Source: an uncultured Clostridia bacterium | Lineage (GTDB): Bacteria; Bacillota; Clostridia; UBA1381 | DNA: 33,073 nt | Assembly (NCBI GenBank): GCA_904395315.1 | Contig: CAJFNT010000136.1 | Coordinates: forward strand, 1-33,073 | Reading direction: 5' to 3' | In this document: positions 1 to 33,073 of the stretch, piece by piece | How the letters are laid out: each line of letters begins with the position of its first letter | Position numbering within the stretch: position 1 is the first letter of the stretch | Translations under genes and position numbers: made by a program | The notes under the pieces: generated by a model | What the model was told of the DNA's origin: nothing | Seen by the model: the letters and a program-made list of their open reading frames with translations, nothing else | Databases searched by the model: none

Positions 1-70
1 AGTAAGCATCCCTTTTATGATGTGTTGGTAAAAAAATGACCTATCCACGCGAAACCCCAGGGCTTCTTTC
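1..70 (-). ncRNA. Possible 5' part of a 6S-like RNA, cut by the window edge
   Basis: A good promoter (positions 77-105, minus) would start a transcript near position 70 that leaves the window at position 1. The transcript starts with a purine-rich stretch and then GCCCUGGGGUUUCGCGUGG, a GUCAUUUUUUUACC segment and AAAAGGGAUGCUUACU. That arrangement resembles my memory of the 5' half of Firmicutes 6S RNA. The 3' half lies outside the window, so the closing stem cannot be tested. An alternative is a protein gene with a GTG start at about position 46, preceded by GGGG, whose frame stays open to the edge. The call is tentative. Confidence 0.3.
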
Positions 71-76
71 TCTTAT

Positions 77-105
77 ATTATAACACGGATCGATATAAAA
101 TACAA
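77..105 (-). promoter_or_regulatory. Sigma-A promoter reading toward the left edge
   Basis: On the minus strand there is TTGTAT (105-100), a 17-base spacer and a perfect TATAAT (82-77). It would start transcription near position 70, leaving the window. Confidence 0.6.
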
Positions 106-154
106 GAGTTATTTCATTACATTTTCTTTACAAGAAAATTACCCGGATCTGATC

Positions 155-427
155 TTATTCGCCGTCTGCGAATTCCTGATCTCTTCTGACAAACTCATCA
201 AATGCACGCTTTAAAAGATCCTCGTCTTCGACCATGATAAGCTCTGCATCATCGCTGTCGATGTCGCCATCGACCATCATGATCAATACACCATCGTCTT
301 CTTCCTCTTCCGGAAGCACTTCTGCGAGGGCGAAGAAAACATGGTCTTCAAATTCAAAAACATCAAGTGTTTCAAATTCGATCTCTGCGCCGTTTTCATC
401 TTCGAGTATAATAATATTGTTTTCCAT
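155..427 (-). CDS. DUF1292 family protein (YrzB-like)
   Basis: This 90-residue, very acidic protein has long runs of Glu and Asp and a core beginning MENNIIILEDENGAEIEF, typical of DUF1292 proteins, whose biochemical role is unknown. The frame is open further upstream to position 613, but I place the start at the ATG at 427. It is preceded by a clear GGAAAGG site, and the family usually begins just before this core. It lies directly downstream of ruvX on the same strand, the order seen in Bacillus (yrrK-yrzB). It also has its own consensus promoter inside the gap and a GC-rich structured leader just before the ribosome binding site. Family assignment is firm and function is not known. Confidence 0.9.
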   Translation of the reverse strand: MENNIIILEDENGAEIEFETLDVFEFEDHVFFALAEVLPEEEEDDGVLIMMVDGDIDSDDAELIMVEDEDLLKRAFDEFVRRDQEFADGE

Positions 428-441
428 AATTAAGCCTTTCC

Positions 442-494
442 GCCCGTTCCTATGGGACTCGTGATGACCGGCGCCGCGGCCGGAAAATACGGGC
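442..494 (-). promoter_or_regulatory. Structured GC-rich 5' leader of the DUF1292 gene
   Basis: In the minus-strand transcript GCCCGT (494-489) pairs with ACGGGC (447-442), closing a small branched structure. Inside it CCGGC/GCCGG (483-479 with 472-468) and a short UCC/GGA arm (457-455 with 450-448) can form. The closing stem ends directly before the GGAAAGG ribosome binding site. It does not match a riboswitch class that I recognise. Confidence 0.4.
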
Positions 495-523
495 TTCTGA
501 TCTGTACTTGTCCCTTTATCTAT

Positions 524-552
524 ATAATAATATATTTTGGAACGAATGTCAA
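524..552 (-). promoter_or_regulatory. Sigma-A promoter for the DUF1292 gene
   Basis: On the minus strand there is TTGACA (552-547), a 17-base spacer and TATTAT (529-524). It gives a leader of about 90 nucleotides before the ATG at 427. The -35 and -10 elements lie just before the end of ruvX (stop at 568), so the gene can be read independently of ruvX. Confidence 0.75.
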
Positions 553-567
553 TCCTTTTTATGAATT

Positions 568-984
568 TTATTTCCCGCTGTTTTTCGAAAGGTAGCTTTC
601 GAGTATGAGACACGCGGAAACTGTATCGATCACAGATTTCCGTTTCTGACCGCGGGTGTTTGTAAAATTCAAGTACCGAGTCGCCTCCTTTGTGGTAAGG
701 CGTTCATCAGTAAACTCTATATTACCGTTGTATATGCTGCGAAGCTCGTCTGCGAATTTTCGTGTCGCATCAGCCCGGAAGCCTTCTGTGCCGTCCATGT
801 TTTTAGGCATGCCTATAACGACTGTTTCCGGCTTGTATTCATCGATTATCTCCGAAAGCTCGTCCAAAAGTTTTTTCTTGCCGCTGTTTTTTATAGTGCG
901 CACACCGCTTGCCGTCATCCCCAGAAGATCGCTTACCGCGACGCCGACACGCGCGTCTCCATAATCTATACCCAGTATCCTCAT
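568..984 (-). CDS. ruvX: Putative Holliday junction resolvase RuvX/YqgF
   Basis: This 138-residue protein is a member of the YqgF/RuvX family with an RNase H-like fold, active in the cytoplasm in 16S rRNA 5'-end processing and proposed Holliday junction resolution. It starts MRILGIDYGDARVGVAVSD, with the first acidic catalytic residue in GIDYG. The middle has VVIGMPKNMDGTEG. Near the end DERLTTKEA supplies the second acid, and SVIDTVSACLILESYL carries the third. The length matches the family. I chose the ATG at 984 because GAGG lies six bases upstream; an upstream GTG at 1011 and ATG at 996 lack such a site. It has its own promoter at 1039-1067. Confidence 0.93.
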   Translation of the reverse strand: MRILGIDYGDARVGVAVSDLLGMTASGVRTIKNSGKKKLLDELSEIIDEYKPETVVIGMPKNMDGTEGFRADATRKFADELRSIYNGNIEFTDERLTTKEATRYLNFTNTRGQKRKSVIDTVSACLILESYLSKNSGK

Positions 985-1038
985 CAATATCCTCATTTCA
1001 CAAAATTTCACGGCGTGATATCTCGCCTGACAGTATCC

Positions 1039-1067
1039 ATTATAACATGTATCACGGCTTTTTTCAA
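1039..1067 (-). promoter_or_regulatory. Sigma-A promoter for ruvX
   Basis: On the minus strand there is TTGAAA (1067-1062), a 17-base spacer and TATAAT (1044-1039). It lies back to back with the lipid kinase promoter, about 20 bases away. Confidence 0.75.
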
Positions 1068-1087
1068 CTATAAATTGAATAACATTA

Positions 1088-1115
1088 TTGACATTTTGAA
1101 ATAATGATCTATAAT
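1088..1115 (+). promoter_or_regulatory. Sigma-A promoter for the lipid kinase gene
   Basis: TTGACA at 1088-1093 is followed by a 16-base spacer and TATAAT at 1110-1115. A second TATAAT at 1115-1120 is spaced too far to be preferred. Confidence 0.7.
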
Positions 1116-1174
1116 ATAATTAGTAGAGATCAGATCGGCGGATGTTAAGCTCATGGCGGAATGGAGGGATCTGT

Positions 1175-2089
1175 ATGCGAAAAAAATTGTTATTTATATT
1201 TAATCCGAGATCGGGAAAGGGACGTATTAAAAATGCTCTTTTTGAGCTTATGGATCTTTTTACAAGAGTGGGATATGACGTCATGGCACATCCCACACAG
1301 ACCCCTGAGGACTGTTCCGAGACAGTTGTGCGGCTGGCTGAAGATTTTGACGTGCTTGCTGTCTCAGGAGGCGACGGCACTTTGAATGAGGCTGTTACAG
1401 GTATGCTCATGATCCCGGAGGAGAAGCGTATACCGATAGGTTATATACCGTCTGGAACGATGAATGATTTCGCAAACGGGAACGGTATACCGAAAGATAT
1501 AGTTTCAGCCGCCAAAACGCTTATAGGCGGCGATACCAAGGAATATGATATAGGTAAGTTCAATGAAAAAAAATTTATATATGTTGCCGGTTTCGGAGCA
1601 TTTACGGATGTTTCGTATGCAACGCCTCAATCCACCAAAAATTTCTTTGGCCCCGCCGCGTATTTTGTGGAAGGGATCAAGAGCCTTTCAAAAATAGAAG
1701 GTATAGATGTGAGGATAACTGCTGATGACGGCAGGATCATAGAAGAGGAGGCGCTTATATGCCTCATAATGAATTCTACAAGTGTGGCAGGAGTGGGCTT
1801 TGGAGATTTTTACAACGTAGATACGAGTGACGGTTTGTTTGAAATAGTTGTAATCCCTAAAAGCAGTAAAATAACCGATCTTGCGGCTGTCATAAGCGAG
1901 ATCGTGAACGGCGAGCGTGATTCGGGCGGTGTGCATGTTATAAGCACGTCACGTGCTGTTATAGAGACTGAAAAACCGGTCAGATGGACGATAGACGGTG
2001 AGTTTGGCGGGGAGACTGACAGAGTCTCGTTTGAAGTGCTCCATAATGCTGTAAAATTTATAGTTAAAAAGAAGATAGAAGACAAATAA
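1175..2089 (+). CDS. Diacylglycerol/lipid kinase, DagK-YegS-BmrU family
   Basis: This 304-residue cytoplasmic or membrane-associated kinase should phosphorylate diacylglycerol or a related lipid, feeding it back into phospholipid synthesis. The N-terminal catalytic domain shows FNPRSGKGR near residue 10, the nucleotide-binding GGDGTLNEAV motif near residue 65 and YIPSGTMNDFAN near residue 95. The C-terminal half is the usual beta-sandwich with a KPVRWTIDGE segment near the end. The ATG at 1175 follows GGAGGG by six bases. An ORF beginning at 1142 would add residues with no homology. It stands alone under its own promoter and is convergent with the ferredoxin gene. The exact lipid substrate cannot be read from the sequence. 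Confidence 0.9.
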   Translation: MRKKLLFIFNPRSGKGRIKNALFELMDLFTRVGYDVMAHPTQTPEDCSETVVRLAEDFDVLAVSGGDGTLNEAVTGMLMIPEEKRIPIGYIPSGTMNDFANGNGIPKDIVSAAKTLIGGDTKEYDIGKFNEKKFIYVAGFGAFTDVSYATPQSTKNFFGPAAYFVEGIKSLSKIEGIDVRITADDGRIIEEEALICLIMNSTSVAGVGFGDFYNVDTSDGLFEIVVIPKSSKITDLAAVISEIVNGERDSGGVHVISTSRAVIETEKPVRWTIDGEFGGETDRVSFEVLHNAVKFIVKKKIEDK

Positions 2090-2093
2090 AGCA

Positions 2094-2112
2094 GCGCGGC
2101 ATGATGCCGCGC
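2094..2112. terminator. Perfect hairpin between convergent genes
   Basis: GCGCGGCAT (2094-2102), one base, and ATGCCGCGC (2104-2112) form a GC-rich stem between two convergent genes. On the minus strand it is followed by TGCTTTATTT, a weak T tract, so it fits best as the terminator of the ferredoxin gene. No T run follows on the plus strand. Confidence 0.5.
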
Positions 2113-2120
2113 CGGATAGT

Positions 2121-2825
2121 TCAATCGCTCAGTATCCTTCCGTCAGTCGAGACGGTTATAACTTGCCATGGGATCATCTTTCCGCTGTTTATAAGCGCAG
2201 TTTTCACAGCATGTTCAATACCGCCGCAGCACGGCACTTCCATACGTATTACTTTGACGCTCCGGATGTTGTTTTGAGCGATTATCGCTGTGAGTTTTTC
2301 ACTGTAGTCTGTGTTGTCAAGCTTAGGACAGCCTATAAGGGTTATCCTTCCTTTTATAAATTTTTCATGAAATGCACCGTAGGCATAGGCTGTGCAGTCG
2401 GCAGCGATCAAAAGATCAGCATTGTCAAAATACGGCGCGTTCACAGGCGCGAGTTTTATCTGTACAGGCCATTGTGAAAGACAGGATGGCTGTTCCGATG
2501 CCGGGACAGATGCGTGTAAGTCCGCGCCGCGGTCTATCGCGCGTGATGCGCTTCCGGGGCATCCGCAGGGAAGGGGATTTTCCGGAGCCTTTTTTCTGTT
2601 TGCCTTAACGGCTTCCTCGTCATATGCGGCGGCCTCTCTTTCCTCAAATGAGATCGCTCCGGTGGGACAGGCGGGGAGACAGTCTCCCAACCCGTCGCAG
2701 TAATCGTCACGTATGAGCTGTGCTTTGCCGTTAATGATCGCTATAGCGCCTTCGTGACATGCTTCGGCACAGATACCGCAGCCGTCGCAGAGTTCCTCGT
2801 TTATCTTGATTATTCTCCTTATCAT
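2121..2825 (-). CDS. 4Fe-4S ferredoxin-type protein of the Hcp-associated family
   Basis: This 234-residue protein has an N-terminal ferredoxin domain with a full cluster motif (Cys13, 16, 19 and 23). A second, unusual CDGLGDCLPACP site follows, in which three Cys (43, 49, 53) are visible. Family members commonly have this CDGLG signature. The C-terminal part contains SQWPVQIKLAPVNAPYF, then LLIAADCTAYAYG, IGCPKLD and MEVPCCGG, so five further Cys are in conserved positions (115, 144, 166, 199, 200). From memory, such proteins sit beside hybrid-cluster protein (hcp) and a Crp/Fnr regulator in clostridia, which implies nitrosative or redox stress. No hcp is in this window. It is divergent from a Crp/Fnr gene and shares its palindrome. 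Electron partner and reaction are unknown. Confidence 0.8.
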   Translation of the reverse strand: MIRRIIKINEELCDGCGICAEACHEGAIAIINGKAQLIRDDYCDGLGDCLPACPTGAISFEEREAAAYDEEAVKANRKKAPENPLPCGCPGSASRAIDRGADLHASVPASEQPSCLSQWPVQIKLAPVNAPYFDNADLLIAADCTAYAYGAFHEKFIKGRITLIGCPKLDNTDYSEKLTAIIAQNNIRSVKVIRMEVPCCGGIEHAVKTALINSGKMIPWQVITVSTDGRILSD

Positions 2826-2858
2826 ATAAATGTATTCCTTTCGTATCGTGATACAGGT

Positions 2859-2864
2859 ATTATA
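2859..2864 (-). promoter_or_regulatory. -10 element of an apparently activator-dependent promoter
   Basis: TATAAT on the minus strand (2864-2859) has no recognisable -35 hexamer at 16-18 bases (CATACT lies there). It predicts a start near 2852. The centre of the 18-bp palindrome then falls at -41.5, the classic position for class II activation by Crp/Fnr proteins. Confidence 0.6.
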
Positions 2865-2884
2865 TCATAAAAAATGAGGAAAGT

Positions 2885-2902
2885 ATGTTGTTATAACAAC
2901 AT
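2885..2902. promoter_or_regulatory. Perfect 18-bp palindrome, probable Crp/Fnr-family operator
   Basis: ATGTTGTTATAACAACAT reads the same on both strands. Its TGTTG-N6-CAACA layout has the same half-site spacing as the Crp consensus TGTGA-N6-TCACA. It lies between the divergent ferredoxin and Crp/Fnr genes, overlaps the likely -35 of the regulator gene, and is placed at -41.5 for the ferredoxin gene. Confidence 0.7.
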
Positions 2903-2917
2903 TTTTGAAATTATATC
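2888..2917 (+). promoter_or_regulatory. Likely promoter of the Crp/Fnr regulator gene
   Basis: TTGTTA (2888-2893) lies inside the palindrome, followed by an 18-base spacer and TATATC (2912-2917). Binding of a regulator to the palindrome would cover this -35 element, which suggests autorepression. Confidence 0.45.
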
Positions 2918-2938
2918 ATGTATGGAAGGTAAAATATC

Positions 2939-3595
2939 ATGGATTATGAGTTCATTTCAGGCACAGAGCTTTTCAGCGGGCTCAGTGCGGAAGAAACAAG
3001 GGAAATATTAAATATATCATACGCGTATACAAAATTGTTCGGGAAAGAGGAAACAGTGTTCGAGCTGGGAAGCGTGACGAGCTGCGCGGCGATGGTGCTT
3101 TGCGGAAGCGTCAGAGTGGAGCGACCGGATTTTTATGGGACGGTAAGCATAATATCAACAATAGGTCCCGGTGAGATGTTTGCAGAGGCATACGCGTTTG
3201 CGCATGGAGAAAAAATGATGGTGAGCGCTGTTGCGGCAGAGGAAAGCGAGATCTTATTTATAGATACGGAGGCTCTTTTGGAGAGCGGCAATATAACTAT
3301 ACTGAAAAATTTTTTGAAAGACGCGTCAATGAAAAACCTGCGTCTGTCAAGAAAGATAGTTCACACATCTCCCAAGACCATAAGAGGGAGAGTGCTTGAA
3401 TATTTTGCATATCTTTCCCAAAACGCCGGCGGGAATGAGTTTATTGTTCCGTTTTCCCGCAGCCGCATGGCTGAATATCTTTCGGTGGACAGAAGCGCGC
3501 TCTCGGCGGAACTGTCAAAAATGCGCCGTGAAGGGATCATAGAGTTTGAGAAAAACAGATTTCGCTTGATGGTGTCAAGACGGGTATTGACATAA
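2939..3595 (+). CDS. Crp/Fnr family transcriptional regulator
   Basis: This 218-residue protein has an N-terminal cyclic-nucleotide-binding-like beta-roll (about residues 10-120, with FSGLSAEETREIL at the start and a GPGEMFAEAYAF turn). A long dimerisation helix follows. The C-terminal winged helix (about 145-215) reads VPFSRSRMAEYLSVDRSALSAELSKM, the usual Crp/Fnr recognition helix region. No N-terminal Fnr-type Cys cluster is present, so it does not look like an oxygen-sensing Fnr. The divergent ferredoxin suggests an HcpR-like role in nitric oxide or redox response, but this is inference from context. The ATG at 2939 follows GGAAGGT by eight bases. It probably binds the palindrome at 2885-2902. 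Confidence 0.88.
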   Translation: MDYEFISGTELFSGLSAEETREILNISYAYTKLFGKEETVFELGSVTSCAAMVLCGSVRVERPDFYGTVSIISTIGPGEMFAEAYAFAHGEKMMVSAVAAEESEILFIDTEALLESGNITILKNFLKDASMKNLRLSRKIVHTSPKTIRGRVLEYFAYLSQNAGGNEFIVPFSRSRMAEYLSVDRSALSAELSKMRREGIIEFEKNRFRLMVSRRVLT

Positions 3596-3616
3596 GAGCT
3601 TTGAGTGTGATATACT
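3587..3616 (+). promoter_or_regulatory. Sigma-A promoter for the sirtuin gene
   Basis: TTGACA (3587-3592) overlaps the last codons of the regulator gene and is followed by an 18-base spacer and TATACT (3611-3616). It gives the sirtuin-phosphopantetheinyl transferase pair its own start. Confidence 0.7.
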
Positions 3617-3681
3617 AATTTTGTTAAGATGAAAATAAGCCGAGGACGATCATCTCCGGCAGAATGTGAGGAGTGGTAATA

Positions 3682-4404
3682 TTGACTGATATAGAAAAGC
3701 TTCAGGCGATCGTGGACGGATCGGATAATATTGTTTTTTTCGGAGGAGCGGGAGTGTCTACCGAGAGCGGTATACCTGATTTTCGGAGTGTGGACGGCCT
3801 TTATCATCAAAAGTACGATTATCCTCCGGAAACTATACTGAGCGCGGAGTTTTATTACAGCAATACAGAGGATTTTTTTAAATTCTACAGGGATAAAATG
3901 ATAGTGCCCAATGTAAAACCCAATAAGGCGCATACAGCATTGGCGCGGCTGGAGGAAATAGGCAAGCTGAAAGCCGTTATAACACAGAATATAGACGGGC
4001 TTCATCAAATGGCGGGCTCAAAGCGCGTATATGAGCTGCATGGATCTGTGCTGCGTAATTACTGTGAAAATTGCGGGAAGTTTTATGGGATCGAGAAAAT
4101 AACCGGAACGAAAGGCGTGCCGACGTGCGATGAATGCGGCGGCAGGATAAAGCCGGATGTCGTTCTTTATGGCGAGATGCTTGATGATGATTGTATCAGA
4201 GGCGCGGCAGAGGCGGTCTCGAAGGCTGACACATTGATAATAGGCGGGACATCCCTTGTGGTATATCCTGCGGCAGGACTGATAAATTATTTTAACGGAA
4301 GACATTTGATACTTATAAACAAGAGCAGGACATCGGCTGATTCTGCAGCGGAGCTTGTGATACACGATTCTATAGGAGAGGTGCTCGGCGCGCTTAGGAT
4401 ATGA
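3682..4404 (+). CDS. NAD-dependent protein deacylase, SIR2 family
   Basis: This 240-residue cytoplasmic sirtuin removes acyl groups from protein lysines, consuming NAD. It shows GAGVSTESGIPDFRS near residue 22, TQNIDGLHQMAG, the catalytic His in ELHGSVLRNYC, and a zinc site of four Cys (YCENCG and PTCDECGG). GTSLVVYPAAGL closes the NAD site. I chose the TTG at 3682 because GAGGAG ends eight bases before it; the GTG at 3673 overlaps that site. It is followed after three bases by a phosphopantetheinyl transferase gene, so the two are probably co-transcribed. The acyl specificity (acetyl, succinyl or other) cannot be fixed from sequence alone. Confidence 0.93.
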   Translation: MTDIEKLQAIVDGSDNIVFFGGAGVSTESGIPDFRSVDGLYHQKYDYPPETILSAEFYYSNTEDFFKFYRDKMIVPNVKPNKAHTALARLEEIGKLKAVITQNIDGLHQMAGSKRVYELHGSVLRNYCENCGKFYGIEKITGTKGVPTCDECGGRIKPDVVLYGEMLDDDCIRGAAEAVSKADTLIIGGTSLVVYPAAGLINYFNGRHLILINKSRTSADSAAELVIHDSIGEVLGALRI

Positions 4405-4407
4405 TAT

Positions 4408-5064
4408 ATGGAGATATATGAGCTGAAACAAAGTGGCTGTTTCCTTTGCTGGATGGATATATCGGAATGGGAGATCGACACTTCCGGATTTTCTGTTCGT
4501 CGGATCAAAAGGCTCGCGGAAATAAAAAACGAAAAAGAAAAGCGCCGTTCGGCAGGCGCAGAGCTGATGCTCATACATGCCGTAAAGACGCTTTTTCCGG
4601 ATCGTCCGATCCCGGTGCAATATGATGCCGATAGGAACGGAAAACCGTATTTTACCGAGATGGACGGAGCATATTTCAGTTTGTCACACTCAGGTAAGCT
4701 TGCGGTTTGCGCTGTTTCGGACGCGCCTGTCGGTGTTGATGTTCAGGCGGTCAGAAAGATAAGTGAGGGTATTGCCAAAAAGTATTTTACCGCAAGAGAG
4801 CGAGACAGACTGAGCCGAGGCGGAGCTCCCGAATTCACGAGGATCTGGACGAGAAAGGAAGCTGTTTCAAAAGCCGTTGGGCTGGGCGTGCAGATCGGAT
4901 TTGAGGGTCTGGACGTGCTTGCGGCGGAGACGGAGTATAATGGACAGGTCTATTCCATTGAGGATATTGACTGTGGGTTTGACGGTTATTGTATGGCTCT
5001 GAGCCGACTACGTCATTTTCCCCGGGCTGTTTCGTCCGGTGAAAAGTCTTCAATATGCTCATAG
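4408..5064 (+). CDS. 4'-phosphopantetheinyl transferase, Sfp type
   Basis: This 218-residue enzyme transfers the phosphopantetheine arm of coenzyme A to a carrier protein. It has NGKPYF and FSLSHSGKLA in the middle, the magnesium-binding VGVDVQ motif, and the FTARERDR plus WTRKEAVSKAVG motifs of the Sfp family. Length is normal for the family. The start at 4408 lies three bases after the sirtuin stop, with a weak AGGAT site. No polyketide or nonribosomal peptide genes are nearby, so the substrate may be the fatty acid acyl carrier protein or an unlinked cluster. The last 52 bases overlap a small gene on the other strand. Confidence 0.9.
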   Translation: MEIYELKQSGCFLCWMDISEWEIDTSGFSVRRIKRLAEIKNEKEKRRSAGAELMLIHAVKTLFPDRPIPVQYDADRNGKPYFTEMDGAYFSLSHSGKLAVCAVSDAPVGVDVQAVRKISEGIAKKYFTARERDRLSRGGAPEFTRIWTRKEAVSKAVGLGVQIGFEGLDVLAAETEYNGQVYSIEDIDCGFDGYCMALSRLRHFPRAVSSGEKSSICS

Positions 5065-5192
5065 GAGCGTATTTGTTCACTGTCTTCCGGCAGAAACGGT
5101 ATAAGTCCGGTACACTCATGGTGGGATACAGCTCCGGAGTCAAGGCCGAAAGACATGGTTTCAAACAGCTTTTCGTTTGGATTTCGTTTCAT
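5013..5192 (-). CDS. Small protein of 59 residues, unknown function
   Basis: This short gene begins MKRNPNEKLFETMSFGL and contains HHECTGLIPFLPEDSEQIRSYEHI. It looks like a real coding sequence because the ATG at 5192 is preceded by a near-perfect GGGAGGA site six bases away, and because the TGLIP segment with acidic tail resembles small conserved clostridial proteins I remember without a name. It has no membrane segment or signal peptide. It runs antisense to the phosphopantetheinyl transferase gene and overlaps its 3' end by 52 bases. An upstream ORF start at 5228 has no site of its own. Function is unknown. Confidence 0.65.
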   Translation of the reverse strand: MKRNPNEKLFETMSFGLDSGAVSHHECTGLIPFLPEDSEQIRSYEHIEDFSPDETARGK

Positions 5193-5306
5193 TTTTATCC
5201 TCCCTCTGCGGCGCGGATGCGCGCGCATTTATATTCTGTGTGCGATCGGACGGATTATTCGAGGTGAGATCAGGCAGTGTCGGATCAAAATAGAAATAAA
5301 AATTAG

Positions 5307-5321
5307 ATCAAATTATTTGAT
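5307..5321. repeat. 15-bp inverted repeat before mtnN
   Basis: ATCAAAT-T-ATTTGAT is a perfect inverted repeat ending one base before the AGGAG site of mtnN. It could be an operator or a weak leader hairpin. In AT-rich DNA it could also be chance. Confidence 0.3.
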
Positions 5322-5337
5322 AGGAGTTGAGTATATA

Positions 5338-6030
5338 GTGATAGGTATAATAGGTGCCATGGAAAGTGAAGTCAATGGGCTGAAAGCGTCTGTTGAAAAT
5401 GCGGAAATAAGGAAGATCGCATCCGTGGAGTTCTGCAGCGGTACGCTGAACGGAAAAGAGGTCGTTATAGCTGAAGCGGGTGTCGGAAAGGTGAACGCGG
5501 CCGTTACGGCTCAGATTATGATCCTTGAATATGGCGCAGAAGCGGTCATAAATGCAGGTGTTGCGGGCGGTTTGAATGCGACGCTTAAAGTTGGGGATAT
5601 AGTTGTAGCTGACAAGGTAGCCGAGCATGATATGGATACAACACCGTTTGGCGATCCTCCGGGCTTTATAACCGGGCTTGAACGTGTATATATGGAGTGT
5701 GATGAAGGTATTACTCAAATATTGAAAAAGACGGCAGAAGAGCTGGGGGTACATACCATTGTAGGAACGATAGTATCCGGTGATCAATTCATATGCCGCA
5801 AAGAGCAGCGTGAAAAGCTGATAGGTGAATTTAACGCGGATGCCGCGGAGATGGAAGGCGCGGCTATAGGTCATGTGTGCGCTATGAATGGTGTACGGTT
5901 CGGAGTGATAAGAGCGATGTCGGATTGTGCAAATGATGACAGCATCGTGGATTTCCCAACATTTGAGTTAAAAGCCGCGTCTCGGTCGGTAGAGATCATA
6001 AAAAGAGCTGTAAGCAAAATGGATCATTAA
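5338..6030 (+). CDS. mtnN: 5'-methylthioadenosine/S-adenosylhomocysteine nucleosidase
   Basis: This 230-residue enzyme cleaves adenine from S-adenosylhomocysteine and methylthioadenosine in the activated methyl cycle. The GTG at 5338 gives an N-terminus MIGIIGAMESEV, which aligns with the known start of the family and puts the catalytic Glu at residue 11. INAGVAGGL, EHDMDTTPFG and VSGDQFI follow. AAEMEGAAIGHVC carries the Glu that holds the ribose, and RAMSDCAND the catalytic Asp. AGGAG lies 11 bases upstream, a little far. An ORF can be drawn back to 5155, but those residues are not part of the family. The product is the substrate of LuxS, encoded 16 bases downstream. Confidence 0.94.
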   Translation: MIGIIGAMESEVNGLKASVENAEIRKIASVEFCSGTLNGKEVVIAEAGVGKVNAAVTAQIMILEYGAEAVINAGVAGGLNATLKVGDIVVADKVAEHDMDTTPFGDPPGFITGLERVYMECDEGITQILKKTAEELGVHTIVGTIVSGDQFICRKEQREKLIGEFNADAAEMEGAAIGHVCAMNGVRFGVIRAMSDCANDDSIVDFPTFELKAASRSVEIIKRAVSKMDH

Positions 6031-6046
6031 AGGAGTAAGTGTTTTT

Positions 6047-6514
6047 ATGGAAAAGATAAAATCGTTTCAGGTAGATCATAGAAAGCTTGAACGCGGAATG
6101 TACATTTCGAGGATAGACGGAGACGTTGTCACATATGATCTGAGGTTTTGTAAGCCCAATACGGGTATTGTTCTTGATGATATTACCGTACACACTATAG
6201 AGCATATGCTGGCAACATATACGAGAAATTCAGATATAGGAAATGAAGTGGTATACTTTGGCCCGATGGGATGCAGAACAGGATTTTATTTCCTTGTAAG
6301 GGATTCTGTGACGGCTGATAAAGCCAGATCGGAGCTGGTCTCGGCGATAAAGCAGACGCTTGAATATGAAGGTCCTGTTTTCGGCGCCAGCGAGATAGAA
6401 TGCGGCAATTACCGAGAACTCGATCTTGAAAGCGCGAAAACGGCGCTTAGAGAGTATCTGCCTGTTATAGAAAACGCGGTCATAATGGATTATGATGAGG
6501 TAAACGCGCTGTGA
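6047..6514 (+). CDS. luxS: S-ribosylhomocysteine lyase LuxS
   Basis: This 155-residue metalloenzyme splits S-ribosylhomocysteine into homocysteine and DPD, the precursor of the autoinducer-2 signal. The metal ligands are visible: His49 and His53 in HTIEHM, and Cys119 in ECGNY. Glu52 lies between the histidines and the catalytic Cys76 is in YFGPMGCRTGFY. SRIDGDVVTYDLRFCKPN is the usual substrate loop. Length is normal. GGAG lies about 12 bases before the ATG at 6047. It follows mtnN closely, forming a complete two-step recycling operon, so a metabolic role is certain and signalling is possible. Confidence 0.96.
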   Translation: MEKIKSFQVDHRKLERGMYISRIDGDVVTYDLRFCKPNTGIVLDDITVHTIEHMLATYTRNSDIGNEVVYFGPMGCRTGFYFLVRDSVTADKARSELVSAIKQTLEYEGPVFGASEIECGNYRELDLESAKTALREYLPVIENAVIMDYDEVNAL

Positions 6515-6602
6515 ATAAAACAATATTGCCGGGGAAATATGTTTGCCGGTATTGTTGTGGTCATTTGCGTGTATGATGTTTTTGACGTAAAATATTTGTT
6601 TG

Positions 6603-6652
6603 AAAAAAGCTCTTATGAATAGTTGATAAGGCTATTTCGTAAGAGCTTTTTT
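6603..6652. terminator. Strong bidirectional terminator between luxS and rmuC
   Basis: AAAAAAGCTCTTA (6603-6615) pairs with TAAGAGCTTTTTT (6640-6652), with an inner GAATAG/CTATT pairing. A T run follows the stem on both strands, so it serves the two convergent genes. A weaker hairpin built on AACAATA/TATTGTT lies just upstream near 6519-6560. Confidence 0.85.
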
Positions 6653-6675
6653 GTATGTGTCTTAAACTGTCTTTC

Positions 6676-7998
6676 TTACCGGTCATCTGCGGTGTCGTCT
6701 GATAACCCGAGTATATCTGTATCTTCGAGCTTTTCCACGCTGCCAAGCTTTCTGACTATTGCGCGCGTGCGTGTACCGATAAGCTTATCGAGATCGGAAT
6801 TGGCTTGATTTATACGTTTCTGTGCCGATTCAAGAACGGATTCGAATTTTGAGAATTCTGTTTTTACAGCGCCGAGTATCTCCCAGACTTCGGCGGAACG
6901 TTTTTCTATCGCGAGAGTTTTAAATCCCATTTGTATGGAGTTTAGCATTGCCGCCATTGTGCTTGGCCCTGCTATCATTATCTTGTACTTTGCCTGAAGC
7001 TCTTCGACCATGCCTCGGTTTACGGCTTCGGCATAAAGTCCTTCAAACGGCAGGAACATGATCGCAAAATCTGTAGTGTATGGTGGAGACACGTATTTTT
7101 CATGTATGTCTTTTGCTTCGGAAAGCATGCGTGTACGCAGCAGCTTAGAAGCGTTTTCCGTTTCTTCTCGGCTGCCGCTGTCATACGCCTCGAGAAGAGC
7201 CGAATATGTATCACCAGGGAATTTGGAGTCTATTGGCAGGTATGTATATCTGCCGTCTTTATCGGGAAGTTTTATCGCAAATTCGACTGCGTTTCTGCTG
7301 TTTGGCACGGTACATACGTTTGTATCGTACTGTTCCTGAGACAGGATCTGTTCCAAGATCGATCCAAGTTGTATCTCGCCGAGGATACCGCGTGTCTTTA
7401 CATTTGAAAGCACACGTTTAAGGTCGCCTACGCCTTGAGCGAGATTCTGCATCTCGCCGAGTCCTTTATATACCTGTTCGAGTCTTTCGCTAACGAGTTT
7501 AAAAGATTTTGTTATCCGTGATTCGAGCGTCTCTTGAAGCTTTTCATCGACAGTTCCGCGTATGAGTGCGAGCTGTTCGCCGGTCTCGGCCCTCATTTTT
7601 TCAAGACTTTCAATGTTACCGCGTCTTATCCTTTCCATTGTCTCTGTATTTTCATGGCGCATCTGCTCCAATACATTGCTGTTTTCTTCGCGCAGTTTAT
7701 CTATGGCGGCGGTGCTGTCGGCTCTCATCCTATCAAGCCGCCTGTCGACCGTTGCGCGCATATCATTTAGCGCGCGGTCTATTGACGTAAAACGCTGAGT
7801 TTGCATATCTCCGATATCACGCTGGTTTTTGCTCAAAACAGATCCAAGGTGTTCTACGGATCTCCCGACCGCGCTTTGGAGCGCGTCGGAGTTGATCTGC
7901 GGCGCGGCATGTTTGCGTGAGGAAAAAAGCAGAATTATAACGCATATTGCTGTGAATATCGAAACGATGAGAGCTGCACCTGCGAGTATTGTTATCAT
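6676..7998 (-). CDS. rmuC: DNA recombination protein RmuC family
   Basis: This 440-residue protein begins with a single membrane segment (about residues 4-26, rich in Ile, Ala and Val). A long charged coiled coil follows (about 40-180, with repeated RRGNIESLEKMRAE-like units). The RmuC domain (about 190-420) contains GILGEIQLGSILEQIL, VEFAIKLPDKDGRYTYLPIDSKFPGD and YTTDFAIMFLPFEGLYAEA. The family has a nuclease-like fold and in E. coli limits inversions at short repeats; the biochemical role is not settled. GAAGGAAC lies before the ATG at 7998. It has its own promoter at 8038-8066, in the gap after sigK, and may also receive readthrough from that gene. Confidence 0.92.
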   Translation of the reverse strand: MITILAGAALIVSIFTAICVIILLFSSRKHAAPQINSDALQSAVGRSVEHLGSVLSKNQRDIGDMQTQRFTSIDRALNDMRATVDRRLDRMRADSTAAIDKLREENSNVLEQMRHENTETMERIRRGNIESLEKMRAETGEQLALIRGTVDEKLQETLESRITKSFKLVSERLEQVYKGLGEMQNLAQGVGDLKRVLSNVKTRGILGEIQLGSILEQILSQEQYDTNVCTVPNSRNAVEFAIKLPDKDGRYTYLPIDSKFPGDTYSALLEAYDSGSREETENASKLLRTRMLSEAKDIHEKYVSPPYTTDFAIMFLPFEGLYAEAVNRGMVEELQAKYKIMIAGPSTMAAMLNSIQMGFKTLAIEKRSAEVWEILGAVKTEFSKFESVLESAQKRINQANSDLDKLIGTRTRAIVRKLGSVEKLEDTDILGLSDDTADDR

Positions 7999-8037
7999 GT
8001 TTCATGTTCCTTCTTTCATTCAGTAGTATTTTATATA

Positions 8038-8066
8038 ATAATACCATGCGGCGGAACATTTTTCAA
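8038..8066 (-). promoter_or_regulatory. Sigma-A promoter for rmuC
   Basis: On the minus strand there is TTGAAA (8066-8061), a 17-base spacer and TATTAT (8043-8038), in the short gap between sigK and rmuC. Confidence 0.7.
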
Positions 8067-8075
8067 GACTTTTTA

Positions 8076-8762
8076 TCAGCCGAGCTTGTATTCGTCGGCA
8101 AGCTTTTGAAGGCACTTTTTTTCTATCCGGCTTACATAGCTTCGGCTGATGCCGAGATCTTCGGCGATCTCGCGCTGGGTCATTTGCCGCGTCCCGCATA
8201 GACCGTAGCGTCGGAATATTATCTTATATTCGGCGTCTGTAAGAACACGCCGCATTATGCTGTAAAGTTTTTCTGCTTCTATATTGTCTGATACTGTATC
8301 AGCTATATCTTCATCGCTGCCGGTAAGTATATCGGCGAGAGTCATATTGTTGCCTTCGCTGTCGGTGCCTATACCGTCATCGATATATACCTCGCTTTTT
8401 TTTCTGCGTATGGCGCGCAGATACATCAGGACTTCGTTTTCGATGCAACGGGCAATGTATGACGAAAGTTTTTTGTTTTTATCCGCGCTGAAAGTGTTTA
8501 TGCCTTTTATAAGTCCTATCGTTCCTATGGATATGAGATCTTCCGAATTGTTTTCATCTCCGTATTTTTTTGTGATATGAGCCACGAGCCGGAGGTTGTG
8601 CTCTATGAGTACATTCTTTGCGTTTTCATCGCCTTCCGCAAGCAAAGCCAAATATTTTTTTTCTTCCTCGGCAGAAAGAGGCTTGGGGAATGCTGCGCTG
8701 CCGGAAACGTAACCTGCCATCAGGACGACGGTCCTGAGCCATTCGAAAACGGCTTCGATCAT
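8076..8762 (-). CDS. sigK: RNA polymerase sporulation sigma factor, pro-sigma-K
   Basis: This 228-residue sigma-70 family factor controls late mother-cell genes during spore formation. It begins with a hydrophobic pro-sequence (residues 1 to about 20, MIEAVFEWLRTVVLMAGYVS), removed from known sigma-K proteins by the SpoIVFB protease. Then comes AAFPKPLSAEEEKKYLALL and GDENAKNVLIEHNLRLVAHI, the sigma-K hallmark. Region 2 has DLISIGTIGLIKGINTF, and region 4 ends with QREIAEDLGISRSYVSRIEKK. The gene is continuous, with no skin-type element splitting it. I chose the ATG at 8762 because AGGTG lies six bases upstream; a GTG at 8771 overlaps that site. The ribosome binding site lies in the stem of a leader hairpin. 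The organism therefore probably makes spores. Confidence 0.95.
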   Translation of the reverse strand: MIEAVFEWLRTVVLMAGYVSGSAAFPKPLSAEEEKKYLALLAEGDENAKNVLIEHNLRLVAHITKKYGDENNSEDLISIGTIGLIKGINTFSADKNKKLSSYIARCIENEVLMYLRAIRRKKSEVYIDDGIGTDSEGNNMTLADILTGSDEDIADTVSDNIEAEKLYSIMRRVLTDAEYKIIFRRYGLCGTRQMTQREIAEDLGISRSYVSRIEKKCLQKLADEYKLG

Positions 8763-8765
8763 AAA

Positions 8766-8816
8766 AAGCACCTGCCTTTATAATAGTTTTTACACTATTA
8801 TATTCAGCCGGTGCTT
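8766..8816 (-). promoter_or_regulatory. Hairpin that closes over the sigK ribosome binding site
   Basis: In the minus-strand transcript AAGCACC (8816-8810) pairs with GGTGCTT (8772-8766), and inside it ACTATTATA/TATAATAGT (8802-8794 and 8787-8779) pair with a six-base loop. The AGGTG ribosome binding site lies in the 3' arm and is followed by TTTTT and the ATG. It could be a terminator of the upstream comM-like gene, a block on sigK translation, or both. Confidence 0.55.
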
Positions 8817-8831
8817 GTTATGGTTGTATTT

Positions 8832-10361
8832 TTAATATCCGAGCCTGTCGAGATTCCTGTATTGTATGGCTTCGGCTATATGCGTGACCTTAATATCTTC
8901 GCTGCCGTCGAGATCTGCGATGGTCCTTGCGACCTTAAGTATTTTACTGTGAGCTCTCGCGCTCAGGCCGAGTTTATCAAAAGCGTTGCGCATCATTTTG
9001 TCCTCGGCTTCTCCGAGTCGGCAGTATTTGTCGAGCATACCTGCGCTTAATTGAGAATTTGAAGTTATACCCTCATTTTTGTAGCGTTCATTCTGGATCG
9101 CGCGGGCTTTGTTCACTCGCTTTTTGATCTGGGCGCTTGTCTCGCCGTCAGCTATCTTTGAAAGATCGTCATAGCTTACGCTCGGAACCTCTATCTGTAT
9201 ATCTATCCTGTCGAGCAGAGGACCTGAGATCTTTGAGCGGTAGCGGCGGATCTGATTGGAGCTGCATGTGCAGGCACGCTTTGGATTTCCGAAGTTGCCG
9301 CATGGGCATGGGTTCATTGCGGTAACGAGCGTGATATTGCACGGATATGTAAGTGTGGCGTTGACTCTCGAGATCGTTATAGAACCGTCCTCAAGCGGCT
9401 GGCGGAGGACTTCGAGGGTATCACGACGAAATTCCGGTAGCTCATCTAAAAAAAGGACTCCGCAGTGCGCGAGCGAAAGTTCTCCGGGGCGCGGCGTTGT
9501 TCCGCCTCCGGAAAGAGCGTTTGCTGACACTGTGTGATGAGGACTTCGGAACGGACGCTGTGTTATAAGCGGCGTTCCGGCGGGCAGCGCTCCGGCGATC
9601 GAGTGGAGTTTTGTGACCTCAAGCATCTCCTCGAAGGTCATGTCAGGAAGAATGGTGCTCATACGCTTGGCGAGCATAGATTTACCTGTCCCCGCCGGGC
9701 CTATCATGAGCACATTGTGCGAGCCGCTTGCCGCTATTTCCATAGCTCGTTTTGCCTGTTCCTGTCCCTTTACTTCGATCATATCTATTGTGCTTGCGGC
9801 GGCTGCCGCTCTCAGTATATCCGGATCGGGATGATAGGGCTGTATTCTGTAAACACCGTCAAAATGGTCGAGGACTTCGCCGAGACGGTGGACAGGATAA
9901 ACTTCCACTCCTTGTATGACCGCGGCCTCGTTGGCGTTTTGCGCGGGAACGAAGCATTTTGTGAATCCGTGCTCATATGCTGAGATCACCATCGGGAGCA
10001 CGCCGTTTACGGATTTGACAGAGCCGTCAAGCGCGAGTTCTCCTATAAATATCGTTTTATCGGGATCGGGTATATTTATTTGTCCCGATGCGGTCAGGAT
10101 ACCGACGGTTATGGCAAGATCAAATCCTGAGCCTTCTTTTTTTAAAGACGCAGGAGCAAGATTTATTGTTATGCGTTTGCGGGGATACTCACAGCCGCAG
10201 TTCTTGATCGATGCCTTTGCGCGTTCGCGTGCCTCGCGAACAGCCGCGTCGGGAAGTCCTATCATGTCGAACGCTATAAGTCCATTTGAAATATCTGTTT
10301 GTACTTCGACTATAAAGCCGTCGAGTCCCATAAGAGTCACTGTGTTTACCGAAGCGAACAT
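8832..10361 (-). CDS. YifB/ComM family Mg-chelatase-like ATPase
   Basis: This 509-residue protein has an N-terminal Lon-protease-like domain (about residues 1-180, with IGLPDAAVREARERAKASI and INLAPASLKKEGSGFDLAI). The AAA+ domain follows, with Walker A GPAGTGKSMLAKR near residue 220 and Walker B GVLFLDELPEF. FRSPHHTVSANAL, MNPCPCGNFG and DRIDIQIEVP are typical of the family. The related ComM is a branch-migration helicase aiding integration of DNA taken up in transformation. That function is known for some proteobacteria and is inferred here. GAAAGG lies 11 bases before the ATG at 10361. No promoter is visible directly upstream, so it may be read through from the small gene at 10433. Confidence 0.92.
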   Translation of the reverse strand: MFASVNTVTLMGLDGFIVEVQTDISNGLIAFDMIGLPDAAVREARERAKASIKNCGCEYPRKRITINLAPASLKKEGSGFDLAITVGILTASGQINIPDPDKTIFIGELALDGSVKSVNGVLPMVISAYEHGFTKCFVPAQNANEAAVIQGVEVYPVHRLGEVLDHFDGVYRIQPYHPDPDILRAAAAASTIDMIEVKGQEQAKRAMEIAASGSHNVLMIGPAGTGKSMLAKRMSTILPDMTFEEMLEVTKLHSIAGALPAGTPLITQRPFRSPHHTVSANALSGGGTTPRPGELSLAHCGVLFLDELPEFRRDTLEVLRQPLEDGSITISRVNATLTYPCNITLVTAMNPCPCGNFGNPKRACTCSSNQIRRYRSKISGPLLDRIDIQIEVPSVSYDDLSKIADGETSAQIKKRVNKARAIQNERYKNEGITSNSQLSAGMLDKYCRLGEAEDKMMRNAFDKLGLSARAHSKILKVARTIADLDGSEDIKVTHIAEAIQYRNLDRLGY

Positions 10362-10387
10362 TGTTTTACAGCCTTTCTGCCCATCTC

Positions 10388-10424
10388 AATAAAACAGCAT
10401 CCTGCCGATGGGCCCGCAGGACGC
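10388..10424 (-). terminator. Terminator or attenuator after the 46-residue small gene
   Basis: In the minus-strand transcript GCGTCCTGC (10424-10416) pairs with GCAGGATGC (10405-10397) with one mismatch, then TGTTTTATT follows. It lies between the small gene and the comM-like gene and may leave part of the transcripts to continue. Confidence 0.6.
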
Positions 10425-10432
10425 GCTATACC

Positions 10433-10573
10433 TTATTCTCTGATATATACACCTTGTTCTTCTATATAGTCGAGAATATCCTGTATCCCTTCTTCCGGCC
10501 AGTTTTCACTGATCGGTTTTTTTTCCTGTTCAAGGTCAGTGCCGTCAGTCTTTTTGGTGTCCTTGGTATTCAT
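10433..10573 (-). CDS. Small acidic protein of 46 residues, unknown function
   Basis: The gene encodes a charged, hydrophilic protein beginning MNTKDTKKTDGTDLEQ and ending in EGIQDILDYIEEQGVYIRE. I take it as real because GAGGG stands six bases before the ATG at 10573, a consensus sigma-A promoter lies at 10652-10680, and a terminator hairpin follows the TAA. It has no membrane segment. The last half could form a helix. I do not recognise the family. It precedes the comM-like gene and may share its transcript. Confidence 0.6.
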   Translation of the reverse strand: MNTKDTKKTDGTDLEQEKKPISENWPEEGIQDILDYIEEQGVYIRE

Positions 10574-10651
10574 AGATATCCCTCTCTTTCTTGATCATAG
10601 TGGATAATTGCAAGACATATTCATTGAGGTTGCCTGATCTGTTATATATTT

Positions 10652-10680
10652 ATTATAGCATTATTGTGTTAGGGAGTCAA
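10652..10680 (-). promoter_or_regulatory. Sigma-A promoter for the 46-residue small gene
   Basis: On the minus strand there is TTGACT (10680-10675), a 17-base spacer and TATAAT (10657-10652). The leader is about 70 nucleotides. Confidence 0.75.
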
Positions 10681-10719
10681 GGAAATAATTTGGTATTTCA
10701 TAAATCTATGCAAATACAT

Positions 10720-10980
10720 TTATAGATCTGTTCCTTCGCCGCACAGCCATTCCATACTTACATTTAAAGCTTTTGAGAAAAGCAAAAGCTCTGCATCGCA
10801 TACATGGCGCTGATTTCTCTCAATTTGTGAAATAATCCGTTTGGTCATGTTTTCATAACCCATAAATTGTATACGTTGAGCCAATTCATCCTGAGTAATT
10901 GGCGGTTTTTGCAATGTTCTTCCTAAGCGAATACGATCTCCGCAAATATTTCCGGATATTAAGAATAATTTTCTTCTCAT
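10720..10980 (-). CDS. XRE-family helix-turn-helix regulator
   Basis: This 86-residue DNA-binding protein has a Cro/C1-type helix-turn-helix: GDRIRLGRTLQKPPITQDELAQRI, then MTKRIISQIERNQRHVCDAEL and LLFSKALNVSMEWLCG. From memory, single-domain proteins of this design are common in clostridia and often act on nearby promoters. The ATG at 10980 follows GGAG by six bases; a TTG at 10992 overlaps that site. The gene and the 480 bases upstream are visibly richer in AT than the flanking genes, which fits acquired DNA or a regulatory island. A 19-bp palindrome at 11075-11093 is a candidate target. Confidence 0.85.
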   Translation of the reverse strand: MRRKLFLISGNICGDRIRLGRTLQKPPITQDELAQRIQFMGYENMTKRIISQIERNQRHVCDAELLLFSKALNVSMEWLCGEGTDL

Positions 10981-11036
10981 AAAAATCTCCAATCTATAAA
11001 TTTAATCTTTTAAATGAAAATTTTATAACTACTCTG

Positions 11037-11064
11037 TTGAATTATAAACGTTTTTTGGTATAAT
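11037..11064 (+). promoter_or_regulatory. Sigma-A promoter reading toward the 18-codon ORF
   Basis: TTGAAT (11037-11042), a 16-base spacer and TATAAT (11059-11064). The predicted start lies just before the 19-bp palindrome at 11075. Confidence 0.55.
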
Positions 11065-11074
11065 TCATACTAAA

Positions 11075-11093
11075 TTAAGGATTAAATCCTTAA
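11075..11093. promoter_or_regulatory. 19-bp perfect palindrome at the transcription start
   Basis: TTAAGGATT-A-AATCCTTAA has two perfect nine-base arms. It begins 11 bases after the -10 element, at about +4 to +22, the usual place for a repressor operator. The XRE gene starts about 95 bases away on the other strand and is the obvious candidate to bind it. Confidence 0.5.
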
Positions 11094-11163
11094 ACTATGT
11101 ATGTAAATGACGAAAATTGAATTAATTATAATTTGATAATATTTTGTGCAGGAGGATATAGAA

Positions 11164-11220
11164 ATGATACTGAGTAAGAATTTTGATTTGTCACCTTTTA
11201 TAGGCAAACTGTACTTGTAA
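11164..11220 (+). CDS. 18-codon ORF with a strong ribosome binding site
   Basis: This reads MILSKNFDLSPFIGKLYL and then stops. GGAGGATATAGAAATG is among the best ribosome binding sites in the window. The same frame then runs without a stop from 11221 through the propeller gene at 11464-13086. It might be a leader peptide, a small peptide, or the start of a longer gene broken by one stop codon. No family is recognised. Confidence 0.35.
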   Translation: MILSKNFDLSPFIGKLYL

Positions 11221-11340
11221 GGCGGGGATTATCTTGATAGAAGACTATCAACATCAATAATATATTTATATATTAGCAACTATACACAAATATGCAAAAG
11301 GATATTTTTCAAATTTAGTAGTCTTTTTTCTTTGAAAGGG

Positions 11341-11369
11341 TTGTATTTGCAAAACGATTGTGGTAAAAT
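11341..11369 (+). promoter_or_regulatory. Possible promoter of the propeller gene
   Basis: TTGTAT (11341-11346), a 17-base spacer and TAAAAT (11364-11369). It lies about 95 bases before the ATG at 11464. Confidence 0.45.
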
Positions 11370-11373
11370 TCTA

Positions 11374-11399
11374 AAAAGCCGAGTAAGAATGCGGCTTTT
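11374..11399 (+). promoter_or_regulatory. Leader hairpin AAAAGCCG/CGGCTTTT
   Basis: AAAAGCCG (11374-11381) and CGGCTTTT (11392-11399) form an eight-base stem with a ten-base loop, followed by ATATATA. It begins right after the predicted transcription start and resembles a short terminator, so it could be an attenuator or the end of the transcript from 11164. Confidence 0.4.
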
Positions 11400-11463
11400 A
11401 TATATAGACCGCCGGCGAGAATGGGTCGGTTGTTTGCATTTTGAAAGAGAGGTATTTTTAACC

Positions 11464-13086
11464 ATGGAAACACATTTGTTGAAGCGCATTGACACCTCGA
11501 TGTGCGGAAAAGGATGCCGTATGTGGCTGGGAGACATAGACGGTGATGGACGTATGGAGATAGTAATGGTCCAGCCGGATGGAGGATTCGATGACCGTTT
11601 TTATCCGCACTCAGTGCAATGCGCTACAGCGTTTGATATTGAAGGAAATATGCTTTGGAGAGTGGGTGAACCCGATCCCGATGTGGTTGGCAGCGGCTCG
11701 GATATACCTGCTCAGATCTATGATATCGATAACGATGGAAATAATGAATTTATATGCTGTATGAAAGACGGTCTTTATATATTTAACGGTAAGACCGGAA
11801 AGCTTAAGTCGAAGCATGCGCTGCCTGACGAGCATGCGCATGACTGTATAGTCATAGCAGATCTTGAGGGGACAGGTTATCCGCAGAATATAATATTGAA
11901 AAACAGATATCATAAGCTTTGGGCTCTTGACAAAGATTTTAAAGTTATGTGGACTTTTGAGGGAAATATAGGTCATTATCCTTGGCCCTATGATCTTGAC
12001 GGCGATGGCAGGGATGAGCTGATCGCGGGATATAATGTGCTTAACGGCAAGGGCGAGGTGCTCTGGACGATAGACATGGAGGATCATGCCGATTGTATAT
12101 GGATAGCGGATCTCGATCAGGATCCTTCCGACGGACCGAATGTTATCATCGGCGGAGCCGATTCAACGGCTTATACATGGGACGGAAAGCTTATATGGAG
12201 ATATACCGAAACGGTGGAATCGCAGAACCTTGCGCCGGGTAATTTCATTCCGGAGAACAAGGGGACAGAAATAGGCGGGCTTGACAGGATAGTAAGAACG
12301 GGTGAGAACGGTAAAGACGGAGTGTTTCTTATAAATTATAAGGCGGAGACTCTGTTCAAGGAGGACAGAAAAGTCCCTGGGTGGTCATCGATAGCCACAA
12401 CTATACATAATTTTGATGGTACCGGAAAGGATCATCTCCTTGTATACAAGAGAAGCGGATTGCCTGCCGGTATATTTGACGGGCGTATGAATGCGGTGTT
12501 TGAGTTCCCGTTTGAGGGACAGGTAATGTGGACAGACCTTATAGGAGATGGGCAGCCGCAGGTGCTGATATATAATGATGAAAAGATCGAGATATATTCT
12601 GCGAAAGATATAGATCTCTCAAAAGCTGAAGTTCCGTATACGAGACCGCAGCCGAAACGTCTTTATAACTGGACACGGTATTGGGGCAGCGAGATGGCGC
12701 CGGAGCAGTATGCGGTAAATTACATAACAGGAGACTTTACAACGAATGAGATACTGCCTTGGGCTGAGAATTACAGTGAAACTGGGGAGGAAATACCGAT
12801 AACAAGAGCTGATTTTATAGTGCTTCTTGTAAACGGACTGAGACTCCGCGCATACGGAAAAAATGTGTTTGATGATGTGCTGGAGCGTGACTATTTCTGC
12901 GCGGCGGCTAAAATAGCGGCAAAACTTGGCATCGTTGAGGGCGGCAAGCTTCGTCCGAATGATATCATAACGGCAGAGGAAGCCTCCGAGATGGTAGGTA
13001 AGGCATCGGGCAGAAATGTTGACTGCGGAATCGGTGAACTGAACAAGAGAAGAGCGGCTGAGATCATGTGTACGTTGTTAAAGTAA
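11464..13086 (+). CDS. Calcium-loop (FG-GAP/VCBS-like) beta-propeller protein with C-terminal SLH-like domain
   Basis: This 540-residue protein contains repeated calcium-loop units: GDIDGDGRMEI (residues 23-33), YDIDNDGNNEF, ADLEGTGYPQN, YDLDGDGRDEL, ADLDQDPSDGP, HNFDGTGKDHL and TDLIGDGQPQV, consistent with a seven- or eight-bladed propeller. Such loops occur in integrin-like repeats and in family 11 rhamnogalacturonan lyases, but I cannot confirm catalytic residues. The last 95 residues (ITRADFIVLLVNGLRL, NVFDDV, AAKLGIVEGG, PNDIITAEEASEMV) look like a degenerate S-layer homology domain. No signal peptide or membrane segment is present at the ATG at 11464 or in the open frame before it, which is odd for an SLH protein. 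GAGAGG lies about 11 bases upstream. A cytoplasmic carbohydrate-binding role is possible; function is unknown. Confidence 0.75.
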   Translation: METHLLKRIDTSMCGKGCRMWLGDIDGDGRMEIVMVQPDGGFDDRFYPHSVQCATAFDIEGNMLWRVGEPDPDVVGSGSDIPAQIYDIDNDGNNEFICCMKDGLYIFNGKTGKLKSKHALPDEHAHDCIVIADLEGTGYPQNIILKNRYHKLWALDKDFKVMWTFEGNIGHYPWPYDLDGDGRDELIAGYNVLNGKGEVLWTIDMEDHADCIWIADLDQDPSDGPNVIIGGADSTAYTWDGKLIWRYTETVESQNLAPGNFIPENKGTEIGGLDRIVRTGENGKDGVFLINYKAETLFKEDRKVPGWSSIATTIHNFDGTGKDHLLVYKRSGLPAGIFDGRMNAVFEFPFEGQVMWTDLIGDGQPQVLIYNDEKIEIYSAKDIDLSKAEVPYTRPQPKRLYNWTRYWGSEMAPEQYAVNYITGDFTTNEILPWAENYSETGEEIPITRADFIVLLVNGLRLRAYGKNVFDDVLERDYFCAAAKIAAKLGIVEGGKLRPNDIITAEEASEMVGKASGRNVDCGIGELNKRRAAEIMCTLLK

Positions 13087-13103
13087 AAAATGAATATGTA
13101 AAT

Positions 13104-13142
13104 AACGCTGCGCTGAAAGTTATTTTCTTTGCAGCGTTTTTT
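13104..13142 (+). terminator. Intrinsic terminator of the propeller gene
   Basis: AACGCTGC (13104-13111) pairs with GCAGCGTT (13131-13138), with an inner AAAG/CTTT pairing, followed by a T run to 13142. Confidence 0.85.
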
Positions 13143-13151
13143 GTTATGCGA

Positions 13152-13319
13152 TTACAAAGTTGTTCTCAGGTCATCGCCGAAGACGCGGAGCTCTTCGAGA
13201 TTCTTTGCGCCCGTATATTTGTCAAGAAGCTGTTTCTGAACAGCTGCGGGCAGTGAATCAAAGTATGCTTTTGAGCGTGGATCGCTTTGAAGAAGTTCCA
13301 ATGTGGAGTTAAATTCCAT
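13152..13319 (-). CDS. Small protein of 55 residues, unknown function
   Basis: The protein begins MEFNSTLELLQSDPRSKAYF and continues DSLPAAVQKQLLDKY, ending in LEELRVFGDDLRTTL. The YFDSLP..VQ..L pattern with a C-terminal helix resembles short clostridial hypothetical proteins that I remember without an assigned function. It is hydrophilic and mostly helical, with no signal peptide. The ATG at 13319 follows GAGGTG by six bases; an upstream ATG at 13337 lies within the hairpin loop. That ribosome binding site sits in the 3' arm of a perfect nine-base hairpin. It lies downstream of the acyl-CoA synthetase on the same strand and may be co-transcribed. Confidence 0.7.
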   Translation of the reverse strand: MEFNSTLELLQSDPRSKAYFDSLPAAVQKQLLDKYTGAKNLEELRVFGDDLRTTL

Positions 13320-13324
13320 AAAAA

Positions 13325-13353
13325 TCACCTCACACATATTATGCGTGAGGTGA
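13325..13353 (-). promoter_or_regulatory. Hairpin enclosing the ribosome binding site of the small gene
   Basis: In the minus-strand transcript TCACCTCAC (13353-13345) pairs with GTGAGGTGA (13333-13325) around an 11-base loop, and TTTTT then the ATG follow. The arm GTGAGGTGA contains the ribosome binding site. It may end the upstream acyl-CoA synthetase transcript and also restrain translation of the small gene. Confidence 0.6.
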
Positions 13354-13380
13354 CATAGGAATATTCAAAGTAATTCAAAT

Positions 13381-15231
13381 TTATGTGCGGATGAGAAGTC
13401 CGTTCAAAAGATCTTCCTTTGCAAGCTCTTTCATTTTATAGTGCAGTTTTTTGCCGGTTGCGTTTACAGGTATGGAAGACACGAATCTGTAATATCTTGG
13501 ACGCTTATAGTTTGAGATCATAGGGCTTTCTCGGCAGAAATCCTCGAGCTCCTGAACGGTGAGCGAATCATCCGCTTTTACAATATATGCGGTCACCATC
13601 TCGCCGCGCGCCTTGTCGGGAGCGGCGGTAACGATACTGTCCGCAACCTTTGGATGTGTGTTGAGGACTTCTTCGACCTGTGTAGGATATATGTTTTCTC
13701 CTCCGGAGATTATCATATCATCCTTTCTGCCCACTATTGTCACGAAGTGGTTTTTATCCCATGTCCCCAGGTCGTTGGTGTAGAGATAACCTTTGTGGAA
13801 CTTGCGGTTTGTTTCGCCTTCGTTGTTATAATAGCAATAAGCTGATTTTGCATGAGATTTTATTATTATCTCTCCGACTTCCTGGTTGTCTTTTGAGGCT
13901 AATTCATCCGGTTCGGCTCTGCGGTCGTCAAATACTTTTACTACGCGCACATCATCGTCGGTGCATGAGCTGCCGGCTGTTCCTGCCATTGCCGGAAGAT
14001 CGGTCGGACGGAGGAAAGTGTTCCAAAAACTTTCTGTGGTGCCGTAACCGTTGAATATTTTCGGTGTCAGCACTTTCTGGTATTTAATGCAGGCTGCTCT
14101 CTCGAGCGGGCTTCCCATCGTGACGATGCCGCGGAGGGAGCTGAGGTCGCGTCCGTCGCGTTCCTGCGCCTCTGTGAGTCTTTCAAGCACGGCGGGGACG
14201 CCGATTATGAAAGTGAGTTTATAATCTTCAACATATTTAAGCGTCAGCGCCGGATCGAATTTCCGCATGATCGTTACAGAACCGCCGGCGTAAAGCGTAG
14301 GTGTGAGACCGCCCGAATGAAGTCCGCCTCGATGGAACCAAGGAGTGGTGTTCATCGATTTATCTTCTGAAGAGAATGGGAAATGTATCATAACATCGTG
14401 AGCTGAAAGCACCTCGTTTATGCTTGTGAGGCATACTCCTTTCGGCATTCCGGTCGTTCCGGAGGTATAGAGTCTTGTGGTCTCGTCGTATATCGAGAGC
14501 TCCCAATCGATCTGCGGATCATCACTCGAACGATATTTTATAAAATCTTTATATGATACCGTTCCCGGAATCGGATCGGTCCCATCGGAAGCGTCGGTCA
14601 TTATTATCACTCTGGGTCTGTGTTTTGCGAGTGTCAATGCCTGTCGTACCGCGTCTTTGTTTATGGATTCATAAATAAAGACGGCAGGGCAGCTGTCATC
14701 TATCGTAGCGGCGATCTCGCCGGCTGACAGTCTGAAGTTGATAGGGCAGCTTACCGCGCCGGTTTTGTGGCATGCGATATATGCGAATGCAAATTCGGGG
14801 CAATTCAGGAGCTGGAACATTACGACGTCGTTCTTTCTCACTCCGGAATCGAGTATCGCGTTTGCAAATTTGTTCGAATCTCTGTTGAGTTCTTCGTAGG
14901 ACCAGCGTGTGTTGGTTTCGGGGCAGAACATTGCCTCTCGGTTGCCGTAGCGGTCAACGTTGCGCATGAACCCGTTCAGCCACGTGTATTCCTTTTCGAA
15001 AGCGTTTCTAAACATATTTATGCGTTTCTGTTTTGAGTCGGATGTGAATTTAGACTTTGCGGCTTCCAGGGCTGTCTCTATTTCGCTGAAAATATCGTTT
15101 ATATCATCAGCTGTATAGTCATAATTTGATTTGTTGGCGCAGTTTTCGAGCAGGCGTATCACATCGAGTATTTTATTTTTTCGCGCTGCTGAAATTCTGT
15201 CAAATCTTTGCTTTTTTGTTTCTTTGCTCAT
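13381..15231 (-). CDS. Acyl-CoA synthetase (AMP-binding, class I adenylate-forming) with N-terminal extension
   Basis: This 616-residue enzyme should activate a carboxylic acid through an acyl-AMP and transfer it to CoA. The core starts near residue 80. It shows LYTSGTTGMPKGVCL for ATP binding, NGYGTTESFWN, YTNDLGTWDKNHFVTIVGRKDD with the ribose-binding Asp and hinge, GGENIYPTQVEEVL, and the catalytic Lys in NATGKKLHYK. The first 60 residues (RFDRISAARKNKILDVIRLLENCANKSNYDY...) are an extra charged helical domain. They resemble small stand-alone clostridial proteins I recall. GGAG stands eight bases before the ATG at 15231. The gene is divergent from a 2-oxoacid oxidoreductase operon with which it shares control DNA, so a branched-chain or aryl acid substrate is plausible but unproven. 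Confidence 0.88.
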   Translation of the reverse strand: MSKETKKQRFDRISAARKNKILDVIRLLENCANKSNYDYTADDINDIFSEIETALEAAKSKFTSDSKQKRINMFRNAFEKEYTWLNGFMRNVDRYGNREAMFCPETNTRWSYEELNRDSNKFANAILDSGVRKNDVVMFQLLNCPEFAFAYIACHKTGAVSCPINFRLSAGEIAATIDDSCPAVFIYESINKDAVRQALTLAKHRPRVIIMTDASDGTDPIPGTVSYKDFIKYRSSDDPQIDWELSIYDETTRLYTSGTTGMPKGVCLTSINEVLSAHDVMIHFPFSSEDKSMNTTPWFHRGGLHSGGLTPTLYAGGSVTIMRKFDPALTLKYVEDYKLTFIIGVPAVLERLTEAQERDGRDLSSLRGIVTMGSPLERAACIKYQKVLTPKIFNGYGTTESFWNTFLRPTDLPAMAGTAGSSCTDDDVRVVKVFDDRRAEPDELASKDNQEVGEIIIKSHAKSAYCYYNNEGETNRKFHKGYLYTNDLGTWDKNHFVTIVGRKDDMIISGGENIYPTQVEEVLNTHPKVADSIVTAAPDKARGEMVTAYIVKADDSLTVQELEDFCRESPMISNYKRPRYYRFVSSIPVNATGKKLHYKMKELAKEDLLNGLLIRT

Positions 15232-15326
15232 AATAGATCTCCATTTTTGAATTGATTAAACAGCTTTTTTGTATGTTAACATTGCTGTATTGAACCTTAA
15301 GTGCATAATTTTTCTGTATTAATGTC

Positions 15327-15355
15327 ATTATAGCATTAAAGATGATCATTGTCAA
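15327..15355 (-). promoter_or_regulatory. Perfect consensus promoter of the acyl-CoA synthetase gene
   Basis: On the minus strand there is TTGACA (15355-15350), a 17-base spacer and TATAAT (15332-15327), both hexamers perfect. The leader is about 90 bases. Such a strong core promoter usually needs a repressor to be regulated, or is constitutive. Confidence 0.85.
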
Positions 15356-15386
15356 TATATAAACAAGTTTTTCAACACTTTTGAGT

Positions 15387-15463
15387 ATATTGTACAATAT
15401 TTTAAAAATATTGTTATAGTGTGCAATGAAACGCAATATTGCTGCAATATTTAAAAAATATTG
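15387..15463. repeat. Array of CAATATT palindromes in a divergent control region
   Basis: Four palindromes share the half-site CAATAT. They are ATATTGTACAATAT (15387-15400), a 21-bp palindrome with arms ACAATATTTT and AAAATATTGT (15394-15414), GCAATATTGC (15433-15442), and a 19-bp palindrome with arms CAATATTT and AAATATTG around AAA (15445-15463). The two longer ones differ at a single base over 19. They lie between the two divergent promoters, 32 bases from one -35 and about 40 from the other. A regulator binding here would control both transcripts. Confidence 0.7.
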
Positions 15464-15503
15464 TAAAGCGTGAGACGAAAATATAAAATAATTATTAAAT
15501 CTG

Positions 15504-15532
15504 TTGACAGGCAGGATCCTGTATGATATGCT
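15504..15532 (+). promoter_or_regulatory. Promoter of the 2-oxoacid oxidoreductase operon
   Basis: TTGACA (15504-15509), a 17-base spacer and TATGCT (15527-15532). A ten-base palindrome CAGGATCCTG (15512-15521) lies within the spacer. The leader is about 85 bases and can form a hairpin TGATCGC/GCGATCA at 15571-15598. Confidence 0.7.
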
Positions 15533-15626
15533 TGATCCATAAACGATAGTCAAGAGAAAACGGTGATATGTGATCGCAAAGCCGGTGTTCCGCGATCATT
15601 TAAAAAGATATAAAACGGAGGAAATG

Positions 15627-15839
15627 ATGTTTGAATTAAGGATCAATGAAAAAAGATGCAAGGCGTGCGGGCTCTGTCAAAATGCGTGCCCGCGCGGTGT
15701 GATAGAGGTAAATATGGCAAGAGTAGAGTTAAACGGTCTGGGGTGTGCCGAGATGAAGAACGGAGGATGTGTCGGGTGCGGGATATGCGCGTTGGTATGT
15801 CCTGATATAGCGATCGAAATAATAAGAACCGAGGAATAG
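15627..15839 (+). CDS. korD: 2-oxoacid:acceptor oxidoreductase, ferredoxin-like delta subunit
   Basis: This 70-residue protein has two 4Fe-4S motifs, CKACGLCQNACP near residue 10 and CVGCGICALVCP near residue 47, so it should carry two clusters and pass electrons between the catalytic subunits and free ferredoxin. I chose the ATG at 15627 because GGAGG ends five bases upstream; an ATG at 15624 is too close. It is the first gene of a D-A-B-C operon, the order common for 2-oxoglutarate and branched-chain 2-oxoacid oxidoreductases. The next gene starts 17 bases later with its own AGGAGGTG site. Confidence 0.88.
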   Translation: MFELRINEKRCKACGLCQNACPRGVIEVNMARVELNGLGCAEMKNGGCVGCGICALVCPDIAIEIIRTEE

Positions 15840-15856
15840 ATAGGAGGTGCTATAAT

Positions 15857-16909
15857 ATGAAAGAACTTATGAAAGGCAATGAGGCTGCTGCGGCTGCGGC
15901 GATCCAAGCCGGAGTTAAGTGTTATTTTGGATATCCGATAACGCCTCAGACAGAGATAGCGGCATATATGGCGAAACATCTTCCTGAAAATGGAGGCGTG
16001 TTCCTGCAGGCCGAAAGCGAGGTGAGCGCCATAAATATGGTCTATGGAGCGGCCGGCGCGGGAGTGAGGGTCATGACGAGCTCTTCAGGTCCCGGGATAA
16101 GCCTTAAACAGGAGGGGATAAGCTATATTGCCGCGGCTGATCTGCCTTGTGTGATAATCAATGTCATGCGCGGCGGACCGGGACTCGGTGGCATACAGGC
16201 TTCACAGGCGGATTATTTTCAGGCTGTCAAAGGCGGCGGACATGGAGATTATAAATTGATAGTTCTCGCCCCGTCGAGTGTTTCCGAGATGGCTGAGTTT
16301 ACTGCAACAGCTTTTGAGCTTTCCGATGAATGGCGTATCCCGGTAATGATCCTTGCGGATGGAGTATTGGGACAGATGATGGAAGCGGTGGATACGGATG
16401 CTTTGTCGCCTGTAAAGAATTTTGATAAACCGTGGGCGGCGGACGGCAGGCGCGGAAGACGTGAAAAAAATGTTATAAACACGCTTTTTCTGGAGCCGGA
16501 AGAGCTTGAACGTCGAGTGCTTGAAAGGCATGAGCGTTATAAAAAAGCGGCTGAGAAACTTCAGAAATGGGAGGAATATATGGCAGAAGACGCCGATATA
16601 ATAGTAACAGCATACGGTATAACTGCAAGGATCGCGCTGTCCGCCGTGAAGCGGGCGAGAGAGAATGGGATCAAAGCCGGTTTTATACGTCCGATATCAT
16701 TGTGGCCGTTTCCGGAGCGCGCGTATAAAGGAAAAAGATCGAGATTTCTTTGCGTGGAAATGAGTACCGGTCAGATGATAGAAGATGTGCGCTTGGCGCT
16801 CAATGGAGAATGCAGTGTGGATTTTTGGGGGCGGACAGGCGGCATTATCCCGAAAGAGACTGAGATATATGAAAAAATACTTGAGATGCTCGGGGAGGGT
16901 CGCAAATGA
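15857..16909 (+). CDS. korA: 2-oxoacid:acceptor oxidoreductase, alpha subunit (KorA/VorB)
   Basis: This 350-residue subunit carries the pyrimidine-binding domain of the pyruvate/2-oxoacid:ferredoxin oxidoreductase family. It shows GNEAAAAAAIQAGVKCYFGYPITPQTEI at the start, QAESEVSAINMVYGAAGAGVRVMTSSSGPG, and IINVMRGGPGLGGIQASQADYFQ. These are typical of KorA and VorB. Together with the beta and gamma subunits it decarboxylates a 2-oxoacid to acyl-CoA, reducing ferredoxin. AGGAGGTG lies seven bases before the ATG at 15857. The stop overlaps the next start as ATGA. Whether the substrate is 2-oxoglutarate or 2-oxoisovalerate is not resolved; the divergent acyl-CoA synthetase favours neither strongly. 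Confidence 0.93.
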   Translation: MKELMKGNEAAAAAAIQAGVKCYFGYPITPQTEIAAYMAKHLPENGGVFLQAESEVSAINMVYGAAGAGVRVMTSSSGPGISLKQEGISYIAAADLPCVIINVMRGGPGLGGIQASQADYFQAVKGGGHGDYKLIVLAPSSVSEMAEFTATAFELSDEWRIPVMILADGVLGQMMEAVDTDALSPVKNFDKPWAADGRRGRREKNVINTLFLEPEELERRVLERHERYKKAAEKLQKWEEYMAEDADIIVTAYGITARIALSAVKRARENGIKAGFIRPISLWPFPERAYKGKRSRFLCVEMSTGQMIEDVRLALNGECSVDFWGRTGGIIPKETEIYEKILEMLGEGRK

Positions 16910-17652
16910 TGATATACGAAAAGCCAAAGTCTATCACTGATAAGCCGTTCCATTACTGTCCGGGATGCGGACATGGGACTGTGCATAGGATAATCGGAGA
17001 GGTATTGGATGAGCTTGGGATCACAGATAATACGATAGGTGTTATGCCGGTGGGGTGCGCGGTTATGGGATATGATTATTTTGAGTGTGATGTGATGCAG
17101 GCAGCGCATGGAAGAGCCCCGGCGGTGGCGACGGGCATAAAGAGGAGTGTCCCTGACAGGATCGTATTTTCGTACCAGGGTGACGGAGATCTGGCGGCTA
17201 TAGGCACGGCTGAAACTATACATGCCGCCGCGCGCGGAGAGGCGATCACTGTCATATTTATAAATAATACCGTATACGGCATGACAGGGGGACAGATGGC
17301 GCCAACAACACTGGAGGGACAGGTAACCCAGACAACACCTCGAGGGAGAGACCCGTACACTCAGGGGTATCCGCTCAAGATGTGTGAGATACTTTCGCAA
17401 GTGGACGGCGCGGCGTATATTGAGCGTTGCGCGATAGATACTCCTGCGAATATCAGATCAGCGAAAAAGGCGGTCAAGAAAGCGTTCATGTATCAGGCAG
17501 AGCATAACGCATACTCATTTATAGAGCTGCTGTGCGCTTGCCCGACAAATTGGGGGATGAGCCCGGTCGATGCGGTAAAACGTGTTGGAAGTGAAATGCG
17601 GGAGTATTATCCTCTTGGTGTTTACAGAGATATATTTAAAGCGCTTCAATAA
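16906..17652 (+). CDS. korB: 2-oxoacid:acceptor oxidoreductase, beta subunit, TPP-binding
   Basis: This 248-residue subunit binds thiamine diphosphate. It has FHYCPGCGHGTVHRII, VMPVGCAVMGYDYF, and the diphosphate-binding GDGDLAAIGTAETIHAAARG with INNTVYGMTGGQMAPTT following. These match KorB/VorA. The ATG at 16906 overlaps the alpha stop by four bases (ATGA), and a GGGGAGGG site lies upstream, so the two subunits are translationally coupled. It joins alpha and gamma in the cytoplasmic complex. Confidence 0.94.
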   Translation: MMIYEKPKSITDKPFHYCPGCGHGTVHRIIGEVLDELGITDNTIGVMPVGCAVMGYDYFECDVMQAAHGRAPAVATGIKRSVPDRIVFSYQGDGDLAAIGTAETIHAAARGEAITVIFINNTVYGMTGGQMAPTTLEGQVTQTTPRGRDPYTQGYPLKMCEILSQVDGAAYIERCAIDTPANIRSAKKAVKKAFMYQAEHNAYSFIELLCACPTNWGMSPVDAVKRVGSEMREYYPLGVYRDIFKALQ

Positions 17653-17671
17653 CGGCGCGGGGAGGTATAAG

Positions 17672-18205
17672 ATGGAGTATAAGGTCATAGTTTCGGGATT
17701 CGGCGGACAGGGAGTGCTGTTCGCGGGTAAGGTCATAGCAAACGCGGCTGCTGCGATGGGGTATGAAGTGTCGTGGCTGCCGTCATACGGTCCTGAGATG
17801 CGCGGCGGGACGGCGAATTGCCGTATCGTAATATCGGATAAGCCGATATGTTCACCGGCTGCGGAAAGAGCGGACGCGCTGATTGCAATGAATATGCCAT
17901 CACTTACAAAATTCAAGGATATGACCGATGGTGTAATATTTACAGATCAGAGGTTTGCAAGATTTTGCGAGAGCGGTTCGCGTGTTATAGGAGTGGATTC
18001 GGGAATATGCGGCGGAGGCGCCGAACATGACGGACTTTTGAATATGGTCATGGTGGGCGCGTTTGCGACAGAAACGGGCGCGATCACATTTAGCGCTGTC
18101 AGAACGGCGATCGAGAAACTTGCTCACGGTGACGCGGCGGCGCGCGATATCGCCGCCGCGGTGTACGGCGCGGGCCTGGTAGCCCGGAAAGAATGTGTAT
18201 CATAA
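17672..18205 (+). CDS. korC: 2-oxoacid:acceptor oxidoreductase, gamma subunit
   Basis: This 177-residue subunit completes the complex. It begins MEYKVIVSGFGGQGVLFAGKVI, then has SWLPSYGPEMRGGTANCRIVIS and ADALIAMNMPSLTKF, all typical of KorC/VorC. The ATG at 17672 is preceded by GGGGAGGT. An ORF can be drawn back to 17582 across the end of the beta gene, but it lacks family signal there. A strong terminator follows, ending the four-gene operon. Confidence 0.93.
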   Translation: MEYKVIVSGFGGQGVLFAGKVIANAAAAMGYEVSWLPSYGPEMRGGTANCRIVISDKPICSPAAERADALIAMNMPSLTKFKDMTDGVIFTDQRFARFCESGSRVIGVDSGICGGGAEHDGLLNMVMVGAFATETGAITFSAVRTAIEKLAHGDAAARDIAAAVYGAGLVARKECVS

Positions 18206-18257
18206 AAAAACAGCTCCGGCATCCATTTGAGGCATTGGATCCGTCGGAGCTGTTTTT
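18206..18257 (+). terminator. Strong intrinsic terminator of the oxidoreductase operon
   Basis: AAAAACAGCTCCG (18206-18218) pairs with CGGAGCTGTTTTT (18245-18257), with an inner ATCCA/TGGAT arm. The T run follows directly. Confidence 0.9.
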
Positions 18258-18365
18258 GTGTTTTTGAATGCCAACGGAAAGTTTTAGTCGGGAAATATTC
18301 GTTTCGTGATCACCGATTCGAATCAATACAATATAGGAGCATTTTATATATGGAAAAATCGTCGC

Positions 18366-18388
18366 TGATCACTGCTGTTCGGATGCGT
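18366..18388 (+). repeat. 23-base repeat, copy 1 (second copy at 28408-28430)
   Basis: TGATCA-C-TGCTGTTCGGATGCGT here and TGATCA-A-TGCTGTTCGGATGCGT at 28408-28430 match at 22 of 23 bases. The second copy is the loop and 3' arm of a terminator; this one lacks the 5' arm. Two such copies in 33 kb are unlikely by chance. Confidence 0.6.
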
Positions 18389-18414
18389 AAATGCTTGAAG
18401 TTTGGCTAAAAACC

Positions 18415-18443
18415 TTGACATAGAGTGATTTTTATGATAATAT
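18415..18443 (+). promoter_or_regulatory. Sigma-A promoter for the yhbY-nadD operon
   Basis: TTGACA (18415-18420), a 17-base spacer and TAATAT (18438-18443). Transcription would start near 18450, about 180 bases before the yhbY ATG. Confidence 0.7.
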
Positions 18444-18631
18444 ATAACAGCAGCCAATTAATGCCGCATATAAGAATAAAAGGGCGGTTTGGAAGTGTGA
18501 TCCGCGAGATCATTTTATACACGCTACGGCTGTTTATTGAATTCAGATAAAACGGTTAAAATAAATGGTGTACACAGAACAGATCCTGTGTGCTGTAAGC
18601 GATTCTAATATATCGGAGGGAACTGACATAT

Positions 18632-18934
18632 ATGCTTACCGGAAAACAAAGAGCATTTTTGAGAAAACTCGGGCACGATCTTCAGCCTGTTATGCAGATA
18701 GGAAAGGAAGGCTTGAGCGGGACTGTTGTTTCCGCTATAGACGAGGTGCTTGAAAAGAGGGAACTCGTAAAGATATCTATACTTGAAAATGCTATGCTTG
18801 ACACGCGCGAGACGTGTGATACTGCCGCTGCCAAGCTCGGTGCGGAACCTATCCAGTCTATAGGCAGTAAATTTGTGCTGTACCGAAGATCCGGTACCGA
18901 GAAAAACAGAAAGATAGAGCTGCCGAAAAGATGA
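18632..18934 (+). CDS. yhbY: YhbY family RNA-binding protein (CRM domain)
   Basis: This 100-residue protein is a single CRM domain, MLTGKQRAFLRKLGHDLQPVMQIGKEGLSG, followed by SAIDEVLEKRELVKISIL and a GSKFVLYRRS end. The GKEGLSG loop is the hallmark RNA-contact segment. Family members bind pre-50S ribosomal particles. GGAGGG lies about a dozen bases before the ATG at 18632, slightly far. The stop codon overlaps the start of nadD as ATGA, so the two are coupled. Confidence 0.92.
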   Translation: MLTGKQRAFLRKLGHDLQPVMQIGKEGLSGTVVSAIDEVLEKRELVKISILENAMLDTRETCDTAAAKLGAEPIQSIGSKFVLYRRSGTEKNRKIELPKR

Positions 18935-20130
18935 AAAAAAGAATAGGTATTTTAGGCGGAACATTTGATCCGATACACTGCGGACATATGATAATAGCTC
19001 GTTCGGCGATGGAACAGTATAAGCTTGACGAGGTGCGTTTTATGACGGGAGGTAATCCTCCGCACAAAAAAGGCAGTGATATCACTCCGGCGGAAGTTAG
19101 GCACGGGATGGTAAAAAGCGCTGTGGAGGATGAGCCCGGGTTTATTGCGGATGATTATGAGGTCAATAAAGAAACGTATTCTTACACGGCGGAGACTCTT
19201 ACCGCGCTGCGTGAAAAATACGGTGATGCTCATTTGTATTTTATAATAGGCGAGGATTCGCTCATGGATCTTCCGGATTGGCATGAGCCGGAGGTGATAC
19301 TTGATAATTGTATATTGCTTGTGTATCCGAGGGACGACGCGTCAGATACCGATGGATTGATAAATGAGCGCAGACTCATGCTCGGCGGAGATATCAGGAA
19401 GATAGACGCGCCTCTTTTCGGCGTTTCATCCACGGAGATAAGGGAGCGCGCGGAAACAGGGTTGTCCATAAAATACCTTGTTCCGGAGCGTGTTATAAAA
19501 TATATAAATGAGAAGAAACTTTATACGAAAGAAGGACAGCGCAGCGGCGAAACTGCTATGGATGAGAAAGAAATGAAGAAGAAGCTGGCGCGCGCTCTTA
19601 AAAAGAAGAGGTACAAGCACAGCATAGGTGTCAGCAGAGAAGCGTTGAGGATGGCGAGGTTATTCGGCGCCGATGAAAAGAAAGCATATATAGCAGGACT
19701 TTTGCATGATTGTGCAAAATGCTTTGATAAGGAAGAGCAGCTTGAGATATGCCGAAAATACGATGTTTCGGTAGATAAAATGATAGAATATTGTCCGGCG
19801 GTGCTTCATGCTCCGGCAGGAGCCGCATTGGCGGAGCACGAGTATGGGATAAGCGATCCGGAGATGCTTGATGCTATAAGGTATCATACAACGGCCTGCG
19901 GGAATATGAGTCTGCTTGACAAGATAATATATGTCGCCGATATGACAGAACCGGGACGCAAATATGACGGAGTGGAGCTGCTCCGCGCGCTTTCGGCTAA
20001 AGATATGGATGCGGCATACAGAGAGGCGCTCAGACAGACATTAACATTCAATATAGAAAAAGGGGCAATAGTGCATCCGAACACTCTTGATGCATGGAAT
20101 GCCTTGCTTATAGAAAACAAAGATAAGTGA
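18931..20130 (+). CDS. nadD: NadD-YqeK fusion: nicotinate mononucleotide adenylyltransferase and HD hydrolase
   Basis: This 399-residue protein joins two enzymes that are neighbours in most Firmicutes. Residues 1 to about 200 are NadD, with ILGGTFDPIHCGHMIIA at the start and VSSTEIRER near 170, making nicotinate adenine dinucleotide from NaMN and ATP. A charged linker (about 200-215) leads to an HD-domain YqeK protein, with YIAGLLHDCAKCF (His259, Asp260), AIRYHTTACGNM and IIYVADMTEPGR. YqeK proteins hydrolyse dinucleoside tetraphosphates in known cases. There is no stop or frameshift between the parts. The start overlaps the yhbY stop. Fusion may channel or balance NAD and Ap4A pools, but this is inference. 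Confidence 0.92.
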   Translation: MKKRIGILGGTFDPIHCGHMIIARSAMEQYKLDEVRFMTGGNPPHKKGSDITPAEVRHGMVKSAVEDEPGFIADDYEVNKETYSYTAETLTALREKYGDAHLYFIIGEDSLMDLPDWHEPEVILDNCILLVYPRDDASDTDGLINERRLMLGGDIRKIDAPLFGVSSTEIRERAETGLSIKYLVPERVIKYINEKKLYTKEGQRSGETAMDEKEMKKKLARALKKKRYKHSIGVSREALRMARLFGADEKKAYIAGLLHDCAKCFDKEEQLEICRKYDVSVDKMIEYCPAVLHAPAGAALAEHEYGISDPEMLDAIRYHTTACGNMSLLDKIIYVADMTEPGRKYDGVELLRALSAKDMDAAYREALRQTLTFNIEKGAIVHPNTLDAWNALLIENKDK

Positions 20131-20174
20131 CGGCGAAACAGTGGTTTTGCGGTCGGTTGAAGAAAGAAAATAAC

Positions 20175-20201
20175 GGTTTTAATCGAATATAAAACCTTTT
20201 T
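20175..20201 (+). terminator. Weak AT-rich terminator or attenuator before rsfS
   Basis: GGTTTTA (20175-20181) and TAAAACC (20190-20196) form a seven-base stem with an eight-base loop, followed by five T. It lies between nadD-yqeK and rsfS, where no new promoter is visible, so it may tune expression of rsfS and leuS. Confidence 0.45.
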
Positions 20202-20220
20202 ATGAAGGGAGACAAATATT

Positions 20221-20580
20221 ATGACAAGTCTTGAGAAAGCCAATGCGGCAATGAAGGCTTTGAGCGACAAGAAGGCGTCAAATATCGAGCTTTTGGATGT
20301 ATCGAAACAGACATCCTTGGGAGATTATTTCGTTGTTGCTTCTTGTCAATCAACGGTCCAGGTCAGGGCGTGTGTTGATGAAGTAGAGGAACAGCTCGAA
20401 GGACAGGGCATAGTAGTTCTCCATAAAGAGGGCTACAGTTCGGGATCATGGATACTTATGGATTACGGCGATGTGATCGTGCATGTAATGCAGCAGGAAG
20501 TCCGAGAGTTCTATGGGATAGAGCGTCTTTGGGATGAAGCCGGCACAGCTGTAAAATCTGAGGAAAGATCCGAAGATTGA
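20221..20580 (+). CDS. rsfS: Ribosome silencing factor RsfS
   Basis: This 119-residue protein binds ribosomal protein uL14 of the large subunit and blocks subunit joining under starvation. It has KKASNIELLDVSKQTSLGDYFVVASCQS, then VRACVDEVEEQLEGQG, and DYGDVIVHVMQQEVREFYGIERLW, the full family signature. Length is normal. GGGAG lies seven to eight bases before the ATG at 20221. It follows nadD-yqeK as in many Firmicutes and precedes leuS. Confidence 0.95.
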   Translation: MTSLEKANAAMKALSDKKASNIELLDVSKQTSLGDYFVVASCQSTVQVRACVDEVEEQLEGQGIVVLHKEGYSSGSWILMDYGDVIVHVMQQEVREFYGIERLWDEAGTAVKSEERSED

Positions 20581-20655
20581 TCACGGATCAGACGGAATTG
20601 ACGGTGTATCATCACAGTCTTCCGATCACAGTAATGAAAGGAACACAAGGGTAAA

Positions 20656-23067
20656 ATGGAAGAGTATGATTTTAAAAAGATCGAAAAGAAATGGCAGGAC
20701 AGATGGGACAAGGAAAACGCTTTTGCGGCTGTAAACGGTTCCGATAAGGAAAAATTTTATGCGCTTATAGAGTTCCCGTATCCTTCCGGACAAGGACTCC
20801 ATGTAGGTCATCCGAGAAGTTATACGGCAATGGACATAATAGCAAGAAAAAGACGTATGCAGGGCTACAATGTGCTTTATCCGATAGGATGGGACGCGTT
20901 TGGTTTGCCGGCGGAAAACTATGCGATAAAAAACAATGTCCATCCTGCGGTCATCACTGCTAAGAATGTGGCTAATTTCAAGCGTCAGCTTAAGATGCTC
21001 GGATTTTCATTCGATTGGTCGAGAGAGATCAATACGACAGATCCTGATTATTATAAATGGACACAGTGGATCTTTCTCCAGCTCTTCAAAAAGGGACTTG
21101 CATATAAAAAGGAGATGCCTATAAACTGGTGTATTTCATGTCAGGTCGGACTTGCAAATGAAGAGGTAGTAAACGGCGTATGCGAGCGCTGCGGTGGAGA
21201 GGTTATACAGAAGCGCCAGAGCCAGTGGATGCTGAAGATAACAGAGTATGCTGAGAGACTTATAAATGATCTTGATGACATAGATTTCCTTGAGAAGATA
21301 AAAACACAGCAGAGGAACTGGATAGGCCGATCCGAGGGGGCGGAGGTGACCTTTAAGCTTACCACCGGGGATGATATGGTTGTATATACAACGAGAAGCG
21401 ACACGCTTTTCGGAGCGACTTATACCGTAATATCGCCGGAACATCCTCTTATAGAAAAACTTGCCGATAAACTTGAGAATTATAACGAGGTAAAAGCGTA
21501 TCAGGCAGCGGCAGCCAGAAAGTCGGAATTTGAGAGAACTGAGCTTGCGAAGGAGAAGACCGGAGTAATGTTCAAAGGTGTAAAGGCAATAAATCCTGTG
21601 ACAGGCGAAGAGATCCCTGTATTTGTTTCGGATTATGTTCTTGTTACTTACGGAACGGGTGCTATAATGGCTGTTCCTGCGCATGATACACGTGACTGGG
21701 AGTTTGCAAAGAAGTTTGGTCTGCCGATCGTTGAAGTCGTTTCCGGAGGAAAAGATGTTCAGCAGGAGGCGTATACCGATGTTTATAAAGGCACCATGGT
21801 GAATTCAGGATTCCTGACCGGTATGAAGGTAAAGGATGCTATACCGGCCATGATAGATTATCTTGAAAAAGAAGGTCTTGGTAAGAGAAAAGTCAACTAT
21901 AAGCTTCGTGACTGGGTGTTCTCTCGTCAGAGATATTGGGGCGAGCCTATTCCGATAGTGCATTGTGATAAGTGCGGATATGTTCCGGTCCCCGAGGATG
22001 AGCTCCCATTGGTTCTGCCCGATATGAAGGAATTCAAGCCGGGTGAGAATGGAGAATCGCCGCTTGTACATGCAACGGAATGGATAAATACAACATGTCC
22101 TTGCTGCGGCGGACCTGCGAAACGCGAGACGGACACGATGCCGCAGTGGGCTGGTTCAAGCTGGTATTTCCTGCGTTATGCGGATCCTCACAACGATAAA
22201 GCGTTGGCGTCTAAGGAGGCGCTTGATTACTGGACTCCAGTCGATTGGTATAACGGAGGCATGGAGCACACGACTCTGCATCTCCTTTATTCAAGATTCT
22301 GGCATAAATTCCTCTATGATATCGGAGTCGTTCCCACTAAAGAACCATATATGAAGCGCACATCGCATGGTATGATTCTCGGAGAGAATGGGGAGAAGAT
22401 GTCAAAATCGAGAGGCAATGTTATAAATCCCGATGATGTGGTGAATGAGGTCGGCGCTGATGCGTTCAGGATGTATGAAATGTTCCTTGGAGCATTCGAT
22501 CAGAGCACACCTTGGTCACAGAAAGGTCTCAAGGGCTGTTATAAGTTTATTGAGAAGGTATGGAACCTGCAGAAGATAATGACGGATGAAGAGGGGTACA
22601 GTGAAGATCTTGAAAAGTCTGTACACAAGACAATAAAGAAAGTGGGCGATGATTTTGAACGCATGAAGTTCAATACGGCGATCGCCGCAATGATGTCATT
22701 TGTAAATGAGGTAACTAAAAAGGGATCGATAACAAAGGGCGAGTATCTCACACTCATAACTCTTCTCAATCCTGTCTCACCGCATATGACGGAAGAGCTT
22801 TGGGAGATGTATGGTGATGGAGGTCTTCTCTCACTGCATCCGTGGCCTGAATATGACGAGGCAAAAACAGTTGACGATGAGATAGAGATAGTTGTTCAGA
22901 TAAATGGAAAGATCCGCGACAAAGCTATGGTCCCGGCGGGACTTGATCGTGACGGACTTCAGAATGTCGCGCTTGAGTCGGAAAGAATAAAGTCGCTTAT
23001 TGAAGGAAAGAATGTTGTAAAGGTAATAGCGGTCCCGGGCAAGCTTGTAAATATAGTTGTAAAATAA
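20656..23067 (+). CDS. leuS: Leucine-tRNA ligase
   Basis: This 803-residue class I synthetase attaches leucine to its tRNA. The HIGH motif is HVGH at residues 49-52 and KMSKS is at 581-585. The editing domain has [19 protein letters not shown]. Two zinc-type Cys groups are visible, [23 protein letters not shown] and CDKCGY with CPCCGG. The C-terminal part carries the tRNA-binding domain with [19 protein letters not shown] stands a few bases before the ATG at 20656. Only 75 bases separate it from rsfS, too few for a T-box leader. The gene is complete. Confidence 0.97.
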
Positions 23068-23102
23068 GCGGGTGATCCCGATAATTGAAAGGAGATAAAG
23101 AA

Positions 23103-23846
23103 ATGGCACTTTTCGGAAAGAAAAAGAAAAATGAAGCAGAGGAAGCGAATAAGATAGATGAAGTAAAGACGGAGAATACAGAAGAAAGCTCTACACTTGA
23201 TCTTATAAAAGAGACTATGGAAGAGGCTCGTGAGGAGCGTCATGCTCAAATGGAACAGGCTGCGGCAGAGGCGAGCAATTCTGCGGCAGAACAGCAGAGT
23301 GTTCCTGCAGGTATGCCGACAGAAGAGGAGATCAGAAAGGCTCAGGAGGTCCTTGCAAGAGCGCAGCAGGCAAGAGGCGCGGAGATACCTGGAGGCGCAA
23401 AAGTGGGGATAAACGCGCCTATCAATATGGAAAATTTGAAAGCTGTAATAAAAAAATTCCAGCAGGACAAATCGCAGGAGAATCTGAAGCTTGTAATGGA
23501 TTGCCTGCAGAAGCCACAGACACTTGTGTGTGTACCGGCTCAGATAATAACGAGTAAGGAAAATCAGGAGAAGATGAAGCAGGGCGGACAGGTCAAGCTT
23601 GAAGGTCCTATCCATATAAATCCGGTGCTTCTTACCGACAACACAGGCAAAAAGGTGTTCCCGATATTCTCAGGTGAGGATGAGATCCCTGAAGATCTCA
23701 GAAAGAAGACTCCTAAGGTAAATATGCCGCTCGGACAGTGCCTGAATATAATGAAGGGCATGAAGGACGTAGATACGTTCGCGCTCAACCCTTACAGTGC
23801 AAACATCAGGATCGGCGTGAATATAGAGCAGAAAAAAGCACAGTAA
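23103..23846 (+). CDS. SseB family protein
   Basis: This 247-residue protein begins with a charged, disordered, Lys- and Glu-rich segment (residues 1 to about 105) that starts MALFGKKKKNEAEE. The C-terminal half has LKAVIKKFQQDKSQENLKLVMDCL and KVFPIFSGEDEIPEDLRKK, then MPLGQCLNIMK and FALNPYSANIRI, which match the SseB N-terminal domain (PF07179). Its function in clostridia is unknown; it is named for a Salmonella secretion protein but is probably unrelated in role here. GGAG lies eight bases before the ATG at 23103. It follows leuS by 35 bases and may share its transcript. Confidence 0.82.
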   Translation: MALFGKKKKNEAEEANKIDEVKTENTEESSTLDLIKETMEEAREERHAQMEQAAAEASNSAAEQQSVPAGMPTEEEIRKAQEVLARAQQARGAEIPGGAKVGINAPINMENLKAVIKKFQQDKSQENLKLVMDCLQKPQTLVCVPAQIITSKENQEKMKQGGQVKLEGPIHINPVLLTDNTGKKVFPIFSGEDEIPEDLRKKTPKVNMPLGQCLNIMKGMKDVDTFALNPYSANIRIGVNIEQKKAQ

Positions 23847-23851
23847 TAAAG

Positions 23852-23883
23852 AAAATCCCGAGGCGAATGCCAAGGGATTTTTT
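23852..23883. terminator. Terminator shared by the SseB-family gene and the AraC gene
   Basis: AAAATCCC (23852-23859) pairs with GGGATTTT (23874-23881), with an inner GGC/GCC arm and more T after it. The stop codon of the minus-strand AraC gene (23884-23882) overlaps its end. Confidence 0.8.
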
Positions 23884-24736
23884 ATTTGTGATATTTATTC
23901 CAGTAATCAGTCATACTCATACCTACTTCTTTTTTAAAGCATTTTTGAAGATACGCGCTGTCCAGATCAAAAAGCTCGTTTGCGGATCGGATCGAACGGT
24001 TTGTATTTTTTAGTATATCTTTTAATTTATTTATTCGTGTTTGAGTGATGAATTGGGATATTGTCATACTCATATGTTTTTTAAAGGTCCTGCATAAATG
24101 CTCTGGGGTTATATTGTGGATTTTTGCGAGTTCGGATATACTGATTTTATCGTATATATGCAGATAAATGTATTGAACGGTCGCACCGACCCATTTGTTA
24201 TCTGAAGTTTTAAGAAGGCTACTCTCGCTTTTATCCAGCCTGAATATATTAAACAGTAATATTATCAAATAAGCATTTAATAATTCAGTATGTCCTGCAC
24301 TGTTGGACATGTATTCGCCAATCATAGTGACAAAAATATTTCGAATGCTGAGTGATGGAAGATCATGGACGATCATAAAATCCATATCATCAAAATACAT
24401 TTTACCTTTAGGGAAATTGCGTATAATAGATCCCTTTATGGACAGCATATGCTGAGGCAATACCTTGCAGTAATACAACTCCATAAATCTGTCTGCATAA
24501 TACAAAGAATGTATAAAATTGGGCTTCATGAATAGTATATCATGTTCATTGATTTGTAATGTCTTATCATGTGAATATGTCAGTATCCCCGAGCTGTATG
24601 CGGCGTATGCAATAACGAAGCAATCGTAATACCCTTTTTGGGGCTTGCCGGGCAGACCGGAGTGATCCATTATAACAGGTGTTGCTTTACTTAGCATATC
24701 ACAAGAAACCAATTTGACATTTTCGATAGTATCCAT
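23882..24736 (-). CDS. AraC family transcriptional regulator
   Basis: This 284-residue regulator has an N-terminal cupin-like sensor domain (about residues 20-150, including the arm with INEHDILFMKPNFIHSLYY). The C-terminal DNA-binding part has two helix-turn-helix units: ISISELAKIHNITPEHLCRTFKKHMSMTISQFI and NELFDLDSAYLQKCFKKEVGMSMTDYW. GGGGG lies seven bases before the ATG at 24736. The gene is visibly AT-richer than those around it. It is divergent from a large secreted glycosidase, so it probably responds to a sugar and controls that gene. The ligand is unknown. Confidence 0.92.
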   Translation of the reverse strand: MDTIENVKLVSCDMLSKATPVIMDHSGLPGKPQKGYYDCFVIAYAAYSSGILTYSHDKTLQINEHDILFMKPNFIHSLYYADRFMELYYCKVLPQHMLSIKGSIIRNFPKGKMYFDDMDFMIVHDLPSLSIRNIFVTMIGEYMSNSAGHTELLNAYLIILLFNIFRLDKSESSLLKTSDNKWVGATVQYIYLHIYDKISISELAKIHNITPEHLCRTFKKHMSMTISQFITQTRINKLKDILKNTNRSIRSANELFDLDSAYLQKCFKKEVGMSMTDYWNKYHK

Positions 24737-24765
24737 TAGCTTTCCCCCTATAGTGTTATATTAAG

Positions 24766-24794
24766 AATATATCATAATCAATCTTTTTTGTCAA
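24766..24794 (-). promoter_or_regulatory. Sigma-A promoter of the AraC gene
   Basis: On the minus strand there is TTGACA (24794-24789), a 17-base spacer and TATATT (24771-24766). Confidence 0.75.
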
Positions 24795-24818
24795 TTAAAA
24801 TATCAATATAGCACCACA

Positions 24819-24899
24819 ACTAATCAAAATATTCTATTGTTATTAAGTTAGGTAAATGCTAAAATATAAATAAAGCAAGTGCGGCACTAACTAAATATT
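24819..24899. repeat. Imperfect direct repeats, possible AraC-family operator
   Basis: ACTAATCAAAATATT (24819-24833) and ACTAACTAAATATT (24886-24899) are similar, with one copy just upstream of the -35 and one downstream of the predicted start of the glycosidase gene. The start-to-start distance is 67 bases, a little over six helical turns. AraC proteins usually bind direct repeats, so these are candidates, with low certainty in AT-rich DNA. Confidence 0.35.
24837..24865 (+). promoter_or_regulatory. Promoter of the secreted glycosidase gene
   Basis: TTGTTA (24837-24842), a 17-base spacer and TAAAAT (24860-24865). The -35 is weak, as expected for an AraC-activated gene. Confidence 0.55.
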
Positions 24900-24919
24900 T
24901 ATAAAGGAGAGGTAGCTGT

Positions 24920-27900
24920 ATGAAAAAAATATTATCAATGCTTACTGTTTTTATGGTACTTGTAAATGGAATAACGCTTTCATATGCCGAGACGGATAAT
25001 GTTTTACCGGATAATTTGCTTATTGATGGCAGCTTTGAAAACACGGAATTAGTATCGAGCGGGTGGAAATTTTCCGATGCCGGAATTTGGTATGGTGAAG
25101 GAACTGTCGGTACGGAAGACGGGATAGTGAAAGACGGAAACGTCTCGGTGATGATAAATGATGGTGTTGCGGCTCAGAAGATAACGCTGGAGGCTGGAAA
25201 GAAATACGAGCTGTCCGCGGCTTTTTATCCTACAGTAATTAACTCGACAGCAAATATTGTGATATATGACGGAACTGCTGTGTGGCCCGGAAATTCCGTT
25301 GTAAAAAGTGAAACGATGAATTTTGATTGGGAGAATGATTGGCAGAGTATAAGTATAGAGTTTGACTGTGAGAATTCACAGGAATATGTGATAGGGTTCT
25401 ATGGATTAAAAGCGACTGTATACGTAGATGAGGTATCGATGCGCGAGAGCGATACAGCAGAAGCGCCGGATGAACCGTCTGATGAGCCGAGCAGTGCTCC
25501 GGCAAGCGAAACGCCTGAGCAGCCGAATGAGACACCGGGCGTATCGCCGGATCCAGGTATGGGAGATAATCTTTTAAGAGATCATAGCTTTGAAAGCGGA
25601 GAGCTTTGTTCTGATAACTCGTGGAAGTTTACCGGCGGAGAGAACTGGTACGGGTATGGAACGGCCGGAGAAATAGGTATTGATAATATTATTGCCAAGA
25701 CCGGCACTAATTCTGTAAAGATATCTGACGGAATGATAGGTCAAAGAGTAGTATTGGAGGCAGGAAAGCGATATAAGCTGTCAGCGCAGTTATATTCAAC
25801 GGAGTTTTATTCCAGTGTGAATATGGGTTTTTACGATGGTGAGACCGATTGGCCGGGATCAAATGCCGTAAAGGTGATCAGCAATGGCTTTGATTGGTGC
25901 GACAGCTGGGGTGACGTATCTGTTGTTTTTGATTGTGAATACACAAAGGAATACGTTGTAGGTTTTTTTGAAAGCGGCGCGACAATATATATAGATGATG
26001 TAGTGCTTTTGGAAACTGATGAAGAGGAAACTTTAGAGTATAGGATCAATGGCGATTATAATGCAGTCAGCGGTGTATATAACAGCGATAAGCTTTTGAA
26101 TGTATCGCGGGGCGGATATCTGATCAATAGAAATCAATACTGGATGCCGTCGCTTTATGATAAGCTCCAGGAAGATGGAATAAATATGGTCAGAATGGAC
26201 TGGATATTATCAGATCAATTCTATCATGTTGTTTCGGCAGATGAAGACGGCAGCTTACAATTTGATTTCACCCTCCTGGATGCGGCTATCCTTCCGCTAT
26301 TGGAAAAAGGTATGACCCCATATATGTGCATGAATGCTATTCCGTCGGTGCTTGGCGGAACGGGAAAGCGCGGCGAGAACAGCAGCGGAATGAGTGCGGA
26401 GCAGCTGAATGGATATATAGAAAGCGTAAAAGCTGTTGTGCAGCATTATAAGGACCTGGGATATACCGGCTGGTATTGGGAATCGGACAATGAGCCTGAG
26501 GATCGTCATATGGGAAATGTATCACATATCTGTGAGAAATATGGACTGTTCGCAAAAGCGGTGAAGGAGATCGATCCGGATGCGAAGGTGGGCGGCATAG
26601 GCTACAGAAACGGTGATGTAAACAAGGATGAAACATGGAAAACAACATTTTATACATATTTAAAAAACAATCCTGAAGTGCCCTTGGATTTCTTATCGAT
26701 ACACGTTTATAATGGTGTGACGGATTTCACGGCGGCGGATTCATATATTGAGAAGCTGGAGGAGCTTGCTCCGGAGAGAAAAGGGATCCCGGTCATATTT
26801 TCTGAATGGAATTATGATTGGACAGTAGGAACAGCCGGATCTCATAAAGATACCAATGCAAATGCGGCGTATATTGCAAAACGACTGTCTTCTGCAATCA
26901 CGCAGGATAATGTGGATTATGTATTCTATTTCACACCATCTGATGCGATAACTCCGGGAAACCGTATGAATGGGGATTCCGGGCTGTATACAATAGATGG
27001 TCACAGAAAATCAGCCGCCAATACGTTTAGGTTTTATAGTGATCTGGAATCGGAGATAATAACTTCTGAAGCGGATATGTTATTGGATCGGAGTAAAATG
27101 ACAGCGGGCTTTGTGAGCAAAAACAGTGATAGCGGCCGTGTAACACTGCTGGCATTCAATTATTCGGATATTGAAAATGAAATATCTGTTGATATTAAAA
27201 ACTTGCCTTATGCAAACAGCAATGTAAAAATGACAGTAAGGGAAATAAACACCGACAGCGGCAATTATTATAAGGATTATGCGGATGGGTACAGAGGATA
27301 CAGCATTACACCCCACGAGCTTCCGGATGAAAGGGTAAAAATCATTGAGGGTATGGATCAATATACCGATACATTAACTATGCCTGCGTACAGTGTTGTT
27401 GAAATTATACTTGAGCCGACAGATGAGCCTTTATTTGAAGAAACGCTTGCCGAGAAGCCCGAGCCGGTAATTAATGTGGCGTATGGAGGAGAAGTGACAT
27501 CAAATTCTGTTGGTAAAAACGGTGTTGTTGGATATAATTCAACATTAGAAGACTTTGATTTCAGCAATGTATGGGAGCAAACGACAGAAGAAAACGGAGA
27601 TGAATATTTGATCGAAGAGTGGGGGACGGAAAAGCTTACTGATGGATACAGATTATCCTTTGACAGGGGGGATATCAGCGGAACAGAGTTCGGGATGTCA
27701 AATCTGGGATACAGAAGTGAAGCGTTTGAAACGGCAGCTAATAATGTCTGGGTGCAAATAGAGCTTGATAAGACGGAGAGTATTAACACCGTGAAGCTAT
27801 ACCCTGTCAGCAACAGATTGGATAACGGACAGGGATTTCCGGTAGATTTCGAGATCCAAGTATCCAATGACGGTGAGATTTGGACCACAGTTGCAGAGAA

Positions 27901-28348
27901 GAATGACTATAAAAGCAATGGACCTGTTATTGGGGTACAAGAATTTGTATTTGATAACGTTGATGCCAAGTATGTGAGATTAAATGCTACAGAGCTGTCA
28001 CAGACAGCTGATGGGTACAGGCTACAGCTGGCGGAAATCGAGCTGATGAATGATCCTTATGCAGAGCCGGATGATGATCCGGCGGCGGAGACCGAAGGAA
28101 TAATTATAAATGCCGATGACGATGGAATAACGGTCAGCTCTGATATTGAAACAGAAGCAGTTATAGTAAAGACAGCCTATGACGAAAATGGCGCTCTTAG
28201 ATCTATAGAAATATCAGATACAAGTCAAATCAGTATAGGAGAAAATGATGTATCATTTACAACATCTCCTGCTTTGGGGGATAAAATAATGATATGGAAT
28301 AATCTTGATGAAATGCGGCCGCTCTGCTGCTGTGAAATTGTTGAATGA
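24920..28348 (+). CDS. Secreted multidomain glycoside hydrolase (clan GH-A, GH39-like) with carbohydrate-binding modules
   Basis: This 1142-residue exported enzyme has a signal peptide (residues 1-23, cleavage after SYA). Two repeated beta-sandwich modules (31-175 and 216-366) of the CBM4/9 type follow, joined by a Pro-Glu-Ser-Thr linker. The catalytic barrel (about 375-690) has the acid/base candidate Glu525 in WYWESDNEPE and the nucleophile candidate Glu629 in PVIFSEWNYDW. A beta-domain (about 700-850) ends the catalytic part, then a discoidin-like CBM32 module (about 860-1060) and a C-terminal module (about 1065-1142, ending MIWNNLDEMRPLCCCEIVE) complete it. There is no sortase, dockerin or SLH anchor. 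GGAGAGG stands seven bases before the ATG. The substrate is probably a plant polysaccharide or side chain; exact family is not certain. Confidence 0.85.
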   Translation: MKKILSMLTVFMVLVNGITLSYAETDNVLPDNLLIDGSFENTELVSSGWKFSDAGIWYGEGTVGTEDGIVKDGNVSVMINDGVAAQKITLEAGKKYELSAAFYPTVINSTANIVIYDGTAVWPGNSVVKSETMNFDWENDWQSISIEFDCENSQEYVIGFYGLKATVYVDEVSMRESDTAEAPDEPSDEPSSAPASETPEQPNETPGVSPDPGMGDNLLRDHSFESGELCSDNSWKFTGGENWYGYGTAGEIGIDNIIAKTGTNSVKISDGMIGQRVVLEAGKRYKLSAQLYSTEFYSSVNMGFYDGETDWPGSNAVKVISNGFDWCDSWGDVSVVFDCEYTKEYVVGFFESGATIYIDDVVLLETDEEETLEYRINGDYNAVSGVYNSDKLLNVSRGGYLINRNQYWMPSLYDKLQEDGINMVRMDWILSDQFYHVVSADEDGSLQFDFTLLDAAILPLLEKGMTPYMCMNAIPSVLGGTGKRGENSSGMSAEQLNGYIESVKAVVQHYKDLGYTGWYWESDNEPEDRHMGNVSHICEKYGLFAKAVKEIDPDAKVGGIGYRNGDVNKDETWKTTFYTYLKNNPEVPLDFLSIHVYNGVTDFTAADSYIEKLEELAPERKGIPVIFSEWNYDWTVGTAGSHKDTNANAAYIAKRLSSAITQDNVDYVFYFTPSDAITPGNRMNGDSGLYTIDGHRKSAANTFRFYSDLESEIITSEADMLLDRSKMTAGFVSKNSDSGRVTLLAFNYSDIENEISVDIKNLPYANSNVKMTVREINTDSGNYYKDYADGYRGYSITPHELPDERVKIIEGMDQYTDTLTMPAYSVVEIILEPTDEPLFEETLAEKPEPVINVAYGGEVTSNSVGKNGVVGYNSTLEDFDFSNVWEQTTEENGDEYLIEEWGTEKLTDGYRLSFDRGDISGTEFGMSNLGYRSEAFETAANNVWVQIELDKTESINTVKLYPVSNRLDNGQGFPVDFEIQVSNDGEIWTTVAEKNDYKSNGPVIGVQEFVFDNVDAKYVRLNATELSQTADGYRLQLAEIELMNDPYAEPDDDPAAETEGIIINADDDGITVSSDIETEAVIVKTAYDENGALRSIEISDTSQISIGENDVSFTTSPALGDKIMIWNNLDEMRPLCCCEIVE

Positions 28349-28381
28349 ATGCGCAACAGAGCGTTAAAAAGCGGATGGGCC

Positions 28382-28398
28382 GATGTTGTGACAACATC
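28382..28398. repeat. 17-bp palindrome overlapping the terminator stem
   Basis: GATGTTGT-G-ACAACATC is perfect. Its 3' arm shares bases 28395-28398 with the 5' arm of the terminator, so the two hairpins exclude each other in RNA. It may be an antiterminator or a protein site, or chance. Confidence 0.4.
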
Positions 28399-28435
28399 CG
28401 AACAGCGTGATCAATGCTGTTCGGATGCGTTTTTT
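28395..28435 (+). terminator. Terminator of the secreted glycosidase gene
   Basis: CATCCGAACAGC (28395-28406) pairs with GCTGTTCGGATG (28416-28427) with a nine-base loop, then CG and six T. The stop codon of the convergent HD gene lies in the loop. Its 3' half is also the second copy of the 23-base repeat. Confidence 0.85.
28408..28430 (+). repeat. 23-base repeat, copy 2
   Basis: This copy matches 18366-18388 at 22 of 23 bases and forms the loop and 3' arm of the glycosidase terminator. Confidence 0.6.
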
Positions 28436-28854
28436 ATATATTCATGGGCTTTTTCGTATCTTTTCCGCAGACGCAGGATGTGCTCATCCTGTTTTTCGCA
28501 GCGGGAATCGTCAAGGTTGTGTTCGAGATCGGCAAGCTTTACCTTTACTGCTGTGGGATCTGAGCACAGCCTTTTTATGTATTTCTCGTAAGACTCGCCA
28601 GGTATCCGGGTAAGCAGCCGCAGCGGCTGGAGTATGTCATCGCCGAAACCGAAGATCTCAAGATCCTCAAACGTGTATTTCGAGTCCTCCACGACGTCAT
28701 GAAGCAGAGCTATGACCGTTGTTCTCTCGTCCTCCATTTGTTCCGCTATGTGGAACGGGTGAAACACGTACGGGACTCCGCTCAGATCGACCTGATCCTT
28801 GTGCGCGTCGTAGGCTATTCGCATTGCAAGTCTTGTAAGTTTTGTGTAGATCAT
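28411..28854 (-). CDS. Small HD-domain hydrolase of RelA/SpoT type
   Basis: This 147-residue protein is a lone HD domain like the hydrolase part of SpoT (Mesh1-like small alarmone hydrolases). It shows AHKDQVDLSGVPYVFHP, the central IALLHDVVEDSKYTFEDL, and KLADLEHNLDDSR, the main SpoT hydrolase motifs. No synthetase domain is present. It may break down (p)ppGpp, with which it shares motifs, but other nucleotides are possible. I chose the ATG at 28854 since AAAGGTG lies six bases before; a GTG at 28863 is part of that site. The gene is convergent with the glycosidase and ends inside its terminator loop. An 8-bp inverted repeat lies upstream (28901-28938). Confidence 0.85.
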   Translation of the reverse strand: MIYTKLTRLAMRIAYDAHKDQVDLSGVPYVFHPFHIAEQMEDERTTVIALLHDVVEDSKYTFEDLEIFGFGDDILQPLRLLTRIPGESYEKYIKRLCSDPTAVKVKLADLEHNLDDSRCEKQDEHILRLRKRYEKAHEYIKNASEQH

Positions 28855-28900
28855 GATGTTCACCTTTGACCCTTTCCGACGGGCGGGACTGCGGCGGATC

Positions 28901-28938
28901 CCGTTTGCCTAATGATGTTCGCCGCCTGCCGCAAACGG
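28901..28938. repeat. Inverted repeat between the ABC permease gene and the HD gene
   Basis: CCGTTTGC (28901-28908) and GCAAACGG (28931-28938) form a stem. A second pairing GCGGCG (28891-28896) with CGCCGC (28920-28925) competes with it. Neither is followed by a T run on the minus strand, so a terminator is not clear. Confidence 0.35.
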
Positions 28939-28947
28939 CATATCGGA

Positions 28948-29748
28948 CTATTTTTTCTTGTGCAGTAACGCAGTGACAACAAGCACTGCGGTGCCTATAA
29001 GCACGATCGTTCCTCCCGGACGCAGATCACAGTAATATGATATAAACAGTCCGGCTATAGTGAATATTTCCGCGAATATGACAGATCTTATAAGTGTGCC
29101 TTTGTAGCTTTTTGATATGAGCATCGCTGACGCGGTGGGGATAACAAGCAGCGACGATATCATAAGAGCTCCGACTATCCTTGAAGCGACTGCAACGGTG
29201 AGTGCCGTGAGCAGCATTAAAACGAAATTTACAGCTTTCACAGGTATACCGCAGAGCTGAGCCGCTTCCTCGTCAAACGCTATTGCGAATATTTCTTTGT
29301 ACAACAGCATAGTTGTTCCTACTACCACAGCGCAGAGTATGATGGTCAAGATGAGTTCAAAATCGGATATGGCGACTATAGAGCCGAACATGAAACTGTT
29401 TATGTTGGCTGAGCTGTTTTTTATAAAGCCTGAAAGCACTGCTGTAAGCCCAATGCCGGCAGACATGACGACCACTGTGGCGATCTCGGAATATTTACCG
29501 AATTTTTTGCGCAAAGCTTCTATGCTCAATACCGCGGCTATTGAGAAGATAACCGCCCCTACTATCGGATTTATACCGATAAGCAGTCCGAAAGCTATTC
29601 CTCCGAGCGCGGAATGAGAAGCGGCGTCGCCTATCGCCGAAAAACGCTTGAGTACGATTGGCAGACCTATACACGGCGCGGCAGCCGCGATCAGCGCCGC
29701 GGCTGCGAAAGCCTTTATCATGAAGTCGTATGCGAATATATTACCCAT
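28948..29748 (-). CDS. znuB: Metal ABC transporter permease (ZnuB-like)
   Basis: This 266-residue membrane protein has about seven to eight hydrophobic helices, the design of ABC-3 family permeases for zinc or manganese. FSAIGDAASHSALGGIAFGL contains the conserved motif between helices that contacts the ATPase, and SRIVGALMISSLLVIPTASAML is typical of ZnuB. I chose the ATG at 29748 because GAGGG lies nine bases before it; an ORF from 29772 overlaps more of the ATPase gene. It overlaps the ATPase stop by eight bases, so the genes are translationally coupled. Confidence 0.92.
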   Translation of the reverse strand: MGNIFAYDFMIKAFAAAALIAAAAPCIGLPIVLKRFSAIGDAASHSALGGIAFGLLIGINPIVGAVIFSIAAVLSIEALRKKFGKYSEIATVVVMSAGIGLTAVLSGFIKNSSANINSFMFGSIVAISDFELILTIILCAVVVGTTMLLYKEIFAIAFDEEAAQLCGIPVKAVNFVLMLLTALTVAVASRIVGALMISSLLVIPTASAMLISKSYKGTLIRSVIFAEIFTIAGLFISYYCDLRPGGTIVLIGTAVLVVTALLHKKK

Positions 29749-30475
29749 GCTTATGCACCCTCTTTCCCGCAAGAATATCAGCAGCTCTTTCAGCTGAAAG
29801 ATCCGATTTGTTCACAAACTCTTCGTATCCGTGTTCGCAGAATATAAGTAATTTATCGGCAGCTTCAAGGAGAGCCGGAGTATCATGATTTGTCATGATT
29901 ATTGTTATCCCGCTTTTGTTAAGTTTTTTTATTATCGACATTATCTCCTTCACTGAATATGCGTCTATGCCTACGGTCGGTTCATCCATAAGCAGCAGAT
30001 CAGGTCTGGAAACGAGCGCGCGCGCAATGAATACTCTTTGCTGCTGTCCGCCGGACAGCGAGCCTATGAGCTTGTTTGTATATTCGCTCATACCGACGAG
30101 CGCGAGAGCCTCTTGGGCGCGTTTGTCATCATCTTTGGTGTAACGCTTGAAAAGGCCTTTGCCGGAGAACAGATTCGCGCGGACGACCTCAAGAACAGTT
30201 GCGGGAAAGTCTGTGTTGAATGAATTTGCCTTTTGTGAAACATAGCCTATCCTGTTTCGTACGTTTTCAAGTTCTGTGCCAAACAGTGTTATTTTACCTG
30301 TTTCATAGGGAAGCAGGCCAAGTATCAATTTTATAAGCGTTGATTTACCGGCTCCGTTGGCGCCTATGATACCAAGGAAATACCCTTTGTAGAGAGTGAA
30401 ATTTACATTTTTTAAAACCGCTGTATCAGGGTATTCGAATGTAAGGTTTTCAACGCGTATTATCTCTTCTTTCAT
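29741..30475 (-). CDS. znuC: Metal ABC transporter ATPase (ZnuC-like)
   Basis: This 244-residue ATPase energises the metal uptake pump. It shows Walker A IGANGAGKSTLIKLIL near residue 40, the Q-loop GYVSQKANSFNTDFPATVLEVV, the signature LSGGQQQRVFIARAL, Walker B DLLLMDEPTVGID and the switch His in TNHDTP. The SFNTDFPATV segment is typical of the zinc/manganese subfamily. AAAGG stands about ten bases before the ATG at 30475. It lies between the binding protein and the permease in one operon. Confidence 0.94.
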   Translation of the reverse strand: MKEEIIRVENLTFEYPDTAVLKNVNFTLYKGYFLGIIGANGAGKSTLIKLILGLLPYETGKITLFGTELENVRNRIGYVSQKANSFNTDFPATVLEVVRANLFSGKGLFKRYTKDDDKRAQEALALVGMSEYTNKLIGSLSGGQQQRVFIARALVSRPDLLLMDEPTVGIDAYSVKEIMSIIKKLNKSGITIIMTNHDTPALLEAADKLLIFCEHGYEEFVNKSDLSAERAADILAGKRVHKHG

Positions 30476-30505
30476 TGTGAGATCCTTTCAATAATGTCAG
30501 CCGGC

Positions 30506-31381
30506 TCAACTCAGAGCCGTTTTGAGCGCTTCAAGATTCTCGTACATCACTGTGAAGTAATCTTTGCCCTCTGTATTTCCCTCGAACGGATCAAGGGTCA
30601 ATATACCGCAGCCTGTGTCGCCGGCTATTGTCTCGGCGATCTTGCTCGTTGAGAGTGGCTCTGTAAATATATATTTTATATTGTTTTCATTTATAAAACC
30701 TTCTATTTCCGCCATACGGGCAGGGGTGGGATCTTCCGAATTATCAACTCCGTTTATCCCCATCTGAACAAGTCCGTATGCATCGCAGAGATTCTGATAA
30801 GCCTCGTGCGATGTGATTATCGTATTTGATACGAATCCTTCGGCGGCGGTCTTGTAATCATCGTTTAGACGATCGATCTTATTTTTACACTTTTCAAGCC
30901 GCGCTGTATAGGATCCGCTGTTTTCCGGATCCGCTGATATGAGCGCGTCTGCTATAGCTTCAAGCTGTGCATAGGTGTTCTCGGGATCGAGCCAGACATG
31001 AGGATCATTGTTCGCTGTGATATGCGGAACATTTGCTGATGTCTCTGTAATAACGATGTCACTGCCGGAAAGCGTTTCTGTTACGGAATCTGTCCAAGGC
31101 TCCATTCCCATTCCGCTGTAGATGAAAACATCGGCTTCGGAGAGCTTTGCCATGTCGGAAGCGGTGGGTTCAAAATCATGCGGTTCCGAGCCGGTCGGAC
31201 ACAGATTATAAACATCGGCAGAATCACCCGCTATCTCGGATGTCAAAGAATACATTGCGTAAAATGATGTATATACCTGTATTTTTCCGTTTTCGTTTGC
31301 GCCTTCGGATGTACCGTTATCCGCGCATGAGCATAAAGCTGCTATTGCCGCGGCAGCGGCGATCAATTTAATTATTTTCAT
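30506..31381 (-). CDS. znuA: Metal ABC transporter substrate-binding lipoprotein (ZnuA-like)
   Basis: This 291-residue surface lipoprotein captures a divalent metal outside the membrane. The signal ends in ALCSC with the lipidated Cys19. Cluster A-I metal ligands are visible: His68 in EPHDFEP, His128 in DPHVWLDP, His192 in TSHEAYQ and Asp264 in LDPFEG. The His-rich loop common in zinc-specific ZnuA proteins is absent, so manganese cannot be excluded. AAAGGAG lies ten bases before the ATG at 31381. It starts only 15 bases after the polA stop, so the transporter genes may be read from the polA promoter; no zinc-responsive operator was seen. Confidence 0.93.
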   Translation of the reverse strand: MKIIKLIAAAAAIAALCSCADNGTSEGANENGKIQVYTSFYAMYSLTSEIAGDSADVYNLCPTGSEPHDFEPTASDMAKLSEADVFIYSGMGMEPWTDSVTETLSGSDIVITETSANVPHITANNDPHVWLDPENTYAQLEAIADALISADPENSGSYTARLEKCKNKIDRLNDDYKTAAEGFVSNTIITSHEAYQNLCDAYGLVQMGINGVDNSEDPTPARMAEIEGFINENNIKYIFTEPLSTSKIAETIAGDTGCGILTLDPFEGNTEGKDYFTVMYENLEALKTALS

Positions 31382-31396
31382 ATATCCAATTCTCCT

Positions 31397-33073
31397 TTAT
31401 TTTGCGTCAAACCAGCTTGCGCCCTCCGACATATCAACTACCAGCGGAACATCAAGTGTGACCGCATTCTCCATTTCATGCTTCAATATTTCTTTTACAC
31501 GGTCTACCTCGTCAAACGGCGTTTCCACGATCAGTTCATCATGCACCTGCAATATAAGCTGCGCTTTTAGTTCCTCTTTCCTGAGGCGATTGTATACTTT
31601 GACCATTGCAAGCTTTATTATATCGGCAGCGCTGCCCTGCACAGGCGTATTCATGGCGGCTCGCTCGCCGAATGACCGCATTTGTGATGAAGTGGATTTT
31701 AATTCCGGAATATATCGGATCCTGTTCATTATTGTTTTTACAAAGCCGTGCTCGCGCGCGAATTCTTTTTCGGAATCAAGATACTCCTTTATATTGCTGT
31801 ATTTGGTGAAATAATCGTCCATATACTGTTTGGCCTGCTTGTAGGTTATACCAAGATCCTGAGCAAGAGTGTATTCGCTCATTCCGTATATGATGCCAAA
31901 GTTTATCGCTTTTGCGCTGCCTCTCTGTTCTTTGGTCAACTGTTCAGGCGGTATATTCAGTATCTTCGATGCTGTTACGGCATGTATATCGGCTCCGTTC
32001 CTGAATGCGTCTATCATGGTCTCATCGTGAGAGAGATGCGCGAGGATGCGCAGTTCTATCTGCGAGTAATCGGCATCGACGAGCACACAGCCGTCTTTCG
32101 CGATAAATGTTTTCCTGAGCTCTCTTCCGAGCTCGGTTCTGGTCGGTATATTCTGCAGATTAGGTTCTGCGGAGCTCAGGCGTCCTGTGACCGTAGCTGT
32201 TTGGTTGAAGATAGAGTGTATGCGGTGCGTATCAGGATTTACAAGAGCTGTAAGACCGTCGCAGTATGTTGATTTCAGCTTGGTGTATGTTCTGTATTCG
32301 AGAATATCACGCACGATCGGGTGCATAGGTTTTAATTTTTCGAGTATCTCAGCTTTTGTGGAGTACCCGTTTTTGGTCTTTTTTGCGCCGGGCAGCTGGA
32401 GCTTTTCAAACAATATCACTCCGAGCTGTTTGGGAGAGTTTATGTTGAATTTTTCTCCCGCCTCATCATATATCCTTGTTTCGAGCATGCTTATTTTTTC
32501 GGAAAGCATCTCGCCGAACCGTGTTATTTCGTCTGTGTCAAGCTTGAATCCGAGTGTCTGCATGGAGGCGAGGACCTCAATAAGCGGCAGTTCGACATTA
32601 TAATAGAGCTCGTGTTGACCGTTTTCTTCTATAAGTGAAGATAATTTTTTCTGAAGCTCAAAAATTATAAGAGCATAACGCCCGGCGAGATCGGAAGACT
32701 TGTCATCATCGAAAAATGAAAGCTGGGTCTGTTCCGGGTTTTCTATATATATTCCGAGGTAACCTGATGTTATACTGTCCATATCATATGTTTTTGAGGG
32801 ATCTACCAGATATGCCGCTATAGAACAGTCAAAAGCGATACCGTTTATTTTTGCTTTTTCACTGAGAGCGACCATAGAATCTTTTATCCCGCACACATAT
32901 TTTTTTATCGATCCATTTTTAAGCGTTTCCTTCAAGGCGGAGAGTATGTCTGCCTCAGTCATGGATGCGGACGAGTAGTATGCGGTTTCGCCGTCAGATA
33001 CCGCCGCGCATGAAACAGTGCCGTCATGCAGGTCGATATAGAGTGAGATGATGTTCCCAAGGCTTTCCGCGGC
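31397..33073 (-). CDS. polA: DNA polymerase I, C-terminal part (cut by the right edge)
   Basis: The 558 visible residues are the 3'-5' exonuclease-like and polymerase domains of DNA polymerase I, used in Okazaki fragment maturation and repair. Polymerase motif A is DADYSQIELRILAHLS, motif B RGSAKAINFGIIYGMSEY, and motif C LQVHDEL. The frame is open from the first base at the right edge, so the 5'-3' exonuclease domain is outside the window; an internal ATG at 32962 is not the real start. The exonuclease-like part begins NIISLYIDLHDG and seems to lack the DxE pair, as in the proofreading-deficient Bacillus stearothermophilus enzyme. That reading is an inference from alignment by eye. Confidence 0.95.
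   Translation of the reverse strand, partial: AAESLGNIISLYIDLHDGTVSCAAVSDGETAYYSSASMTEADILSALKETLKNGSIKKYVCGIKDSMVALSEKAKINGIAFDCSIAAYLVDPSKTYDMDSITSGYLGIYIENPEQTQLSFFDDDKSSDLAGRYALIIFELQKKLSSLIEENGQHELYYNVELPLIEVLASMQTLGFKLDTDEITRFGEMLSEKISMLETRIYDEAGEKFNINSPKQLGVILFEKLQLPGAKKTKNGYSTKAEILEKLKPMHPIVRDILEYRTYTKLKSTYCDGLTALVNPDTHRIHSIFNQTATVTGRLSSAEPNLQNIPTRTELGRELRKTFIAKDGCVLVDADYSQIELRILAHLSHDETMIDAFRNGADIHAVTASKILNIPPEQLTKEQRGSAKAINFGIIYGMSEYTLAQDLGITYKQAKQYMDDYFTKYSNIKEYLDSEKEFAREHGFVKTIMNRIRYIPELKSTSSQMRSFGERAAMNTPVQGSAADIIKLAMVKVYNRLRKEELKAQLILQVHDELIVETPFDEVDRVKEILKHEMENAVTLDVPLVVDMSEGASWFDAK

Follow-up and report, generated by a model that had tools for sequence, protein, structure and literature searches.

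Conserved palindromic operators between divergent acs and vor promoters, and a putative DNA-binding module in the flanking acyl-CoA synthetase

The intergenic DNA that separates an acyl-CoA synthetase gene (acs) from a divergent 2-oxoacid oxidoreductase operon (vor) in the window, the whole 33,073-nucleotide stretch of DNA analysed here, contains two nearly identical 21-bp palindromic operators, O1 and O2. We infer that the flanking synthetase probably binds both of them through its N-terminal module and would thereby control both the acs and the vor promoters. Acs would then be a bifunctional enzyme-regulator of its own promoter and of the divergent vor operon, acting through one set of sites that share a helical face and stand about 50 and 100 bp away from each of the two -35 elements.

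The acs gene encodes an AMP-binding acyl-CoA synthetase of 616 aa on the minus strand (13381-15231), as judged from domain matches. Its AMP-binding domain starts at residue 90, and the N-terminal module, a proposed DNA-binding domain identified from its homologs and predicted by a structure model to be a helical hairpin, covers approximately residues 1-70 (15022-15231, minus strand). On the plus strand, the vor operon encodes a POR/VOR-type 2-oxoacid:ferredoxin oxidoreductase made up of a delta (ferredoxin-type) subunit (15624-15839, the start being placed by eye at 15624 or 15627), an alpha subunit of the VorB family (15857-16909), a beta (TPP) subunit (16906-17652) and a gamma subunit (17582-18205 for the open reading frame as listed, with the true start probably further in). 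The alpha and beta subunits are assigned from domain matches, and the alpha subunit scores above the NCBIfam VorB cut-off. These matches confirm the gene calls made in an earlier sequence-only reading of this DNA, and both promoters are as stated there: TTGACA-N17-TATAAT for acs (15327-15355, minus strand, first base of the -35 element at 15355), with similar promoters in relatives, and TTGACA-N17-TATGCT for vor (15504-15532, plus strand, first base of the -35 element at 15504), seen in the sequence. Elsewhere in the window, a SigK-subfamily gene (8076-8771) indicates that the source organism is probably a spore-former. Beside acs lies a 584-aa open reading frame (11332-13086) with only partial rhamnogalacturonan-lyase and FG-GAP matches, a relative of which was not found in 14 acs neighbourhoods.

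Between the two promoters, 77 bp (15387-15463) hold seven half-sites, with CAATAT starting at 15395, 15434 and 15445 and ATATTG at 15387, 15408, 15436 and 15458; a further copy, at 15353, overlaps the -35 element of acs. In a scan of the window, 77-bp stretches with starts below 15280 or above 15500 held two at most, and none of 2000 dinucleotide shuffles of the intergenic region (26% GC) reached seven, the maximum being four. The array of palindromes described in the sequence-only reading is thus real, and its two longer members (15395-15413 and 15445-15463), which had been called almost identical, agree at 18 of 19 positions. Both extend to 21-bp inverted repeats of the ACAATATTT-N3-AAATATTGT type, with 9-bp half-sites and a 3-bp spacer (9-3-9). 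Sequence and matrix scans place O1, ACAATATTTTAAAAATATTGT, at 15394-15414 (centre 15404) and O2, GCAATATTTAAAAAATATTGT, at 15444-15464 (centre 15454), neither being assigned to a strand. An extra ATATTG half-site (15387-15392) adjoins O1 and makes the 14-bp palindrome noted earlier at 15387-15400, and GCAATATTGC (15433-15442) provides extra overlapping half-sites adjoining O2; these too carry no strand. The centre of O1 lies 49 bp upstream of the acs -35 element and 100 bp upstream of that of vor, and the corresponding distances for O2 are 99 and 50 bp; the two -35 elements are 149 bp apart, a distance that O1 and O2 cut into thirds.

In the draft genome (2.56 Mb), exact CAATATTN5AATATTG occurs only at O1 and O2, and allowing one mismatch adds only an overlapping place at 15434-15452. 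At up to two mismatches, 32 places were found versus 30 for the reversed control, the level expected by chance, and a genome-wide regulon sought by this pattern search was not found. The recurrence at other loci of the same genome that the earlier reading had proposed to look for was therefore not seen beyond chance, nor is the motif scattered through the genome, which that reading had named as counter-evidence: the full motif is confined to the acs-vor locus. It looks like a single-locus operator, and a second copy could be missed because the genome is 89% complete.

Strong divergent promoters with a symmetric, AT-rich 21-bp palindrome are what classical repressors typically act on, and a separate regulator of, for example, the TetR, MarR or GntR type, encoded elsewhere, might bind the operators and control acs and vor. 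We regard this as unlikely. A search for the TetR family found at least three such proteins in the genome, but the contigs that carry the three TetR genes (C95, C7 and C18) hold no motif match with up to two mismatches, and since no other exact copy of the operator exists in the genome there is no sign of an autoregulated regulator gene. In addition, across 15 acs neighbourhoods (the window and 14 further loci, some of them short) no cluster except acs is common to more than five; a LacI-type gene adjoins acs in one genome (G029).

A related longer motif, often found at Fic-like genes, was treated as separate from the acs operator. CACAATATTTN3AAATATTGTG was found in 33 stretches among 84,980 genomes, 20 of them titled Bacilli. 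At 13 of 34 sites, a palindrome resembling AAATGCACAATATTTTN3AAATATTGTGCATTTT lies 40-80 bp upstream of a Fic-like gene (named by eye), and other copies lie after Fic-like genes or before a rubredoxin-like operon (longer-palindrome loci L063-L065, L069-L072, L074, L087, L088, L091, L093 and L095). Its hosts are AT-rich MAGs, mostly Bacilli.

The acs operator is conserved in relatives of the source organism. Full-length acs orthologs are present in 12 of 15 same-genus relatives (that of G013 from residue 4), and G004, G010 and G015 have neither a full-length acs ortholog nor the 23-bp operator pattern. By eye, the DNA upstream of acs is otherwise diverged among relatives and the palindrome still recurs, also beside other neighbours (named by eye): rpmE in G011 and G012, the LacI-type gene in G029, a P-type ATPase in G075, G078 and G081, and a formate-lyase-like gene in G006. 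As the palindrome recurs with differing neighbour genes, the operator follows acs. Its absence from relatives with the same gene pair, which the sequence-only reading had named as counter-evidence, was not observed; the palindromes are present there. Among 70 family genomes, the 23-bp form with one mismatch matches in nine and its control in two; eight of the nine sites precede acs, and the remaining one is near a contig end in G027, where acs is at a different contig end. At up to two mismatches in 61 genomes, the pattern is no more frequent than its reversed control (21 versus 24 places, in 19 genomes each); its location differs from that of the control, with nine of the 21 places upstream of acs. 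Long inserts, some of them repeated, separate the acs start codon from the promoter in G027, G002 and G008 (L016, L017, L025 and L054; by eye).

By sequence comparison, the N-terminal module of Acs is a clean unit. Thirteen acs homologs of the family lack the first 65-72 residues, and each of the five that were checked has an ATG one to four codons before the start of homology (about residue 70), four of these genes also having a GGAGG ribosome site. For the module, no Pfam family scores over the cut-off, among the 25 NCBIfam matches listed for the whole of Acs none reaches into residues 1-72, and a weak match (E 8e-5) connects the module to phrog_35258, a family of unknown function. Across 19 Acs and stand-alone sequences, F10, R17, N30, Y37 and F74 are invariant and N33 and Y39 nearly so, which suggests that the module copy in Acs is probably kept under selection. 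In the structure model of the module (pLDDT 85, pTM 0.57), helices 6-32 and 41-63 form a long hairpin and are followed by a helix at 66-90, and the first helix is basic (8 K/R, 3 D/E). The model has no recognisable DNA-binding fold, a PDB sequence search gave no meaningful E-value (best match, E 0.03, to a designed protein), and Foldseek returned no PDB match and nine weak viral matches (best E 5.5); the full-length Acs model (pLDDT 36) was unusable. Possible fusions of the module to other C-terminal parts occur at L217 (1165-1716, 184 aa) and L146 (1474-1872, 133 aa).

Stand-alone homologs of the module, about 70-110 aa long, are found in genomes from the same class and phylum, on plasmids of Alphaproteobacteria, Actinomycetota, Bacillota and Deinococcota, and on viral contigs. 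Many of them open a run of same-strand genes. Four of them have no Pfam or NCBIfam match over the cut-off, and the module and the scanned stand-alone proteins gave no Pfam, NCBIfam or PADLOC match over the cut-off or with E below 0.004; a search of viral sequences with one stand-alone protein turned up no relative. The unnamed family of 70-90 aa often heads defence-type operons (L138-L144, L156, L164, L165, L207, L218 and the plasmid loci L169-L179) and is, from this sequence context, a candidate defence regulator. When partner proteins of six stand-alone homologs were compared with PADLOC, three (L138, L140 and L141) matched candidate PDC-M33A, that of L156 resembled an HNH/type IV-like nuclease, and those of L139 and L142 had no match; the partner at L144 has RNA polymerase alpha C-terminal-like repeats. 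Among annotated plasmid loci, five of 11 have a DNA methyltransferase within 4 kb, some with Vsr, AlwI-type or Shedu nucleases. The module is the common factor among operons whose partner genes differ. The phage homologs examined were H1, H36 and H37 (H7, H9 and H10 recur as H36-H38), and plasmid matches H14 and H16 were left out of the examined loci.

Furthermore, the module and the operator occur together. A matrix built from the Acs operators, applied to 140 bp upstream, found sites (p<0.05 against shuffles) at 11 of 21 stand-alone genes versus three of 38 control genes from the same loci (Fisher exact 2e-4), and two of those three controls are divergent neighbours that share their intergenic DNA with the stand-alone gene. 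Nine of the stand-alone positives reach p<0.005, and the Fisher combined value for this test is 1e-16. Among the 11, L172 owes its score to a weak site of 4.6 bits and not to its palindrome, and the remaining 10 of 21 have no significant site in this test. In a palindrome-only test, five of the 21 reached the lowest possible p and two more fell below 0.05. Examples come from an Arthrobacter plasmid, ACTATATAT-cag-ATATATAGT, and a Deinococcus plasmid, ACTATATTT-cat-ATATGTAGT, and two out-of-sample genes were also positive (L207, p=0.004; L218, p=0.001). Of the viral-contig homologs, three of 15 have a significant site, and these three share a similar partner gene by eye; the other 12 have none, and several of the viral homologs seem not to head a defence-type operon. 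The set of 21 leaves out L170 and L180 (inside an operon), the near-duplicate plasmids H25, H27 and H32, unannotated L183, the fragments L177 and L168, and the phage loci L181 and L182; the weak matches L145, L147-L155 and L220 were also omitted, several of them being acs genes that lack the module or falling outside the family, and L217, found later and overlapping its preceding gene, was unscored.

The matrix built from the Acs operators was positive at none of 13 module-less acs genes. In the reverse direction, a matrix built from six stand-alone palindromes chosen by symmetry alone detected sites at 24 of 26 module-bearing acs genes and at one of 13 module-less ones (Fisher 3e-7), figures to be read with the knowledge that the 26 are not independent, because they are partly related by descent. 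The two misses are divergent paralogs in G018 and G078, and at L017 the significant site differs from the conserved one. Two genomes, G018 and G025, hold both types of acs, and both module-less copies are without a significant site; the module-bearing copy of G025 has one (p=0.002), and that of G018 has a perfect palindrome whose outer bases differ, GTTATATTT-N3-AAATATAAC, and which does not reach p<0.05 (p=0.16). The 26 were drawn from 28 module-bearing genes, leaving out those of G027 (contig end) and G080 (only 45 bp upstream), and the G071 fragment was not used. A classical regulator encoded elsewhere would leave unexplained both the similar operators before stand-alone genes, two of them on the Arthrobacter and Deinococcus plasmids, and the absence of the operator at module-less acs genes. 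The earlier interpretation thus stands in part: the operator is conserved and one regulator probably serves both promoters, whereas the statement that no regulator gene adjoins the array gives way, the flanking Acs N-terminal module being the best candidate and its stand-alone homologs often having a similar operator.

The positions of the operators relative to the -35 elements are also conserved. Measured from the first base of the -35 element, upstream operator centres are no more than 2 bp away from a multiple of 10 bp in 35 of 36 cases for acs, 15 of 15 for vor and 11 of 11 for stand-alone genes, where about half would be expected by chance. Column-permuted matrices reached the observed phasing in 0 of 300 trials for stand-alone genes, 2 of 300 for acs and 1 of 300 for all. 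The acs centres fall at about -49/-99 in G000, G007 and G003 (in G014 at -99 only), at about -11/-61 in G001, G005, G006, G009 and G013, and otherwise at -60, -70 or -21/-81; stand-alone upstream centres fall at -9, -20, -30 and -50. For vor, six of the seven genus genomes with the gene pair, the window's own included, retain the spacing of about 50 and 100 bp (G000, G007, G003, G009 and G001, plus G014 with the 50-bp site only). G002 differs, at -60/-89, and two paralog loci have -40. That both promoters are targets is best supported by vor, which keeps its spacing even where that of acs differs (G009 and G001); this makes the single regulator proposed in the sequence-only reading probable. 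In G006, the offset to the promoter of the neighbouring formate-lyase-like gene, about 63 by eye, is out of phase.

These phasing lists were compiled by hand. For acs they take in sites scoring 12 bits or more, together with L123 (9.5 bits), and the promoters of L015 and L133 were assigned by eye (-58 and -67). The acs list leaves out L121 and L122 (promoter not assignable), the weaker sites L012 -142, L018 -219 and L024 -110, and the sites downstream of the -35 element at L112 (+36) and L123 (+52); the vor list excludes a weak site of G014 at 7, together with the second site in each of the loci of G018 and G078 (134 and 131). From the stand-alone list were omitted five sites at or past the -35 element (L143, L165, L174, L178 and L218), L207 at +23 with its weak sites at -9 and -31, L185 at +61, and the viral L184 and L191. 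For the permuted-matrix control, 14 acs genes were chosen by hand, and stand-alone genes were limited to the 15 of 23 whose promoter score was at least 9; seven of these 15 have an upstream site of at least 8 bits.

Given that the region is 26% GC, the palindromes could in principle be intrinsic terminator-like hairpins or phased A/T-rich promoter DNA of the UP-element kind. Some relatives do have long perfect stems beside T-runs (L060-L062 and L054), and a terminator is possible in L060-L062 because a same-strand gene ends just upstream. Nevertheless, the sites in the window lie upstream of both promoters and hence outside both transcripts, and unrelated operons share a half-site consensus that goes beyond mere pairing; on these two grounds the hairpin reading was set aside. 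In addition, column-permuted matrices rarely reproduce the phasing, and we consider both variants very improbable.

If the module does bind O1 and O2, the usual effect would be negative autoregulation, and repression is the sign that we somewhat favour. Two observations count for it: 20 of 26 acs promoters depart from TTGACA/TATAAT at no more than one of the 12 bases, and five stand-alone operators lie inside the core promoter (+13, +13 and +18) or downstream of it (+30 and +35). Upstream sites on one helical face relative to the -35 element would also be expected of a class I activator, and the module might instead activate, or act in a C-protein-like manner in which a distal phased site activates and a filled site close to the -35 element represses. 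This alternative overlaps the preferred explanation, from which it differs in sign only, and is possible, if rather doubtful. The dual mode would suit the site at about -61 paired with one at about -11, abutting the -35 element, in G001, G005, G006, G009 and G013, the latter being the weaker in four of the five; in G001, however, the proximal site is the stronger one. Against plain activation, near-perfect promoters such as those of acs rarely need it, and the stand-alone sites inside the core promoter fit repression.

PutA and BirA carry DNA-binding domains. Both are trigger enzymes, enzymes that also regulate transcription, and repress their own operon; the proposal for Acs is alike in that a metabolic enzyme with a DNA-binding part would control genes of its own pathway (PMC6978683). 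In line with such a role, Acs combines an enzyme domain and a separate conserved module in one protein, and the operator at its own promoter is tied to the presence of the module (24/26 versus 1/13). Acs differs from PutA and BirA in its enzyme class and in having an unnamed small helical module as putative DNA binder. FadD1 of Pseudomonas aeruginosa is a fatty-acid CoA ligase reported to serve also as a transcription regulator responding to a fatty acid, with a leucine zipper inside the AMP-binding domain as its DNA-binding motif and AGGACGG as its site (PMC12754631), whereas Acs has an added N-terminal module and a 9-3-9 palindrome at its own promoter. RptR is reported to be a small helical autorepressor of 79 aa and four helices, encoded by the first gene of restriction-modification islands, that binds repeated 6-bp TAGCTA sites at its promoter (PMC12255303). 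Repeats of this type were not found at acs, where the operator is a 21-bp palindrome, and the family profile A1 matched no RptR entry among PDB sequences at E<=10, in a searched set that may lack 9R2Z. Likeness to RptR, PutA and BirA would lean towards repression. C proteins of type II restriction-modification systems, which are HTH proteins, are likewise small regulators of restriction loci, and a two-site logic like theirs is conceivable for Acs. Unlike them and other HTH regulators, the module and the four stand-alone homologs compared match no known DNA-binding family at Pfam and NCBIfam cut-offs. A literature search, which did turn up FadD1 and RptR, found neither the module family nor the acs-vor operator; it covered few subscription papers and is weak evidence of novelty.

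The metabolic reading rests on the VorB-family assignment and on general knowledge of anaerobes. Acs would activate branched-chain acids, which Vor would reductively carboxylate to 2-oxoacids for amino-acid synthesis, and binding of substrate (free carboxylic acid, ATP or acyl-CoA) by the synthetase domain would relieve or tighten repression; both the ligand and the pathway direction are proposals. A literature search on branched-chain acid activation and reductive carboxylation found nothing directly on this reading.

Taken more broadly, it seems reasonably likely that unnamed small helical autoregulators, spread over defence islands, plasmids and viral contigs of several phyla, bind DNA and recognise ACWAYATTT-N3 inverted repeats at whole helical turns from the -35 element, and that one lineage of gut Clostridia fused such a protein to an acyl-CoA synthetase, where it would read the substrate state of the enzyme and set acs-vor expression. 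If true, an unannotated family that heads many defence-type operons would gain a DNA-binding function and a rule for the sites that it recognises. It would also mean that a defence-type regulator has been captured by metabolism as the built-in sensor of a CoA ligase, and would predict how gut anaerobes may choose between branched-chain acid uptake and other routes to branched-chain amino acids.
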